A stretch of DNA of 64,000 nt, taken from contig JAADFL010000187.1 in the NCBI GenBank assembly GCA_013152945.1, positions 1 through 64,000 of the forward strand. Reading direction: 5' to 3'. This DNA comes from Deltaproteobacteria bacterium. Its GTDB lineage: Bacteria; Myxococcota_A; JAADFL01. Every line of letters begins with the position of its first letter. Positions within the stretch are counted from its first letter, which is position 1. The notes beneath the pieces are model-generated. The model ran no database searches and was not told where the DNA came from. It was given only the letters and a program-made list of their open reading frames with translations. Below, piece after piece: positions 1 through 64,000 of the stretch. Made by a program: the position numbers and the translations under genes.

Positions 1-960
1 GCAAAGACGTGCGCTCAACTGGGCTGGTCCTGCGGTGTTGGCAGCGACGGATGTGACGGAGCGGTTGATTGCGGCGCCTGTTCCGAGGGACAGGCCTGTG
101 TCGACCACCAGTGCAAGGAGAACGTTACTGTTCCTGACGGGTTTGTCATGATCAATCCGGGATGTTTCGACATGGGGTCGCCCTCTGCAGCACCGGGGGA
201 TGACAATCCGGAACACAGGGTGTGCCTGACCCACACGTTCCTGATGAGCGCGACCGAGGTTACCCAGAAGCAGTGGTTCGACCTCATGGACACGAAACCT
301 TACAGCTATCCTGAATGCGGTGATGACTGCCCTGTCGAGACGGTAAATTGGTGGGACGCGGTCGCCTATTGTAATGCCCTGTCAAAAAAGGAAGGCCTGG
401 AGGAATGTTACGATATGAAGAATTGCTGGGGAAAGCCCGGCGAATATGAGACCTGGGACAGATACTTCCATTGCAATTCCATCGAGTTGAAGAGCCTGGA
501 CTGCAATGGATACAGGCTGCCGACCGAGGCTGAATGGGAGTATGCGGCAAGGGCGGGGACTTCGACCGCAACGTATAACGGTGACCTGGATTCTTCTCAC
601 CAGGGGTGCGAGGAACCGAACCCCGTGCTGGACGGGATAGCCTGGTTCTGTGGAAATTCGGATGAAAAGGTGCACAAGGTCGGGCTCAAATCACCAAATG
701 CCTGGGGGCTGTACGATATGCTGGGCAACGTCAGTGAGTGGTGCTGGGATAAATACATCGTTTTTTACTACAGCATTTCACCCATGTTTGACCCCATTGA
801 TGGCATGCATTTTTCGTCATCAGATACCAAGTTCGTGTATCGTGGAGGCAGTGCTTTGGCCTCTGCAATGGGCAATACGGTATGGTTCAGGTACAATGAT
901 TTCTCCGCAGCCTTTTCCTTCCGCGGTTTCAGGGTGGTCAGGTCCATACCCAATAAGTAA
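1..960 (+). CDS. Secreted FGE/SUMF1-domain protein, 3' part (5' end outside window)
   Basis: The frame is open from base 1 and ends with TAA at 958-960, so this is the C-terminal part of a longer protein. The first 40 or so residues are cysteine-rich (C-x3-GSDGC-x5-DCG-x-C pattern), as in myxobacterial secreted proteins. From about residue 45 it matches the formylglycine-generating enzyme/SUMF1 fold: GCFDMGS near its start, ATEVTQKQW, the core YRLPTEAEWEYAARAGT, NAWGLYDMLGNVSEW and a final SFRGFRVVRS. The family includes the oxidase that converts sulfatase cysteine to formylglycine, but many secreted members have unknown roles. No function can be set from sequence. The internal ATG at 148 is not a credible start because the Cys-rich segment continues in frame upstream. 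Confidence 0.85.
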   Translation, partial: AKTCAQLGWSCGVGSDGCDGAVDCGACSEGQACVDHQCKENVTVPDGFVMINPGCFDMGSPSAAPGDDNPEHRVCLTHTFLMSATEVTQKQWFDLMDTKPYSYPECGDDCPVETVNWWDAVAYCNALSKKEGLEECYDMKNCWGKPGEYETWDRYFHCNSIELKSLDCNGYRLPTEAEWEYAARAGTSTATYNGDLDSSHQGCEEPNPVLDGIAWFCGNSDEKVHKVGLKSPNAWGLYDMLGNVSEWCWDKYIVFYYSISPMFDPIDGMHFSSSDTKFVYRGGSALASAMGNTVWFRYNDFSAAFSFRGFRVVRSIPNK

Positions 961-1069
961 TCACGGTTGCGGCCCATGGATTCAGGATTTTAGGGCGCTC
1001 CTCAATCAGGCACTACTTGTACTCAAATCCAGGATGGTAGCAAAATTTGATTTGACCCGGAGCCGTCAA

Positions 1070-1105
1070 GGGACCAGGCGGGGACGAGGGACCAGGCGGG
1101 GACGG
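1070..1105. repeat. Two tandem 18-bp units with GGGGACGG core
   Basis: Positions 1070-1087 and 1088-1105 are near-identical 18-mers that differ only at the last base, each ending in GGGGACGA or GGGGACGG. The same core recurs at 28.56-28.69 kb and, inverted, at 43.80 kb. Confidence 0.7.
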
Positions 1106-1128
1106 AGGCTTCTACTGCATTGATATCA

Positions 1129-1148
1129 TTGCCATTTATTAATGGCAA
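1129..1148. repeat. Perfect inverted repeat, 8-bp arms
   Basis: TTGCCATT (1129-1136) and AATGGCAA (1141-1148) flank a 4-nt loop. It lies between convergent genes, just before the terminator-like hairpin. It could be a transcript hairpin or a remnant of the repeat element. Confidence 0.55.
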
Positions 1149-1175
1149 ACAGCATGCCGTGCCAAAAAAAACATC

Positions 1176-1200
1176 AACACCCTCGAACTGGTGTTTTTTT
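1176..1200. terminator. Bidirectional rho-independent terminator
   Basis: The stem AACACC (1176-1181)/GGTGTT (1190-1195) is followed by a T run to 1200 on the plus strand. A run of A's at 1164-1171 gives a T tract on the minus strand. It sits between the plus-strand FGE-domain gene and the convergent minus-strand two-component operon, as expected for a shared terminator. Confidence 0.6.
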
Positions 1201-1367
1201 GCGCTCAATGGACCGATGTATTTAATATATTAATTTAATATTTTTGTTAAAAGGCCTTCAAATGTGTCTTGAAACACTAATGACCGACTCCAGGTTCCAA
1301 GGACGGCAAATCCAGGCCAGGTGTATGCCCAAGTGTATATTATTACAGCAATTTCAAACCTCCGTCC

Positions 1368-1418
1368 CTGTTCCAGGCTGTTCCTGTTCCAGGCTGTTCC
1401 AGGTTCACCTGTTCCAGG
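1368..1418. repeat. Degenerate CTGTTCCAGG tandem array
   Basis: CTGTTCCAGG occurs at 1368-1377, 1384-1393, 1393-1402 and 1409-1418, with a partial unit between the first two. It ends next to the stop codon of the minus-strand regulator gene. The rest of the 961-1420 gap holds the other repeats and hairpins listed and no gene. Confidence 0.6.
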
Positions 1419-1420
1419 GC

Positions 1421-2800
1421 CTATGTTCGCTCGGGCCTCTTGAGCCCGTGCTGGTTGATTTTCTTGTGCAGGTTGGTTCTTTCCAGTCCCAGAGCATCAG
1501 CAGTCTTTGAAATATTCCAGTTGTTCTCCTCCAGTTTCAACTTGATGTACTCTTTTTCAACCGCTTCCCTGACATCCTTGAGTTTCGAATTGTTCAAGTC
1601 GGATATGGAGAAACCGGTTCTTCTCCTGGCCGTTGGTTCAGGCAGGTCGGCAAGTGTTATTACCGGACCGCTCATGATTACCAGGCGTTCTATCATGTTC
1701 TTTAGTTCCCTGACGTTTCCCGGCCAATCATAGGACTGGAGGCGCTCTATGACCTTTGGATCCACCTTCTTGTTCCTGAAATTATTCTCTCTGCAAAAAT
1801 GCCCTACAAAATGTTCGATCAGTAACGGTATATCCTCTTTCCTGGTTTTCAATGGAGGAGTCTTTATGGGTATGACGTTCAATCTGAAGAAAAGGTCTTC
1901 CCTGAAACGGCCTTGTTCGATTTCATCTTCCAGGTTCTTGTTCGTGGCGGCTATTACACGCACGTCCGCCTTCAAGGATCTTTCACCCCCAACCCGTGTG
2001 AACTCACCGGTCTGAAGAACCCGGAGCACCTTGGCTTGTGTAGCCAGGCTCATGTCACCAATCTCGTCCAGGAAAAGCGTGCCGCCGTCGGCCAACTCGA
2101 ATTTCCCCTTTTTCCTGCCGGCAGCCCCGCTGAACGCACCCCGCTCGTGACCGAACAATTCGCTCTCTATCAATTCCGTCGGTATAGCAGCACAATTCAG
2201 TTTCACAAAGGCCCCATTGCTCCGTGGACTCTTGGAATGGATGGACCTTGCAACAAGCTCCTTGCCTGTACCGCTCTCCCCTGTTATCAAGACCCTGCCT
2301 TTTGTCGGAGCCACCTTCTCGATCTCGCTGAAGAGCCTCTGCATGGCGGGACTTTGGCCTATTATGACGAATCTTTCCTCCTCCTCCCGCCTGAAATCCA
2401 TGTTTTCTTCCTGGAGTGTCTTGATCTCCAACACGTTAGCGACTTCGAGCAGTACCCTTTCCCTGTCCAGGGGTTTTTCCAGGAAATTTTTTGCTCCCAG
2501 CCTTGTTGCCTTTACCGCGTCGGCCACAGTGCCATGCCCGGAAATCATTATTGCAGGAATGTCGGGATATTCCTTTGTCAAGTCCTCCAGGAGGTCCAAG
2601 CCGCTCTTTCCCGGCAACTTGATATCCAGCAAGGCCAAATCCACAGGATTGGCTGCGAGAAGTTTCTCCGCATTTTCAACGTCCTGTGCTTCCAACACAT
2701 TGTAACCCTGGTTCTCGAGTACCATCCTCAAAGTTCTGCATATATTCTTTTCATCATCTACCACCAATATCGTGAATCTACTGGGTTGCAACTTGGCCAT
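1421..2800 (-). CDS. Sigma-54-dependent response regulator, NtrX/NtrC family
   Basis: A transcriptional activator with three parts. The receiver domain (about residues 10-120) has the acidic pair DDE and the phosphoacceptor Asp in LLDIKLP. The AAA+ domain has Walker A GESGTGKE, Walker B FLDEIGD, the sigma-54 contact loop as GAFSGA (usual GAFTGA, T to S) and an R-finger region. The C-terminal Fis-type helix-turn-helix ends in LERTNLHKKI. An ATG at 2815 overlaps the kinase stop, but GGAGGTGGCC lies directly before the ATG at 2800, so I prefer 2800. It is the last gene of the minus-strand operon and surely pairs with the kinase upstream of it. NtrX-type regulators often control envelope or nitrogen/redox responses; the target here is unknown. 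Confidence 0.92.
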   Translation of the reverse strand: MAKLQPSRFTILVVDDEKNICRTLRMVLENQGYNVLEAQDVENAEKLLAANPVDLALLDIKLPGKSGLDLLEDLTKEYPDIPAIMISGHGTVADAVKATRLGAKNFLEKPLDRERVLLEVANVLEIKTLQEENMDFRREEEERFVIIGQSPAMQRLFSEIEKVAPTKGRVLITGESGTGKELVARSIHSKSPRSNGAFVKLNCAAIPTELIESELFGHERGAFSGAAGRKKGKFELADGGTLFLDEIGDMSLATQAKVLRVLQTGEFTRVGGERSLKADVRVIAATNKNLEDEIEQGRFREDLFFRLNVIPIKTPPLKTRKEDIPLLIEHFVGHFCRENNFRNKKVDPKVIERLQSYDWPGNVRELKNMIERLVIMSGPVITLADLPEPTARRRTGFSISDLNNSKLKDVREAVEKEYIKLKLEENNWNISKTADALGLERTNLHKKINQHGLKRPERT

Positions 2801-2811
2801 GGCCACCTCCA

Positions 2812-4275
2812 TCAAGCATGTTCTCTTGGCAAAAGTATCCTGAATACAGCCCCGCCACCGGGATTGTCATGCACTTCAATTTGTCCCGAATGGTCCAGGA
2901 TCACCTTCTTGGCTATTGCAAGGCCAAGACCGGTACCGTGAGGCTTGCTCGTGAAATACGGCTCGAAAATCCTCCACTTGTTCTCATCGGGCACCCCTGT
3001 CCCTCTGTCGGCAACATCCAGAACCGCTCGTCCCGACCGCTCGTCAACATCTATTGTAATCGTCACCCTGGCCTTGCCGTTTGAAGCCTGGGCCGCATTG
3101 ACCACCAGGTTTTCGATTACCATTCTCATCATCACCTTGTCCAACAATAGCTCACCCGGAGCATGTTTCACCCGGAGTTTCAGGTCCACTGAATCGTCGA
3201 AAGAATAACTTTTCGCAACATCCTGGATGAAACTCTTCAGGTCGGTCTTCTCGGGTTTGACCAATGGGATCCTGGCGAATCTTGAGAATTCTTTAACCAG
3301 GGAACGCAGAACATCTATCTCCTCGTGTACTACCTCCAGGGCCGTATCAAGGAGTTTCCTGAACTTGGAGTCATCCCCTTCGTACTTGCTGACAACCTCT
3401 TCCATGGCAAGCTGTATGGGCGTCAAAGGGTTTTTAATCTCATGGGCCAGCCTTCTTGCCATGCCCTGCCACGCTCCAATCCTCTCGAGATACTGAATCC
3501 TCGACCGGCTCTCTTTGAGTTCCTTTACCATGCGGTTGAATTCACGCGTCAGATCACCAACCTCATCCGTGCCCCTCGGGTCAAGGGTGAAATCGAGATC
3601 ATCCGCGGCGACTCTCCTCGTCGCCTGGACCAGTGCGTTGATTCTCTTGGTTACCCTTCTGGAAAAGAATATACCTATTCCGGCTGATCCCAGTATGACG
3701 ACTCCCAGGATGCCCACAAATGTCCAGGTGAATACTTTTTGTATGGACCCCTTGGCCGTCTCCAGGTCCTGGCTCAACTGGATATCCTCTTCGAGGCGCT
3801 CGAGTTCCTCCAGGTACTGTTCCGGCATACCAAATGTAGCATCCAAAGACATTCCGTTCACAAGCCGTGTTGACAGAGCCAGGGTCCGAAGCCTTGGCGG
3901 TCGTGGAATCTTCTCGGCATGCGCAATCAAATTACCTGCTCCATCAAGTATCTTTACCGCAAGGGCATATTTGTTATGCTCCACAAAGTCATGAAGGACT
4001 TTCGACACAGCCTCGATGTTATTCTCTTTTAAGGCCAAAGCAAGTTCATTTTCAGCAGAAAGCCCCGCTAATTCATTGTTATGTAAGGCCTTTCTCGTCT
4101 CGAAGAACAACCTGTACACCCCGGCTGCCTGTTGGAGATGCCCGGTCAGGTTGGGGGTGGATGCAATGTGGAACGCATCACCAACCATGCGATCAGCAAG
4201 CAATGCCGAAACCACAAGGGGTGTTACGGACGCGAATAATAAGGCAAGTACGATTTTGAACTCGAATTTGCTCAT
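2812..4275 (-). CDS. Membrane sensor histidine kinase, NtrY-like
   Basis: 487 residues. It has an N-terminal transmembrane helix (about 8-28), a periplasmic sensor of about 150 residues, a second helix (about 183-205), a HAMP linker, then the H-box RRLAHEIKNPLTP with the phosphorylated His near 277. The HATPase has an N box (NLVVNAAQAS) and G boxes (DRGTGVP, GTGLGLAI). There is no obvious PAS domain. It overlaps the downstream regulator start by ATGA and its own ATG overlaps the upstream DUF4390-like gene, so the four genes are one translationally coupled operon. The known family phosphorylates NtrX-type sigma-54 activators. The signal is not evident, but linkage to an outer-membrane protein gene suggests an envelope cue. 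Confidence 0.92.
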   Translation of the reverse strand: MSKFEFKIVLALLFASVTPLVVSALLADRMVGDAFHIASTPNLTGHLQQAAGVYRLFFETRKALHNNELAGLSAENELALALKENNIEAVSKVLHDFVEHNKYALAVKILDGAGNLIAHAEKIPRPPRLRTLALSTRLVNGMSLDATFGMPEQYLEELERLEEDIQLSQDLETAKGSIQKVFTWTFVGILGVVILGSAGIGIFFSRRVTKRINALVQATRRVAADDLDFTLDPRGTDEVGDLTREFNRMVKELKESRSRIQYLERIGAWQGMARRLAHEIKNPLTPIQLAMEEVVSKYEGDDSKFRKLLDTALEVVHEEIDVLRSLVKEFSRFARIPLVKPEKTDLKSFIQDVAKSYSFDDSVDLKLRVKHAPGELLLDKVMMRMVIENLVVNAAQASNGKARVTITIDVDERSGRAVLDVADRGTGVPDENKWRIFEPYFTSKPHGTGLGLAIAKKVILDHSGQIEVHDNPGGGAVFRILLPREHA

Positions 4276-4973
4276 CTGTCACTATTATCCTTTACAGGCG
4301 GACAGATTTGCATTTTCTCGAGAGCAAATCCCTTTATCTTCGTGCTCCAAGCCTTCCTGCTCCTGAACTTGCTCCGGTCCACGAACAGCCCGGCCATGGT
4401 GCCGAACAGAGATGCCCCTCCGGGCGCAGAAGCTGTCAGGCTTCCCCGTGGGTTGGCCAGATGCCTGTGAAGCTTTTTTAATTGTGCGTCCGACATGGGA
4501 TCCAGGTCGATCTTGATATCGGCGGTCAATCGCCTCTGGTTCGGAATGCTCCCCGGCACGGAAAGCGGGATTGGCGTAGGAGCGGACAAAATCTTTTTCA
4601 ATGCAGCATAGTTCCTCAATTTCAATATCCGGTGGCCGCCCGGGCCGGTAATTTCCAGGAGAAAGTAATCTTCCCACAAGTAATACCTCAACCTGTAGAG
4701 CCGGGCGGTTTCCAATAAGGCTTTCACAGGGCCATGCGCATTCTTGATGGTTATATGCACGACAATGGAATGTGACATGCCGTTCTTCACCAGCTTTTCA
4801 AAATCATTGTTCAACCAATCTTTCATTGAGAAATCCAGGTGCGGCCGGTTGTTCATCAGGCATATGCCGGCCGAAGAATCCTTGGCCCGGCAGGGATGAG
4901 CCGTCATGAGCGCAATTGCTGCAGCCATAACGACAATCCCTGATGCCGGTTGCAGTATGTGTCTAATCATCAT
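4272..4973 (-). CDS. Exported DUF4390-like protein
   Basis: 233 residues with an N-terminal signal peptide (hydrophobic 10-24, then PCRAKDS). The body is beta-rich, with amphipathic segments such as VVHITIKNAH and LTADIKIDLDPMS. This matches my memory of DUF4390 proteins, which in deltaproteobacteria commonly sit directly before an NtrY-type kinase. No catalytic motif is visible. The start ATG at 4971-4973 overlaps the stop of the upstream beta-barrel gene by 11 bp and its own end overlaps the kinase start. A periplasmic role in sensing or outer-membrane biogenesis is inference from position only. Confidence 0.65.
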   Translation of the reverse strand: MMIRHILQPASGIVVMAAAIALMTAHPCRAKDSSAGICLMNNRPHLDFSMKDWLNNDFEKLVKNGMSHSIVVHITIKNAHGPVKALLETARLYRLRYYLWEDYFLLEITGPGGHRILKLRNYAALKKILSAPTPIPLSVPGSIPNQRRLTADIKIDLDPMSDAQLKKLHRHLANPRGSLTASAPGGASLFGTMAGLFVDRSKFRSRKAWSTKIKGFALEKMQICPPVKDNSDR

Positions 4974-6435
4974 GGAGTATTGCTACCCGCATCTTGTCGG
5001 TGAAATAAGAAACGGACAACCTGAAGACCCCTATGTAGGTATCCACCTTTACTCCGATGTCGAATGTCAGATCAATTGGCCAATTGATCTTGGTCTTCTG
5101 CTTCCTTCCCTCCTGGTTGGGATCTTTGAGTGGGAAATACTCGGCAATGGAACCGGTCATGGTGGCATCCATGGCAAAAAAGGCCACGAATCTGTAAAAG
5201 GGACCATTCGTTGTAAATATCGGCACATTATACTCTCCGCCAAGACTGATGGCGAAGTCACCGAACTCATTATCCTTGTAAAAGTCCAAACCAAGCAGTC
5301 TCCTTGGAGGAGAAAGGTCCAGATCCGATCTGAAGAATTTATTGAAGTACGGGGTCTTGCCGTAAATCAGCCCGAAAAATGCATCCGCCCGGACAGAGTG
5401 ATCCAGCCAGGTTGGAAAGGCCTGTTCATATGCAAATGTAAACTTCGAATAGTCGTATTCTCCACCAAGAAGCCTTGATCCGAGTTCCAAGGCCAGATTT
5501 GCTTTCAAACCTTCTGTAGGCAGGAACGGGTCGTTCCTGGAGTCATGCGTGATCGACAATATAATCGCCGAAAGTGTACTATCGCCCTTCCTTACGGAAA
5601 AATCAGCGGCTGAAGAAGGTATGTCGTACGGTTTTGCCTCGGGCGGTTCAAAAAACTTGGGATGGCCCGTAGCGCCGATCCAATCGAAACGAAATCCTCC
5701 GGACATACTCAGAAACGGATTGAATTGCCAACCAAGGAAGATATTACCGCCGATCCTGCGGACGTTCAAGGTAGTATCAGGATCATCTTTCGGATAATCC
5801 ATACCCTTGCGAAAAAGTTCGCGCCCATATGAATAACGTAAGCCGCCACCCAATTGGAGCTTGGTATCTCCGATTATCGGCACGAACACCTCGAGTTCAT
5901 AGGCCTGCTGATCGGCATCATCCGCCGCCACTGCACCGGACAGCAATATGCCTTGCCCGAGAAAATTATGCTCGGTAACCCTGATACCGCCGAATACCCT
6001 GGGGGTCACATCCAGAGTATTCATTCCCATGTCAACCGAATCGACCAGGATGGTATTCCTTTCAACCACGGATATGACAAGCACTACTCTCCCCGGCTTG
6101 CTTCCCTTGACCAAAGACAGGTCCACCTGCGTGAAGTACCCGATATTCAAGAGCTTCAGCCTGGAAAGTTCTGCTGCTTGTTCGGAGAAAACTTCACCTT
6201 TTTTTACTGTCAGGTACTTGAGTATCAATGATCTCGAAGTCTTGTGGTTACCCTTGATCTTGATGGATTGGAGAATGTACTCAGGCGCCTTGAACTCTGC
6301 CGTACCTTCCGAGGTGTCCGCCTTTTCGTTGACAGATTCCTGCTTCGAATCTTCACCTGCATGGACATATTCAGGAAATCCCACCGCAGCGAAGACCAGG
6401 ATTAGAAATGCTTCCATGAGGCCGGCCTTTAACAT
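4963..6435 (-). CDS. BamA/TamA-type outer-membrane beta-barrel protein with one POTRA domain
   Basis: About 490 residues. After a signal peptide (MLKAGLMEAFLILVFAAVGF, cleaved near HAGED) comes a single POTRA-like domain (about residues 45-125: LQSIKIKGNHKTSRS, YFTQVDLSLVKGSKPGRVVL). The 16-stranded-barrel region follows, with FGGIRVTEHNFLGQGILLSG and the late FRLSVSYFTDKMR strand typical of the bacterial surface antigen domain. Full BamA has five POTRA domains and about 800 residues, so this is a short Omp85 member. A longer frame reaches 6474, but GAGGAGGTGGC immediately precedes the ATG at 6435, which fixes the start. First gene of the operon with the DUF4390-like protein and the two-component pair. 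Confidence 0.85.
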   Translation of the reverse strand: MLKAGLMEAFLILVFAAVGFPEYVHAGEDSKQESVNEKADTSEGTAEFKAPEYILQSIKIKGNHKTSRSLILKYLTVKKGEVFSEQAAELSRLKLLNIGYFTQVDLSLVKGSKPGRVVLVISVVERNTILVDSVDMGMNTLDVTPRVFGGIRVTEHNFLGQGILLSGAVAADDADQQAYELEVFVPIIGDTKLQLGGGLRYSYGRELFRKGMDYPKDDPDTTLNVRRIGGNIFLGWQFNPFLSMSGGFRFDWIGATGHPKFFEPPEAKPYDIPSSAADFSVRKGDSTLSAIILSITHDSRNDPFLPTEGLKANLALELGSRLLGGEYDYSKFTFAYEQAFPTWLDHSVRADAFFGLIYGKTPYFNKFFRSDLDLSPPRRLLGLDFYKDNEFGDFAISLGGEYNVPIFTTNGPFYRFVAFFAMDATMTGSIAEYFPLKDPNQEGRKQKTKINWPIDLTFDIGVKVDTYIGVFRLSVSYFTDKMRVAILHDD

Positions 6436-6573
6436 GCCACCTCCTCTTGTCGCAGTTTGAAAAAAAGCGACCAAAGAATAACTCCGGGCCGGGTCAAAGG
6501 CAAGACACTGACTCCATCCTTTTGAATATCAATCCATAATCCGGATTCCACGCCCATTTTTTCGATGCTTGTC

Positions 6574-7632
6574 TTATACTATCTTTACCATCTCCTTGTA
6601 TTCACCTGTAGCCAGTCGTAACCTGGCACGGACGGCCAAAACGCCTTGAAGTTTTGGAATCGTGACACTAAGGCACCTGCTTTCTCCGGGCCTGAGCCTG
6701 ACAGGATTATTTTCCGCCAACGCCTGCCGGGAAATAATTATTTCAGCATCTCCACGCAAGGCCTTTTCGATGTCAACTATTTCGGCATGATCGGGAATGT
6801 TATCCAAAACACCCATATTGATTTCCAAAAATGCGGCATGTCTGTCCTGACTTCCATTGCTCACCCGGACGGCCGTCTCTCGTCTGCCTTTGTTTTCAAG
6901 GGTCAAGGTCAAAACGACATATTTGCCTTTACCTGCCTCGGTAGTTTCGAGGTCCATGGTGATCCGGGGCTTTGATGATCGAATCAAGAAAACGGCCAAT
7001 GCCACGGCCGCAAGCCCCAGGACAGAATAATAAGACACGAAAAGAAAGGTTGACAGCAACTGTCTGCCGGTTTCTTTTCTGCTTACAGGTCTTTCTTCAT
7101 CGTTTTTTCCGGGTCTGCCAAAATGTAACGAATTCAGGACCACCTTGAATGCCTGTTTTGCCTCATTAAAATCAGTTGCCGGGGCAACGCACGACAGGTA
7201 GAAAAAATGTCCGGACCTGGCCAATATCGCCTGCGCCATCTTGTACGGCGCCTCGTTCATGTTGAAAGCGGCTTCGAACCTGAATACGGGTGAACCTTGT
7301 ATCTCTTCCCACTTTTCTCCGATCACCTCGGATTGAACGGTTTTCTTGTGTTGCTTGAGAATTTTGCTCACTTCCCTGGAGAGATCCCATCCCGCCTCGG
7401 TTCTCCTGGTTTGTACGAAGATGGTTGGTATCGAGGCATCCGGTCCAGGCCCTGCTTTGAATACAAGAATATCACCGTCCCTCTCATAGGTCCAGGATGA
7501 CGGATAGCGAAAAGACATCTCCAGGTCGGTCGTAACCCTGATCCTTGCCCTTAAGTCCGGCGAGACATGATTGTCACACGACAGATATGACCCCAAGACA
7601 ACCGGCATCAATAATAATATTGCCTTCTTCAC
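6574..7632 (-). CDS. Putative lipoprotein with PsbP/DUF1795-like and inner-membrane segments
   Basis: 352 residues from a GTG at 7630-7632 that overlaps the upstream kinase stop (GTGA), preceded by AAGGA. The N-terminus is KKAILLLMPVVLGSYLSC, an imperfect lipobox, so lipidation is likely but not certain. Residues 30-160 read like a PsbP-type fold (FRYPSSWTYERDGDILVF). Then comes a helix YYSVLGLAAVALAVFLI (about 200-218) and a C-terminal immunoglobulin-like domain (VVLTLTLENKGRRETAVRVSN). A longer in-frame extension to 7809 lies wholly inside the kinase gene and is rejected. Translational coupling suggests it works with the kinase, perhaps as its sensor or target. Confidence 0.75.
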   Translation of the reverse strand: MKKAILLLMPVVLGSYLSCDNHVSPDLRARIRVTTDLEMSFRYPSSWTYERDGDILVFKAGPGPDASIPTIFVQTRRTEAGWDLSREVSKILKQHKKTVQSEVIGEKWEEIQGSPVFRFEAAFNMNEAPYKMAQAILARSGHFFYLSCVAPATDFNEAKQAFKVVLNSLHFGRPGKNDEERPVSRKETGRQLLSTFLFVSYYSVLGLAAVALAVFLIRSSKPRITMDLETTEAGKGKYVVLTLTLENKGRRETAVRVSNGSQDRHAAFLEINMGVLDNIPDHAEIVDIEKALRGDAEIIISRQALAENNPVRLRPGESRCLSVTIPKLQGVLAVRARLRLATGEYKEMVKIV

Positions 7633-10034
7633 TTGAGATCCTTGACCAAGGTCATACTTTTTCCTGGCATCAGGGTCACCCTGAAAACCCTGGCCTTGTT
7701 GGGCGACTTCGGGTCCTGCAAACGGATCGTGTGCGGCCCCGGGCTGAGTTGTATTCCAAGTTTTGGTGTGTGTCCGTACTTTTGCCCATCGACATAGACA
7801 TACGCCCAAGCCCCGTCTTTGCTAATGACATTGATGTTCAGGATTGCAGGTTTTTGCTTGACCTTATGCCTTCTACCATGCCTCGACTTTCTTTTTTTCG
7901 GATATAACTGCTCTTTGCTTGCCTCTTCTTCCGGAATGGGCTCCAACCTCGGATTAAACGACTTAACGTCCAGACCTTCGAACTTTATATACCTCCACCA
8001 TTCTTTGAAGCCCGGTTTTCTCAATGTCACCTTGAACCTTGTGTGGAGCGGCAGGTTATCCAAAACAGCGGGTGTTACCTTGCCTACAGCCTTGCCATTA
8101 AGCAAGATCCGGGCTCCATTCGGCCTGGAAGACAAATGCAGAGATGCTGTTAACGGTTTTAAAATGAATTGAATTCTTTTGCTCTGTCCCGGAACAAGAA
8201 CCACGGTCCTCACTTCTTCCGAGTATCCTTCAAGTGCGGCCCTGAGCCTATGTTCACCGGATGTAATACCACTCATATGATATGGAGTTTTGCCGTCCAG
8301 CTTTACTCCGTCCAGGTACAAGGAAGCTCCCCTCGGTCTGGACAGTAGCGACAACTTGCAATCACCTTTCGGCAATTTCTTCAATTTCGCCTCTACCACG
8401 GCAGGCTTACCTTCGACTATATCGACTTTCCGTTTGAATTTTTCATAACCTTCCCTGCGTATCTCCACCTCGTAGGTTCCTGGAGCCAGGTCGGTTCGCA
8501 AAGGAGTCAGATCTCCTGCCAGCCTTTTGTTGATGAATACATGCGAATCCGCCGGTTCGCACATCACCACGAGCGGCGTGAGAGCTGCTTTTTCATCCTG
8601 CCCCTCTCCTTTGAAAAGTACCAAGATAAGAAGAAACAGAACGGCCACGCCGAAAAGCCCGATAAGCGGCCATTTCATCTTTGATCTAAAATCGCCTGGT
8701 TTGAAAGTATCCTCATAGTGGGGCATTTGATAGTACGCACGTGAAGGAGATCTTTGTACAACCCTGCGGGAATCCTCGCCCGTGATCGTGTCATGCACAA
8801 CAGTGGGATCCCCATCCTCCGGCGCAGAGCGGAGTTTACGTTTGCTTACAGGTCTCTTCTTACCTGAAATTCCGGATTTCTTCCTGGCCTTGGGCACCTC
8901 CTCAATCGTCCTGCTGGCAAGATCTTTGGCGCCACCGGGAGATGATCCTACAGGCTTGATCGGTCCAACCGGTTTTTTCCCGTTTTTCAGCTCTACTTTC
9001 CTGGTCGCCTTGGTCGCCCGCTGTTTCGCATCCGGGAATTCGCGTTGAAGCTCTATCCTGACTTTCTCTGATTCCCTCCTGAAATCGTTTGCAAAATACC
9101 TCTGCATGAAAAGAGCAAGATCATCTCTCGAAAAGGCCTTTTTATACGAATATAAGAACCTGTTCAGGTCGGCCAGGAGTTCTCCCGCGGTTTGATACCT
9201 GTTTTCCGTTCGCTTTGCCAGTGCCTTGATGATAATCCGTTCCATCTCGGTCGGTATGCTCGGCACCAGGCTGGATGGAGGAACCATCTCGACATTCCTG
9301 ACCTTTTCCAGGGTCGAATAATCGCTTTCACCCTTGAAAAGTCTTTCCCCTGTAAGTAATTCATACATGATGATACCCAGAGAGAAGATGTCCGAACGCC
9401 GATCAAGCGTAAAACCTTCCACCTGTTCCGGGGACATGTACCCGAACTTGCCCTTTAGGATTCCGGCCTGGGTTTTGCTGGCCTTGCTGGCCGCCTTGGC
9501 AATGCCGAAGTCCACCAGCTTGACCTCACCTTCATACGATATAAGTACGTTCTGGGGTGACACGTCCCTGTGGACGATTTTCAAAGGCCTGCCGTCCACA
9601 TCTTTCTTGTCATGGGCATAGTCCAGGGCTTCAGCCACCTTTGCAGCTATGAATGCAGCCTGCTGGGCTGAAAACCGGCCTCCCTTTTCCTTCATCTTGT
9701 CGAATATGGCCCGCAGGTCCTTGCCGTGCACATATTCGAGGGCAATGAAGTATGAGTCTCCTATTTTTCCGAGATCGAATATCTGGGCGATGTTGGCATG
9801 ACTGAGCTGAACCGCGATCTTGGCCTCGTCTATGAACATCGCGGTAAATTCCTCGTCTTCCGCGATATTTGGAAGAATTCTCTTTATTGCTATTATTTTT
9901 TGAAAGCCTTCGACTCCGATTGTCTTTGCCCGAAATACTTCCGCCATACCGCCAACATTGATTCGTTGAAGCAGAAAGTACTTTCCAAAGGGTACGGGTT
10001 TTCTCAAATCGCAGGCCTCTCTTCTAATCGCCAT
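7629..10034 (-). CDS. Ser/Thr protein kinase with transmembrane helix and extracytoplasmic PEGA-like repeats
   Basis: 801 residues. The Hanks-type kinase domain spans about 17-300: glycine loop INVGGMAEVFRA, catalytic Lys in IAIKRI, HRDVSPQNV, DFG in KLVDFGIAK, SPE, and a kinase-typical DIFSLGIIMYELLTG. A basic Ser/Thr-rich linker follows, then one transmembrane helix (LIGLFGVAVLFLLILVLF, about 455-472). About 330 extracytoplasmic residues hold four PEGA-like repeats (CEPADSHVFINKRLAG, LSRPRGASLYLDGVKL, SRPNGARILLNGKAVG, AYVYVDGQKYGHTP). PEGA domains are short beta modules found in envelope proteins and common behind myxobacterial kinases. The repeats may bind a wall or surface ligand and gate the kinase (inference). 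The downstream lipoprotein gene overlaps it by 4 bp. Confidence 0.93.
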   Translation of the reverse strand: MAIRREACDLRKPVPFGKYFLLQRINVGGMAEVFRAKTIGVEGFQKIIAIKRILPNIAEDEEFTAMFIDEAKIAVQLSHANIAQIFDLGKIGDSYFIALEYVHGKDLRAIFDKMKEKGGRFSAQQAAFIAAKVAEALDYAHDKKDVDGRPLKIVHRDVSPQNVLISYEGEVKLVDFGIAKAASKASKTQAGILKGKFGYMSPEQVEGFTLDRRSDIFSLGIIMYELLTGERLFKGESDYSTLEKVRNVEMVPPSSLVPSIPTEMERIIIKALAKRTENRYQTAGELLADLNRFLYSYKKAFSRDDLALFMQRYFANDFRRESEKVRIELQREFPDAKQRATKATRKVELKNGKKPVGPIKPVGSSPGGAKDLASRTIEEVPKARKKSGISGKKRPVSKRKLRSAPEDGDPTVVHDTITGEDSRRVVQRSPSRAYYQMPHYEDTFKPGDFRSKMKWPLIGLFGVAVLFLLILVLFKGEGQDEKAALTPLVVMCEPADSHVFINKRLAGDLTPLRTDLAPGTYEVEIRREGYEKFKRKVDIVEGKPAVVEAKLKKLPKGDCKLSLLSRPRGASLYLDGVKLDGKTPYHMSGITSGEHRLRAALEGYSEEVRTVVLVPGQSKRIQFILKPLTASLHLSSRPNGARILLNGKAVGKVTPAVLDNLPLHTRFKVTLRKPGFKEWWRYIKFEGLDVKSFNPRLEPIPEEEASKEQLYPKKRKSRHGRRHKVKQKPAILNINVISKDGAWAYVYVDGQKYGHTPKLGIQLSPGPHTIRLQDPKSPNKARVFRVTLMPGKSMTLVKDLK

Positions 10035-10096
10035 CCAAAGGCAATCGAGTTTTTGTACAAACTCCGAATCTAATATATTAATTTATGGTCTGGAGC

Positions 10097-11311
10097 CTAG
10101 TCAAATACCTTATTGAACACGTCCTTAATCCTGCTTACCAATTCTTCATCCAGCAAGGCGGTCGCAGCCATCCTGATCCTGGATGTGCCCGCGGGCACTG
10201 TCGGAGGCCTGAACGCCCTTGCCAAAATTCCTTGTTCTAAAAGATCCTTGGATACCTGTAGCGCGCGTTCGTTCGTTCCAAGTATTACTGACATTATCGG
10301 TCCAGGACCTCCCTTGACTTCAAGGTGGAGACCTTCAAGACAGCTCCTCAAGATTCCAGCCGCTTCCAGTGTCCGCTTCCTTCTCCATGATTCTTTTGTG
10401 GAAAGCAACAACCCGGCCCTGGCGGCCGCTGCAATTGCAGGAGGCGGTGCAGTGGAAAATATCAATGTTCTGCACTTGTTTACCAGGTATTGAACAAACA
10501 CGGGCGGTCCGGCTACGAAAGCGCCATAGCCTCCCAGGGCCTTGCCAAGGGTCCCGACCACTGCAATGTCTCCGAGAGACGTGTCGATGCCGAAATACTC
10601 CAGGGCTCCCCTTCCGTTGGCACCCAGCACTCCCAGGGCATGAGCCTCGTCCACCAACAGGAACGCATCATGTTTTCTCACCTTTTCAACTATTGCCGGC
10701 AGATCGGCCAGATCGCCATCCATCGAGAACAGGCTTTCCACAACAACTATTTTTCTCTTTGCACCGGATTCCCCGAGTAGTCTTCCCAGGTGATCCATGT
10801 CATTATGTTCAAACACCCTCACCCGTGCCCTGGACAACCTGCATCCATCAACTATTGAGGCATGGTTCAGCTCGTCCGAAAAGATCGCGTCATTTTTTCC
10901 TGCCAATGCAGAAAGGATCCCAACATTGGCCATGTACCCGCACCCGAACAACCTGGCTGCAGGCATTCCAAGAAAATCGGCCAACTCTATCTCTGCGGTC
11001 TTGTGCAGGCTGAATCCGCCGGTAACCAGCCTGGATGCGCCCGCCCCTGCTCCAAAATTGAGAGCCGCCTGGCACTGCGCCCTCTTCATGACAGGATGAG
11101 AGGCAAGACCCAGATAGTCGTTGCTGGAGAGATTTATCAGCTTCCTGCCGCCGATTTCCACGACAGCGCCTTGCCCGGAATCAAGGTGGAGCATCTCCCT
11201 CTCCAGGGCCTGCTCTTTGAGTTCCAATAATTCCAGGCGAAGTCCGAGCCTGTCCGGACCGTCAAGGCCCGACCGAGCCCTTTTTTTCGAGTTACCCTTC
11301 GACGTTTGCAT
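10097..11311 (-). CDS. bioF: 8-amino-7-oxononanoate synthase
   Basis: 404 residues of the PLP-dependent alpha-oxoamine synthase family. It joins pimeloyl-ACP or pimeloyl-CoA to alanine as the first step of biotin ring synthesis. Visible signatures are LSSNDYLGLASHP, the fold core DELNHASIVDGCRLS, DEAHALGVLG and the PLP Lys in GTLGKALGGYGAFVAG. The gene overlaps the end of bioB by 20 bp, so bioB and bioF are co-transcribed. Sister enzymes (KBL, ALAS) share the fold; adjacency to bioB settles the call. bioA and bioD are not in the window. Confidence 0.93.
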   Translation of the reverse strand: MQTSKGNSKKRARSGLDGPDRLGLRLELLELKEQALEREMLHLDSGQGAVVEIGGRKLINLSSNDYLGLASHPVMKRAQCQAALNFGAGAGASRLVTGGFSLHKTAEIELADFLGMPAARLFGCGYMANVGILSALAGKNDAIFSDELNHASIVDGCRLSRARVRVFEHNDMDHLGRLLGESGAKRKIVVVESLFSMDGDLADLPAIVEKVRKHDAFLLVDEAHALGVLGANGRGALEYFGIDTSLGDIAVVGTLGKALGGYGAFVAGPPVFVQYLVNKCRTLIFSTAPPPAIAAAARAGLLLSTKESWRRKRTLEAAGILRSCLEGLHLEVKGGPGPIMSVILGTNERALQVSKDLLEQGILARAFRPPTVPAGTSRIRMAATALLDEELVSRIKDVFNKVFD

Positions 11312-12368
11312 AATACGGCTCGAAACCCAAGTCTCGAATCATCTCCAAGTCTTCTCCGGCAGGCCTGCCCCTTGTTGTCAGGTAGTCTCCCACCAACAGG
11401 CCGCTGGCACCGGCAAGAAGGGCCAACGGCTGAAGCGATCTAAGTGTCACTTCCCTTCCCCCGCAAAGGATGATGTGCTTGCCGGGAAGTATTAGTCTTG
11501 CCACGGCCACGACAGCGACCGCCTCTTGTGAAGTAAGCAGGGACTGCGCCTGGAGCCTCGTGCCTTCAACCGGGTTCAGGAAATTGATTGGTACCGAGTC
11601 CGGTGAAAGTTCCGCCAGGACCATCAGCATTTCAACCCGTTGTACAAGACTTTCCCCAAGCCCGAATATCCCGCCGCTACATAGTTTGAGTCCCATAGCT
11701 TTGACCCTTTGGGCTGTGCGTATCTTTTCTTCGAAGGAGTGAGTGGAACATACATTGGGGTAATAACTCGGGCTGCTCTCCAGGTTGTGGTGAAATCTCT
11801 GGAGGCCGGCATCCTTCAGGGTTGCCAGGGTTTCTTCATCCAAAACGCCAAGTGATGCACATGTCTCCAGCTTTGTCTCTTTCCTTATTCTCTTGACAGC
11901 GGATACGATTATGGAAACTTCCCTTTTGCTTTTTACGGCCCTGCCCGAGGTAACGATTGAAAATTCGCCTGCGCCCGAATCCTGGGCGCTCCTGGCTGCA
12001 GCAAAGATAGTTTCCTCATCGAGAAGCCCGTAATGGTCTATTTTCGCCTCGCTATCTCTTGCCTGTGCGCAAAAAGCACAGTCTTCCGAGCATCCACCCG
12101 ACCTTGCATTGACGATTCCGCAGAGACGCACCTTGTTTCCCAGCATCTCCTGTCGCACCCTGCCTGATACGGCGACAAGATCCATCAAGTCAGAGCCGCG
12201 TGCCCCCATGAGAGAGACAGCTTCTTCCTTGCTCAGCGGATCTTTCGTGATATCCCTGGTCTTTAGGGATTGAACCAGGTCTTCGAGCAGCCCGGTTTTG
12301 CTTTTCGGTCCGGTATTCGTTGAAACGTTGTACAGCGTCTTTTCCCGGTCGCCTGATTGTCGAACCAT
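11292..12368 (-). CDS. bioB: Biotin synthase
   Basis: 358 residues. A radical-SAM enzyme that inserts sulfur into dethiobiotin. The SAM-cluster motif is CSEDCAFC (C-x3-C-x2-C), followed by family landmarks YNHNLESSP-like (here FHHNLESSPSYY), GGIFGLGES, INFLNPVEGT and ILCGGREVTLRS, the last including the Arg near the [2Fe-2S] site. The first 45 residues exceed the usual N-terminus, but the ATG at 12368 is preceded by GGAGG with a 9-nt spacer, so I keep it. It lies 117 bp downstream of the acyl-CoA dehydrogenase gene and overlaps bioF. Confidence 0.95.
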   Translation of the reverse strand: MVRQSGDREKTLYNVSTNTGPKSKTGLLEDLVQSLKTRDITKDPLSKEEAVSLMGARGSDLMDLVAVSGRVRQEMLGNKVRLCGIVNARSGGCSEDCAFCAQARDSEAKIDHYGLLDEETIFAAARSAQDSGAGEFSIVTSGRAVKSKREVSIIVSAVKRIRKETKLETCASLGVLDEETLATLKDAGLQRFHHNLESSPSYYPNVCSTHSFEEKIRTAQRVKAMGLKLCSGGIFGLGESLVQRVEMLMVLAELSPDSVPINFLNPVEGTRLQAQSLLTSQEAVAVVAVARLILPGKHIILCGGREVTLRSLQPLALLAGASGLLVGDYLTTRGRPAGEDLEMIRDLGFEPYYANVEG

Positions 12369-12485
12369 ATGTTTCGCCTCCGTACCCGATTATGTCAGGA
12401 TCAGTATAATCAGTTCCATACGTGGAGTTTCCGGCTCATGGGCCAAAGACAATGCATAAAAGATGACCTTTGCCCAAAAGCGGCA

Positions 12486-13727
12486 CTACTCATATACTTT
12501 TTCATCATCCGGATCCGGATTCAGCGCATCAGATTCCACGTCCCTGCCCACAGGCCCGGTATCAAGCAGCTCCTTGAAATACTCGTGCTGTATGAGAAGG
12601 CTCATGATCTCGTTCGTGCCGGTCCAGATCATCGTGAGTCTCAAGTCACGCAACAATCTCTCAACAGGGAAGATATCCGTATACCCTATACCTCCCATCA
12701 CCTGCATGGCATTGTTGACAGCCGACCAGGCAGCCTCGGTTGCCGCTTTCTTTGCTTCGGAGACAAGCCGCCGCGGGTCTGCGCCGGAATCCGCCACCCT
12801 GCCCGCGACCAGAGTCAGCGCCCTTGCCGCATCCAGGGAGGTCACCGCATCCGCCACCTTGAATGATACTGCTTCGAACCTTCGTATCTTCCTGCCGAAT
12901 GCCTTTCGCTTGTCCGAGTACCTGGTTGCAACTTCCAGGGCCGCCCTGCCCGAACCGATGGCGCCAGCAGCGCTCGTCAATCTCTCGGGAACCATCATCC
13001 TGTTGAATGCCGCGGCCCCGCTGTTTTCCGGGCCCACCAGGTTTTCCGCAGGCACTTCGATTCTTGGAAAGGATATTCTACCGGTGCCGCCACCCCTTGC
13101 CCCGAGCAAACCGAACAAGTGCTCCACCTTTACGCCGAAGTCACGTTCGACTATGAAGGTGCTGATGCTATTCTTGCCCGGAACATCCGGGGGTGCTGTC
13201 CTGGCATACACGAGAAACACATCGGCTCCTTCGGCACCTACAACGAATCTCTTTTGACCATCGAGTATGTACACGTCGCCGTGCCTTTCAGCCTTGCAAG
13301 TGGCACCGAAGAAATCCGACCCTCCCCTCGGTTCGGTAAGCGCCTCGGCACAAAAAATCTCCCCTTTTAGTATCGGCTTGAGATATTTTTCCTTTTGCTT
13401 ATCGGTGCCGAAGTCAGAAAGGGCCTGGCCCACGATGCTCGGCAGGGAGAAAAGACATCCCAAGGCCGACCCGAGAACCCCGATCTCCTCGATCGCGGCG
13501 ATTTCCCCGGCCCAGGACATTCCTCGCCCCCCCCACTTCTTTGGAAACCTCGATCCAAGGAGCCCCTTGGAAGCCGCCTCCTTTACGAATTCGGCAGGAT
13601 ACTTGACTTCCTCTTTTTCCATGGCGCGAATCAGATCGGGCCTTACCGATGCCGCAAATTCCATGCTTTCTTGCTTGAACTTTTTTTCTTCTTCTGTAAG
13701 GAGAAATTCTTGGATTTGGTCCTTCAA
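12486..13727 (-). CDS. Acyl-CoA dehydrogenase
   Basis: About 413 residues covering the full N-terminal helical, middle beta and C-terminal helical domains. Signatures are [10 protein letters not shown] in the FAD/substrate loop, [22 protein letters not shown] and [23 protein letters not shown], with the catalytic-base region GTNEI. It would oxidise an acyl-CoA to the enoyl-CoA and pass electrons to ETF, in lipid or branched-chain breakdown. An ATG at 13766 is in frame, but AAAGGGAGG followed 6 nt later by TTG at 13727 looks like the true start and gives a family-typical N-terminus. Its place just before bioB/bioF is suggestive but not proof of a biotin-related role. Confidence 0.88.
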
Positions 13728-13871
13728 AATCAACCTCCCTTTCCCGGTGACCGGCTTTGATTGCATAGATCAAGTACAAACAACCGTCAAGGCGGCCCGC
13801 CTATCATTGTATTTTGTGCCTGGACGCGCTAAATAGGGTAACGGTTTTGTAAGAAAAAAGGAGTACGAAGC

Positions 13872-13919
13872 ATGGTTCCCATGATTTTAAAATATACCAA
13901 CAGGATAGAGAAAATATAA
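13872..13919 (+). CDS. Possible 15-residue leader ORF before obgE
   Basis: ATG at 13872 follows a strong AAAAAAGGAG site and reads 15 codons to TAA at 13917-13919, one base before the obgE ATG. The obgE start itself has only a moderate GGATAGAG upstream. A short translated leader coupled to obgE is possible; it could equally be chance. Confidence 0.3.
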   Translation: MVPMILKYTNRIEKI

Positions 13920-13920
13920 C

Positions 13921-14931
13921 ATGCGATTTATTGACGAGGTTGAAATCGAGGTTATAGCAGGCAAGGGCGGAGATGGTTGCATTGCCTTTCGCAGGGAAAA
14001 GTACGTGCCCAGGGGAGGCCCTTCGGGTGGGGACGGAGGCAGAGGAGGAAGCGTCATTTTCAAGGCCGACGCGGCCAGGCACACCTTGTTGGACCTGCGT
14101 TACAGGAAGAAATACCGGGCTGAAAAGGGACAGCCCGGCCGGGGAAAGGACCAGAACGGACGAGCCGGCAAGGATACCGTGATACCTGTGCCCACGGGCA
14201 CAATCATTTCCGACCTCGAAACCGGTGATGTGCTGGGCGACCTTTTGAATCCGGGCCAATTGCTCGTGGTTGCCAGGGGTGGAAGAGGGGGAAGGGGAAA
14301 CATGCACTTTGCAACTTCTACCTTGAGAGCCCCCAGAATCGCAGAGCCGGGCCGGCCGGGTGAAAGCCGAAGGCTGAAACTCGAGCTCAAGCTATTGGCC
14401 GACGTAGGTGTCATCGGTTTACCAAATGCAGGTAAATCAACTTTAATATCTAGGATTTCCAAGGCAAGACCCAAGATAGCCGATTACCCTTTTACAACAC
14501 TGGTGCCGAATCTGGGTGTGGTGAAATTCAAAGATCATGATTCATTCGTGGTTGCAGACGTGCCCGGCCTGGTCGAGGGCTCCAGTACCGGCGCAGGACT
14601 GGGCCACAGGTTCCTGAAACACATCGAAAGGTGCAGGGTTTTGCTCCACCTTGTTGAAGCGCCTCTTTCAGGACATGACCCGGTGCATGACCTGTCGATA
14701 ATCGAAAAGGAAATAGGGGCATACAATCCTGAATTGATTGAAAGGCCGAGGCTCGTAGCTGCAAGCAAGGCAGACCTTACCTGGGACCGTGATGCCCTTG
14801 ATGTTCTGAAGACGGCCGCGAGTCAAAGAAACTTGCCGTTCCTGGCTTTCAGTGCGGTTACAGGCCAGGGCCTGGACCATTTGCTCGCAAAGCTGTGGGA
14901 CTTGATCAAGACCGGTTCATACAGGGAGTAA
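13921..14931 (+). CDS. obgE: GTPase Obg/CgtA
   Basis: 336 residues. A ribosome-associated GTPase that works late in 50S maturation and in stress signalling. The glycine-rich Obg fold fills about 1-157 (KGGDGCIAFRREKYVPRGGP). The G domain follows with G1 GLPNAGKSTLI, switch DYPFTTLVPNLG, G3 DVPG, G4 ASKADL and G5 FSAVTG. There is no extra C-terminal OCT or acidic domain, so it is the short form. Obg usually follows rplU-rpmA; here no ribosomal genes are adjacent and the upstream gene is divergent. Confidence 0.97.
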   Translation: MRFIDEVEIEVIAGKGGDGCIAFRREKYVPRGGPSGGDGGRGGSVIFKADAARHTLLDLRYRKKYRAEKGQPGRGKDQNGRAGKDTVIPVPTGTIISDLETGDVLGDLLNPGQLLVVARGGRGGRGNMHFATSTLRAPRIAEPGRPGESRRLKLELKLLADVGVIGLPNAGKSTLISRISKARPKIADYPFTTLVPNLGVVKFKDHDSFVVADVPGLVEGSSTGAGLGHRFLKHIERCRVLLHLVEAPLSGHDPVHDLSIIEKEIGAYNPELIERPRLVAASKADLTWDRDALDVLKTAASQRNLPFLAFSAVTGQGLDHLLAKLWDLIKTGSYRE

Positions 14932-15027
14932 TGCCAATCCGGTACAAGAGTCCGAGACATGTCGTCTTCCGGGCATTGTTCGACAGAAGCCACAGTGCCT
15001 TGAGCTGTCCGTGACTTTGTCGTACTA

Positions 15028-15630
15028 TTGGATCCGATGAAAGGTGCAACTGCAATATCGGTCCTCTTGCTCTTTCCGCTTGTAGTACAAGTAGGCTGTG
15101 CAAAGGGAGACCGCGAGCGCAAGCTGGACATGCTCGAAAACAACAAAGAGTTCGCCCGATTCATTGAACAGGGTAAAACACCGTATGCACGATGGCTCAA
15201 GAGGCAACTCGCGAATCCGGATCCTGCTTCGGAAGGCTGGGACCTGTGGCAGCTCACTTTCTCGGCAAACCACCTCGAAAAGCAGGAAGTGCCCCCTGTG
15301 CAGGCCAGGGCGAACCTGCGTCTCGTTGCGCGGAAACTGGAACAAATAGAAAGGCTGTGCGCACCGACCGTCTGGGTGCACTCCGGGTATCGATCACCTA
15401 CGGTAAATAACGGCGTGGGAGGAGTCAGGCATTCACGTCACATGGAAGGACTTGCAGCAGACTTGTCTTTTCCTGGCAGCGAGGCATCCGCTGTCAAAAA
15501 GTGTATATGCAAACGGGCCAGGGCCGGCATCTGTGAGATGTACGTGCACAAAGACCGCCACTATATACACATGGGACTTTGCAGGTACCTGGAAAAGCCC
15601 GGGCCCTTGAAATGGTGCGGCGAAAAATAG
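15028..15630 (+). CDS. Peptidase M15-like (DUF882/DacD-type) cell-wall lipoprotein
   Basis: 200 residues. The N-terminus has a signal sequence ending VVQVGC (lipobox), so probably a lipoprotein. The C-terminal zinc-peptidase domain carries SGYRSPTVNN, HSRHMEGLAADL (His and Asp ligands) and HYIHMGL (His ligand), the pattern of M15 DD- or LD-carboxypeptidases. It would trim peptidoglycan stem peptides in the periplasm. The start may be ATG 15028 or 15037, since neither has a strong ribosome site. It converges with the NlpC/P60 gene, another wall hydrolase. Confidence 0.8.
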   Translation: MDPMKGATAISVLLLFPLVVQVGCAKGDRERKLDMLENNKEFARFIEQGKTPYARWLKRQLANPDPASEGWDLWQLTFSANHLEKQEVPPVQARANLRLVARKLEQIERLCAPTVWVHSGYRSPTVNNGVGGVRHSRHMEGLAADLSFPGSEASAVKKCICKRARAGICEMYVHKDRHYIHMGLCRYLEKPGPLKWCGEK

Positions 15631-15638
15631 AAAGTCGA

Positions 15639-17798
15639 TTAGAGAAGCATCTCCCACGCGAGTTCGATTACACCTTGCACAAAGACCTTGCACAGCCCTG
15701 GGGCCGGGCCGCTGCAGCCGGGACCGGCCATGATCGCAGCCTTGAGCCTCAAGTTCTTCAACAATCCAAGGTCGAACAATGCGGATACTATGCTCTTACC
15801 TTGTCCGAGATGAATGGTCTGGCCGAAGTTTTCGAAATTCCTGCTCTGGTACGACAGGTAAAGATCCGTGAGCATCCTTGTCCCGGGTATTCTCAAATAC
15901 CTTGCACGAAAAGATACCCCAAGCGATTTCGTGCCCAGGCCTTCATAGAAACTATTTGCCAAAAACCAAGCGTCTTCATAGTACAAACCAAGCTCGATCC
16001 TCTGCGAAATCGAGTAACCGAACAGGGCTGCAATACCGACAGCCGAAGGCCCTCCCGACCTGCGTTCTACAGCCACAATCTTGGGCAACCCATATCCTTT
16101 AAGCGATTCGGGTTCCAAAACCGATCCCGTTTTGATGGCTTGAAAATAATACATGCCGTCGAAGTACGAAGGCACGAATGCGGCGTCATGTACCCTGGCC
16201 TCGAGTCTGGTGGAAAACCTATGTAATTTCCGGCCGGATATCATGGCGGACATCTCAACTCCAAGGGCACCTCCGGCGCCTATGGTCCTCGGTCCGATCA
16301 GTGAACCTGAATCAATAAAAGCCGCCATGTCGAATTGCCGGGAGGTGAACAAGTCGATCGAGATGCCGAGACCTGCTGCAACAATTTTGGTCCTTGCAGG
16401 ATTGGTAAGCCCTTCAAGGTAAGGAGCATCGAGGTCCGCAGCAACGGAAACATCGAGTCCAAGTCCTCCGGGCATGCCTGATCCGGGATCCAGGAACAAT
16501 CTTCCGCCTATTATCCTGGGGCTGGACACATCGTCCAGGAATAACTGCATACCGAGCGGAGTTTTTCGATTAGTCTTGTCCCGTCTGCCGCCGCTCAAGA
16601 ACAAGCGAGCTTCCATTTCGAGAGATAAAGGCGTGTCGTATACATCCCAGCCCGGCACCTGGCTCGACGCCAGGTAAGGTGTAAGCCCATGGACCAGGAA
16701 CCCCCTTCCGAGCGTCAGCTCGTTCGACCTTTTGAGAGCCAGGTGAAACGAAGAGCCGGCGCGGCCGATCTCAAGTTGGTCCAGGACCCCGAGATAGTAC
16801 CTCCAGTCCTTGGACCTGTTGTTCCAGGTTGGTTCACCTGCATCCTTTCCGGACAGGTCCAGCCCCAGTGTATAAGCAAGACAAATTTCCAAAGCAAGGT
16901 GAGGTACGACAATCTTCAACCTGGGAGTTATTCCGAGGAATACCTGGTGATCTTCGAACAACACCCCGGTTCCAAGCCCCAGGAAACCGGCCTGCCGCAA
17001 TGGCAGAGGCAGGGAAAATTCGATTTCCCTGTACCGGTTGATTTTCAGCGGAACATACCAAGGTCTGACGGGCCTTTCCCTCTGTGTGGAATTGTTCAAC
17101 ACCGGAGTTTTGCCCGCCTCCGCCATTGTACCGCGTGGAGGTTCGAAACCTATTACAGCTCCGTCCAGGGGTCCCGGAAGCCTGGATCCCCTTCTCTTGT
17201 CTTTCATAGGATCAAGGTCGGGATCCAGAATTCCCGGCGGCAGGCCGATTACCCTACGGGCAGTGACCAGCCTCGATTTGTAATAAGAAGCGGAAAGACT
17301 GCTGATGGTGACCTCGCCGAGTCCGCTTGCAGCGTGCACGAAATCGTTTTCACCGATATACATCCCGACATGGTCTATTCTCTTGGATCCGGGCCGCGCG
17401 GAAAAAAAGAGCAAGTCACCTGGTTCGAGTTCACCCGGACTCACCTTCAGTCCGACCTTTGCCATGTCCCGTGACACCCTTGGCAGGCCGTAACCGTTTT
17501 CAGCAAAAACCTTTACCATCAGGCCGGAGCAATCATAGCCATCGGGGCCGATCCCGCCGTAAAGGTAAGGCATACCAAGGCGCTCCATGGCACTGTCGAC
17601 CACATCGGATTGCCTCGGCGGATCTTTTCGCCAATGTACCGCAAGTTCCATTGGACGATTGAAATGATAACCCAAAAATATCCCTGTATCGGGCAACCAG
17701 TTGAAATGCAGACTTTCCAGATGCAGGGATCCCGAGTTTGCAAGGCCCGGCATAGTAAGCAACAACACACAGGACAATGCCGATGCTGAAAGACGCAA
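15639..17798 (-). CDS. NlpC/P60 cysteine peptidase fused to a large beta-rich, barrel-like domain
   Basis: About 719 residues. A signal peptide is followed at about 60-190 by an NlpC/P60 domain with catalytic Cys in YDCSGLMVKVF, His in IDHVGMYIGENDFVHA and the substrate-loop LEPGDLLFFSA. The remaining 500 residues are rich in alternating hydrophobic strands and Gly (LGLGTGVLFEDHQVFLGITP, LSLEMEARLFLSGGRR, YLSYQSRNFENFG) and look like an outer-membrane barrel or similar beta domain. NlpC/P60 enzymes cut peptidoglycan stem peptides. The upstream-most start is TTG 17819; CGGAGG with 6-nt spacing favours TTG 17798. Fusion of a wall hydrolase to a possible barrel is unusual. Confidence 0.8.
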   Translation of the reverse strand: MRLSASALSCVLLLTMPGLANSGSLHLESLHFNWLPDTGIFLGYHFNRPMELAVHWRKDPPRQSDVVDSAMERLGMPYLYGGIGPDGYDCSGLMVKVFAENGYGLPRVSRDMAKVGLKVSPGELEPGDLLFFSARPGSKRIDHVGMYIGENDFVHAASGLGEVTISSLSASYYKSRLVTARRVIGLPPGILDPDLDPMKDKRRGSRLPGPLDGAVIGFEPPRGTMAEAGKTPVLNNSTQRERPVRPWYVPLKINRYREIEFSLPLPLRQAGFLGLGTGVLFEDHQVFLGITPRLKIVVPHLALEICLAYTLGLDLSGKDAGEPTWNNRSKDWRYYLGVLDQLEIGRAGSSFHLALKRSNELTLGRGFLVHGLTPYLASSQVPGWDVYDTPLSLEMEARLFLSGGRRDKTNRKTPLGMQLFLDDVSSPRIIGGRLFLDPGSGMPGGLGLDVSVAADLDAPYLEGLTNPARTKIVAAGLGISIDLFTSRQFDMAAFIDSGSLIGPRTIGAGGALGVEMSAMISGRKLHRFSTRLEARVHDAAFVPSYFDGMYYFQAIKTGSVLEPESLKGYGLPKIVAVERRSGGPSAVGIAALFGYSISQRIELGLYYEDAWFLANSFYEGLGTKSLGVSFRARYLRIPGTRMLTDLYLSYQSRNFENFGQTIHLGQGKSIVSALFDLGLLKNLRLKAAIMAGPGCSGPAPGLCKVFVQGVIELAWEMLL

Positions 17799-17887
17799 AC
17801 ACAACCTCCGATACAGCAAAGACCGACACGTTAAAGCTTATCCGAGATGGCCGGGACCGGCAAAACATTAATCGGGGGTGCCCTTGA

Positions 17888-17916
17888 TTGACACCTGTTC
17901 ATGCTATGCTTAGAAT
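17888..17916 (+). promoter_or_regulatory. Sigma-70-type promoter
   Basis: TTGACA at 17888-17893, a 17-nt spacer, and TAGAAT at 17911-17916. It lies 52 bp before the chosen ATG of the next plus-strand gene and supports that start over the ATG at 17888, which overlaps the -35 region. Confidence 0.6.
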
Positions 17917-17968
17917 ACATCGGGTTTTACATGATCTCCGCCAATCTTTTGGTGAGCAAAGGGGAAGC

Positions 17969-20356
17969 ATGGACAACGGACTCAAAAAAGTTGAGAATGG
18001 TACAATCAAAAGGAAAATAATAATAATACTTATCTTGTTGATTGCAGGTGTACTTGCAGGCGCCGGATACTATTATTACAAGTTATATGGCAGGGCCTCA
18101 AAGCAGGAAGTGGCCGATCTTCTTTCCAATGCATTGAAAAAGCACCAGGGAAATGTCTGTGTCATGGCGCCCAAAGGTGATTCATCCATGCCGGGGCAGG
18201 CTTTAAAAATGAAAAAGGCGGGAGCTGTTCCGGGGCTTGTTCAAGCCCTTGACGGGCCGGACCAGGCAAAGATCGCCGACATCTTGCGAAAAAGCGGGTT
18301 AAACGGGATCCTGGTTTCCAGGAAATTTCATTTCAGGGACAGGAGACCGGATGCGGTTTTGAACCGTTTCATCAGGTTGCGATTCTGCAGGTTGTTCAAT
18401 GCCGAGTTGATGGCTGAAGACTGGGTACTATACAGCCTGGTAAAGCCGCTCGAATATTCAAGAGCGGAAAAAAAGGCGTTACTTGAACTGGCCAGAAAGG
18501 CCCTGTCCAGGGAAAAAACACCGGAACTTTCTTTCTTGCCTGCTTCCCTGAAAGCAAGGAAAAACATAGAGACCGAGGTCATACTCACGATATGGCCCAA
18601 TCACAGGTTTGCCGTAATGGCCAGAGCTAAACTAAAAGGTCCGATAAGGGCCGTACTTAAGGCCGCATCCAGGTGCAAGGTGAAATGGGCCAGGAGGCAA
18701 AAGACCAGGGGATTGCCTTTGCTGGAAATGGCCATGCCCAAGTCCAGGATTCAAATCGACATCGTGCATGACAGGGGCAGGTTCGTTGACAGAACCGATA
18801 AGGTCCTGTTCTATGGCGTGGAACTGGGGCTTGCAGGGCTGTACCTGAAAAAAGATGACAGGATAAAGGTGTTGCCGCCAGGCTACGCAGTATGGTTCGG
18901 CAAAGACTACTACACGAAATTATTGAAATCGCTGATGCTGGTATCTTGCGGCAGGGGAAAAACCGAGTCTTCGAAAAAATGCAGAAACGATTGGAGTTAC
19001 AAGGATCCCAAAGTGGACTTCGGCAGGTTTGCAGCCGTATCGTTCAGGGACAGGGAGCCCGGAGGCGGTCTCATTGAGTTATATAGATCCGTTCCCCTGA
19101 TCAAAATGAGTGACATCACCAGGGAAAGCATCATAAAGGCAGTCGAGGCCGGCGCGGACAATATGGCAAAAACAGTTTATCCAAACGGCGAACTCTGGCC
19201 CCATGGACACAAGCAGGAGGCGAAACTCAAGCCGGAGCCCGGCAAGGTGGTTTACAGGTATGCGCCGATAACCGACTATTATTCAAGAGACTACAACATG
19301 GTCAGGCACGTCCTGGTTCCATACACGGTAATGTTGGCGAACAGGTTCGTGCCCAAGGAGTTGTACAGGAAAGCGGCCCTTGCCTCCATGCGCTTCTTTC
19401 AGAGACATTGCCGCTTTGAAAAGGGCATGGCCTATCCTTTTTGGAACAATAACGTAAAGACCGGGGCCGCGGCCCTGGGCGCCGTGGCCCTGATGGAATA
19501 CGCATCCCAGGCCGAGCTCCCGCCCGACCTCCGAAAACTGGCAAAGGGCCTGGAGAAATTCATATTATTCATGGAAGATAAAAACGGTCATTTCAAGGAT
19601 TACCATGTCAAGCCGGGACATCCCTACTATGGCAGGGAGACGACGATCTTCCCGGGTGAAATCCTGCTTGGTTTGTCGAGACTGTACAGGGTATTCAAGG
19701 ATCAGGAGGCAAAACAAGGCTTTGAAAAAGGCGCCGAGTTCTACCACAAGTACTTCGAGACTGCGGCTTCAAGGAAAAAATCCGATGGAACCTATAGCGA
19801 AGGAGACGCACTGGACATCCTGCAATTCAGCCCTTGGTACATCATGGCCCTGGAGGACTTCTACCGGCAGAGCAAGGATCCGAAGTACGCAAAATGGGCA
19901 CTGGAAGTCGGCAACTGGGCGGTTGATAACTACGAGGTGTTGCCTCCAAGAGCACCTTATGCAGACCATGTGGGAACTTTTTGGCAAAGGGAACGCGAAG
20001 AGCCTGCCATGCATGGTTGTGTGTACACCGAAGGCGCTGCTTCGGCCCTGGGCGTGGCTACCGCTGCAGGTAACGAACTGATGAGAAACAAGTTTCGAAA
20101 TGCAACGTTATGGGGATGCCGTTTTGCTCTTCAGCTTCAATACCACCACCTTGAAAACGATTTCTACCTGCCATTCCCAAAAAAGGCGGACGGCGCTTTC
20201 AGATATTCACTCACCGAGGACCATATACGTATAGATTATACGTACCATGCCTTGTCGGCATTGACCCAGGCCCTCAAGCACCTGAAGGAAGATGAATTCA
20301 CAATCGTAAGGCCTGAACCGGATGTGAATGTCAAACCTGCGTTTCCGGTCGAATAG
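17969..20356 (+). CDS. Membrane-anchored protein with C-terminal alpha/alpha-barrel-like domain
   Basis: 795 residues from ATG 17969, chosen because AAAGGGGA precedes it and a promoter lies just upstream. One N-terminal transmembrane helix (IIIILILLIAGVLAGAGYYYY) anchors a large exterior part. Residues 50-370 show no family I recognise; they have hydrophobic beta strands and many basic residues. Residues about 390-770 have the look of a six-hairpin (alpha/alpha) glycosidase or epimerase fold: paired helices, aromatic and acidic patches, YPFWNNNVKTGAAALGAVALMEYAS, ETTIFPGEILLGLSRLY, GTFWQREREEPAMHGC and ITEDHIRIDYTYHA-like ends. A role in polysaccharide handling is plausible but unproven. Confidence 0.75.
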   Translation: MDNGLKKVENGTIKRKIIIILILLIAGVLAGAGYYYYKLYGRASKQEVADLLSNALKKHQGNVCVMAPKGDSSMPGQALKMKKAGAVPGLVQALDGPDQAKIADILRKSGLNGILVSRKFHFRDRRPDAVLNRFIRLRFCRLFNAELMAEDWVLYSLVKPLEYSRAEKKALLELARKALSREKTPELSFLPASLKARKNIETEVILTIWPNHRFAVMARAKLKGPIRAVLKAASRCKVKWARRQKTRGLPLLEMAMPKSRIQIDIVHDRGRFVDRTDKVLFYGVELGLAGLYLKKDDRIKVLPPGYAVWFGKDYYTKLLKSLMLVSCGRGKTESSKKCRNDWSYKDPKVDFGRFAAVSFRDREPGGGLIELYRSVPLIKMSDITRESIIKAVEAGADNMAKTVYPNGELWPHGHKQEAKLKPEPGKVVYRYAPITDYYSRDYNMVRHVLVPYTVMLANRFVPKELYRKAALASMRFFQRHCRFEKGMAYPFWNNNVKTGAAALGAVALMEYASQAELPPDLRKLAKGLEKFILFMEDKNGHFKDYHVKPGHPYYGRETTIFPGEILLGLSRLYRVFKDQEAKQGFEKGAEFYHKYFETAASRKKSDGTYSEGDALDILQFSPWYIMALEDFYRQSKDPKYAKWALEVGNWAVDNYEVLPPRAPYADHVGTFWQREREEPAMHGCVYTEGAASALGVATAAGNELMRNKFRNATLWGCRFALQLQYHHLENDFYLPFPKKADGAFRYSLTEDHIRIDYTYHALSALTQALKHLKEDEFTIVRPEPDVNVKPAFPVE

Positions 20357-20363
20357 ACCTTTT

Positions 20364-20741
20364 TTATAGGTCTTCAAAAGTATAGCTTTCCAGCCGCTCC
20401 AACAGGTCCTGGATATCGAAAAGCCTGCTTTCGTGCATTCTCCTGGCCTTGATGGCATAGGTCTTGTTACCATCCTCGGGTATATTCTGTATAAAATTTT
20501 CCACCTTGGCCAACTCTCCCCTTACTACATCCCTTGCTTCCTCCAGCTTGTCCACGGTCGGATCCAAGAGCACCAACCTCTGACCTCCCTTTTCCTTCCA
20601 AACCAGGAAGCGGCGTAAAAAATTCAGGTCGGCCGCCATGTCCTGGAGGATTTCTTCCACTGCCTGCGATGGCACTTCCCCTGCTTTGCTCAACGCCCTG
20701 TATTCTCCCTTCTTATTCGTTTCCCCTGAAACAGAGTCCAA
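20364..20741 (-). CDS. Small acidic helical protein, unknown
   Basis: 125 residues, charged, with predicted long helices (KLEEARDVVRGELAKVENFIQN, cut short here at its core EEARDVVRGELAKVEN) and no Cys or signal peptide. I do not recognise a family. The frame opens with TTG at 20741; no ATG occurs until Met35, and internal TTG or GTG codons are possible starts. It is convergent with the preceding gene (7-bp gap) and lies downstream of the HEAT-repeat gene on the same strand, probably in its operon. Confidence 0.55.
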   Translation of the reverse strand: MDSVSGETNKKGEYRALSKAGEVPSQAVEEILQDMAADLNFLRRFLVWKEKGGQRLVLLDPTVDKLEEARDVVRGELAKVENFIQNIPEDGNKTYAIKARRMHESRLFDIQDLLERLESYTFEDL

Positions 20742-20818
20742 AACCTATTTTCAAGGCGATTCTATATGGGCCAAGCCCATCCGGTCAACGTGGAAACTTG
20801 GAATTTGCAAGCCTGTTC

Positions 20819-21625
20819 TCAGCCCCGCCTGTCCCTTACCCGGCCATGCCTGTCCAGCTTGAATCCCTTTGGCAGCACTTCTTCGACTTGTTTTCTAAAT
20901 CCCTTGACATCCCATTCGTTCCGGGCGAGCACCTCGGCGATTCCCACCCTGAATCTCCTGCTCGTGTGCTCTTCCAGCAAAAGATTGATTATGGGCTCCC
21001 TGGCGCAATCATCCTTTTGCCTGCCCAAGGCAGCGACTGCCAGGAAACGAACTTCCTCATCTTCATCTTCAAGAAACTTCAGAGCAGCTTCGGCTATCCG
21101 ATGGTCTACAGGCGGTTTACTGCTGTGAATCAACAAATCCTCTTTATCTTCCTCGTATTCCCCGTCTTCACTCAACTCGTCCAAACCTGAAAGAAAAGTA
21201 AGTAATGCAACCTTTTTTTCAGGGTTCCTCGTATACTCCACATCCAAGTCATTCAGCAGGGAAACAACCTCGTGAACAAATCGCTCCTCGTCCTTCTCGA
21301 GTATCTGTCTCAACAGTGCGAGCGGCCATGATATTTGGTCTATTTTACGCAATGACTCTTTAATTGGCTCGATTGCATCCTCACCAAATGACAGGACCAA
21401 GTGGCCCACCTGTTGCTTTTCTTCTTCGTCAATCACCCCGTTTTCAGACAGAATCGTGTAACGTTTCAATAGACCGAAAATTGCTTCCGGTGTGCCGATC
21501 TCGGCCAGCCGATGGGCCGCAGCCATACGATTTTCAGTTGGGCCGTATTTCTGGGTCAGTTTCTTCACCAGCCTGTCTACAGGACTCGAAGATCCAAGGC
21601 CCTTGAACAGATTTTTTAATCCCAT
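20819..21625 (-). CDS. HEAT-repeat protein
   Basis: 268 residues made of alpha-helical repeats. Examples are MAAAHRLAEIGTPEAIFGLLKRY, where only the core HRLAEIGTPEAI is diagnostic, HLVLSFGEDAIEPIKESL and VRFLAVAALGRQKDDCAREP. Such proteins are scaffolds for protein binding; no enzyme motif is visible. The frame extends to 21673, but AAGGAG with a short spacer precedes the ATG at 21625. A basic C-terminal tail (RHGRVRDRRG) could bind nucleic acid or membrane. Neighbouring wall and polysaccharide genes do not define its role. Confidence 0.8.
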   Translation of the reverse strand: MGLKNLFKGLGSSSPVDRLVKKLTQKYGPTENRMAAAHRLAEIGTPEAIFGLLKRYTILSENGVIDEEEKQQVGHLVLSFGEDAIEPIKESLRKIDQISWPLALLRQILEKDEERFVHEVVSLLNDLDVEYTRNPEKKVALLTFLSGLDELSEDGEYEEDKEDLLIHSSKPPVDHRIAEAALKFLEDEDEEVRFLAVAALGRQKDDCAREPIINLLLEEHTSRRFRVGIAEVLARNEWDVKGFRKQVEEVLPKGFKLDRHGRVRDRRG

Positions 21626-21839
21626 GAAATGAACTCCTTGCCCGAATATGACATCAGGGCGCAGTCTAGACACTGGGCACTGAGCTTGTCAAGAAAGGGG
21701 ATGGTCAGACTTGTCAAGTTCACAGGTTTCATGGTACTTAATCGCAATACTCGAAGCTGATTTAATTCAGGGGAAAAGGCGGCATTACAATATGAACCGG
21801 TAATTGATAAACATTTAATGAGTATAATGAGTTATTGAC

Positions 21840-24407
21840 ATGACCAGGGACTCAAGACACAGAGGGCTATTCAACCAAAGCAGGCTTGGAGCCTTGTCCG
21901 AGTTTCTGATGCTGGCCTTACTGGTCGTTACTCCATTGCTCGTGGGAACCGTGCATCCATTGACGATTTTGTTGACTTCGCTTACAGCACAGGCCGCATT
22001 GGCTCTTGACTTTATCAGAAGAAGGAGACACGGAAGGTCCGACATAGTTTTTGGCGCATTAGGCTTGGTGTTCACCTTGACCCTTGCGTGGACCATACTG
22101 CAGGCCGTTCCTCTTCCCCGGGGCCTGTTGGAGCTTATTTCTCCCAAGTCTGTGGAAATCCGTGATTTCGTGCTAAAGGATACGGCCAAATGGACAATCG
22201 CCAGCCTGTCCATGGATCAGCCGGCGACGATTATCGAATCCATAAGGTTTCTGGGGTTGCTTTCGATCTTTCTTTTGGCATTGAACAGGGTGGCTTCAAG
22301 ACATGAACGAATTTCCAGGATGCTTGGCGTCCTGGTTGCAACCGGAGCTGCCATTACCATCCTGGGTCTTTTCCAAAAGCTGTTCGGAGTAACCGCCATT
22401 TTGGGCATCTATGATACACCGGCGGTGAAGAACAACTATTTTACGGCAACATTCGTCAACCCCAACCACCTGGCTGGATATCTCGCCTTGCTTGCACCTG
22501 TGGGGGTGGGCCTGACACTTGATACAAGAGACAAGCATAAAAAGGTGCTCTGCGCCCTGGGCTCCGGGCTGATAATGCTGGGAGCGGTATTGAGCATGTC
22601 CAGGGGTGGAATAATCGCGATCCTATTGGGCCAAATCCTCCTGTTCCTGCTATTGCTGGCAAAGAAGATCAGGGACAAGAGGGCCCTGGTGAGTATCGCC
22701 CTGGTGACATTGGCTGCGCTATCAGTTGCATCCTGGCTGGCCTACAAGGAACTTGCCGAGCAGTACGAAACCATGGACACAGCCCAAAAAATAACTACAG
22801 ATGAAAAAATACAGGCCTGGAAATCCGTATGGCCCATGGTAAAAGACTTCTGGCTGACCGGCATAGGTAGAGGCGCTTTTGCAACAGTATATTCGATCTA
22901 CAAGACAATTCCCGACAGGCTGACCTATACGCATGCAGAGAACGAAGCCATCCAGGCCGTGGCGGACCTCGGCACTATAGCCGGTGGCTTGTTGATCCTT
23001 GCGATTGCTCTTGCCTTTCTGTTTCTTTCGACCAGCAGGGGCCTGACTCCGACGAAATGCGGGGTCATTGCCGGTCTCATGGCCTGTTCGTTTCAAAACA
23101 TGGTAGATTTCAATCTCGAAACCGGAGCAGTCGGATTGACATTCTTTGCCCTGTTGGGAGCTGTCCTCGGCAGGTCCATACGAAGGAACTCTGGGAAAAA
23201 GAGATGGCATAAATCGTTTGTAAGAATTCCTGCAAGCAAAGGCTTGGCTGTCTTGTCGTCTCTCTCTTTAATGTCGGCCGGCTTCGGTTCCTGGGCATCA
23301 TTGCACAGCATGTCGATGGACACATTCGATGTCATGACCGCGATTGACTCGGAAGGATATGAAAAAGCGTTACTAACCGGAAGGCAGGTGTTAGGACACA
23401 GGCCTGCGGATTTCTATTTGGCTTATTTGCTCGCCAGGGCTGCATTGGAAGAGGGTAAGACCAGACAGGCGATGCACTGGGTCAACAGGGCACAGTATTT
23501 GAACCCAGTTGCGTGGGAACCGCACGAACTTGCCGCCTTCATACTCATGCACATCAAGAGGAACAAGCAGGCCAGGATAGAGATAAGACTTGCCGCCGAA
23601 AAAGCAGGGACTGCGTTCAAACCCATATTGAAACGTGCTTTCAGAATCTTTCCCTATACAAAATGCTGGCTGGAGATGACACCCGACCAACCGGACCAGC
23701 AAGAGTACCTCGCCATGCGCCTGTTACAGGCTCACGAGGCAAAACAGGCTTTTGGTATTCTTTCTTCCTTGATAAAAGAAGGGCATTTGGAGCCGCGGGT
23801 GCTCCTGCTGGCAGCCAGGGCCGCAAAAGAGCAAGGCCTGGTTCAAAAGGCCATGACCCTTGCACGAAATGCATCCAGGGTCGATCCTACCCGGCCTTCG
23901 CCTTACATGTTCATGGCTTCATTGGCGGGCACGGGTGAATCTTGCGAACAAATCCTGCGGGAAGGACTTCAAAACGTCGACAAGAAAAAAAGAGTTTACC
24001 TCCAAAAAAGACTTGCGCTCTTGTTGCTGAACAGTGGGAGGCTCGAAGAAGCAATAGAAATAGCCGAAGACATGAACAAGCAGGCAGGTATCCGGTATGG
24101 AGTCAAAGCCACTGCCAATTGGCTCCTCGGAATGATCGAGGAAAAAAGAGGGAACGTGCACCAGGCTGTATTTTATTTACAACAGGCAGTCAAACTGGAC
24201 CCGGCGAGCCGAAGCTACAGGTACAGGCTCGCGCTCCTGCTTCAAAGAAACGGAGCACTCAAAAAGGCTGAAGCAGAGCTGAAAAAACTCGTTGGCGCAA
24301 ATCCATTAAACAGGGCATATGAGGCCTCACTGAAGAGAGTCCAGGATAAGCTGAAAAAATCCATGTCAAACCTTGAAGAGCAGGATTTGAAAAAACAATT
24401 CCCTTGA
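21840..24407 (+). CDS. O-antigen ligase-family membrane protein with C-terminal TPR domain
   Basis: 855 residues. The N-terminal half has about a dozen transmembrane helices and the Wzy_C/O-antigen-ligase core, with a large loop containing GIGRGAFATVYSIYK and THAENEAIQ; Arg and His residues there are typical of the family. Members transfer or polymerise undecaprenyl-linked glycans onto lipid A, proteins or chains. From about residue 500 the protein becomes soluble and is built of TPR repeats (MHWVNRAQYLNPVAWEPHELA, cut to its core NRAQYLNPVAWEP, and AVFYLQQAVKLDPASRSYRY). O-antigen ligases with TPR tails occur in many deltaproteobacteria. No glycosyltransferase cluster is adjacent, so the substrate is unknown. 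Confidence 0.85.
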   Translation: MTRDSRHRGLFNQSRLGALSEFLMLALLVVTPLLVGTVHPLTILLTSLTAQAALALDFIRRRRHGRSDIVFGALGLVFTLTLAWTILQAVPLPRGLLELISPKSVEIRDFVLKDTAKWTIASLSMDQPATIIESIRFLGLLSIFLLALNRVASRHERISRMLGVLVATGAAITILGLFQKLFGVTAILGIYDTPAVKNNYFTATFVNPNHLAGYLALLAPVGVGLTLDTRDKHKKVLCALGSGLIMLGAVLSMSRGGIIAILLGQILLFLLLLAKKIRDKRALVSIALVTLAALSVASWLAYKELAEQYETMDTAQKITTDEKIQAWKSVWPMVKDFWLTGIGRGAFATVYSIYKTIPDRLTYTHAENEAIQAVADLGTIAGGLLILAIALAFLFLSTSRGLTPTKCGVIAGLMACSFQNMVDFNLETGAVGLTFFALLGAVLGRSIRRNSGKKRWHKSFVRIPASKGLAVLSSLSLMSAGFGSWASLHSMSMDTFDVMTAIDSEGYEKALLTGRQVLGHRPADFYLAYLLARAALEEGKTRQAMHWVNRAQYLNPVAWEPHELAAFILMHIKRNKQARIEIRLAAEKAGTAFKPILKRAFRIFPYTKCWLEMTPDQPDQQEYLAMRLLQAHEAKQAFGILSSLIKEGHLEPRVLLLAARAAKEQGLVQKAMTLARNASRVDPTRPSPYMFMASLAGTGESCEQILREGLQNVDKKKRVYLQKRLALLLLNSGRLEEAIEIAEDMNKQAGIRYGVKATANWLLGMIEEKRGNVHQAVFYLQQAVKLDPASRSYRYRLALLLQRNGALKKAEAELKKLVGANPLNRAYEASLKRVQDKLKKSMSNLEEQDLKKQFP

Positions 24408-24467
24408 CACCTTCCCAAATTGAAAACACCCGGTCCATGGTTGGGCGGGAAGGCCGGACAATGCCTG

Positions 24468-24496
24468 TTGACCTTCCACTGTTCTGTTGCTAATCA
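24468..24496 (+). promoter_or_regulatory. Candidate sigma-70 promoter
   Basis: TTGACC (24468-24473), a 17-nt spacer, TAATCA (24491-24496). It is placed to start transcription about 26 bp before the ATG of the small basic ORF and upstream of nadD. Confidence 0.4.
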
Positions 24497-24528
24497 TTAC
24501 GACCGTACCTTTCCATGGAGGTTGCAAG

Positions 24529-24645
24529 ATGGCGAGATCCAAGAGCAAGAAAAAAAGGATGCAACACAGACGGCGCACCAAATTGAACCGGCGCAAGTCC
24601 AGACAGAAGGCATCGACATCCGGCCTGTCGGAAACGACACGATAG
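24529..24645 (+). CDS. 38-residue very basic protein upstream of nadD
   Basis: ATG at 24529 is preceded by GGAGG with a 7-nt spacer and by a candidate promoter. The 38-residue product (begins MARSKSKKKRMQHRRRTK) is nearly half Lys/Arg. The pattern of KKKR and RRKSR blocks resembles tiny ribosomal proteins of the bTHX or bS22/COX24 type, but I cannot establish homology by eye. It ends 30 bp before nadD and would be co-transcribed with it. A ribosome- or RNA-binding role is inference. Confidence 0.55.
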   Translation: MARSKSKKKRMQHRRRTKLNRRKSRQKASTSGLSETTR

Positions 24646-24675
24646 GGCTGACGCCTATATCGGTCCGGGCATAAA

Positions 24676-25242
24676 ATGAGACTGGGGGTACTGGGTGGGA
24701 GCTTTGATCCACCTCACATGGCTCACTTGTTTGCAGCGGTTTACACGATCTCGACCGGAAAGGCGGATCTTGTTTGGCTTGTCCCCACGTACCGTCATCC
24801 ATTTCAAAAAGTCTTGAGCGACTTCGAGCATCGCCTTACAATGTGCAGGCTTGCAGTGGAACCTGTTTCCCACCTCGTACAAGTCATGGATATTGAAAAA
24901 AGTCTGGGCAGTACCAGTTATACCGTGCGAACATTGGAAAAAATTCACCAACAGAGGCCGAAAGACACGCTGGTCCTGATAATGGGTTCGGACACACTGG
25001 CGGATAAAGAAAAATGGAAAGATTTTCAGAAAATCGAGGAACTTGCCGAACTAGTGGTAATTGGGCGCCGGGGCTTTGAAAATTCGGATACGAAAAGTTA
25101 TAATAATGACCTGGTGCTCCCATTGGTTTCTTCCACAGAGATAAGAAAACGAGTGCAAAATGGTGAACCTATAGACGGCTTGGTGCCTTCAACGGTAAAA
25201 GATTACATCTATAGCCATGGTCTGTATTTACAGGGACATTAA
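24676..25242 (+). CDS. nadD: Nicotinate-nucleotide adenylyltransferase
   Basis: 188 residues, full length. It makes deamido-NAD from nicotinate mononucleotide and ATP. Signature motifs are LGGSFDPPHMAHL (nucleotidyltransferase HxGH variant, here HMAH), LIMGSDTL and the late SSTEIRKRV. The ATG at 24676 follows the small basic ORF closely. nadK, which acts later on NAD, is also in this window at 58.96 kb but is not linked. Confidence 0.93.
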   Translation: MRLGVLGGSFDPPHMAHLFAAVYTISTGKADLVWLVPTYRHPFQKVLSDFEHRLTMCRLAVEPVSHLVQVMDIEKSLGSTSYTVRTLEKIHQQRPKDTLVLIMGSDTLADKEKWKDFQKIEELAELVVIGRRGFENSDTKSYNNDLVLPLVSSTEIRKRVQNGEPIDGLVPSTVKDYIYSHGLYLQGH

Positions 25243-25421
25243 AACACTTCCCGATTTCTTTCTAATCTTTGCCGATCGTTTTTTCCGGCATACCATCGAA
25301 CGATTGGAGTAACCTGCAAGGAGCGACAACATGGTAATACCTCCAGGTATTTCGAGGATGAGCAATAAAGCCGGGCGCTTCGAGAGCCGGCGGTATTTGG
25401 AATACTATTCTCCGAGCCCCT

Positions 25422-25937
25422 CTAACAGCAAGGATCTCTTGTCCCCGCCCTCTTCGATGGCAACAGAAATACGCCGGCCAGGGCCAAAATAATAAAGAAC
25501 AGGGAATCACTTGTTCCGGCCGAACTGCAACCACTACCGCCTCCATCGAACTTCACGCAATTTGTTCCCTTGCAGGAAAAACCATCCTTGCAGGTCTTGT
25601 AGTGCTCCCATCCGGATCCGTCCATCTTGCATATAAGCACCTCTGTGCTCGATCCACACTTCAGGTCTCTCGAACAGCAGGCACCGCAATGCGGCTCGGT
25701 ATCAACGATTGAAGACTCCCGTTCGTTTCTCACCTCTGTTTCTATTGAATCGTTTTCACTTGTGCTTTCTTCAAAAACTTCGATTTGGGCATCCGATGCT
25801 ATTTCTTCCTCGGTTGCATCCCCTGTCTCTCCAGCCTCTTTTTGTCCGCCAGTCTCTTCAGCAAAAGCCGGATCAACAGTAAAATGAATCAACCCGAACA
25901 ATATGACCCATGTCAAAAAAAACCTGATCATTTTCAT
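25422..25937 (-). CDS. Secreted Cys-rich protein with MYXO-CTERM-like tail
   Basis: 171 residues: signal peptide (FFLTWVILFGLIHF, cleaved after PAFA), a strongly acidic Glu/Ser/Thr-rich linker (about 27-85), then a cysteine-rich module (GACCSRDLKCGSS, CKDGFSCKGTNC). The C-terminus has GGGSGCSS, the hydrophobic stretch LFFIILALAGVFLL and basic SKR, which is the layout of the MYXO-CTERM sorting signal, where the Cys is the processing or anchoring site. A further ten residues ending PCC follow, which is atypical. Start ATG has AAGGGG upstream. Probably surface-anchored; function unknown. It lies directly downstream of the Clp ATPase gene. Confidence 0.75.
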   Translation of the reverse strand: MKMIRFFLTWVILFGLIHFTVDPAFAEETGGQKEAGETGDATEEEIASDAQIEVFEESTSENDSIETEVRNERESSIVDTEPHCGACCSRDLKCGSSTEVLICKMDGSGWEHYKTCKDGFSCKGTNCVKFDGGGSGCSSAGTSDSLFFIILALAGVFLLPSKRAGTRDPCC

Positions 25938-25959
25938 TGCATGCCCCTTATATCCTTCT

Positions 25960-28437
25960 TCATGTCTCTTTCGAGTTTTGTTGCACGGTCAGGGTCAGGG
26001 CATTGTTTGAAACATCTATTGCAACAACCTGCTTCTCCCCTACCCTGCCGGCGAGTATCATTTCAGCGACTCTTGATTCAAGCTCTTGTTGTACCATCCT
26101 GCGCATGGGCCTCGCACCCAACTCCGGATCAAATCCTCCCTCTTGTATCAGCCAATCTATCACTGCTTCGGTGGGCATGAATGATACGCCCTTTTCCTGT
26201 TTCAACTTGCCTGAACTCTGCTCGACAAGCAATCTTGCAATCTCTTTTACCTCATTTCTGGACAACGGAGAAAACACGCACTTCTCATCAATCCTGTTCC
26301 AAAGCTCTATGGGAAAATGCGAACGAGCCGCCTTGACGACTTTTTCCTCCACCTGCTCAAGCCTGTGACCGGATGGGGCTTCTGCAGAAAAGCCGATGGA
26401 ATGATCTTTTTGCGAATAGTTGGCGGCTCCGAGGTTCGAGGTCATTATTATCACAGTGTTACTGAAGTCCACGGTTCTGCCCCGGCCGTCTGTAAGCCTC
26501 CCGTCATCAAGTGCCTGCAAGAGAATCAACAACACATCCTGGTGAGCCTTCTCGATCTCGTCCAACAAAACCACCGAGTACGGTCTCCTCCTTATGGCCT
26601 CGGTCAACTGTCCTCCCTCGCCGTATCCTACGTACCCCGGTGGCGCACCGATAAGCCTTGCCACTGTATGAGCTTCTCCGTATTCACTCATATCAAACCT
26701 GCACAGAGCATCCCTGGTCTTGAACAGGAATTCAGCCAAGACTTTGGCGGTCTCGGTTTTACCCACTCCCGTCGGCCCCAGGAACAAGAACGATCCTATG
26801 GGCCTATTGGAATTGAAACCGGCATAGTTGCGCCTCAGTACACCCGCCACCTTGGACAATACCCTCTTGTGACCGACTATCCGACGCTCAAGTATTTCCT
26901 CGGCCTTCAGCATTCTTTGTTTTTCATCACCGGAAAGCAACTCGGGCGGGACACCGGCAAGGCCGCCGACGACTTCGGCTACCTCGCTTACAGTAACCTT
27001 TGTCTTCCCGTATCTCCTCGCCCTCGATGCAGCCAAGTCAACTATGTGTATGGCCTTGTCCGGAAGAACACGGTCCGGCACATACCTTGCCGAAAGCTTG
27101 ACCGCCGCTTCCAGTGCCTCTCTTTCGAATTCGATCGAATGATGATTTTCGTAGGATGGAATAATTCCAATCAGAATATCCAATGATTCCGATATGGACG
27201 GCTCGGACACGAATATGGGATGAAACCTCCTTTTCAATGCCGGATCACTCTCAACGAGTTCCTTGTACTCTTCGTCGGTTGTGGCACCTATACATGGAAA
27301 TTCTCCTCGTGCAAGAGAAGCCTTGATCTCTGATGCAGGATCACCTCCCATCCTGGCCAAGGATGACATCTGGTGTATTTCATCCAGGAAAAGTATTACC
27401 CTGTCCTCCGCCGCCTTTACCTCTTCACGAAGGGATTTCAGTCTGTCCACGAGTCCGCCCCGGTTCGATGATGGTGAAAGCAAAGAAGACAGATCTATGG
27501 CAACGAGCCTCTTGTCGGCCATTACCGCGACCTCCTCGGTCGCATTTACCTGTTTCCATGCAAGGCCTTCCACGAGAGCGGTTTTTCCAACGCCCGGAGG
27601 GCCGAGAAGTATTGGATTGTTGGCCCTTCTCTTTCCGAGGACATCGCAGATTTCCTCCACTTCCCGGCTGCGGCCTATGAGTGGATCGAGTTCACCTTCC
27701 TCTGCCGCTTCGGTCAGGTCGTAACCCAACTCGTTCAATATGGGAAATCTACCGGGATGCAATACAGGCCTGTTGTTCTTTGCAGCCATGCCTGTCAACT
27801 TGGAGTGCTTACGATCCCTTGTGGGAAGTTCAGAGGACCCATCCTTAATATTTTCTACAGTTCTTCCGCCAATCGGCAATGCCGTATCCGCCGTCCCGGC
27901 GCTTTTCGGATTCACCGGGCGCCGCCCCGGTTTGGCCGCCACGGCAGATGCCTTTTGTGACGGCGGCCCCAATAGTTCAGTCGGCGCAGTGTAGACATTC
28001 GCCCTTGCATACCTTCTTGGAAGACCGTTCGTCAGGTATGACAAGGCAACAGTGCGCAGCTCACCAATCGGCCCCCTGGTACGGTTCAGGATTGCATAAG
28101 CCAACGAATCCTTGACACCGACGATAGCTACAATCAGGTGCAGTGAATTGGCCCTTGTATTCTTACACCCCTTTGCTACTGCGTCGATCTTATCTTTTAC
28201 ATTTTTCAGGACATCTCTTGGTTCGGTCAAAAAATCATTTATACTCTTTCTCAATTCCAGGACCTTGCCGATAATAGTGTCCTCGTCAAACCTCAAGTCC
28301 TCCAAAAGAATTTTGGCATGGCTTTCTACGGTATACACAGCCAAGAGAAGGTGGGCAGTATTTAAATCCTGCTCGGTTGCCTCTGCAACCTCACCGGCCT
28401 GGCGGAATATTTCTTCCAGGTCATCGGAACGTAACAT
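25960..28437 (-). CDS. ClpA/ClpC-type AAA+ unfoldase
   Basis: 825 residues. N-terminal Clp double repeat (about 1-150), a basic linker, then two AAA+ modules. D1 has GPPGVGKTALVEG and ILFLDEIHQ. D2 has GPTGVGKTETAKV, VLLDEIEKAH and the sensor IMTSNLGA. The coiled middle domain that marks ClpB and ClpC is absent or minimal between D1 and D2, which favours a ClpA-like arrangement. An IGF tripeptide (in HSIGFSAEAP) sits where ClpP-docking loops occur, so it probably feeds a ClpP protease. clpP and clpS are not in the window. The linker between N-domain and D1 is longer than in E. coli ClpA. Confidence 0.9.
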   Translation of the reverse strand: MLRSDDLEEIFRQAGEVAEATEQDLNTAHLLLAVYTVESHAKILLEDLRFDEDTIIGKVLELRKSINDFLTEPRDVLKNVKDKIDAVAKGCKNTRANSLHLIVAIVGVKDSLAYAILNRTRGPIGELRTVALSYLTNGLPRRYARANVYTAPTELLGPPSQKASAVAAKPGRRPVNPKSAGTADTALPIGGRTVENIKDGSSELPTRDRKHSKLTGMAAKNNRPVLHPGRFPILNELGYDLTEAAEEGELDPLIGRSREVEEICDVLGKRRANNPILLGPPGVGKTALVEGLAWKQVNATEEVAVMADKRLVAIDLSSLLSPSSNRGGLVDRLKSLREEVKAAEDRVILFLDEIHQMSSLARMGGDPASEIKASLARGEFPCIGATTDEEYKELVESDPALKRRFHPIFVSEPSISESLDILIGIIPSYENHHSIEFEREALEAAVKLSARYVPDRVLPDKAIHIVDLAASRARRYGKTKVTVSEVAEVVGGLAGVPPELLSGDEKQRMLKAEEILERRIVGHKRVLSKVAGVLRRNYAGFNSNRPIGSFLFLGPTGVGKTETAKVLAEFLFKTRDALCRFDMSEYGEAHTVARLIGAPPGYVGYGEGGQLTEAIRRRPYSVVLLDEIEKAHQDVLLILLQALDDGRLTDGRGRTVDFSNTVIIMTSNLGAANYSQKDHSIGFSAEAPSGHRLEQVEEKVVKAARSHFPIELWNRIDEKCVFSPLSRNEVKEIARLLVEQSSGKLKQEKGVSFMPTEAVIDWLIQEGGFDPELGARPMRRMVQQELESRVAEMILAGRVGEKQVVAIDVSNNALTLTVQQNSKET

Positions 28438-28548
28438 TACCTCTCAGCCTTCTCCATTCGTCTTTTGCAGACCAATTTAATTATTGGATATTAACAGAAT
28501 TCGAAACAAACAAGCAATAGGAAATGGTGGGCGAGCCATCCGGTCTAT

Positions 28549-28705
28549 ATATAATGGGGACGTAATGGGGACGGATGCACACACATGGAAAGCACATGGA
28601 AGAGCACATGGGGGAGCACATGGGGACGGGGAGCACATGGGAGCACATGGGGACGGAGGGAGCGAGCACATGCATGGGACATGCATGGGGACGGAGGGAG
28701 CTAAT
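28549..28705. repeat. GGGGACGG/GCACATGG low-complexity repeat array
   Basis: Five copies of GGGGACG(G) at 28556, 28567, 28622, 28649 and 28687 alternate with GCACATGG and GCATGGGAC units. Short open frames on both strands here (for example minus 28481-28720) are repeat translations and not genes. The core matches the arrays at 1.07 and 43.80 kb. Confidence 0.75.
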
Positions 28706-28840
28706 CCCTTGAAATCTCACCTGATTTGCATATCAATTTATTACCGGCACGACATGTTTCGGAAACTCTGTCACTTACATTTCTATTAGCCGGTCCGAAA
28801 GATACAAGCCAAGGTACATTAACTTTTGCATCGATACCTT

Positions 28841-28873
28841 GTGTATGAATATCGCGACTTGGTGTAGGAATAT
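28841..28873 (+). promoter_or_regulatory. Paired direct repeats, candidate enhancer sites
   Basis: GTGTATGAATAT at 28841-28852 and GTGTAGGAATAT at 28862-28873 are 21 bp apart, two helical turns. They lie about 115 bp upstream of the sigma-54 promoter, the usual place for activator-binding sites. Confidence 0.45.
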
Positions 28874-28965
28874 TCAACGCTGATAAACCTCTCCGTTTTG
28901 TCGATGACTTATTAACTAACACAAAATGAACCGTAATTGCAATATATAAGGACCCTAAATCGTCG

Positions 28966-28980
28966 TGGCATGCCTGTTGC
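28966..28980 (+). promoter_or_regulatory. Sigma-54 (-24/-12) promoter of the NAD-linked FeS operon
   Basis: TGGCATGCCTGTTGC has the -24 GG at 28967-28968 and the -12 GC at 28979-28980 with exact 12-bp phasing. It lies 42 bp before the operon's first ATG, which has its own AGGAGGTGATG site. It implies control by an AAA+ activator, possibly but not necessarily the NtrX-like one in this window. Confidence 0.75.
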
Positions 28981-29021
28981 TTGTATATTTGGCAAGGGTT
29001 TGGAATAGGAGGTGATGTGAA

Positions 29022-30317
29022 ATGTCACAGGTAACAATCAAGATAAACGGACACGAAGTCAAAGCTGAAAAGGGAGAGCCCATCTTGGGGCCGATTCGTG
29101 CACAAGGTATCGACATTCCTACTTTATGCCACATGGATGGCGTGGAGCCTTACGGAGCATGTCGCCTCTGTATGGTCGAAGTAGGTAAAGGCGATCGTGC
29201 CAAGTTGGTTACGTCGTGTAATTTCCCGGCAAGGGAAGGGCTCGAGATCCAGACCGATACTGAAAGGGTGCATAGGGACAGGGCTATGCTGGCCGAACTG
29301 CTCTTGGCGCGCTCTCCAGGTGTAAAGAAGGTGCAGGAATTGGCAGTATCGCTGGGGGTGAAAAAGGCGCGATTCAAAACCATGGAACCGACCGAATGCC
29401 TGCTTTGCGGACTTTGTGTTCGAGTGTGTAATGAAATCGTGGGCGCCTCGGCCATCGGTTTCGAGGGCCGCGGAGTCGACCGCGTGGTAGGAACACCTTT
29501 TTTCCTCGATCCCGATGCCTGTATAGCCTGTGGTGCATGTACCGAAGTGTGTCCCACGGGTATCATGCAGATGGAGATAAAAACCAAGGAACGATGGAAA
29601 AAGGAACTTGTCGGCAACCAGAGGCTTTGCCGCTATGCCCGCATGGGGCTTGTCCCGTACAAGGTCTGTCCCAATGACTTTGACTGTGCTACCTGCGAGG
29701 TCGACCAGCGTCTTTGGGATGAGATGGGCATGCACCCGGTATTGGCTCTGGCCCCCGGCAAGAAGCGAAAACCCAGGCAAGTCGGAAATTTTGTCACAAT
29801 GCTTGATCGTTTCTATTCCAAGGGGCATGTCTGGGTCAAACCACTGGGGGAAAGGGTAATCGTGGGCCTTGATGATTTCGCCCAGAAGGTCATCGGAGAT
29901 ATCTCCTCCATTACAATAGGAGCAAAGCCCGGAGATGTAGTACACAAGGGGAAAGATAGCCTTAATGTGGCTTGTAACGGCCATAGCGCCGCCATGCTTT
30001 TCCCGATATCAGGCACAATAAAGAGCATCAACCCGGCCATGGATGACGAGCCTACGGTGATAAACGAAGATTGCTACCGGCGCGGATGGCTCTTTACTGT
30101 TGAGCCTACAGACCAGTACAGGGAAACCAAAGACTTGGTCGCTTCCGGTCAAGTGGAGCCATGGATGTTGGAGGAATCGGATTTTCTGTTCAAGACCTTG
30201 AGTGAGGTCGGCGGTGCTGCATTGTCTGATGGCGGTGAGCTGTTGCCCAACTTCTCCAGGGAACTTGCGGATGATGAATGGGATCGCATTGCAAAAAGAT
30301 TTTTCTCAAAGGTCTGA
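29022..30317 (+). CDS. HydA/NuoG-type ferredoxin protein fused to a GcvH-like domain (no H-cluster)
   Basis: 431 residues. Residues 1-80 are a [2Fe-2S] ferredoxin domain (Cys 36, 47, 50, 66) as at the N-terminus of HydA/HndD and NuoG. The next segment aligns with the His-Cys3 cluster domain, but its cysteines are missing (LLLARSPGVKKVQELA). Residues 126-136 and 167-177 are two C-x2-C-x2-C-x3-C clusters. C203, C216, C222 and C225 form a C-x12-C-x5-C-x2-C motif. Residues 265-362 match glycine-cleavage H protein (GHVWVKPLGERVIVGLDDFA, FPISGTIKSIN), yet the lipoyl-lysine position is Gly320. It takes the place of the catalytic hydrogenase subunit in an Hnd-like gene order and is probably the electron-output subunit (inference). 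Confidence 0.85.
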   Translation: MSQVTIKINGHEVKAEKGEPILGPIRAQGIDIPTLCHMDGVEPYGACRLCMVEVGKGDRAKLVTSCNFPAREGLEIQTDTERVHRDRAMLAELLLARSPGVKKVQELAVSLGVKKARFKTMEPTECLLCGLCVRVCNEIVGASAIGFEGRGVDRVVGTPFFLDPDACIACGACTEVCPTGIMQMEIKTKERWKKELVGNQRLCRYARMGLVPYKVCPNDFDCATCEVDQRLWDEMGMHPVLALAPGKKRKPRQVGNFVTMLDRFYSKGHVWVKPLGERVIVGLDDFAQKVIGDISSITIGAKPGDVVHKGKDSLNVACNGHSAAMLFPISGTIKSINPAMDDEPTVINEDCYRRGWLFTVEPTDQYRETKDLVASGQVEPWMLEESDFLFKTLSEVGGAALSDGGELLPNFSRELADDEWDRIAKRFFSKV

Positions 30318-30354
30318 AACAAGAATCCGAAGCCGATGGATGGGGAGGTGTGAC

Positions 30355-31293
30355 ATGTCCGGGAATATCAAGAACAAAAAGAAATTGGTAAAAGCCTCGT
30401 CGGGACAGTGTATCTGGGTTGATGCGGGAGTCATATCCTACAGACTTTGTACATTGAACTACGAGTGCGAACGGTGCTCGTTGCACCAGGCTCTGATAGA
30501 CAGCCCCGTATTGGTTCAGCCCGGCATGAGCCTGACCTTGGACCAGGCGGAGTTCGAAGAACGGCGCGCCGAGTTCGACAAATTTTTCGAAAAGCTTCCT
30601 GCAGAGGCCCGTAAGTGTCGGTACATGTTGACCGGTGATGTTTCATACAAGTTGTGTATCAACTCGTTTCGGTGTGCAAGTTGTTCTTTTCAGCAAATGA
30701 TGGAGGACTCGATTACAGCCGAAGTAACAATTCAGCCAAGTAAAACAGATGTTATATATGGGCTTCGTTTCAAAGGGGACCTGCACTACCACAGGGGGCA
30801 TGTCTGGGCCCGAGTCGAACGCGAGGGTGATGTTCGAATCGGGCTTGACGATTTCGGACAGCAATTACTGGGCCCGATCCGGGAAGTCGACTTGCCTGGA
30901 ATTGGTGATGCTGTGTACGAGGGTGTTTCAGCATGTAAACTTGGACACAAGCAGGGCGGCATACATGTACAGACGCCCATCTCCGGGCGAATCATTGCTG
31001 TAAACAAAATGGTATCAGAGCATCCGGAGCTTATTAACGATTCGCCTTACAACAAAGGATGGCTGTACATAGTCAAACCTCACGACCTGCCATCAGAACT
31101 CGTGAACCTGCTTTATGGAACAGAAGCCAGGCACTGGTTCGAACAGGAAATCAACAGGGTGGTCAAACGTTTATACAGGGATTCCGGGAAGAGAAAGGTT
31201 GTTTCGATAGAAAAAGGCGCTATCTGGAAGGAATGTGACTGCATCGAGATGGCAAACGAATTCTTACTGGCGGTGCTTGAAAAAGCGGCCTAG
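30355..31293 (+). CDS. GcvH-like protein with two four-cysteine motifs
   Basis: 312 residues from ATG 30355, preceded by GGGGAGGTG. The first 120 residues hold two copies of C-x12-C-x5-C-x2-C (Cys 19/32/38/41 and 88/101/107/110), the same motif as in the preceding protein. Residues 145-242 are an H-protein-like beta fold (GHVWARVEREGDVRIGLDDFG, TPISGRIIAVN). By counting from TPISG, the lipoyl position is Gln200, with Lys199 next to it, so lipoylation is doubtful. The four-Cys motifs could ligate an FeS cluster or zinc. It is not a normal glycine-cleavage protein: gcvT and gcvP are absent. Confidence 0.8.
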   Translation: MSGNIKNKKKLVKASSGQCIWVDAGVISYRLCTLNYECERCSLHQALIDSPVLVQPGMSLTLDQAEFEERRAEFDKFFEKLPAEARKCRYMLTGDVSYKLCINSFRCASCSFQQMMEDSITAEVTIQPSKTDVIYGLRFKGDLHYHRGHVWARVEREGDVRIGLDDFGQQLLGPIREVDLPGIGDAVYEGVSACKLGHKQGGIHVQTPISGRIIAVNKMVSEHPELINDSPYNKGWLYIVKPHDLPSELVNLLYGTEARHWFEQEINRVVKRLYRDSGKRKVVSIEKGAIWKECDCIEMANEFLLAVLEKAA

Positions 31294-31340
31294 GGGCTGC
31301 TTGTGACTCGCTGGTTTGTAAGAAAGGAGGACAAGACAAG

Positions 31341-31814
31341 ATGGAAGTACAGCCGAATGATGTTGACAATATTGTCGACCGCTGGAGAGGCGACAGGAGT
31401 TACCTGATCGAAATGCTCCAGGATGTACAGGAACAATTTCACTACATTCCAAAGGAAGTGGCGGAGAAATTGTCCAGTGATCTGGACGTGCCTTTGACTC
31501 ACATTTTTCATATTACGACCTTCTACAAGGGCTTTACCCTCGAGCCGCGCGGGAAGTATCCAATTTCCGTCTGCACCGGCACGGCATGCCATGTTAAGGG
31601 CGGAGCGCGCATCTTGGAAAATGTTATGCGCGAACTAAATGTGAGTCGCGAGGGCGAGGCAACCCCGGACGGCCTTTTTAGCGTGGAATCGGTTCGTTGC
31701 CTCGGGTGTTGTGGCCTCGCCCCCGTTGTAACCGTAGGTGATGATGTCTACGGCCGTACCTCGTCAACCAAGGTCAACCGGCTAATCAAGCGGATAAAGG
31801 GGAAAGAGCGATGA
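31341..31814 (+). CDS. NuoE/HndA-type [2Fe-2S] subunit
   Basis: 157 residues, the 24-kDa-type thioredoxin-like ferredoxin of complex I and of NAD-dependent bifurcating hydrogenases. Ligands are in VCTGTACHVKG (C-x4-C) and VRCLGCCGLAP (C-x3-C). An N-terminal helical bundle reads LIEMLQDVQEQFHYIPKEV. It would pass electrons between the NuoF-type flavin subunit and the FeS chain. AAGGAGG lies upstream. Length and motifs are normal for the family. Confidence 0.93.
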   Translation: MEVQPNDVDNIVDRWRGDRSYLIEMLQDVQEQFHYIPKEVAEKLSSDLDVPLTHIFHITTFYKGFTLEPRGKYPISVCTGTACHVKGGARILENVMRELNVSREGEATPDGLFSVESVRCLGCCGLAPVVTVGDDVYGRTSSTKVNRLIKRIKGKER

Positions 31815-31842
31815 GAGTATACAGATTACTTGGAGGTGATTT

Positions 31843-32226
31843 ATGCCAAAACTGAAAATCGAAGACCTCGACAAGATCGTGGAGCAAAGCAAAAAGACCA
31901 TGTCTGTTAGGTATGGCGCAGGCAGGGTCAAGATTACTGTGCACATGGGTACTTGCGGGATTTCGGCCGGTGCACGGGACATACTGTCTGCAGTCATGCG
32001 TTGTGTGGAGGACTCCGGCGTCGATGACATCATTGTTACCACTTCCGGCTGTGCAGGCCTTTGTAGCCGCGAGCCGATGATGACTGTAGAGGTTGTTCAA
32101 CACCCCCCTGTGAAATATGTGGATTTGAACGAAAAAAAGGTCAAGGAGATTTTCGATGAGCATGTAATGAAAGGAAATATCGTCGAAGACTATGCTTTGG
32201 CCATAGGCGGAGAACAGATGCTATGA
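31843..32226 (+). CDS. HndB-like thioredoxin-fold [2Fe-2S] protein
   Basis: 127 residues with HMGTCGISAGAR and TSGCAGLCSREP, the (2Fe-2S) thioredoxin-like pattern of HndB in NADP-reducing hydrogenases. The first ligand pair is reduced to one Cys (GTCG, where NuoE has C-x4-C), as is common in HndB, so cluster binding is uncertain. It sits between the NuoE- and NuoF-type genes, the same order as hndABC, and overlaps the latter by ATGA. Confidence 0.85.
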   Translation: MPKLKIEDLDKIVEQSKKTMSVRYGAGRVKITVHMGTCGISAGARDILSAVMRCVEDSGVDDIIVTTSGCAGLCSREPMMTVEVVQHPPVKYVDLNEKKVKEIFDEHVMKGNIVEDYALAIGGEQML

Positions 32227-34094
32227 GTACAATACCAAAACAAGTTTTGGAAGAATCGCAGACTGCGGGCAGGGATTTGAGCAGGTTTCGAATGCAGCTC
32301 ATGCTGTGCTCTGGAACTGCTTGTGTCTCAAGTGGCTCCCATAAGATCAAAGATGCCTTGGAACGGGAGTTGGCCAAACAAAATCTTGACGACGAGGTGG
32401 CGGTTGTTATGACCGGATGCAATGGTTTTTGCGCCCAGGGACCGGTCATGGTAGTTCAGCCGGACGGAATCTTCTACCAACTTTTAAGCGATAAGGACAT
32501 ACCCCTTTTGGTCGAAGAGCATATGCTTAAAGGCCGGCCGGTCGAGAAGCTCATGTATAAACCATCAGCAACCAAAACCGCAGTGCCGAAGATGAGTGAG
32601 ATAGGTTTTTTCAAGAAGCAACGTCTTCTGGCACTTAGGAACCGGGGGCTGATCGACCCGGAAAAAATCGAGGAGTACATTGCTCGCGACGGGTACAAGG
32701 CCCTGGCCAAGGTACTCACAAAGATGAAACCGGAAGAGGTGGTCCAAGAGATGATTGCATCCGGCCTGCGTGGACGTGGAGGCGGTGGTTTTCCGACCGG
32801 TATCAAGTGGAAGACATGCCGTGATGCTCCGGAAAGCCCTAAGTATGTTGTATGCAATGCAGACGAGGGCGACCCCGGTGCATACATGGACAGGAGTATA
32901 GTGGAATCAGATCCCCACGTCGTGCTTGAGGGTATGGCCATAGCAGCCTATGCCGTCGGCGCCAAGAAAGGCTATGTGTACATTCGCCACGAGTATCCAC
33001 TCGCACTCAAGCGCCTGCAAAAGGCAATTGCCGATGCCAGGGAATATGGTCTGTTGGGAAAAAATATCCTGGACCAGGGCTTTGATTTCGATATCTCCAT
33101 TCACCTTGGAGCCGGCGCTTTTGTCTGTGGCGAATCGACGGCACTCATGGCATCGATGGAAGGGCGTGTGGGTGAACCCCGCGCCAAGTATATCCATACC
33201 GTCGAACATGGCTTATGGGATCGCCCCACAAACCTCAACAACGTGGAAACATATGCCAATGTGCCGCAAATCATGCTGCGGGGGTCAAAATGGTTTACCT
33301 CGATAGGTACCGGTGATGTCAGCAAGAGCCCTTGGGGCGGAAGCAAGGGAACCAAAGTCTTTTCCCTGGTCGGCAAGGTGAAAAACACGGGCCTGGTTGA
33401 AGTTCCCATGGGCACGACATTGAGGGAAATCATCTTCGACATTGGTGGTGGCATTTCAAACGGCAAGAAGTTCAAGGCAGTACAAACAGGTGGACCCTCG
33501 GGCGGGGTGATTCCGGAGAGTCTGCTGGACCTGCCTGTGGATTTCGACCAACTCACCAAAGTAGGCTCCATGATGGGTTCAGGCGGCATGATCGTGATGA
33601 ACGAAGATGACTGCATGGTGGATATTGCAAGATATTTTATTGACTTCTTGGTTGGCGAGTCATGCGGTAAATGTCTTCCGTGCCGTGAAGGCTTGCGGCA
33701 GATGAGTTCCATGCTCAATGACATCTGCAGTGGCAAGGCAGAGAAAGGGACCATCGATCTCCTGGAGAATCTTTGTTATACAGTGCGTGATACCGCGTTA
33801 TGCGCCCTGGGACGGGGTGCGGTCAATCCTGTCCTGACAACGATCAAATATTTCAGGGAGGAGTACGAGGCACACATAAACAAGAAGAAATGTCCGGCCG
33901 GTGTATGCAAGGCTCTCATTACCTATAAAATAGATGCCGGGAAGTGTAACGGCTGTACATTATGTGCAAGGGAATGCCCACAACAGGCCATTACAGGTGA
34001 AAAGCTGAAACCGCACAAGATTAATACTGATTTATGTATCAGATGCGGTGTCTGCCGGGATGTATGTAACCAGGATGCGGTTTATGTGAAATAA
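32223..34094 (+). CDS. NuoF/HndC-type NAD(P)- and FMN-binding subunit
   Basis: 623 residues. The N-terminal thioredoxin-like [2Fe-2S] module (about 20-110) carries LCSGTACVSSG and TGCNGFCAQGP. The 51-kDa core has the glycine-rich NADH/FMN site GLRGRGGGGFPTGIKW, CNADEGDPGAYMDRS and the [4Fe-4S] motif ESCGKCLPCREG. The C-terminal ferredoxin has two clusters (CNGCTLCARECPQQAI, CIRCGVCRDVCNQDAV). This is the full HydB/HndC layout used in flavin-based electron bifurcation, where NAD(P)H oxidation is tied to ferredoxin. It should be the NAD(P)H-reacting subunit of the complex coded here. Confidence 0.95.
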   Translation: MSTIPKQVLEESQTAGRDLSRFRMQLMLCSGTACVSSGSHKIKDALERELAKQNLDDEVAVVMTGCNGFCAQGPVMVVQPDGIFYQLLSDKDIPLLVEEHMLKGRPVEKLMYKPSATKTAVPKMSEIGFFKKQRLLALRNRGLIDPEKIEEYIARDGYKALAKVLTKMKPEEVVQEMIASGLRGRGGGGFPTGIKWKTCRDAPESPKYVVCNADEGDPGAYMDRSIVESDPHVVLEGMAIAAYAVGAKKGYVYIRHEYPLALKRLQKAIADAREYGLLGKNILDQGFDFDISIHLGAGAFVCGESTALMASMEGRVGEPRAKYIHTVEHGLWDRPTNLNNVETYANVPQIMLRGSKWFTSIGTGDVSKSPWGGSKGTKVFSLVGKVKNTGLVEVPMGTTLREIIFDIGGGISNGKKFKAVQTGGPSGGVIPESLLDLPVDFDQLTKVGSMMGSGGMIVMNEDDCMVDIARYFIDFLVGESCGKCLPCREGLRQMSSMLNDICSGKAEKGTIDLLENLCYTVRDTALCALGRGAVNPVLTTIKYFREEYEAHINKKKCPAGVCKALITYKIDAGKCNGCTLCARECPQQAITGEKLKPHKINTDLCIRCGVCRDVCNQDAVYVK

Positions 34095-34138
34095 GATACA
34101 GATGTGGGCTTGGCGATGCTGGGGATAGGTAACCCGAC

Positions 34139-34954
34139 ATGACGCTTAAAGAGCTTGTGAGCCTCCTTGAAGCCGATGTGCTTTTCGGCGAACGGCATTT
34201 GGATGACGAATTCAGATGTGTCAGTGCGTCGGATCTCATGAGTGACGTTCTGGCATTTGGTGTCCCGGGGGTTGTCATTTTGACGGGATTGCCGAATACC
34301 CAGTCCATATGTACTGCAGATATTGTAGAAGCAAAAGCCGTGGTCTATGTGCGCGGCAAGAGACCGGACCGGGAGGGAATCCTGTTGGCGCAGGAGAGAG
34401 ATATTCCCATACTGTCGACCAAGTTCTTCATGTACAAGGCATGCGGGTTGCTGTACAGCCGGAGTATCGAGGGAGTGGAAAAAACCAGCAATGAATATGC
34501 TGACAGCATGGTCAACAGCCGTAATTTTTCACGTGTCTTCAAGATCAAAGGCGGGAATTTTTCAAAGGCCGGTTCAGCGTCGATAGAGACCAAGGAGATC
34601 CTTCGCGAGTTAGGTGTCGATCCGGTCATTGTCCGTCGTGCGGCCATAGTTGCCTATGAAGCCGAGATGAATGTCGTCATGTACGCCGACAATGGGGAGA
34701 TGGTAATAACGGTAAATCCCGATGCCATCCGTATCCGCTTACAGGACCAAGGGCCGGGCATCAAGGACATTGATGCTGCGATGCAGGAAGGCTTTTCCAC
34801 TGCATCCGACGAGATACGGGAGATGGGATTCGGTGCCGGCATGGGCCTGCCGAATATCAAAAAGAACGCGGACGTGTTCGAGTTGACTACGACTGTCGGC
34901 AAGGGCACATGTTACAAAATCGTCATATACCTGGATTCCAGGGGGCGGACATGA
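34139..34954 (+). CDS. DRTGG-like domain fused to RsbW-type ATPase
   Basis: 271 residues. Residues 1-115 look like a DRTGG domain (CVSASDLMSDVLAF, VVYVRGKRPDREGI), a module seen next to [FeFe]-hydrogenase genes. Residues 140-265 are a GHKL ATPase of the anti-sigma or serine-kinase type (AYEAEMNVVMYADNG, DQGPGIKDID, GFGAGMGLPNIKKNAD). The same two domains occur as separate proteins later in the operon (36322 and 37398). A regulatory or assembly role, perhaps by phosphorylation, is inference. It overlaps the next gene by ATGA. Confidence 0.8.
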   Translation: MTLKELVSLLEADVLFGERHLDDEFRCVSASDLMSDVLAFGVPGVVILTGLPNTQSICTADIVEAKAVVYVRGKRPDREGILLAQERDIPILSTKFFMYKACGLLYSRSIEGVEKTSNEYADSMVNSRNFSRVFKIKGGNFSKAGSASIETKEILRELGVDPVIVRRAAIVAYEAEMNVVMYADNGEMVITVNPDAIRIRLQDQGPGIKDIDAAMQEGFSTASDEIREMGFGAGMGLPNIKKNADVFELTTTVGKGTCYKIVIYLDSRGRT

Positions 34955-36318
34955 GTAAATATTTCCATTCGGTAAGAGTTGATGAATCGAAATGCGATGG
35001 TCGCCGGAGGTGCATGAGGGTATGTCCTACCCAGGCGATCCGGGTAAGAAACAATAGGGCGGTAATCCTGGAAGAGAAATGCATTGATTGCGGAGAGTGT
35101 ATCACGGCCTGCCCAAATGAGGCCATCGTGGCATTGACCAATCCAATCGGTGAGCTGAAGCGATTCAATTACACGGTAGCGATACCTTCGCCGACACTCT
35201 ACGCGCAATTCGGCAGATCTATTCTACCGGATCAAATTTTGGCGGGTTTGAAGAAAATAGGGTTCGACGATGCAGTCGATTTGGCTATAATCTGTGGAGA
35301 TACCAGCCTGGCCACAGAATATTTTTTGGGTGATTACAGTGGTCCAAAGCCGCTGATTTTCAATTCCTGCCCTGCAGTCGTGAGCCTTATACAGGTCAGA
35401 TACCCACAACTCGTAGATCACATCATTCCTCTCAAGGAACCCAAGAGCCTTGCTGCAAAGGAAGTCAAGGAACGAAAATCAAAAGAACTTGGGCTCAAAC
35501 CCGAAGATATTGGGACATTTTACATCACACCATGCCCTGTCAAGATGCTTGCCATCCAGCAGCCTCCTTCCAAGGAAATGTGCCATCTGGATGGGGCAAT
35601 CTCTATTGCCGACATCTACGGACCACTGCTGTCGGCGCTTGAGGGCGAAGACAAGGACAGCTATCGCAGGAATCTCGAAAGCGTCTGTATCCTTGGAATC
35701 GGGTGGGCCGTTGCCGGCGGAATGCACCGTACCCAGAACATGAAGAATGTCGTCGATGTTTCAGGTATTTCGGAAATCATCACTACCTTTGATGATATCG
35801 AGCAGGGCAAGTTGCAGAACGTGGACCTGGTCGTGGCATATGCCTGTCCGCAGGGTTGCGTCGGCGGATCATTGACAGTGGAAAACCGTTATATTTCCTA
35901 TAACAAGATACTTCGTCTGCTTGAGACCCTCGAACAGGAAAACATAGAGGCATGTCGGGACAAGCGGGAAATTCTCGAACGTTATCAGCAAAAGTATTTC
36001 CACAGGCGGCAAAAATACGAACCGCGGCCCATGCAGGCGCTCGATAAAGATCTGGGCAAGGCCATAAGAAAACGCGAAGAAAAGCAGCGCTTATATGATT
36101 CCTTGTCCAAGGTGGACTGTGGAATATGCGGCGCCCCGACATGCCTTTGTTTCGCAGAGGATGTTGTCATGGGAAATGCGCAACCGTCTGACTGCATTTT
36201 CAATGTTCCCCGTAGATTCAAGGAGCTTACAGCCGAGCTGTCTGAACTCTTGGACGCCTTTGGCTCAATGGGCATGGATAAAATTGAAGGGCACAAACCG
36301 GGAAAAGTGGAGAAATAA
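34951..36318 (+). CDS. HydS-like protein: ferredoxin + [FeFe]-hydrogenase H-cluster domain + FeS domain
   Basis: 455 residues from ATG 34951 (ATGA overlap with the previous gene). Residues 10-60 are a two-cluster ferredoxin, but the first motif has Arg18 in place of its second Cys (C15, C21, C25 remain). The hydrogenase large-subunit domain keeps the four [4Fe-4S]-H ligands: Cys140 (NSCPAVV), Cys195 (ITPCPVKM), Cys299 and Cys303 (YACPQGCVGG). The Cys that relays protons in active enzymes is Ser139. A C-terminal FeS motif CGICGAPTCLCFAEDV follows; no PAS domain. This is the architecture of sensory/group C-D [FeFe] proteins, not of a high-turnover hydrogenase. Confidence 0.88.
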   Translation: MSKYFHSVRVDESKCDGRRRCMRVCPTQAIRVRNNRAVILEEKCIDCGECITACPNEAIVALTNPIGELKRFNYTVAIPSPTLYAQFGRSILPDQILAGLKKIGFDDAVDLAIICGDTSLATEYFLGDYSGPKPLIFNSCPAVVSLIQVRYPQLVDHIIPLKEPKSLAAKEVKERKSKELGLKPEDIGTFYITPCPVKMLAIQQPPSKEMCHLDGAISIADIYGPLLSALEGEDKDSYRRNLESVCILGIGWAVAGGMHRTQNMKNVVDVSGISEIITTFDDIEQGKLQNVDLVVAYACPQGCVGGSLTVENRYISYNKILRLLETLEQENIEACRDKREILERYQQKYFHRRQKYEPRPMQALDKDLGKAIRKREEKQRLYDSLSKVDCGICGAPTCLCFAEDVVMGNAQPSDCIFNVPRRFKELTAELSELLDAFGSMGMDKIEGHKPGKVEK

Positions 36319-36321
36319 ATC

Positions 36322-36660
36322 ATGACCTTGGCAGAGATTGTCGAAAGATTGGGGCTTTGTGTTTTGACGTCGAAAAAAATCCGGGATACCGATGTGACCG
36401 GAGGCTATACGTGTGATCTATTAAGTGATGTGATTGCCAACAGCAAGGTGGGGAATCTCTGGATCACCGTGCAAATACACGAAAATGTTTTGGCAGTAGC
36501 CAAGCTCAAGGACCTCGCGGGAATTGTATTGGTAAATGGCCGCAGGCCCGATGAAAGCGTGACCAGGAAGGCCGACGAGGAGAACGTTGCGATCTTGGGC
36601 ACTGATGAATCTGCCTTCGAGATCTCCGGGCGGCTTTACCGGTTGATCAATAAAATGTAG
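36322..36660 (+). CDS. Stand-alone DRTGG-domain protein
   Basis: 112 residues, a single DRTGG domain with the eponymous region as TDVTGGYTCDLLSDVIA and the later GIVLVNGRRPDESV. In other genomes such small proteins flank [FeFe]-hydrogenase and HydS genes; their biochemical role is not known. Three bases separate it from the HydS-like gene, and the PHP gene follows after 6 bp. Confidence 0.85.
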   Translation: MTLAEIVERLGLCVLTSKKIRDTDVTGGYTCDLLSDVIANSKVGNLWITVQIHENVLAVAKLKDLAGIVLVNGRRPDESVTRKADEENVAILGTDESAFEISGRLYRLINKM

Positions 36661-36666
36661 TTCACG

Positions 36667-37398
36667 ATGCTGAGAACTTTCAAGGCCGACTTGCACATTC
36701 ATACCTGTCTTTCTCCTTGTGCCGAAGTGAAGATGTCACCGGCCGGAATCATCGATCGCGCAAAGGCTGTTGACCTCGACATACTGGGCATCTGTGATCA
36801 CAACTCTGCGGAGAATACTCCGGCTGCCATGGAGGCGGCACAAAGACATGGTTTATATGTCCTTCCGGGAATGGAGATAACCTCTATGGAGGAGGTTCAT
36901 CTACTGGCCTTGTTCGATGCGCTGGAGCCTGTACACGTCCTTCAGGAGATCGTGTATGAACATCTGCCGGGCAAGAATGACGAGAAAGTCTTTGGCATGC
37001 AGGTGGTAGCCGGTGCCGACGACGAGGTCCTTGGTTTCAACCAGAAGCTCTTGATTGGAGCAACCACGCTTCAGTTGACGGAAATTGTAGAGGCAGTTCA
37101 CTCACTGGGCGGTATCGCCGTTGCAGCACATATCGATCGACAGAGTTTCGGTATTATCGGTCAGCTTGGTTTCATTCCCAAGGGCCTTGCCCTTGACGCT
37201 CTGGAGATCTCTGCACGAATTTCGAAGGAGAGAGCCATTGACAAATATGGTTCCGGCCTGCCTTACGTCCAGTCATCCGATGCACACAGGCAGGAAGAAA
37301 TCGGCCGGTGTCATACCATGTTTTCAATCGGGGATGTCAATATCCAGGAAATCCAAAAGGCCCTCAAGGGAATTGATGGCAGGAGAATCATGCGCTGA
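36667..37398 (+). CDS. PHP-domain phosphoesterase-like protein
   Basis: 243 residues with the PHP metal-site motifs ADLHIHTCLSPC, ICDHNSAEN, LPGMEITSMEEVHLL, VAAHID and SSDAHRQEE, so all metal-ligand blocks are present. PHP proteins hydrolyse phosphoesters, including nucleotides. Its partner domains in this operon (DRTGG, GHKL ATPase) suggest a small-molecule or phosphoprotein signalling module. The stop overlaps the next start by one base. Confidence 0.88.
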   Translation: MLRTFKADLHIHTCLSPCAEVKMSPAGIIDRAKAVDLDILGICDHNSAENTPAAMEAAQRHGLYVLPGMEITSMEEVHLLALFDALEPVHVLQEIVYEHLPGKNDEKVFGMQVVAGADDEVLGFNQKLLIGATTLQLTEIVEAVHSLGGIAVAAHIDRQSFGIIGQLGFIPKGLALDALEISARISKERAIDKYGSGLPYVQSSDAHRQEEIGRCHTMFSIGDVNIQEIQKALKGIDGRRIMR

Positions 37399-37937
37399 TG
37401 GAAGACCTGTCGCTACACTTGTTGGATATAATGGAAAATTCCATCGAGGCGGACGCACACAGAATAGATATCACCATTGACGAGGATCTGAATAACAACC
37501 TGCTTACGCTGGAAATCAGTGACGATGGAAAAGGCATGGATACGCAGATGCTGAAGATGGCTGCTGATCCATTTTTCACCACCCGAAAGACGAGGCGTTT
37601 CGGCCTGGGATTGTCCATGATTTCCGAGTCTGCAAGGGCAACCGGGGGTGAATTGACGCTTGAGTCAAAACCCGGAAAAGGCACTTGTGTACGGGCGGTC
37701 TTTCATAGGAACCATATCGACATGAAACCGTTGGGAGATATACCAAAGACGCTGTTGACCGTGATTTTTGGACATCCTGAAATAGATTTGAGCTATCATC
37801 ATGTTGTTGGCATGAAGGAATTTTCTTTTACTACCATGGATTATAGAGAGGCGCCTATCAACTCTCCAAATGTGTTGCGACGACTGGCAGAAATCATGCG
37901 CAAAGGTATTGACGGCTTGAAAATACGCGGGAGCTGA
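37398..37937 (+). CDS. GHKL ATPase (histidine-kinase-type) protein
   Basis: 179 residues. HATPase motifs are N box MENSIEADA, G1 SDDGKGMD, F box DPFFTTRK and G2 RRFGLGLSM. It has no H box or receiver, so it is not a full kinase. A C-terminal 60-residue tail (FGHPEIDLSYHHVVGMKEFS) is typical of the version linked to hydrogenase operons. Last gene of the operon; I see no clear terminator after it. Confidence 0.85.
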   Translation: MEDLSLHLLDIMENSIEADAHRIDITIDEDLNNNLLTLEISDDGKGMDTQMLKMAADPFFTTRKTRRFGLGLSMISESARATGGELTLESKPGKGTCVRAVFHRNHIDMKPLGDIPKTLLTVIFGHPEIDLSYHHVVGMKEFSFTTMDYREAPINSPNVLRRLAEIMRKGIDGLKIRGS

Positions 37938-38091
37938 ATTGGTCTGTACCCCGGTTCCGTCAGGGATTATCACCTGAAGACAGTTGCCATATGCTGATTT
38001 CACCGGTTTTTTACCCCAGGCAGGGACGGGTGAAGATTTTAAAAAATCGAGGGAAGCAAGAATAAGACGCCGCATAGCAGCATCTAGTGGA

Positions 38092-38712
38092 GCCTTGCAG
38101 GTTACCTTGACGAGCCCCTGTCTGATGCAGCATACAACGTGCGGGACGGTTACCTGTACCTGTTCGGCGGTCTGACAGCCATGGGCCTTACAAACGGCTT
38201 GACAAGGAAGACATAAACACTGGCGAGGTATCTGTTCCTGATGTGACTGTGATAGGGTCAGAGGACACAGGAGACTGCGACGGCGATGGAGAGACTGACC
38301 CTGGGTACGGGCTCTTCTGCGGTGGCGAGCCCAACTGGTGGGACGACCTTGGCTGGGCGGTTTGCGACCAGGGCGAGCTTGTGTGCTCGTCAGGGTCGAA
38401 GGATGCCGAGGCCCTGCTCGACGCCAGGCTTCCTGTGCGGTCCTTCAGCCTGAAGGTGGTTGGAGACAGGGCTTACCTTGGCACTGCCTGGGGAGTGCTC
38501 TGCCTGGACGTGAGCGAGCCTTCATCTCCGGGGTTCGAGTTCTTTGTGCCGTTCGGCAGGGTGAACGACGTGGAAACGAATTTCAATGAGCCGAATCAAA
38601 AAAGCCTGTCACCGCCTGTTACAGTGCCCACAAGCCTTGGCGACAGGACCCCGGCCTTGTGTACGCCGTCATTGGCAAAAGCGATTACTACACCCACGAC
38701 GTGGTTCAGATA
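38092..38712 (+). pseudogene. Remnant of a secreted beta-propeller (Kelch/LVIVD-like) protein
   Basis: Coding character persists across at least three frames. One frame near 38109-38216 reads a Kelch-like YNVRDGYLYLFGG then stops. Another from about 38204 reads DINTGEVSVPD, CDGDGETDPGYG, LVVGDRAYLG-type strands (KVVGDRAYLGTAWGVLCLD) and DVSEPSSPGFEFFV. A third near 38655 reads VYAVIGKSDYYTHDVV. Start and signal peptide are missing. The tract looks richer in G+C than the operon before it. It is the main content of the 37938-38919 gap; the remainder shows nothing recognisable. Confidence 0.7.
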
Positions 38713-38919
38713 GTATTCTTCAATCAATCAACGAGTCCCGCCACGATCTTGACCTGTTATTTCAGAGAGCTTGGCGCAAGTCCCGTAGGCACATATCGGA
38801 TAGGTGATAGCCTGGTGAAGGCGCCCGTGACGTATTCATTGTTCAAACGTCCCCTGTTGACAATTACAGAGGATGTCTGCTTGTCTTGTGTTGTTTCATA
38901 ATGCCTTGCTGGAGGATAC

Positions 38920-40353
38920 TTGGAATACACTGTTTTATTGGTTTCTTTCATATCCTATCTTGCCCTTGCTGTTGTCTGGATATTACTTGAAAAAAAACGG
39001 CCTACGTCTACCTTGGCATGGATACTGGTGCTGGTATTCATCCCATTTTTCGGTATGTTGCTGTATTTACTCATAGGGAGGCATCGTGCAAAGAAAGAGG
39101 TCAGGCTGAGGGCAGCATCATTCGCGCAATTGGCGCCTACACTTTCTGAAGCAGCAGCGTTCGACAAGGGACTTGCCCCGTTTTTACCCGGACCCGGCGA
39201 CGGCCGATACCTGCCGGTAGTGGAACTTTCACGCAACATAGGTTATGCGCCGATAACCCATGGAAACAAGGTGGAGATATTCCTTGACGGCGTGGCCAAG
39301 CACCAGGCCCTTTTCAATGCAGTGCGCAACGCGCAGCGCTTTGTGCACCTCGAGTACTATATCTTTCAACCCGACGACACGGGCATGCAATTAATGGACA
39401 TTCTAAAGGACAAGGCCAGGCATGGCATAGAAGTCAGGTTGCTGGTCGATGGCGTGGGGTCGTACGCGCTTTGCCAGGACTATCTCGAGGAATTGGAAGA
39501 GGCGGGCGTGGAAACCGGAATATTCCATCCTCTGCCTGTGGCCATTTGGAAGAACAGGATCAACTATCGCAACCACAGGAAGATAGCGGTCATAGACGGC
39601 AGGACCGGCTTCCTGGGTGGGATGAACATCGGAGATGAGTACATGGCTGGAAAGTCCGGGGAGCTTCCATGGAGGGATACGCACTTAAGTGTCAAGGGTC
39701 CTGCAGTATGGGGGCTGCAAAGGATTTTTTCCGAAGATTGGCACCTTGCAACGGGTAAGGTCCTGGCCCATGCCGATTATTTTCCAAGACCGATGGAAAT
39801 GGGCTCCGACTTGGTGCAGATCATGGCGAGCGGTCCTGATATGAACTGGTCGGCCATTCATTATCTCTATTTTACTGCCATTTCAACTGCAGAGAAGAAC
39901 GTTCGAATAACTACACCGTACTTTGTGCCGGATGAACCGTTGCTACTGGCTTTGAGGACATCTTCATTGCGCGGAATCGACGTGGAAATATTGGTGCCGG
40001 GAAAGACTGATTTACCCTTGGTGACTTTTGCCGGAAGGAGCTACTATGAAGATCTACTGGATGTCGGGGTAAAAATTCACGAATACCAACCAAGGGTCCT
40101 GCATGCCAAGGTCCTGACAGTGGACCAAAGATTTGCCGGCCTTGGTAGCGCGAACATGGATATCAGGTCTTTCCAACTGAACTATGAAGTCGGTGCTTTC
40201 GTGCACAGCAAGGAACGGGCAGGGCAGCTCGATAAACAGTTTGAAAAGGATTTGCTGGAGAGCAAGGAAGTGAATCTCGATGCCTGGAATAACCGGGGAT
40301 TTAGCAGGAAACTAATAGAATCATCGGCAAGGTTGCTGTCGCCGCTGTTGTAG
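38920..40353 (+). CDS. cls: Cardiolipin synthase
   Basis: 477 residues. Two N-terminal transmembrane helices (VLLVSFISYLALAVVWIL and LAWILVLVFIPFFGMLLYLLIG, core FIPFFGMLLYLL) precede two phospholipase-D HKD motifs: NHRKIAVIDGRTGFLGG and HAKVLTVDQRFAGLGSANMD. It condenses phosphatidylglycerol into cardiolipin in the inner membrane. The start codon at 38920 is not ATG-rich in choice and lacks a strong ribosome site; the hydrophobic N-terminus supports it. Convergent with the methyltransferase gene. Confidence 0.93.
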   Translation: MEYTVLLVSFISYLALAVVWILLEKKRPTSTLAWILVLVFIPFFGMLLYLLIGRHRAKKEVRLRAASFAQLAPTLSEAAAFDKGLAPFLPGPGDGRYLPVVELSRNIGYAPITHGNKVEIFLDGVAKHQALFNAVRNAQRFVHLEYYIFQPDDTGMQLMDILKDKARHGIEVRLLVDGVGSYALCQDYLEELEEAGVETGIFHPLPVAIWKNRINYRNHRKIAVIDGRTGFLGGMNIGDEYMAGKSGELPWRDTHLSVKGPAVWGLQRIFSEDWHLATGKVLAHADYFPRPMEMGSDLVQIMASGPDMNWSAIHYLYFTAISTAEKNVRITTPYFVPDEPLLLALRTSSLRGIDVEILVPGKTDLPLVTFAGRSYYEDLLDVGVKIHEYQPRVLHAKVLTVDQRFAGLGSANMDIRSFQLNYEVGAFVHSKERAGQLDKQFEKDLLESKEVNLDAWNNRGFSRKLIESSARLLSPLL

Positions 40354-40381
40354 AAATATTCTCGTTGTCAAAGCTCTGTGC

Positions 40382-42007
40382 CTACCAGTCGAGGGGTATG
40401 TCACAGAGAACCGATGCGTCCAGTTGCATGAGACCCGCCTTGAGCTTTCCCCGGCTCATCAGCCAGCTTTCAACCCATGGAGTTTTTAGGAAAGCGGCCA
40501 GTCGTTTCAGATCTTTTTTTGTATCGGCTCCGGCGGCTTTTATTATGTTTACTCCAAGGTCGACGAATAAGGGTTCCCCGGTGAACAATAGGGAAATGGA
40601 CCGGCACTGCCTTGGAACGAAGATCTTCGGGCCGAGAAAGATTTCCTGGTTTCGCGGCCAATGGAGGTGGAACCAATCCCTGGCGCCGTTCCTTGTCTCG
40701 CGCCTTTGTTCCAGTATTGGTCTGAACCTTGAAAGATGCTCCAACAGGGCAGGATAAGCATGAATGTCCGTGCAAGTGTTTTTTGTTAGGTAGAGAACTT
40801 TTCGGCTCACTGTCGGTCGGTCACCCAGGAGATCAGATTGGCGTAAAAAATCCCTGAACAAATTTTCCGGAACTCCGGACGATATCAATGAGCGGGCCTT
40901 GCTTGTTGAAAGGATGAAAACACCCTCACCAGGAGTAAAACCATGATCTTTGGCCCACTTTGAAGCAGCCTTCGGGGTCGGATCCATGTCATGAGCTTCA
41001 AGGACCCTTGCAATGGCCTTTATCGAGGCCTTTGCCGGCCCTGGTACCAGCCCTTGGCTGACAGTGAAATAATCTCCAAGTCTTGGCGCCCCACGGTGCC
41101 TTATTGCCGGCGCCGGAAACCAAGGCAGCCTATCACCCGAATTTTTCGGTTGCGAACCGAACCATGATACAGCTCTGCCTTGAGGCTTGCCCCGGATGGC
41201 TTCCACAACTTGATTCAAACCCGGTCCTGGTATTTTCCATGTCAGGCGTTCCACCGGAACAGACTTGTGAAAACCGCCTTGTCTCAAAATCAGCAGGACT
41301 GCCGGTTGGGCGATATTCGGGCCGAAAGGCCTTCCACCCAAGTCCATTAGGCACAACAATGTGCCTTCTCTTGCTATTCTTGCCCGGAGGGATCTTGCAG
41401 AGTCAGAATCTGCGAAAGATGAAGGGAGTATCAAACAAAGCAAGCCGTTGATTTCGAGCAGGTCCAGGGCCTTGGAAACAAAATGCAGCGACAGGTCGCC
41501 CCTTGGGGCCTTCAGCCCTGAAAAACGGGCTGCCTGTGCAAGTGTGTCTGAATGATCTTCCTCTCCCAGGTGTGGGGGATTACCGATTATGAGGTCGTAA
41601 CGACCGGGCCCCGGCCATGGGCCGGCCAATCCGTTGGAACTCGATATCCGGTTTCCAGCCTCTTGGGGCGGCATGCCTGCAGTCACCAAGACTTTTCTCG
41701 TCGCCTCGACTGCTTTGAAATCCTTGTCCATTCCATATAATGTATGGATTGCCTCCTCTCGGCCGAGCCCCTTGCCTACCAGGCCGGCAAAAGCAGCGCC
41801 AAGAAAAACACCGCTTCCGCAGGCAGGATCCAGGATTGCCCTTGGAACCCGGTCAAGCTTGTCCAGCGCCAGTGCAACAGCCGCTGTTGCGAGTTTCGGC
41901 GGTGTGTAATAGGCACCCATGTGGCGTCTTTTTGAATCGAGATGGGACAATCTTGCCTTGCCGAGGTCTGATGCCAGTTGGAGCAGATCTTCAGGTAATG
42001 TCTTCAT
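40382..42007 (-). CDS. Orphan N6-adenine DNA methyltransferase (Eco57I/TaqI-like)
   Basis: 541 residues. SAM-binding motif I is DPACGSGVFLGAAF and catalytic motif IV is IIGNPPHLGEED (NPPH in place of NPPY/F). Motif X (HMGAYYTPPKLA) is at the N-terminus. The C-terminal 250 residues form a likely target-recognition domain. No restriction or specificity gene is adjacent, so it is either an orphan methylase or a combined enzyme of the type IIG kind lacking a visible nuclease domain. It is the last of three same-strand genes with the flavoprotein and the Lrp-like domain. Confidence 0.85.
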   Translation of the reverse strand: MKTLPEDLLQLASDLGKARLSHLDSKRRHMGAYYTPPKLATAAVALALDKLDRVPRAILDPACGSGVFLGAAFAGLVGKGLGREEAIHTLYGMDKDFKAVEATRKVLVTAGMPPQEAGNRISSSNGLAGPWPGPGRYDLIIGNPPHLGEEDHSDTLAQAARFSGLKAPRGDLSLHFVSKALDLLEINGLLCLILPSSFADSDSARSLRARIAREGTLLCLMDLGGRPFGPNIAQPAVLLILRQGGFHKSVPVERLTWKIPGPGLNQVVEAIRGKPQGRAVSWFGSQPKNSGDRLPWFPAPAIRHRGAPRLGDYFTVSQGLVPGPAKASIKAIARVLEAHDMDPTPKAASKWAKDHGFTPGEGVFILSTSKARSLISSGVPENLFRDFLRQSDLLGDRPTVSRKVLYLTKNTCTDIHAYPALLEHLSRFRPILEQRRETRNGARDWFHLHWPRNQEIFLGPKIFVPRQCRSISLLFTGEPLFVDLGVNIIKAAGADTKKDLKRLAAFLKTPWVESWLMSRGKLKAGLMQLDASVLCDIPLDW

Positions 42008-42030
42008 ATAATCTTCTTTGACATGCTCCC

Positions 42031-43332
42031 TTAAATGTCTGCAGCCGATTTTTCAGATGCTTCGATACCTTGTGCCATGGATGAGTCCATAGAGCCGTAC
42101 TCCCACCTTCCGTACCTGCCGGCGGTTTTGATTCGATGTTTCGCAAGGAACCGGTTTATTTCCGGGAGAGCCCTTTCCCTGGACCTAGTATAATCCACGT
42201 ATGCAGGATCCATCACAACGCAGTGTTCTTCCAAGATATTATTTCGGCCTGAAAGAATGCCGCACGAAACCAAGTCACATTCGGCCCTTTTTATCAATGC
42301 CTTTTCATTTACACATCCTCCCCTGCACCCGATTTCCACATACATGGAATGACAGCCTCCGGGAGCCAGGTGAGGTGCAAAGTTCGTGTAAAAGCCTACG
42401 CGCAGGAAAACCCACTTGTGTTCAGGAAAATAGATCCAATGCGAGCCGGTTGGAGCCGGTCCCTTAACGCCCAAGTTCAAGACAAGCATCTTGGATGCCG
42501 ACAATGCCCTGTGCCATCTTCTGTAGTTCTTGGGCCTGGGATCCAGGATTCTCAGCAGCGACGGCAAGGGTATGGTCGAAATCAGGCTGCTGAAGCCAAT
42601 GTTTTCTCCGGAACTCAGCTCTATGGTCTTTTGCTCGAGATCAATACGGACAGCCTCTGAATCTATTCGTACATTCCTGGTTCCCTTTGCAAGACATTTT
42701 GGGAGCTCTTCAATGGAACCCTGTGACGGGTACAGAAAAGAGGCATTGTAACCATATGACCTTGTTTTATCACCAAGTGCACCTCTCCTGATCTCGGCGG
42801 CGCTGGGTTTCGGCACCGACCACGTGGTCCATTTTGTAGTAATTCCGGTAAGACTGCGGCTGAACAACTTTTGGTTGTAAGGAATAAAGAACATGCGGGC
42901 CATTTCGATGCCAAAAGTGCGGGTCACAAAGGCTTTGAAAGAGTCGGCAGGCTTAAAAGGTTTCCTATTGGTTCCTTTTTTTCTTGCTCTTTCATATGAC
43001 GCCAGAACTCGCCGGGCGGTTTGCGGACCCAGATGATACAAGTTCGCCTGAAACGGAAAGGGAACCCTTTTATCTCCAATCCATATTTCAGCGCTTCTAT
43101 CGTGCCGGTCGAAAAGATCCGGGCATTTTTCCGCCAGTAGTTCCTTGGTTCGCTTATTGTTCACATGAAGGAGGTGGCCTGAGAAATCAAATGTGAACTT
43201 TCCTGCTTTGAATGATCTCGAATATCCGCCGATTCTTGGTTCTTTTTCGATTACGACATAGTCCTTACCAAGGTTTTCCAGTGTACTTGCGGCCGCGAGC
43301 CCGGCAACACCAGCTCCCAGGATTGCTATCAT
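42031..43332 (-). CDS. FAD-dependent amine-oxidase/UDP-galactopyranose-mutase-like protein
   Basis: 433 residues. The Rossmann start is IAILGAGVAGLAAASTL with the acidic ribose contact VIEKEPRIGGYSRSF. Downstream HLLHVNN, FSRSLTGITTKWTTW and ALPEINRFLA fit the protoporphyrinogen-oxidase/UGM-like superfamily often found in polysaccharide clusters. Substrate cannot be named: no sugar-nucleotide genes are nearby. It usually lacks a signal peptide, as here. Confidence 0.8.
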   Translation of the reverse strand: MIAILGAGVAGLAAASTLENLGKDYVVIEKEPRIGGYSRSFKAGKFTFDFSGHLLHVNNKRTKELLAEKCPDLFDRHDRSAEIWIGDKRVPFPFQANLYHLGPQTARRVLASYERARKKGTNRKPFKPADSFKAFVTRTFGIEMARMFFIPYNQKLFSRSLTGITTKWTTWSVPKPSAAEIRRGALGDKTRSYGYNASFLYPSQGSIEELPKCLAKGTRNVRIDSEAVRIDLEQKTIELSSGENIGFSSLISTIPLPSLLRILDPRPKNYRRWHRALSASKMLVLNLGVKGPAPTGSHWIYFPEHKWVFLRVGFYTNFAPHLAPGGCHSMYVEIGCRGGCVNEKALIKRAECDLVSCGILSGRNNILEEHCVVMDPAYVDYTRSRERALPEINRFLAKHRIKTAGRYGRWEYGSMDSSMAQGIEASEKSAADI

Positions 43333-43406
43333 CTTGCCCCCAAGTCCGGCAGGTATGATCTTGACAGGCCTTGGAGTCTCATTGAAACATCGATAACAGG
43401 CAGACC

Positions 43407-43640
43407 CTAGTAATCAGTTGCAACCAATGTTTCTGTCTGGGCGACTCCTTGAATACCACGAAGTTGTTTCATTATGGTATTGGTAAGCCTGTTGATATTC
43501 TTGGCTTGTACGGCCAGTATGGCATCCCACCTGCCAAAGACCAGTGTGACATCTTCGATACCTTCGGTCATCCTGATCTGGTTGAGGGCATCCTTCTCCA
43601 GTCCCGGAACCAATTGTAATAGTATGAAACCGCGTACCAT
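43407..43640 (-). CDS. Stand-alone Lrp/AsnC ligand-binding (RAM) domain
   Basis: 77 residues beginning MVRGFILLQLVPG, with DVTLVFGRWDAILAVQA and a closing TLVATDY. It covers the amino-acid-binding alpha/beta domain of Lrp-type regulators without the DNA-binding helix-turn-helix. GGAGGAAGAG precedes the ATG at 43640, so I reject the upstream ATG at 43652. Such proteins may modulate full Lrp regulators or bind amino acids. Confidence 0.85.
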   Translation of the reverse strand: MVRGFILLQLVPGLEKDALNQIRMTEGIEDVTLVFGRWDAILAVQAKNINRLTNTIMKQLRGIQGVAQTETLVATDY

Positions 43641-43802
43641 CTCTTCCTCCATTTTTCTTTTTGCGCCAAGACCCTGCCTTTGTTTGCAAGGTAATGAACA
43701 AAAAGCAGGAGCTATTGCCTAGCAATGCTCGATGATTATGTCAAGGGATCCGCCGATGTTGGTTGGCAGAGCCGTTGCTGATAATATTTTTTGTATCCCC
43801 TT

Positions 43803-43940
43803 CCGTCCCCTCCATCCGTCCCCAAAAGCCCCAAAGGGGCGAAATAAAATAGCCTGGGGCAACGCCCCAGGAATTATTGGTACCAAACGATCCCCCTCGC
43901 CCGCTCTGCCGGGAGAGGGGGACAAAAGGGGGTGAGGGCG
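43803..43940. repeat. Hairpin-rich repeat island with inverted CCGTCCCC cores
   Basis: CCGTCCCC occurs at 43803 and 43816 (complement of the GGGGACGG core elsewhere). Then come three hairpins: GCCCC/GGGGC at 43828-43840, CCTGGGGC/GCCCCAGG at 43853-43871 (8-bp perfect stem, loop AAC) and CCCCCTC/GAGGGGG at 43892-43921. It resembles REP/BIME-type mobile repeats. The rest of the 43641-44252 gap is gene-free, apart from the site listed next. Confidence 0.65.
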
Positions 43941-44181
43941 GTGGAAAGCCGGCCTGGTCCAGGAGATAAAATACAAATTGTTCGGCTTTTTTTCATGCCT
44001 TGAAAATCAACCTGGGTGGGGAGAGCATGACAAATATGTCTCATACCCGCCTGATAATAACTGTATCATTTTACCCAGTAGCCTCGGTATGGCTGTAGAA
44101 AATAATACATGTAGACTCTGACCATGATCCTGGTTGCAGGAAATCCTTTGTAAATTCAATGCACTGTTAACTTGGGGCAGA

Positions 44182-44196
44182 TGGCATGATTGATGC
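44182..44196 (+). promoter_or_regulatory. Weak sigma-54-like element
   Basis: TGGCATGATTGATGC keeps the GG-to-GC 12-bp phasing, but has ATGC in place of TTGC at -12. It is 57 bp before the first gene of the copper cassette. Could be chance. Confidence 0.25.
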
Positions 44197-44252
44197 TTTA
44201 TGAGATAGCAGAGCAGGCGATACAGCTTGCCTAAAAGTAAAAGGAGGTCGTC

Positions 44253-44483
44253 ATGAATTGGATGGGTGGATACGGACACATGGGATATATGTGGTTCTGG
44301 TGGCTGCTTGGAGTGCTGTTACTGGCGGCGATTATCTGGATCTTCTCCAGGGCAATGGCCCATGGGACCCGGCCGATAAAGCCTGCACAGGAATCACCCG
44401 AGCAAATCCTAAAGCGCCGCTATGCTGCCGGGGAGATCGACCGAGAGGAGTTTACTTCACTCTTACAAGACCTGCGAATATAG
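44253..44483 (+). CDS. Small SHOCT-domain membrane protein
   Basis: 76 residues: a Met/Trp/Gly-rich start (MGGYGHMGYMWFWW), one transmembrane helix (LLGVLLLAAIIWIFS) and a C-terminal SHOCT motif (ILKRRYAAGEIDREEFTSLLQDL). AAAGGAGGTCGTC precedes the ATG. Such proteins are frequent beside copper and heavy-metal ATPase genes; the Met- and His-containing start could contact metal (inference). Confidence 0.85.
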   Translation: MNWMGGYGHMGYMWFWWLLGVLLLAAIIWIFSRAMAHGTRPIKPAQESPEQILKRRYAAGEIDREEFTSLLQDLRI

Positions 44484-44499
44484 GATCAGGGAGGCAACC

Positions 44500-44682
44500 A
44501 TGGCTGTAATCGATTACGGATTTACTAAAACAGTAAAGGGAAATCTGGAGGACGTGAAAAAGCAGGATATCATTGACGTCCGAGCCACCATAAAGCAGTT
44601 GGATGTCGACCTCAATCCCTACGTCATACCGGGTGCCTGCAATCCGCCTTTTGCCCACCAGGCTCTGCAGAGGTTGATATGA
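44500..44682 (+). pseudogene. DUF302 protein, internally deleted
   Basis: 60 residues with GFTKTVKGNLEDVK at the start and [32 protein letters not shown], whose core [17 protein letters not shown] is diagnostic of DUF302. From my knowledge of the family, about ten residues are missing after EDVK (the usual EALKEEGFGVL stretch) and the last 60 or so residues beyond the QAL helix are absent. It still has a ribosome site (GGGAGG) and its stop overlaps the ATPase start, so it may persist as a translational coupler. Whether any product functions is doubtful. Confidence 0.6.
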
Positions 44683-47168
44683 ACATGGCCGGTAAAAAAG
44701 GAGTAACTGGTGAGCACCTTGATCCGGTTTGCGGCATGACCGTGAGTGAAGACACCCCGTACATGTTGGAACACCGGGGTGAGACAATTTTCTTCTGCTC
44801 GACACACTGCCTGGAGAAGTTCCGATCCGCTCCGGAAAAGTATCAAGAGAACGGCGAGTCCGCAGCCGGGCATGGCGCTCATGGACACTATGGCCAAACC
44901 GAGACCTCGTCCTGTCCCAGTTGCGCCGAGTTGGTCACCGGCACCAAGTGGGTTTGTCCCATGCATCCCGGGGTGGTGGCCGACGAGCCCGGAAACTGTC
45001 CCAAGTGTGGCATGGCGTTGGAGGCGGAATCGCCTGTGGAAACAGCCCTTACCACCCGTTGGACCTGTCCCATGCATCCCGAAGTGGTGGCCGACGAGCC
45101 CGGAAACTGTCCCAAGTGTGGCATGGCACTTGAGGCAATAACGATTACGGCGGAGGAGCAGCCCAACCCCGAATTGCATGACATGACAAAGCGCTTCTGG
45201 TTCGCGTTGGCCCTGGGTGTTCCCTTGCTTGTCATCGCCATGGGCGACATGTTGCCCGGCCAACCCATTTCAGATCTCGTCGGACCGCGACTCCGGATGT
45301 GGCTGGAACTTGGTTTGGCTGCGCCTGTGTGCCTTTGGGCTGCATGGCCCTTCTACGTCCGTGCGGTTCGATCGGTGCGGACACTTAACCTAAACATGTT
45401 CACGTTGATCGGTCTGGGTGTGTCGACGGCCTTTGTCTACTCGACTGTGGCTGCACTGGCTCCAGGAGTCTTCCCCGAATCTTTTCGTGATAGTAACGGT
45501 CAAGTAGCTGTATATTTCGAAGCCTCGGCGGTGATCGTTGCATTGATCCTGCTGGGTCAGGTGCTCGAGCTGCGGGCAAGGGAGCGTACAGGCCGGGCGG
45601 TAAGGGCTCTGATGGAGTTGGCGCCTGTAGCGGCCCGGCGCATTGAGCCGGACGGCAGGGAGCGCGATGTAAACCTCGATCAGGTGAAGGTCGGTGACCA
45701 TCTGCGGGTACGACCCGGTGAGAAGATACCGGTCGACGGCGTTGTGATCGAGGGAGGAAGCAGCGTAGACGAGTCCATGGTCACCGGAGAAGCCATGCCC
45801 TTGAGCAAGAACCCCGGGGATGCGGTCATCGGCGGCACCGTGAACGGCTCCGGGGCCCTCATTGTCGAGGCCCGGAAGGTGGGATCCGATACCCTTTTGT
45901 CTCGAATCATCGACTTGGTGGCCCAGGCCCAGCGCTCGCGTGCGCCGATTCAAAAACTCGCCGATGTCGTGGCCGGCTGGTTCGTGCCTATTGTCATCGC
46001 CATCGCCGCTGTAACATTCGGCGTCTGGGCCCTGTGGGGGCCGGAGCCACGCCTGGCCTATGCCCTGGTAAACGCGGTAGCAGTGCTGATCATTGCCTGC
46101 CCCTGTGCCCTGGGCCTTGCCACACCTGTGTCGATTATGGTGGCCACGGGCAGGGGTGCTGGGGCAGGAGTACTGTTCAGAAACGCCGAGGCAATCGAGA
46201 CCATGCGGAAGGTCGACACCCTGGTAGTCGACAAGACAGGCACACTTACCGAGGGCAAACCGAAGCTGGTGACGGTGCAGTCGCCGGCTGGGGACGAAAA
46301 TCGCCTGCTGTCATTGGCTGCGGCCATCGAGCGCCCAAGCGAGCACCCTCTGGGCCGGGCCATCGTCGAGGCGGCCGCGAAGCGTGCCATCTCCACCGAG
46401 CTGCCGGTCGAAGATTTCCAGGCCGTTTCCGGCCAGGGAGTACGCGGCCGGGTAAACGGTGAAGATGTGTTGCTGGGCAACGAAAAGCTGCTTGCGGGAT
46501 CCGGGCTCGAGCCAGGCGGACTGGCAGCCGAAGCAGGGCGCTTGCGGGCAGAGGCCCATACAGTGATGTTCCTGGCTGTGGGCGGGCAGGTTCTCGGCCT
46601 GCTTGGCGTTGCCGACCCGGTCAAGGAGACCACGCCGAAGGCCCTCGCGGCCTTGCGCGATGAGGGGCTTAAGATCGTCATGCTTACCGGTGACAGCGAG
46701 TCCACTGCCCGGGCCGTAGCCGGTCAACTGGGCATCGGGAGCGTTGTCGCCGGGGTGCTGCCCGAACGCAAAGCAGAGGTGGTACGGCAACTCAAACAGG
46801 AAGGCCGGGTTGTGGCCATGGCCGGAGACGGCGTCAACGATGCTCCGGCACTGGCACTGGCGGACGTGGGCATCGCAATGGGCACAGGAACCGATGTGGC
46901 CATGGAGTCGGCGGGAGTAACGCTCGTGAAAGGGGATCTACGCGGAATAGTGAGGGCTCGCAGGCTATCACGTGCCACTATGCGCAATATCAGGCAGAAC
47001 CTGTTCTGGGCCTTTGCCTACAACTTGCTGGGGGTGCCCATCGCAGCAGGAGTGCTCTATCCCACCTTCGGGCTGCTGCTTAGCCCGGTAATCGCTGCTG
47101 CGGCCATGAGTTTTTCCTCTGTCTCGGTCATATCCAATGCCCTGCGACTGCGCCGAGCCCGCATCTAA
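44679..47168 (+). CDS. Copper-type P1B ATPase with YHS and two metal-binding (HMBD) domains
   Basis: 829 residues. N-terminal YHS domain ([12 protein letters not shown]), then two near-identical CPMHP[15 protein letters not shown] repeats (about residues 88-160), then eight transmembrane helices. Core motifs are VTGEAMPLS (actuator), [12 protein letters not shown] (metal site CPC), [11 protein letters not shown] (phosphorylated Asp), [10 protein letters not shown] and [10 protein letters not shown]. The CPC motif plus the N-terminal domains indicate copper or silver export at the inner membrane. The G+C looks higher than in the flanks, and the linked SHOCT and broken DUF302 genes suggest a transferred metal-resistance cassette. 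No copper sensor gene is visible. Confidence 0.93.
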
Positions 47169-47415
47169 CACGGATTGCCTCCAGCCCAAAGCTTTATCCC
47201 GGCTGAGCAGGCCGGTTCAGTGAACATACCATAGCCTACAATCCGCCCCGGTCAACACGGCGGGAATCACGGCTGTCCCAGTTAAGAAACATTGGACCAA
47301 TAATAGCTTGACCAGAAAATCCAGATCTTTACATGCCGTTCATTATCAGTTACTAACTTGCCATGGTTTTAGGGTGCAGAATGCAAATCTTGAGAAAGCA
47401 TTTCGAGACATCGAG

Positions 47416-49566
47416 GTGAAGACAGGAAAAATATTATCATTGGCCTGGCTCTTCTGCTTGATGATGAATGGAGCATGTATCCATCAGGATAGGATAGCAA
47501 AGCAAACAGAGGTTCAAATGGAAGATAACCCGTTATTCAAAGACTTTGACACCCCTTTTGGTGTCCCTGTATTCGACCGAATCGAGAACAGGCATTATCT
47601 GCCTGCCTTTGAGAAAGGAATCGAACTGCATGACCGCGAGATAGAAAGTATTGCAGGCGACACAAGATCGCCTGAATTCGAAAACACCATTGCCGCCCTG
47701 GATCGGAGCGGTGAATTCCTGGACCGGGTCTCCAATGTGTTCTTTGGATTGTTGAGCGCAAACACCAATGACGAGATGCAGCAGATTGCCAAGAAGGTCG
47801 CCCCTGCCCTCTCGAAGCACAGGGACGATATTTTGCTCAATAGGAGCCTGTTCGAACGCGTTAAGGCGATTTATGCCAAGAGAGGCGAACTTGACCTGAC
47901 ACCGGAGCAAAAAACTCTACTGCGTGAAACGTACCAGGATTTTGTACGTGGCGGAGCGGATCTTGACAGGGATGCAAGGAAGCGCCTCCGCGAAATCAAC
48001 AAGCGGCTTTCGGTACTCGAGTTGGAGTTCCGGGAGCATGTTCTCAAGGAAAACAACAGATTCGAGCTTGTTATTGAAAACAAGGAAGACCTGGCAGGCC
48101 TGCCGGAACGGGTCGTAGCCGGTGCTGCAAAGGCCGCAAAGGACCGGGGCCGTGAAGGAGCTTGGGTTTTCACGCTTCACAAGCCCAGCCTGATTCCTTT
48201 CCTGCAATTCTCAAAGCGCAGGGAACTTCGCAGGAAGATGTTCGAGGCCTATATAACGAAAGGGGACCACAACGACGACCTGGACAATAAGAACATATTG
48301 AAAGAGATTATTCAGCTTCGCATCGAGAAGGCGGAACTGCTGGGATATCGAAACTACGCCGGGTTCAAGCTTGCAAGAAGAATGGCCAAGACACCAAAGA
48401 ACGTTTACGAACTGCTTGACCGTATATGGGAAAAGGCCTTGCCGGCCGCCCGGCGCGAGGCAGAGCAACTACAGGAGTTGGTACATAAGGAAGGCCACGA
48501 CTTCGTTTTGGAGCCCTGGGACTGGTGGTACTATGCGGAGAAACTTCGGAAAAGACTATACGACCTCGACGAGAACGAGCTTCGGCCTTACTTCGAGTTG
48601 GAAAACGTATTGCATGGTGTCTTTGACCTGGCGAATCGCCTGTATGGTATCCGGTTCGTGGAGAGGCACGATCTTCCCAAGTACAATGAGGATGTCAGGA
48701 CATTCGAGGTCAAGGATAAGGATGGTTCCCTCCTGGGAGTATTCTATGTGGACTACTTTCCAAGGCCGTCCAAGAGCGGCGGGGCCTGGTGTGGAAACTA
48801 CCGGGAAGAGTACAAGGTGGGTGGCCGCAGGATTGTTCCGGTGGTGGTAAACGTGGGCAACTTCTCGATGCCCACGGACGACAAGCCGGCCCTGTTGAGC
48901 TTCGAGGAGGTCAGGACCCTGTTTCACGAGTTTGGACACGCCTTGCATGCCTTGTTTGAAGACACTGTGTACAAGGGCAGTGCCGAGAATATCGACGTGG
49001 ACTTCGTCGAGTTGCCTTCCCAGTTCATGGAGAACTGGGCCGCCGAACCCCAGGTCCTGAAGATGTACGCACGTCATTATAAGACCGGTGAGCCCATGCC
49101 GGATGCGCTAATAGCCAAAATAGAAAATAGCCGGCATTTCAACCAGGGCTTCGAGACTGTGGAGTATATGGCGGCGTGCTTTCTCGATATGGACTGGCAC
49201 ATGTTGGAAAAACCAACCGACATGGACGTACGCGCTTTCGATAAGGCCTCCATGAAAAAAATCGGTCTCATTCCCCAGATAGCCGTCAGGTATCACAGCA
49301 CCTATTTCGAGCACATTTTTTCCGGTGATTTCTATGCAGCAGGTTACTACAGCTACATCTGGTCCCAGGTGCTTGATGCGGATGCGTTCGCCGCATTCAA
49401 AGAGGCAGGTCTCTTCAACCCCGAGGTTGCGGAGTCATTTCGAACGAACGTATTATCTCAGGGCGGCGCAGAAGACCCTATGTCATTGTTCGTACGATTC
49501 CGCGGCAGGGAACCTAGAATCGAGCCTTTGCTCAAACGCAAGGGAATGCTTGGTACCGGAAAGTAG
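47416..49566 (+). CDS. M3-family oligopeptidase (Dcp/PrlC-like), probable lipoprotein
   Basis: 716 residues from GTG 47416, chosen because it gives a signal sequence ending MNGAC (lipobox). An in-frame ATG at 47308 would bury that signal. Zinc-site motif TLFHEFGHALHAL (HExxH), with the downstream Glu in the FVELPSQFMENWA segment, and helical M3 landmarks GVFYVDYFPRPSKSGGAW and YYSYIWSQVLDADAF. The family are oligopeptidases or dipeptidyl carboxypeptidases. A lipid-anchored form would act in the periplasm. Confidence 0.88.
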   Translation: MKTGKILSLAWLFCLMMNGACIHQDRIAKQTEVQMEDNPLFKDFDTPFGVPVFDRIENRHYLPAFEKGIELHDREIESIAGDTRSPEFENTIAALDRSGEFLDRVSNVFFGLLSANTNDEMQQIAKKVAPALSKHRDDILLNRSLFERVKAIYAKRGELDLTPEQKTLLRETYQDFVRGGADLDRDARKRLREINKRLSVLELEFREHVLKENNRFELVIENKEDLAGLPERVVAGAAKAAKDRGREGAWVFTLHKPSLIPFLQFSKRRELRRKMFEAYITKGDHNDDLDNKNILKEIIQLRIEKAELLGYRNYAGFKLARRMAKTPKNVYELLDRIWEKALPAARREAEQLQELVHKEGHDFVLEPWDWWYYAEKLRKRLYDLDENELRPYFELENVLHGVFDLANRLYGIRFVERHDLPKYNEDVRTFEVKDKDGSLLGVFYVDYFPRPSKSGGAWCGNYREEYKVGGRRIVPVVVNVGNFSMPTDDKPALLSFEEVRTLFHEFGHALHALFEDTVYKGSAENIDVDFVELPSQFMENWAAEPQVLKMYARHYKTGEPMPDALIAKIENSRHFNQGFETVEYMAACFLDMDWHMLEKPTDMDVRAFDKASMKKIGLIPQIAVRYHSTYFEHIFSGDFYAAGYYSYIWSQVLDADAFAAFKEAGLFNPEVAESFRTNVLSQGGAEDPMSLFVRFRGREPRIEPLLKRKGMLGTGK

Positions 49567-49661
49567 AACCGTGTTGTACGATAGCATTTCGATCTGCCTC
49601 ATCGACTCCCGGTTCAACCAAACATCAGACCGGTTGGCTTGAGATATCATCCATGCCTCTT

Positions 49662-50309
49662 TCATGCACGCGATGGGCAATAAGTTGCCAGGAGGCACCG
49701 CCCGCACAACGGCTTTCTGGCCTTGCAGATCTGTCTTCCGTGTAGTATCAAGGCATGACTGAGAAAAACCCATGAATCCCTTGGAAAGGCATTCATGAGG
49801 TCCTGCTCGATTTTGCCGGGATCTTTTTCACGGCTGAGTCCCAGCCGCCCTGCCAAACGCTTTACATGGGTGTCGACCGTTATGGCAGGGATGTTGAACC
49901 ATGTTCCAAGCACAACATTTGCCGTCTTCCTGCCGACACCTCGAAGTTTCACCAGTGCATCCATTTCGGCAGGTACCTCTCCATTGTATTTTTCGACCAG
50001 TTCCCGGGAACATTCCTTTATTGACCTCGCCTTGTTCTTATAAAAACCCGTGGATTTAATATCTTGCATCAACTCGTCAATGTCCGCCTCTGCAAAGGCC
50101 TTGGGCCCTTTGTACTTGGTGAACAAGTGCTTCGTAACCTGGTTGACCCTCTCGTCGGTGCACTGGGCGGACAATATAGTGGCAACAAGAAGATTGAAAG
50201 GGCTGTCGTGCCCCAAGGTGCATCCAGCGTCCGGGTAAGCCTCCTTCAGCTTCCCAAGCAATATGCCGGCTCTCTTTTCCGGGACGGGTGATTTCCTATT
50301 CCTGGCCAT
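49662..50309 (-). CDS. nth: Endonuclease III
   Basis: 215 residues. A DNA glycosylase/AP lyase for oxidised pyrimidines. The helix-hairpin-helix LRGVGRKTANVVLG contains the catalytic Lys; VDTHVKRLAGRLG supplies the catalytic Asp; and C-x6-C-x2-C-x5-C at the C-terminus (CKARKPLCGRCLLATYC) holds the [4Fe-4S] cluster. Its start is 18 bp downstream of the PolX-like gene, so two repair genes form an operon. Confidence 0.96.
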   Translation of the reverse strand: MARNRKSPVPEKRAGILLGKLKEAYPDAGCTLGHDSPFNLLVATILSAQCTDERVNQVTKHLFTKYKGPKAFAEADIDELMQDIKSTGFYKNKARSIKECSRELVEKYNGEVPAEMDALVKLRGVGRKTANVVLGTWFNIPAITVDTHVKRLAGRLGLSREKDPGKIEQDLMNAFPRDSWVFLSHALILHGRQICKARKPLCGRCLLATYCPSRA

Positions 50310-50327
50310 TATATTCCTCCTGTCCGC

Positions 50328-52025
<1,698 letters not shown>

Positions 52026-52183
52026 ACACGACCTCCTGCAGGTATTCTAGATCCTGAAAATTCCATTACAAGTGGGAACAATTACGGCGTAGGTCCCGGG
52101 GCCGGGCTTGATCACTCATGACCAAGTGTGGATTGTCGGTCTCCCTTGATTTAGAGTCTCCAAACTGTTATCAAATCAACCTG

Positions 52184-53653
52184 ATGAATATTTTACTTGG
52201 GGCACCTTTTCCTTATCGCTTGGTCAGTCCTCTTGGTCTCGGTTACCTGGCCGTGGCCTTGAGGCGGGCCGGACACGAAGTGGAAATCAGGAATCCGAAC
52301 AAGGGGCAAGACGATCCGGGCGGTTTTGCACGGTGGTGCAGGCAACGTAATTTTGATGTCGTAGGCTTCCAGGTCATGACATCCGAGCGTGGTTTTACGC
52401 GTGCATTGCTTTCTGCAGTTCACGAAGAACTTCCCAATGCCCTTCTCCTTGTCGGCGGGCCCCACATCTCGGGCAGGGGTGCGGATGCACTCGAAGACTT
52501 CGAGGATGCCCACTACGCATTCTGCGGCGAGGCCGAAGAAAGTCTGCCCGAACTGCTGCGCCTGATCGACCGGACACATCGCCCCGCACCGGGAAAGACG
52601 CTTGTCCATGTCCCGGGTCTCGTGTACCGCACCGACGAGGGAATACAGAAGAACCCGCCGGTCCTGATCGAGGACATCGACTCGCTCGGCCCCTTGCCCT
52701 GGGATCTTTTCGACATTGAGGGGTACAACGAGGATCCCGGAATCATGAACGACGAATACCCGTGGTACTGGATCGGAACATCCAGGGGATGCCCGCACGC
52801 CTGTGCCTATTGCATGAATCCAGTGCTGAACCAAGGCAGGATACGCTACTACAAGCCCCAATATGTCGTGGATGAAATCGAGCGGATGAAAAAACTCGGG
52901 GTGCCGGCAGTGACCTTGATAGATGATACGCCCACAGACGATCGCGGGCATTTTACAGAGTTCTGCCTCGAACTCCAACGTCGAGTGGGCATACCATGGG
53001 ACGTTGCCGGCAATGCGACCCGGCTCCAGACCCTTGATGAGGAACTCCTGCAACTCATGGAGCGGACCGGCTGCCGCAAGGTGGCGGTTGCTCTCGAGTC
53101 CGGTTCTGCGAAAATGATTCAACGTTTCAGGCGGGACTATGACCCATGGACGGCAGTAGCGCGCATCAACGAGCTTGCCGCTTCGACGCGGATGGGATTC
53201 GAGGTTTTTTTTATGCTGGGCCACCCCGATGAAACCGATGCCGATGTGCTTCAAACCATAAGAGCCATACTCGCACTCGAAGTGGACAGGATCAAGGTCA
53301 ATATGTTCTCGCCATGGCCCGGTATTGCAATCACAAAGGAACTCGAACGCCAGGGACGCTTGCCGTATGTGCCGGATTACCTCTATTACTTTGATTCAGC
53401 GGCAATGCCAACGAGCACGATATCGGTCCGGCGTCTCATGTTCTACCAGTTTCTTTATTATGCGCTGTTCAATCTCAAACCAAAGCGGGCGTACAACCTG
53501 GTACGGCAATTCGGCATTGGGAACGTCCTGCTTACATCAACCAAGCTCTTGTTGTCTGCTATGGGCATTGAACGGGCTGTGCCGGGGTACATGTATAAAA
53601 GAGAATACCAGGCTTCCCCTCATCGCCAAAATGGCGAAAACCGGGGAAAATGA
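52184..53653 (+). CDS. B12-binding-domain radical SAM protein
   Basis: About 489 residues from ATG 52184; a longer frame begins at 52118, but the family fold starts at MNILLGAPFPYR. The N-terminal cobalamin-binding-like domain (LGYLAVALRRAGHEVEI, FDVVGFQVMTSE, LLVGGPHISGRGADA) lacks the classic DxHxxG cobalamin loop. The radical-SAM core has GCPHACAYCMN (C-x3-C-x2-C) and TLIDDTPTDD. Members modify lipids, cofactors or peptides; the substrate is not evident and neighbours do not help. Confidence 0.85.
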   Translation: MNILLGAPFPYRLVSPLGLGYLAVALRRAGHEVEIRNPNKGQDDPGGFARWCRQRNFDVVGFQVMTSERGFTRALLSAVHEELPNALLLVGGPHISGRGADALEDFEDAHYAFCGEAEESLPELLRLIDRTHRPAPGKTLVHVPGLVYRTDEGIQKNPPVLIEDIDSLGPLPWDLFDIEGYNEDPGIMNDEYPWYWIGTSRGCPHACAYCMNPVLNQGRIRYYKPQYVVDEIERMKKLGVPAVTLIDDTPTDDRGHFTEFCLELQRRVGIPWDVAGNATRLQTLDEELLQLMERTGCRKVAVALESGSAKMIQRFRRDYDPWTAVARINELAASTRMGFEVFFMLGHPDETDADVLQTIRAILALEVDRIKVNMFSPWPGIAITKELERQGRLPYVPDYLYYFDSAAMPTSTISVRRLMFYQFLYYALFNLKPKRAYNLVRQFGIGNVLLTSTKLLLSAMGIERAVPGYMYKREYQASPHRQNGENRGK

Positions 53654-53685
53654 CGTGAATAATATCGGCAGTGACTCTGAATATC

Positions 53686-54171
53686 CTATTGACAATGATC
53701 GCCTTGGCAATGGGTCCCGGTTATACACTGGGAGGATGACCAGTAATTGCAGTCAGTGCTGTCATCATGTTTGCAAGTAAAATCGAAATCAGTATAATTC
53801 GAATCACATTTCCTTTGACCCGGAGTGCAATCTTCCGAGCAAACGCATTCTCCTTTTTCACATATAGTATGGTCGGGACACGTGGAAGGGAACCCATAGT
53901 ACTTGCAACCGTTCGCATCTTGCTTACATTCCTGTATATAGGCCCCGAATGCACATTTCTTGTCTCCCAAGTTGCAGGCATTGATGCATTTACAGGTATT
54001 GTTGACGCAAGTCTGGTTGGCCGGACATTGCTGCGGACTGCCTCCGAATTCGAGACAACTATCGTCGTCATAATCCCCGCAGGTCAGAAAGTCTATCGGC
54101 GATTGATTATCATTAGGGTCGCAGATTATGTCATCTTGGCTGCATTCATCCTTACAGGCCTCTACACGTGT
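53686..54171 (-). pseudogene. Frame-shifted 3' part of the Asp-Thr/Cys-rich lipoprotein gene
   Basis: About 160 codons in a different frame from the upstream segment, starting in meaning at VEACKDECSQDD and ending with TAG at 53686. It continues the same EGF-like Cys-spaced modules (CKCINACNLGDKKC, CVCSEDCTPGQRKC). The upstream frame stops a few codons later (CNKQNTCRGL at 54152), so a single-base indel near 54165-54172 splits one gene. An ATG at 54219 is unlikely to be a true start, since no signal peptide follows. Confidence 0.7.
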
Positions 54172-55690
54172 TCTGCTTGTTGCACTGCGGTTTTTGAGGA
54201 GGACAATCCTTGTCTTCAAGACAGTTTACGCATTCATGCCTGTCAAGATTACACCGGCCGCCCGGACAGTGTTCATCTTTCGTGCAACTATAACATTTTC
54301 CTGAAGCCGGACTGCAATGCGGAAGATCAGGAGATGTGCAGTCTGAATCGGTTACGCAGGATGCGCACTTCTGGTTAAAGGGGTCGCAGTACGTTTCATC
54401 GCAGTCCTTGTCTTCCAGGCAGTCGTAGCAACCGCCGGTTTCAGGATCACAATGAGGCGGAATCCAGCAGGCACCATTGAAACACGGGAATATACAGGTC
54501 CTGGTAAGCGGATCGCATCTCAAGGTTATCCCCTGGCGTTCGCAGTCCGAGTCCTTTGTACATGCATCATTTGGCAAGTCGATGCAAACATGCATTTTCG
54601 GATGGCAGTACTTGCCGTTTCCGCAATCTATGTCTTTCGTACATTCCTGGGCAAGACACTCATTCTTCACGCATTGTTCATTGGCCTTGCAATCATCAGA
54701 CTTAATACACTCCACGCATTTACCCGTGGCGGGTACGCAGTAAGGTCGATCCAGCGGACAGTCCACATTATCGCAAAGATTCCCGGTGCCTGTATCCGTA
54801 TCCGTGTCAGTGTCAGTGTCAATGTCAATGTCAATGTCCGTGTCGGTATCAGCATCCAAATCAGTATCGGTATCCATATCGACATCCGTATCCGTGTCAG
54901 TGTCAGTATCTATGTCAATATCTATGTCAGTATCTATGTCAATATCTATGTCAATATCTATGTCAATATCTATGTCAGTGTCAGTGTCAGTATCTGTGTC
55001 AGTGTCAGTATCTGTGTCAGTGTCTGTGTCAGTGTCAGTATCTGTGTCAGTGTCTGTGTCAGTATCGCCTCCGCCCATGCATCTGCCGTAATCTCCTGCA
55101 TCCGGATTGCATTGAGGCTTATCCGGAGGACAATCCCGGTCGCTCTTACAGCCCTGGACACATGTGCTGTCCATACAAAGTTGGCCCAGTTCACAGTGAT
55201 CTGTCTCATAGCATTCCACGCATATCCCCTCTTGTCTGCAATGAGGCCTGTCTGAAGGACAGTCCTTGTCTGTAATGCATGGATTGGTGCATGAGCCTTT
55301 GACACATTTCTTGCCGTTGCAATCAGAATCTGCAAGACACTGAACGCATTCTCCGTTTGCACCGATCTTGGTGTCACACTTTGGGCGATCTTTCGGGCAG
55401 TCCCTATCAGTATTGCATCCGGGAACACAGTTACCGTCGAGACATATTTCTCCAAGGTCACAGTCATCTACCTTTGTGCAGGTGTGATTGGTGCCGGTGT
55501 CCGTGTCTGTATCTGTATCTATGTCCGTATCCGTGTCGGTATCCGTATCCGTATCCGTGTCGACATCCGTATCACCCGGCGTAACCGAATGGCCCTTGCA
55601 ACCAAGACTGAATACGGTAGTTAGCGATATTAATGACAGGAACGCTGAAAAAGATAATTGAAAGAGAAAGAAACGTGGATGCATCTTCAT
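54152..55690 (-). CDS. Cys-rich lipoprotein with long Asp-Thr/Asp-Ile repeats
   Basis: 512 residues before the frameshift. The signal sequence ends FSLGC (lipobox). Two acidic tracts of DT/DI dipeptides (about residues 38-66 and 203-300) alternate with modules of the form CVECYETDHCELGQLCM and DRDCPPDKPQC. These are EGF/Stig1-like disulfide-rich modules common in surface proteins of deltaproteobacteria. The tracts may act as extended, calcium-binding spacers, an inference from their high Asp content. With its shifted 3' end the full protein would be about 665 residues. Confidence 0.82.
   Translation of the reverse strand: MKMHPRFFLFQLSFSAFLSLISLTTVFSLGCKGHSVTPGDTDVDTDTDTDTDTDTDIDTDTDTDTGTNHTCTKVDDCDLGEICLDGNCVPGCNTDRDCPKDRPKCDTKIGANGECVQCLADSDCNGKKCVKGSCTNPCITDKDCPSDRPHCRQEGICVECYETDHCELGQLCMDSTCVQGCKSDRDCPPDKPQCNPDAGDYGRCMGGGDTDTDTDTDTDTDTDTDTDTDTDTDTDTDTDIDIDIDIDIDIDIDTDIDIDIDTDTDTDTDVDMDTDTDLDADTDTDIDIDIDTDTDTDTDTGTGNLCDNVDCPLDRPYCVPATGKCVECIKSDDCKANEQCVKNECLAQECTKDIDCGNGKYCHPKMHVCIDLPNDACTKDSDCERQGITLRCDPLTRTCIFPCFNGACWIPPHCDPETGGCYDCLEDKDCDETYCDPFNQKCASCVTDSDCTSPDLPHCSPASGKCYSCTKDEHCPGGRCNLDRHECVNCLEDKDCPPQKPQCNKQNTCRGL
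54791..55068. repeat. Hexanucleotide tract coding for Asp-Thr/Asp-Ile
   Basis: On the plus strand, units GTCAGT, GTCAAT, GTATCT and GTATCC repeat about 46 times with silent variation. Such tracts are prone to slippage and length change. Confidence 0.85.
55496..55577. repeat. Second, shorter Asp-Thr hexanucleotide tract
   Basis: Units GTATCC, GTGTCT and GTATCT code for the N-terminal DT spacer just after the lipobox of the same protein. Confidence 0.8.
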
Positions 55691-55802
55691 GGCAAACCTC
55701 CAAAAAGTGGAATGCTCAAGGTATCAACCATTTTGGCCATAGTGAATTCAATGTCAAACAAGATAAAGCACCTCGAAAGAATCATGCCGATAATTGCGGC
55801 TT

Positions 55803-56300
55803 TTATAACCTCGGCCATGGTTTTGTTATGTGATTATCCTCACAAGACTCAAATAAGGCGGAAATTGTTCTGCCGAGAACAGGATGAAGAACATCCGGTG
55901 CAATCTCGGCCAATGGCTCCAAGACGAACCTGCGCAGTGCTATTTGAGGGTGGGGTACAATTAAGTCATCGTGCTCAATGATTTCCTGGTCGAACAGCAG
56001 GAGATCGAGGTCGAGCGTCCTCGGACCCCAGCGTACATACCCGGCCCTGTGAAGGCATTTTTCGATTTTCTTCATCTCCCGGACCAGTTCCCTTGGCTCA
56101 AGATTTGTGCGCAACTCGGCGGCACCGTTAATAAACCAGGGTTGTTCGACAGGACCTACCGGTTCAGTCTCCAGAAAAGTGCTAACTTCCTGTACAGAAA
56201 CATTTTCGAGCTTGTCCAACAGATCCATGCCTTTGCAGCAGTTCTCCAGCCTCTTTCCAAGATTGGAACCGAATGAGATATATGCAATCGATTCTGACAT
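55803..56300 (-). CDS. folK: 2-amino-4-hydroxy-6-hydroxymethyldihydropteridine pyrophosphokinase
   Basis: 165 residues. It transfers pyrophosphate to the pterin in folate synthesis. Motifs are YISFGSNLG, FLETEPVGPVEQPWFING, the active-site RWGPRTLDLDLLLFD and HDDLIVPHPQIALRRFVLEPLAEIAP, whose core is VPHPQIALRRFVLEPL. GGAGGAG sits 10 nt before the ATG at 56300, so I prefer it to 56327. No other folate genes are adjacent; it lies downstream of dapL on the same strand. Confidence 0.93.
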   Translation of the reverse strand: MSESIAYISFGSNLGKRLENCCKGMDLLDKLENVSVQEVSTFLETEPVGPVEQPWFINGAAELRTNLEPRELVREMKKIEKCLHRAGYVRWGPRTLDLDLLLFDQEIIEHDDLIVPHPQIALRRFVLEPLAEIAPDVLHPVLGRTISALFESCEDNHITKPWPRL

Positions 56301-56339
56301 GTTCGGTTTGCTCCTCCATTCATTCAATGCACGGTACTG

Positions 56340-57524
56340 TCAATTTGTAATCTTCCTAACGAAGCCGCGGATTTTTCGACCTGCTTCAGCCAGCCGTTTC
56401 TTGTCCCTTGTAAGGGATATTCTGAAAAAGCCTTCTCCATAAGGCCCGAAGCCGTTTCCCGGTGTGACGACGACCCCGGTCTCCTCCAGGAGTCTCAAGC
56501 TGAACTCGCTACTCGACATTCCGGCAGGAACCCTTATCCAGATGAAGAAGGTGGCATCAGGGATTCTGAAATCGAGGCCTGCCTGTGCAATCTCTGTAAT
56601 TATGGCATCCCTTCTTTCTTTGTATGTCACCCTCAAGGAGTTTGCAAAGTCCATGTGTTCTTCCAGGGCTATTCTGCCTGCTTCCTGGACTGCGGTGAAC
56701 ACACCGGAATCCGTGTTTTTCTTTACTGCTTTCAGCGCGTCAAGGACCTCGTGGTTGCCTACCGCCCATCCGAGCCTGAAACCACACATGTCGAATGTCT
56801 TTGAAAAAGATCCGAATTCTATGGCATTTTCCTTTGCATCCGGCAAAGAGAGAATAGATGTAGGCGAATGCTTGAACTGGATTTCCGCATAGGCATTGTC
56901 ATTGGCTGCCACCAGGTTGTGCCGTGAGGCAAAATCGAGCGCCTCCTTGAAATCTGCGGCCGATGCTGTTGCGGTGGTAGGGTTGTTCGGGTAGCACAGC
57001 CAAAGCAGCTTGGCCTTGCTGCACGTCTCTTTATCCAGGAGCGACAGGTCAGGGAAAAATCCGTTTTTTTCGAGTAGTGGCATGTGAACCACCCGGCCGC
57101 CGCAGAACTTGGCCCACACCTCGTACACCGGGTACGCGGGGTCCGGAACCAAGACAACATCGTCATGGTCCACCAGTGCAGTCGCGAGGTGGGCGATTCC
57201 TTCCTTGGAGCCTCCCAGGACAAGGACCTCGGCATCAGGGTCGAGGATTACATTGAATCTCTCCTTATAATAGCGTGCAATTGCCTTTTTCAGGTCGCTT
57301 GTTCCCTCATAAGGCGGATAACTGTGACTCGCCGGGTCCAGGACCGCTTTTGCCGCAGCTTCGGCAACCGCCTTCGGCGCTGGTAGATCCGGGTCGCCGA
57401 CACCGAGGTCGATTATGTCCATCCCCATTTTGGAAACCTGATCGCGTCTCGCGTCCAATTCCGAGAACAGGTAAGGAGGTATTGCCTCCAACCTGGACGA
57501 TGGACGGATATACCCCATTGTCAT
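56340..57524 (-). CDS. dapL: LL-diaminopimelate aminotransferase-like enzyme
   Basis: 394 residues of the class I/II PLP aminotransferases. The N-terminal RLEAIPPYLFSELDARRD and GDPDLPAPKAVAEAA are characteristic of the LL-DAP aminotransferase group, which makes LL-diaminopimelate for lysine and peptidoglycan directly from tetrahydrodipicolinate. PLP Lys is in SFSKTFDMCGFRLGW; substrate Arg is in FFRISLTR. The ATG at 57524 overlaps the rarA stop (ATGA). Specificity within the aminotransferases is not certain by eye. Confidence 0.82.
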   Translation of the reverse strand: MTMGYIRPSSRLEAIPPYLFSELDARRDQVSKMGMDIIDLGVGDPDLPAPKAVAEAAAKAVLDPASHSYPPYEGTSDLKKAIARYYKERFNVILDPDAEVLVLGGSKEGIAHLATALVDHDDVVLVPDPAYPVYEVWAKFCGGRVVHMPLLEKNGFFPDLSLLDKETCSKAKLLWLCYPNNPTTATASAADFKEALDFASRHNLVAANDNAYAEIQFKHSPTSILSLPDAKENAIEFGSFSKTFDMCGFRLGWAVGNHEVLDALKAVKKNTDSGVFTAVQEAGRIALEEHMDFANSLRVTYKERRDAIITEIAQAGLDFRIPDATFFIWIRVPAGMSSSEFSLRLLEETGVVVTPGNGFGPYGEGFFRISLTRDKKRLAEAGRKIRGFVRKITN

Positions 57525-58849
57525 TCTCCCTTTTTCCGTTGTTTGAACCACCTGTTAAGACGTTCCCGTATTTCAGCTTCCACGCCCCTTGGCGAAGGCT
57601 CATAGTAACGCCTCGATTCCAGTTGTTCAGGCAGGTAGGCCTCTGGGACATAAGCTCCTTTGAAATCGTGGGGATATTTGTAATCCTTGGCGTAACCAAG
57701 GCTTTTCATGAGAACGGTGGGGGCGTTTCGCAGCTTTTTCGGGACAGCCAGAGCCCCGAGTTCCATTACATCTTTCCTTGCCGCCGTGTAGGCCTTTATC
57801 ACGCTGTTGGATTTTTCCGCACACGCAAGGTAGGTCGCAGCCTGTGTCATCGGCAATACGCCTTCAGGCAGGCCGACAAACTTGAAAGATTCCAGGGCAT
57901 GTACCGCCACTGCAAGGGCGTTGGGATCGGCGTTTCCCACGTCCTCGCTTGCAAATATGACCATTCGCCGCAATATAAACAAAGGATCCTCCCCGGACTC
58001 GAGCATCCTGACCATCCAATAAACCGCCGCATCAGGATCGGAACCCCGCATGGACTTGATGAATGCCGATATGACATTGTAGTGTTCCTCTCCCGACCTG
58101 TCGTAGAGCAAGGATGACTTTATAAACGAAGCCTGTGCGGTCTTCCTGTCTATCTTCACGGTTTTTCCCGTGTCTTCGAAAGAACAAACAAGGGCCTCGA
58201 GCGCATTAAGTGCATTCCTTGCATCCCCGTGGCTTTTCTCTGCAATTAGTTCGAACACGCCGGGCTCTAATTTGACGCCTGTTTTTCCAAGCCCCTTTTC
58301 AGGATCCTCGATAGCCCTTTTCAGTATTGCAATGATGTTTTCTTCAGACAACGGCTCCAACACAATTACTTTACATCTTGACAAGAGAGCCGACGTAATT
58401 TCGAACGACGGGTTTTCCGTGGTTGCTCCGATAAGGATTATCGTCCCGTTTTCAACGTGGGGGAGGAAGGCGTCCTGCTGGGCCTTGTTGAACCTGTGAA
58501 TTTCATCCACGAAGAGGATCGTTGACCGTGCTTGCGTTCTTTTTTGCAATTGGGCGGCCTTCACGATTTCGCGTATCTCCTTGACCCCACCCAGTACTGC
58601 TGAAAAAGGCACGAACTTGGCCCTGGTCTTTCCGGCAATGATCCTGGCCAGAGTCGTTTTGCCCGTGCCGGGCGGCCCCCAGAGTATCAATGAAGGCAAT
58701 GTGTCGTTCTCGATCATTCGCCGGAGCGGAGTCCCGGGACCGACAATTTTGTCCTGGCCCAGAAATTTTTCGAGGTCGTTCGGTCTGACCCGGTCCGCCA
58801 GGGGACCGGTCTTGAAAACTTCCTTTTCGTCTTGCTCGAACAAATCCAT
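57521..58849 (-). CDS. rarA: Replication-associated recombination ATPase RarA/MgsA
   Basis: 442 residues from ATG 58849; the frame runs on to 58999 but the family starts at MDLFEQ. Walker A is WGPPGTGKTTLARI, Walker B ILFVDEIHRF, sensor GATTENPSFE. The C-terminal clamp-loader-like region has RSGEEHYNVISAFIKSMRGSDPDA, with the diagnostic core HYNVISAFIKSMRGSDP. It acts at stalled forks with SSB and recombination proteins. Divergent from nadK and coupled to dapL. Confidence 0.95.
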   Translation of the reverse strand: MDLFEQDEKEVFKTGPLADRVRPNDLEKFLGQDKIVGPGTPLRRMIENDTLPSLILWGPPGTGKTTLARIIAGKTRAKFVPFSAVLGGVKEIREIVKAAQLQKRTQARSTILFVDEIHRFNKAQQDAFLPHVENGTIILIGATTENPSFEITSALLSRCKVIVLEPLSEENIIAILKRAIEDPEKGLGKTGVKLEPGVFELIAEKSHGDARNALNALEALVCSFEDTGKTVKIDRKTAQASFIKSSLLYDRSGEEHYNVISAFIKSMRGSDPDAAVYWMVRMLESGEDPLFILRRMVIFASEDVGNADPNALAVAVHALESFKFVGLPEGVLPMTQAATYLACAEKSNSVIKAYTAARKDVMELGALAVPKKLRNAPTVLMKSLGYAKDYKYPHDFKGAYVPEAYLPEQLESRRYYEPSPRGVEAEIRERLNRWFKQRKKGE

Positions 58850-58919
58850 GCATTGACAATTAGCATCAATGGACCGAGTTGACCAGAGCCTTGAGAACAT
58901 ACAACCGGCGTGGTACAAG

Positions 58920-58934
58920 TCAGGGGTCCCCTGA
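58920..58934. promoter_or_regulatory. Perfect palindrome between divergent rarA and nadK
   Basis: TCAGGGG-T-CCCCTGA, 7-bp arms around one base, 25 bp before the nadK start. It could be an operator or another fragment of the G-rich repeat family. Confidence 0.4.
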
Positions 58935-58958
58935 CATGGGGTGACTGGAGGAATGTCG

Positions 58959-59825
58959 ATGGAAACGGCGGATGCGGTAGGAATATTTGTGAAAAGCAAT
59001 CAACCCAGGGCCTTGTCCCTGGCTGCCGATGTCATGGAATGGCTCGATAGGAGAGGCGTCCATGGAATGCTTGGTATCGAAGAATCAAAGGCATTGGGCC
59101 GTGGCGATGGTGTGCCTTCCGAGACCCTGGCCGACAAGAGCGATCTCATACTCGTACTGGGCGGCGATGGAACACTTATTCATGCAGCGGGACTGTTGAA
59201 GGACAGGGACGTGCCGATACTGGGCGTGAACCTCGGAGGCCTGGGGTTTCTGACTGTCCTTTCAATAGCCGAACTCGAACCCACTCTTGATGAAGCGCTC
59301 AAGGGCAACCTTGCCGTAGAGGAAAGAATAAGGTTGGATGCCGAACTATGGAGAGACGGCAAAATAGAACTGAAGGGCCTTGCCCTGAACGACGCGGTAA
59401 TCAACAAGGGGGCCTTGGCAAGAATCGTGGGGCTGGAGACCTGGGTCGACGGTGAAAGAATAGCCGTGTTCAGAGCTGATGGTATAATCTTCGCCACCCC
59501 GACCGGTTCGACTGCATACAACCTGGCTGCAGGCGGTCCCATAATCGATCCGCGTTTGCCCGCAATAGTTTTGACGCCTATTTGTCCGCATTCCCTGACT
59601 GCGAGGCCTCTTGTATTGCCGGAGAAGAGTGTGGTTGAAGTCTTCATGCCCAATGACGCGGCGGAAGAAATATTTTTGACACTGGACGGTCAACGAGGCA
59701 TTGCATTGAAAGCGGGAGACCGCATAAAGGTGGAGCGGTCAGCCAGGCCGGTATTACTGGTTCGTTCACCCAAAAGAAGTGCTTATGAGATTCTTAGGAC
59801 CAAATTACACTGGGGAGAAAGATGA
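58959..59825 (+). CDS. nadK: NAD kinase
   Basis: 288 residues. Motifs are LGGDGTLIHAAG, GVNLGGLGFLT and the NAD-site TPTGSTAYNLAAGGP. It makes NADP from NAD and ATP (or polyphosphate). GGAGGA with 6-nt spacing selects the ATG at 58959 over 58953 and the GTG at 58941. It precedes recN by 129 bp on the same strand, the common nadK-recN order. Confidence 0.95.
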   Translation: METADAVGIFVKSNQPRALSLAADVMEWLDRRGVHGMLGIEESKALGRGDGVPSETLADKSDLILVLGGDGTLIHAAGLLKDRDVPILGVNLGGLGFLTVLSIAELEPTLDEALKGNLAVEERIRLDAELWRDGKIELKGLALNDAVINKGALARIVGLETWVDGERIAVFRADGIIFATPTGSTAYNLAAGGPIIDPRLPAIVLTPICPHSLTARPLVLPEKSVVEVFMPNDAAEEIFLTLDGQRGIALKAGDRIKVERSARPVLLVRSPKRSAYEILRTKLHWGER

Positions 59826-59954
59826 TGAGGGACAGGTGATGCAATCGCCGCATGAAGGACAAGTTTGATTTCTGGGTTTGCCGTAAAGCTCCGGCCGTTT
59901 GTTGCGAATATTGTGACCGTAAGGCAGGAGCTGTGATAATGGACGTATAATAGT

Positions 59955-61667
59955 ATGCTTGATCTACTGCATATAAGGGATCTGGCCATAATAGACGACA
60001 TGGAGATAAAGTTCTCTAAAGGGCTGAATGTGCTTACCGGCGAGACAGGCGCCGGAAAGTCAATACTGGTCGGCGCGGTTCAATTGTTATTGGGTTCCAG
60101 GGCCAATCAGACGCTGGTGCGCAAGGGGGCCGGGCAGGCTATTGTAGAGGCGGTCTTTCATCCAGGCCCTGACAGGGAACTCGGCAACCTAATGGAGAAC
60201 GCGGGTCTGCCGTTGGAAGACGGGGAGGTGGTGGTCAAGAGGATTATCTCGAAAGACGGCAGGAGCAGGGCCTTTATTAACGGTTCACCTTGTCCGGCCA
60301 GGGTATTGGGCGATGTCTGCTCCAGGCTTGTGGATATTTCCGGCCAACACCAGTTCCAGTCTCTGCTGGATCCGGAAAACCATGCAGGCTTTCTCGATGC
60401 ATTTGCCGGGTGTCTTGAACTACGACAACAGGTGGCAAATATCTGGGAAGAACTTAGGGTAATGGATGGCGAGATTAAAAGGCTCGAGTCATTGGAGAAA
60501 GAAAGGGTGGTCCAAGAGGATTACCTGCTTTTCCAGATAAGGGAGATTGATGCATTGAACCTGGTCGCCGGGGAAGAGGACGACCTGGAGAAGGAAAGGA
60601 ATATTCTCCGGAATTCCGAGAAACTGGCGAATGCAACACGATCGGCTGCTGAAAAGTTATACGAGGAACAAGGTTCCGTCTCGGAAATACTTGCATTCGT
60701 CCAGTCTCAACTCGAAGGCCTGGAAACAGTCGATGCCACTTTGACGATTCTCAATGAGACTATACAAAAGGCGAGAATGGATATAGAGGATGTTGCTTCC
60801 CAACTCAGATCTTATTCTGAAAAGATAGAGGCGGATCCGGTCAGACTGGATGAAATCGAAGCCAGGTTGGAGGCGATATCCAGGTTGGCGAGAAAGCACG
60901 GTCCTACCACGAATACCATTCTTGAAAAAAGGGAAGAGCTCGCACAAAGGTTGAATTCCCTGTCTTCCGATCATGAGCATCTGAAAGAATTGAAGCAAAA
61001 TTTCGCTGCACTTTCAGCAAAACTTGCAAAGGCCGCCGCCGACCTTGGCAAGGCGCGTGAGCAAGCTGCACCGCGTCTTGAAAAGGAAATTACCCGTGCC
61101 TTAAGGAGTCTGGCCATGCCGGGTGCAAAGTTGAAGGTGGAAATCAGGCCGGCTGCACCTGGAAATGACAGGTTTTCTTTGGATGGGCTGAATATCGGGC
61201 ATAGCGGTGCTCATCAGGTCGAGTTCTTGTTCGGCCCCAATCCGGGAGAGGGGCTTAAGCCGTTGGTGAAGATTGCGTCGGGAGGCGAGCTATCCAGGAC
61301 CATGCTTGCTTTGAAAAAGGTTTTTCTGGAAGTGGATTCAGTAAAGACATACATCTTCGACGAGATCGATGCCGGAATAGGAGGAGAGGCTGCGGAATCT
61401 GTTGCAAGGACTCTGGAGGATGTAGCATCGAGACATCAGGTATTGTGTGTCACCCACCTTCCGCAGATCGCTGCCCGGGCCGGGCACCATTTCAGTGTAT
61501 CCAAGGAGAAAATCGAGAGCCGCACGGTTTCAAGAATTCATTTACTTGTCGACATGAAGGAGCGGGCATTGGAAATATCACGAATGCTCTCTGGAAATAA
61601 GGTTCCCCGGATTTCCTATGATTACGCCGTGGAGATCCTCAATGGGACGGAAAGAAAAAAATATTGA
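59955..61667 (+). CDS. recN: DNA repair protein RecN
   Basis: 570 residues of the SMC-like ATPases. N-terminal Walker A is TGETGAGKSILVGAVQLLLG, two coiled-coil arms flank the centre, and the C-terminal signature is IASGGELSRTMLALK, with Walker B YIFDEIDAGIGG and VTHLPQIAA. It tethers broken DNA ends in double-strand-break repair. Length and layout are normal. Confidence 0.96.
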   Translation: MLDLLHIRDLAIIDDMEIKFSKGLNVLTGETGAGKSILVGAVQLLLGSRANQTLVRKGAGQAIVEAVFHPGPDRELGNLMENAGLPLEDGEVVVKRIISKDGRSRAFINGSPCPARVLGDVCSRLVDISGQHQFQSLLDPENHAGFLDAFAGCLELRQQVANIWEELRVMDGEIKRLESLEKERVVQEDYLLFQIREIDALNLVAGEEDDLEKERNILRNSEKLANATRSAAEKLYEEQGSVSEILAFVQSQLEGLETVDATLTILNETIQKARMDIEDVASQLRSYSEKIEADPVRLDEIEARLEAISRLARKHGPTTNTILEKREELAQRLNSLSSDHEHLKELKQNFAALSAKLAKAAADLGKAREQAAPRLEKEITRALRSLAMPGAKLKVEIRPAAPGNDRFSLDGLNIGHSGAHQVEFLFGPNPGEGLKPLVKIASGGELSRTMLALKKVFLEVDSVKTYIFDEIDAGIGGEAAESVARTLEDVASRHQVLCVTHLPQIAARAGHHFSVSKEKIESRTVSRIHLLVDMKERALEISRMLSGNKVPRISYDYAVEILNGTERKKY

Positions 61668-61693
61668 CAATAGCTTGAATCCACTGATATTTT
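61664..61693 (+). promoter_or_regulatory. Candidate sigma-70 promoter
   Basis: TTGACA (61664-61669, overlapping the recN stop), an 18-nt spacer, TATTTT (61688-61693). It could serve the M23 peptidase gene 100 bp downstream. Confidence 0.35.
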
Positions 61694-61793
61694 ACCTCTG
61701 TTAAATTTTTGATGGTTTCAAGATTCGGGAGAATGATATCGAAGTAGGCTTAATTGTTATACTAGTTGGATTATTATCAAGGCCGGTGTTGTT

Positions 61794-62771
61794 ATGATAA
61801 GACAAGAGAGGAACAGGCGTAAGACTCAAAAGGCTTATACCTTCATGTTAATTCCTGAGCAGCAATCCAGGGTCAAGCGCTTGAGATTCAGCTCATCTAT
61901 GCTGTATGTGGCCGGGGGAGCGATCGCAATTTCAGTAGTACTTTTTGCTACAATGGTATGGGTTGCGGGAAGTGTTCCACGGCTGACCAACGAGAACAAG
62001 GAATTGAACACGGAAAACCTGCAACTGAAACAGCAGATACAGAGTCTTAGCAGCAAGATGGATTATGTTGAGGGAGTTTTGGCCCGGGTAGAACGTTTCG
62101 ACGCGAAATTAAGGGCTATAACCCAACTGAACGATCCAGACCGTCATATTGCAATCGGCCCGGTGAGCAGGAAAGATATGCTCGTGGTCCAAAGTGAATC
62201 CCGGGATGACACGGCTGCTGATCCGCTCGTCAATGACTTGGTTAACATTTCCGACAAGCAGGAAGTCAGCCCCAAAATTCTGGAGGTCAAGCTGGACGAC
62301 CTTAAGGAAGAGGCCCAGCGCAGTGAAGACAGCCTGAGGGAACTCTCCGAATTATTGGCCGACCAACGGTCGCTGTTGAGTTCGCTGCCCTCTACCTGGC
62401 CGGTTAGGGGATGGGTGACTTCGGGATTCGGCCCGCGAATCTCTCCCTGGACCGGAGAACGGGCAATGCATGAAGGCCTCGATATAGCTGCTGCTCCGGG
62501 AACAATAGTCAAGGCGCCTGCTGACGGCGTCGTAGTATTCAAGGGTACGAGGGGTGGTTACGGCAAGATGCTCATAATCGACCATGGCTATGGGCTGGAA
62601 ACCAGGTACGGTCATCTCCAGCAGTGGTTCGCAGAGGTGGGACAAAAGGTAAGGAGAGGTCAAAAGATAGCTGCAGTCGGCAATACCGGCCGGTCTACAG
62701 GTCCACACCTGCACTACGAGGTGAGAATCAACGGTATCCCGGAAAATCCGCGCAAGTATATCCTGGAATAA
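61794..62771 (+). CDS. M23-family (LytM/NlpD-like) metallopeptidase, membrane-anchored
   Basis: 325 residues. One transmembrane helix (MLYVAGGAIAISVVLFATMVW, core GGAIAISVVLFATMV), a short coiled coil (NENKELNTENLQLKQQIQSL, core ELNTENLQLKQQI), then a C-terminal zinc peptidase with MHEGLDIAAAPG (His, Asp), YGHL and GPHLHYEV (HxH). All zinc ligands are present, so it should be active on peptidoglycan cross-links or serve as a hydrolase of the DipM/MepM type. Confidence 0.92.
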   Translation: MIRQERNRRKTQKAYTFMLIPEQQSRVKRLRFSSSMLYVAGGAIAISVVLFATMVWVAGSVPRLTNENKELNTENLQLKQQIQSLSSKMDYVEGVLARVERFDAKLRAITQLNDPDRHIAIGPVSRKDMLVVQSESRDDTAADPLVNDLVNISDKQEVSPKILEVKLDDLKEEAQRSEDSLRELSELLADQRSLLSSLPSTWPVRGWVTSGFGPRISPWTGERAMHEGLDIAAAPGTIVKAPADGVVVFKGTRGGYGKMLIIDHGYGLETRYGHLQQWFAEVGQKVRRGQKIAAVGNTGRSTGPHLHYEVRINGIPENPRKYILE

Positions 62772-63225
62772 GCAATTAGTGCGAGCCATTCAGGCTGATC
62801 GCAGAGTAAGCAGCGACAGGGTGTTGCGCTCTCGTCACAAGTATTTTTCCCCACGAAACGGCATGTTCATAGGCCTTCTGTGCCATGTACGTATGGCAAT
62901 TTAAATATATACCATACCGACAGCCTAATGATTCCAGGGTTAGAACTTTGTCGCCAGTCAAAAGACTACAGCTCGAATAGCTTGGTGCTTTTCCGCCTTG
63001 ATGGTTATCCTGTTTGTCAGGATAATGAAAAATTGCATATTCTGCCGGCATTGAGTCGAGGTTCGTTCTTCTAGGCCATTGAACCCATAAGGGGGAAGGT
63101 GAGAGTGCATTTTAGGTCCTCCAAAATACGGTTACTTATGGCACCTTGTGACATGGCGACTCGTTATAACCAACCACGGGGCCGGACAGGAAAACCGGGA
63201 TTGGTAAATCGTGGATCAGGACTTT
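62772..63225. other. Gene-free region before secA
   Basis: Open frames here (for example plus 62880-63074, minus 62776-63051) lack ribosome sites and protein-like composition. The one clear structure is the inverted repeat at 63005-63025. No RNA gene is recognised. Confidence 0.5.
63005..63025. promoter_or_regulatory. Perfect inverted repeat, 8-bp arms
   Basis: TTATCCTG (63005-63012) and CAGGATAA (63018-63025) with a 5-nt loop, about 200 bp before the secA promoter. Operator or transcript hairpin; no U tract follows. Confidence 0.4.
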
Positions 63226-63255
63226 TTGACAGTTAATATTCATCAAGGGTATATT
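63226..63255 (+). promoter_or_regulatory. Sigma-70 promoter of secA
   Basis: TTGACA (63226-63231), an 18-nt spacer, TATATT (63250-63255), within an A/T-rich stretch 44 bp before the secA start. Confidence 0.6.
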
Positions 63256-63298
63256 ATAAAATTAACCCGCAGCATTGATATGCGGGACGGAGCTATAT

Positions 63299-64000
63299 AT
63301 GGCCGACAATGTACTGAAGAAGATCATCGGGACCAAGCACGATCGGGATATCAAGAAACTTTCGCCGGTGGTCCAGGCTGTGAACGCCCTGGAGCCCGGA
63401 ATGCGCAAGATGTCCGATGCGGATCTCAAGACTTTGATTGCAAGGCTCAAGGAGCGCAGGGCCAATGGTGAGCCCTTGGACGATCTGCTTCCGGAGGCGT
63501 TTGCAGCAACGAGGGAGGCTGCCGTAAGGACCCTTGGTATGCGCCATTACGACGTGCAGATTATCGGTGGTATCGCCCTTCACCAGGGAAAGATCGCCGA
63601 GATGAAGACAGGTGAAGGTAAAACCCTCGTGGCGACACTGGCATGTGTACTCAATGCCCTGGATGGAAAGGGCGTGCATGTGGTCACGGTTAACGATTAT
63701 CTGGCAAAGCGTGATGCTGAATGGATGGGCAAGTTATACAAATTTTTAGGCCTTCGAGTCGGTGTGATAGTTCATGGACTGACGGACAAACAGCGTAGGA
63801 GGGCCTATGATTCCGATATTACATACGGCCAAAACAATGAATTCGGTTTCGATTACTTGAGAGACAACATGAAATTCTCTTTGCGGGACTATGTGCAGAG
63901 AGAGCATCACTATGCAATCGTTGACGAGGTCGACTCGATCTTGATTGATGAAGCCAGGACCCCGTTGATAATCAGCGGGCCTGCGGAAGAGGCCACAGAC
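63299..64000 (+). CDS. secA: Protein translocase ATPase SecA, 5' part
   Basis: 234 codons remain open at the window end, so the gene is cut by the border. Nucleotide-binding domain 1 shows [13 protein letters not shown] (Walker A), [30 protein letters not shown] and the Walker B/DEAD block [20 protein letters not shown]. SecA drives preprotein export through SecYEG. ATG 63299 is preceded by GGACGGAG with a 6-nt spacer. Confidence 0.97.

What the first reader, a model, noticed from the sequence alone, without database searches (positions are those of the whole stretch)
29814..31080. Two GcvH-like domains without a lysine at the lipoyl-attachment position
Counting back eight residues from the conserved Pro of PISG gives Gly320 in the first protein and Gln200 in the second. 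Genuine H proteins have Lys there. The domains otherwise keep the fold signature (GHVW, GLDDF). They are unlikely to carry lipoate and may act as structural or docking modules.
Basis: partly seen in the sequence, partly recalled or inferred. Interest (0 to 1): 0.6.

Follow-up and report, generated by a model that had tools for sequence, protein, structure and literature searches.

The report
Lysine-less GcvH-like domains on bifurcation subunits
Two proteins of an electron-bifurcating (Bfu/HydABC-type) operon carry a domain folded like the lipoate-carrier protein GcvH but without the lysine that holds lipoate, and they belong to a distinct lysine-poor GcvH-like family found beside membrane redox complexes, where it most likely serves as a structural or docking part.

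Summary
Both proteins contain a true GcvH fold (Pfam GCV_H 1.9e-19 and 8.1e-23; AlphaFold/Foldseek TM 0.82-0.91 to GcvH structures). The residue eight before the conserved Pro is Gly320 in p1 and Gln200 in p2, at the tip of the lipoyl hairpin. Lys199 sits one residue off and is not conserved: an orthologous locus in another Myxococcota MAG has Gly again in p1, and Gly-His in p2 where the window has Lys199-Gln200. The genome can lipoylate (LipA, LplA/LipB-type enzyme) and has a separate genuine GcvH with Lys.

The two genes head a hyd-type operon (BfuC, extra 2Fe-2S protein, BfuB, regulators). HydA's H-cluster domain is replaced by a Cys4 motif (C-x12-C-x5-C-x2-C), a K-less GcvH-like domain and a conserved tail. 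The genome has no catalytic [FeFe] hydrogenase and no HydF. In a tree, 29 such domains separate from 22 genuine GcvHs on one branch (98/99). The lipoyl position is Lys in 22/22 genuine and 3/29 family members. Family genes lie beside NrfD/HybA redox genes in 12/16 loci, genuine gcvH in 0/21.

Best reading: a non-lipoylated docking/scaffold module of a non-hydrogenase Bfu complex. The third substrate is unknown.

The parts
29022..30317 (+). p1, 431 aa: BfuA/HoxU-like N-terminus ([2Fe-2S] C36/C47/C50/C66; two 4-Cys sets C126-C136 and C167-C177), Cys4 motif, K-less GcvH-like domain, conserved C-terminal tail
29628..29696 (+). Cys4 motif of p1, residues 203-225, C-x12-C-x5-C-x2-C (CRYARMGLVPYKVCPNDFDCATC); no Pfam match
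   Evidence: all four Cys conserved in L063
29811..30158 (+). GcvH-like domain of p1, residues 264-379
   Evidence: 1.9e-19; TMt up to 0.91, rmsd 1.4 A to H-protein structures
29979..29981 (+). Codon of Gly320, lipoyl-lysine position of p1 (hairpin tip N319-G320)
30162..30314 (+). C-terminal tail of p1 (residues 381-431, ...SDGGELLPNFSRELADDEW...), shared with membrane-anchored family members
30355..31293 (+). p2, 312 aa: two Cys4 motifs plus K-less GcvH-like domain; conserved C194, C294, C296
30409..30477 (+). First Cys4 motif of p2, residues 19-41
30616..30684 (+). Second Cys4 motif of p2, residues 88-110
30781..31137 (+). GcvH-like domain of p2, residues 143-261
   Evidence: 8.1e-23
30949..30954 (+). 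Codons of Lys199 and Gln200 of p2 (hairpin tip; Gln200 is the lipoyl position)
31341..31814 (+). BfuC/HydC/NuoE-type [2Fe-2S] thioredoxin-like subunit
   Evidence: PF01257 2e-46
31843..32226 (+). Additional thioredoxin-like [2Fe-2S] protein; homolog (59%) in the hyd-type operon of G137
32223..34094 (+). BfuB/HydB (NuoF core, SLBB, N-terminal 2Fe-2S domain, C-terminal 2x[4Fe-4S])
   Evidence: (A. woodii HydB 8e-240)
34139..37937 (+). Regulatory genes of hyd-type operons: DRTGG/HATPase (34139), HydS-like Fe_hyd_lg_C (34909), DRTGG (36322), PHP (36667), HATPase (37398)
   Evidence: same set in L115/G137

Best explanation
p1 and p2 are accessory-type subunits of a non-hydrogenase BfuABC (HydABC-like, flavin-based electron-bifurcating) complex. 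p1 is a short BfuA that brings electrons to or from the BfuBC core through its [2Fe-2S] and two [4Fe-4S] clusters. In place of a catalytic domain it carries a Cys4 site, a GcvH-like domain that cannot be lipoylated at the usual site, and a conserved tail. p2 carries two more Cys4 sites on a second such domain. The GcvH-like domains most likely act as rigid scaffold or docking pieces that hold p1, p2 and an unidentified third-substrate partner together, while the Cys4 sites bind metal (structural Zn or Fe-S). Shown: the fold, the missing Lys, its absence in the orthologous locus, the operon, the absence of a catalytic [FeFe]-hydrogenase domain, and membership in a K-poor family tied to NrfD/HybA redox gene clusters. 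Inferred: complex formation, docking, metal binding and bifurcation.
For: GcvH fold. Site Gly320/Gln200 and hairpin tip. Orthologous locus L063 keeps p1-p2-BfuC-2Fe2S-BfuB in order (68/57/74/55/81% identity), same p1 length, omega below about 0.1, no Lys in either protein. Bfu framework. p1 lacks the A3-type NADH-G 4Fe-4S domain that HydA of G175 has, as in Type 2 BfuA. No catalytic [FeFe] domain and no HydF in the genome; L063's genome has no Fe_hyd_lg_C at all. Family separates from genuine GcvH 98/99 and is Lys at the site in 3/29 against 22/22. Family beside NrfD/HybA in 12/16 loci, genuine gcvH 0/21. Between window and L063 the GcvH part is less conserved (52-56%) than the Cys4 regions (64-76%) and the p1 tail (69%), though not than the p2 tail. 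Genuine GcvH with Lys sits elsewhere beside gcvPA/PB.
Against: No partner protein or third substrate is identified. Docking is inferred from context, not measured. The AlphaFold models are confident only over the GcvH domain of each protein (mean pLDDT 52-53 overall). Family members fused to a receiver domain or next to histidine kinases would also fit a regulatory role. Three family members do have Lys at the site, so lipoylation is not excluded family-wide. Only one other locus with this fused arrangement was found, by a scan that used two short peptide patterns.
Confidence: 0.52

Rival explanations
1. The GcvH-like domains are signalling or redox-sensing modules: they report the state of the complex (Cys4 site as sensor) to the kinase-like and HydS-like regulators downstream, rather than holding a complex together.
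For: Family members are fused to a response-regulator receiver domain (L039) and often lie beside a HAMP histidine kinase, sigma-54 response regulator and M54 peptidase. The window operon ends with HATPase, DRTGG and HydS-like genes.
Against: p1 is fused in frame to the BfuA electron-transfer part and shares an operon with BfuB and BfuC. In most family loci the direct neighbours are NrfD and HybA. L063's genome has no HydS-like protein yet keeps p1 and p2.
Confidence: 0.2
2. The Cys4 sites are redox-active Fe-S clusters, so p1 and p2 are an added electron relay from BfuA to an unknown partner, and the GcvH-like fold only spaces the clusters.
For: Three copies of the same motif (one in p1, two in p2), all Cys conserved in L063 and found again in other family proteins. 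These regions are better conserved than the GcvH part. p1 places one directly after the ferredoxin-like domain.
Against: No Pfam Fe-S family matches the motif; C-x2-C pairs of this kind also bind Zn. AlphaFold confidence there is below 50.
Confidence: 0.2
3. The domains are lipoylated, or otherwise acylated, at another lysine near the tip, such as Lys199 of p2.
For: The genome encodes LipA and an LplA/LipB-type ligase. Lys199 is at the hairpin tip. L063 p1 has a Lys two residues after the site.
Against: Lys199 is one residue off and is Gly in L063. A lipoyl domain with its Lys moved by one residue (D41K/K42A) was not lipoylated (PMC6270654). p1 of the window has no Lys near the tip.
Confidence: 0.04
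4. They are decaying GcvH copies with no present function.
For: Lipoyl lysine lost.
Against: Intact ORFs, same p1 length and 57-68% identity in another species, strong purifying selection, operon synteny, and an old separate family.
Confidence: 0.02

Closest known systems
GcvH, H protein of the glycine cleavage system (PF01597, TIGR00527)
   Same: Fold, hairpin, PISG-like loop, GW motif; Pfam above cut-off
   Different: No Lys at the lipoyl position, below the NCBIfam equivalog cut-off, no gcvP/gcvT nearby, extra Cys4 and tail, separate clade; the genome has a genuine GcvH elsewhere
LbpA of the sHdr sulfur-oxidation system (PMC6067878)
   Same: GcvH-like protein working outside glycine cleavage, in a redox system
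   Different: LbpA has a strictly conserved Lys and carries lipoate; p1/p2 do not have the Lys and lie in a Bfu operon, not an sHdr cluster
BfuABC family, e.g. HydABC and NiFe-HydABCSL (PMC9304861)
   Same: BfuB, BfuC and the N-terminal part of BfuA with the A1, A2 and A4 type clusters; hyd-type regulators
   Different: BfuA carries a Cys4/GcvH-like extension instead of a catalytic domain, plus the extra GcvH-like subunit p2; GcvH is not mentioned in the main text of that paper
Membrane-anchored K-poor GcvH-like proteins beside NrfD/HybA or Qrc-like clusters in Myxococcota and Planctomycetota (found here: L035, L036, L037, L042, L044, L064, L154)
   Same: Same side of the tree relative to GcvH, variable lipoyl position, shared tail with p1, some with the same Cys4 motif
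   Different: Several carry an N-terminal hydrophobic segment or a receiver domain instead of a BfuA part

Membership tests
GcvH (glycine cleavage H protein) | GcvH fold | tested here: met
GcvH (glycine cleavage H protein) | Lipoyl lysine | tested here: not met
   Gly320 and Gln200
GcvH (glycine cleavage H protein) | NCBIfam GcvH score cut-off (TIGR00527 115.85; NF002270 117) | tested here: not met
   TIGR00527: p1 65.0 bits, p2 79.1; NF002270: 71.5 and 89.1; own genuine GcvH 139.8 and 159.6
GcvH (glycine cleavage H protein) | Gene context with gcvP/gcvT | tested here: not met
   Bfu operon in the window; genuine gcvH with gcvPA/PB at C158
LbpA (sHdr lipoate-binding protein) | Strictly conserved lipoyl Lys | tested here: not met
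LbpA (sHdr lipoate-binding protein) | Encoded in or near an sHdr-like cluster | tested here: not met
   neighbours annotated
GcvH-L (sirtuin/macrodomain-linked) | Operon with SirTM, macrodomain and lipoate ligase | tested here: not met
   none among the ten operon genes
NCBIfam not_gcvH (TIGR03077) and GcvH_rel_desulf (NF045810) | Curated cut-off (144 and 150 bits) | tested here: not met
   at most 60.6 and 44.5 bits
BfuABC (HydABC-type electron-bifurcating enzymes) | BfuB with FMN/NAD site and B1-B5 cluster motifs | tested here: met
   domains, Cys positions, best hits HydB/BfuB structures; clusters themselves not measured
BfuABC (HydABC-type electron-bifurcating enzymes) | BfuC and BfuA (A1, A2, A4 clusters) encoded with BfuB | tested here: met
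BfuABC (HydABC-type electron-bifurcating enzymes) | Third-substrate catalytic domain or subunit | tested here: inconclusive
   no known catalytic domain in p1, p2 or neighbours
BfuABC (HydABC-type electron-bifurcating enzymes) | Electron bifurcation activity | not testable with these tools
   needs purified enzyme
[FeFe]-hydrogenase HydABC | H-cluster domain in HydA and HydF maturase in the genome | tested here: not met
   only the HydS-like protein carries Fe_hyd_lg_C; no HydF above cut-off; genome 94% complete

The most novel reading that the evidence does not exclude
Cys4 motif plus pseudo-lipoyl GcvH-like domain is a so far undescribed redox-complex module. It faces the cytosol on NrfD-type membrane complexes and in this lineage has been fused to BfuA, so that a bifurcating core couples NADH and ferredoxin to a new third partner through non-lipoylated GcvH domains.
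Probability: 0.3. Interest if true: 0.72.

Novelty: new variant of a known kind. Interest (0 to 1): 0.52.

Why it matters
Proteins annotated 'glycine cleavage system protein H' are readily taken as evidence of lipoate-dependent C1 metabolism. Here a whole clade under that Pfam name has lost the lipoyl lysine in most members and sits in electron-transfer gene clusters. It would add a new kind of BfuA to the bifurcating-enzyme family and give a concrete candidate for one of the Bfu complexes whose third substrate is unknown.

Tried and rejected
Lys199 as lipoyl lysine: rejected by MAFFT, hhalign and model and by the ortholog. Lack of lipoylation machinery as the cause: rejected; LipA and LplA/LipB-type genes are present. 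The PF03099 hit at C205 is BirA-like with BPL_C. A Cys at the tip as replacement functional group: p1 C318 is not conserved in L063; p2 C194 is, but it lies away from the tip. The C65 GCV_H hit looks like a short biotinyl/lipoyl-type carrier (read from its sequence) and was not pursued. Full-length AlphaFold confidence was too low to place the Cys4 sulfurs. The greedy ORF pick mis-assigned genes in GC-rich contigs and was replaced by codon-position scoring and HMM searches. Literature searches for GcvH-like proteins in Bfu or NrfD clusters found no description; the library is open-access only.

Full report
WHAT WAS CLAIMED. The refuter it named was an alignment that puts Lys199 at the lipoyl site.

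OBSERVATION. The two ORFs are p1, 29022-30317 (431 aa), and p2, 30355-31293 (312 aa). Pfam GCV_H matches p1 264-379 at 1.9e-19 and p2 143-261 at 8.1e-23, both above the gathering score. The residue eight before the Pro of PISG is Gly320 and Gln200. MAFFT with genuine GcvHs, HMMER against E. coli GcvH structures (p2) and hhalign of the family against genuine GcvHs (E 3.2e-34, no gap between the site and the Pro) all agree. AlphaFold2 models are poor overall (mean pLDDT 52 and 53) but good over most of the GcvH part. There the two strands of the lipoyl hairpin are 312-318/321-326 in p1 and 192-198/201-206 in p2, so the tips are N319-G320 and K199-Q200. Foldseek finds GcvH structures first, with TM up to 0.91 (1.4 A) for p1 and about 0.82-0.85 for p2.

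IS IT LIPOYLATED? Very likely not at the usual site. Lys199 is at the tip but one residue early. In a 2-oxoacid dehydrogenase lipoyl domain, the same one-residue shift (D41K/K42A) gave no lipoylation (Wallis and Perham 1994, as summarised in PMC6270654). The orthologous locus L063 (JALVPF010000360.1, a Myxococcales MAG) has Gly again in p1, and Gly-His in p2 where the window has Lys199-Gln200. The genome is able to lipoylate: it has LipA, an LplA/LipB-type enzyme and a separate GcvH with Lys beside gcvPA and gcvPB. The PF03099 hit at C205 is a biotin ligase.

OPERON. p1 starts a ten-gene run on one strand. It continues with BfuC/HydC (31341), an extra [2Fe-2S] thioredoxin-like protein (31843), BfuB/HydB (32223), DRTGG/HATPase (34139), a HydS-like Fe_hyd_lg_C protein (34909), DRTGG, PHP and HATPase genes. 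BfuB is closest in the PDB to A. woodii HydB and has the N-terminal 2Fe-2S domain, the NADH_4Fe-4S domain and two C-terminal [4Fe-4S] motifs. The same regulators lie next to BfuC, the 2Fe-2S protein and BfuB in another Myxococcota genome (L115, G137). p1's first 190 residues are a short BfuA/HoxU with one [2Fe-2S] and two [4Fe-4S] motifs and without the NADH-G 4Fe-4S domain. This matches the Type 2 BfuA definition of Feng et al. 2022 (PMC9304861). The genome has no catalytic [FeFe]-hydrogenase domain and no HydF above cut-off. L063's genome has no Fe_hyd_lg_C domain at all. So this is a Bfu operon without a hydrogenase.

CYS4 MOTIFS. p1 has one copy of C-x12-C-x5-C-x2-C (203-225) and p2 has two (19-41, 88-110). 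All their cysteines are conserved in L063, and similar motifs occur in other family proteins. Pfam has no match above cut-off for these stretches. Between the window and L063 the GcvH-like part is less conserved (62/120 in p1, 69/124 in p2) than the Cys4 regions (43/67, 41/57, 39/51), the BfuA part (152/193) or the p1 tail (35/51); only the p2 tail is lower (18/49). dN/dS is below about 0.1 with dS saturated. This suggests the GcvH fold is a scaffold and that more of the constraint lies on the Cys4 sites and the p1 tail.

FAMILY. Searching 237 genomes of the phylum and following the hits gave 29 family domains, including the window and L063 ones, and 22 genuine GcvHs. They separate on one branch with 98/99 support. 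The lipoyl position is Lys in 22/22 genuine, but G 11, D 3, A 3, K 3 and others in the family. Of 16 family loci other than the window and L063, 12 have NrfD and/or a HybA-type ferredoxin gene close by; of 21 genuine gcvH loci none do, and most lie beside gcvPA (Fisher p about 1e-6, which ignores relatedness and contig length). Pfam confirms NrfD, Fer4_11, HAMP kinase, sigma-54 regulator and M54 peptidase neighbours, and in L044 a Qrc-like set of cytochrome, molybdopterin-type protein, ferredoxin and NrfD. The window's p1 shares its C-terminal tail with the membrane-anchored members. In G175 such a cluster lies directly beside a complete [FeFe] HydABC. The family is therefore tied to redox complexes in general, and in the window and L063 it has become part of a Bfu operon.

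MECHANISM. Shown: fold, missing Lys, ortholog, operon, hydrogenase-free genome, separate clade and redox context. Inferred: p1 and p2 join the BfuBC core, the GcvH-like domains act as rigid docking pieces, the Cys4 sites bind metal, and an unknown partner supplies the third substrate. A signalling role is the main rival, because some family members are fused to receiver domains (L039) or lie beside kinases.

LIMITS. Only one locus besides the window has the fused arrangement, found with a scan that used two short peptide patterns. The phylum sample is 237 genomes and Planctomycetota is represented by one contig. Three family members have Lys at the site, so lipoylation elsewhere in the family is open. 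The genome is about 94% complete. Papers held are open-access only, so absence of a description is not proof.

Noticed in passing
window 34909-36318 with 34139-37937: HydS-like sensory [FeFe]-hydrogenase-type protein and its usual regulator genes persist in a genome with no catalytic [FeFe] hydrogenase and no HydF; motifs read NSCP, TPCPVK and ACPQGC, with the first Cys of the usual TSCCP replaced by Ser (comparison from memory).
   Followed up: partly
L035 5315-13886, L036 6160-19308, L037, L064 9294-15901, L154, L160: Recurrent cluster of K-poor GcvH-like protein, TAT-type HybA ferredoxin, NrfD, HAMP histidine kinase, sigma-54 regulator and M54 archaemetzincin-like peptidase in Myxococcota and Planctomycetota.
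   Followed up: partly
L044 8995-14629, L041, L040: GcvH-like protein with Cys4 motif at the end of a Qrc-like set (multihaem cytochrome, molybdopterin-type protein, ferredoxin, NrfD).
   Followed up: partly
L039 907-2163: Response-regulator receiver domain fused to a K-less GcvH-like domain, with a second such gene just upstream.
   Followed up: no
L120 7563-14471 (own genome, C212): A second Bfu locus: BfuC, BfuB and a short 216 aa BfuA next to an HdrA-like protein and an FlpD/MvhD-type protein.
   Followed up: partly
L036 6160, L154 7505, L155 1969: Three family members have Lys at the lipoyl position but in a GK context, without the ES-x-K motif of genuine GcvH.
   Followed up: no
window 28582-28656: Short imperfect tandem repeat (units around CACATGGGGACGG) between the ClpC-like gene and the Bfu operon.
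   Followed up: no
L121 6186-13770 (G175): A complete [FeFe] HydABC lies back to back with a HybA/NrfD/GcvH-like cluster.
   Followed up: partly
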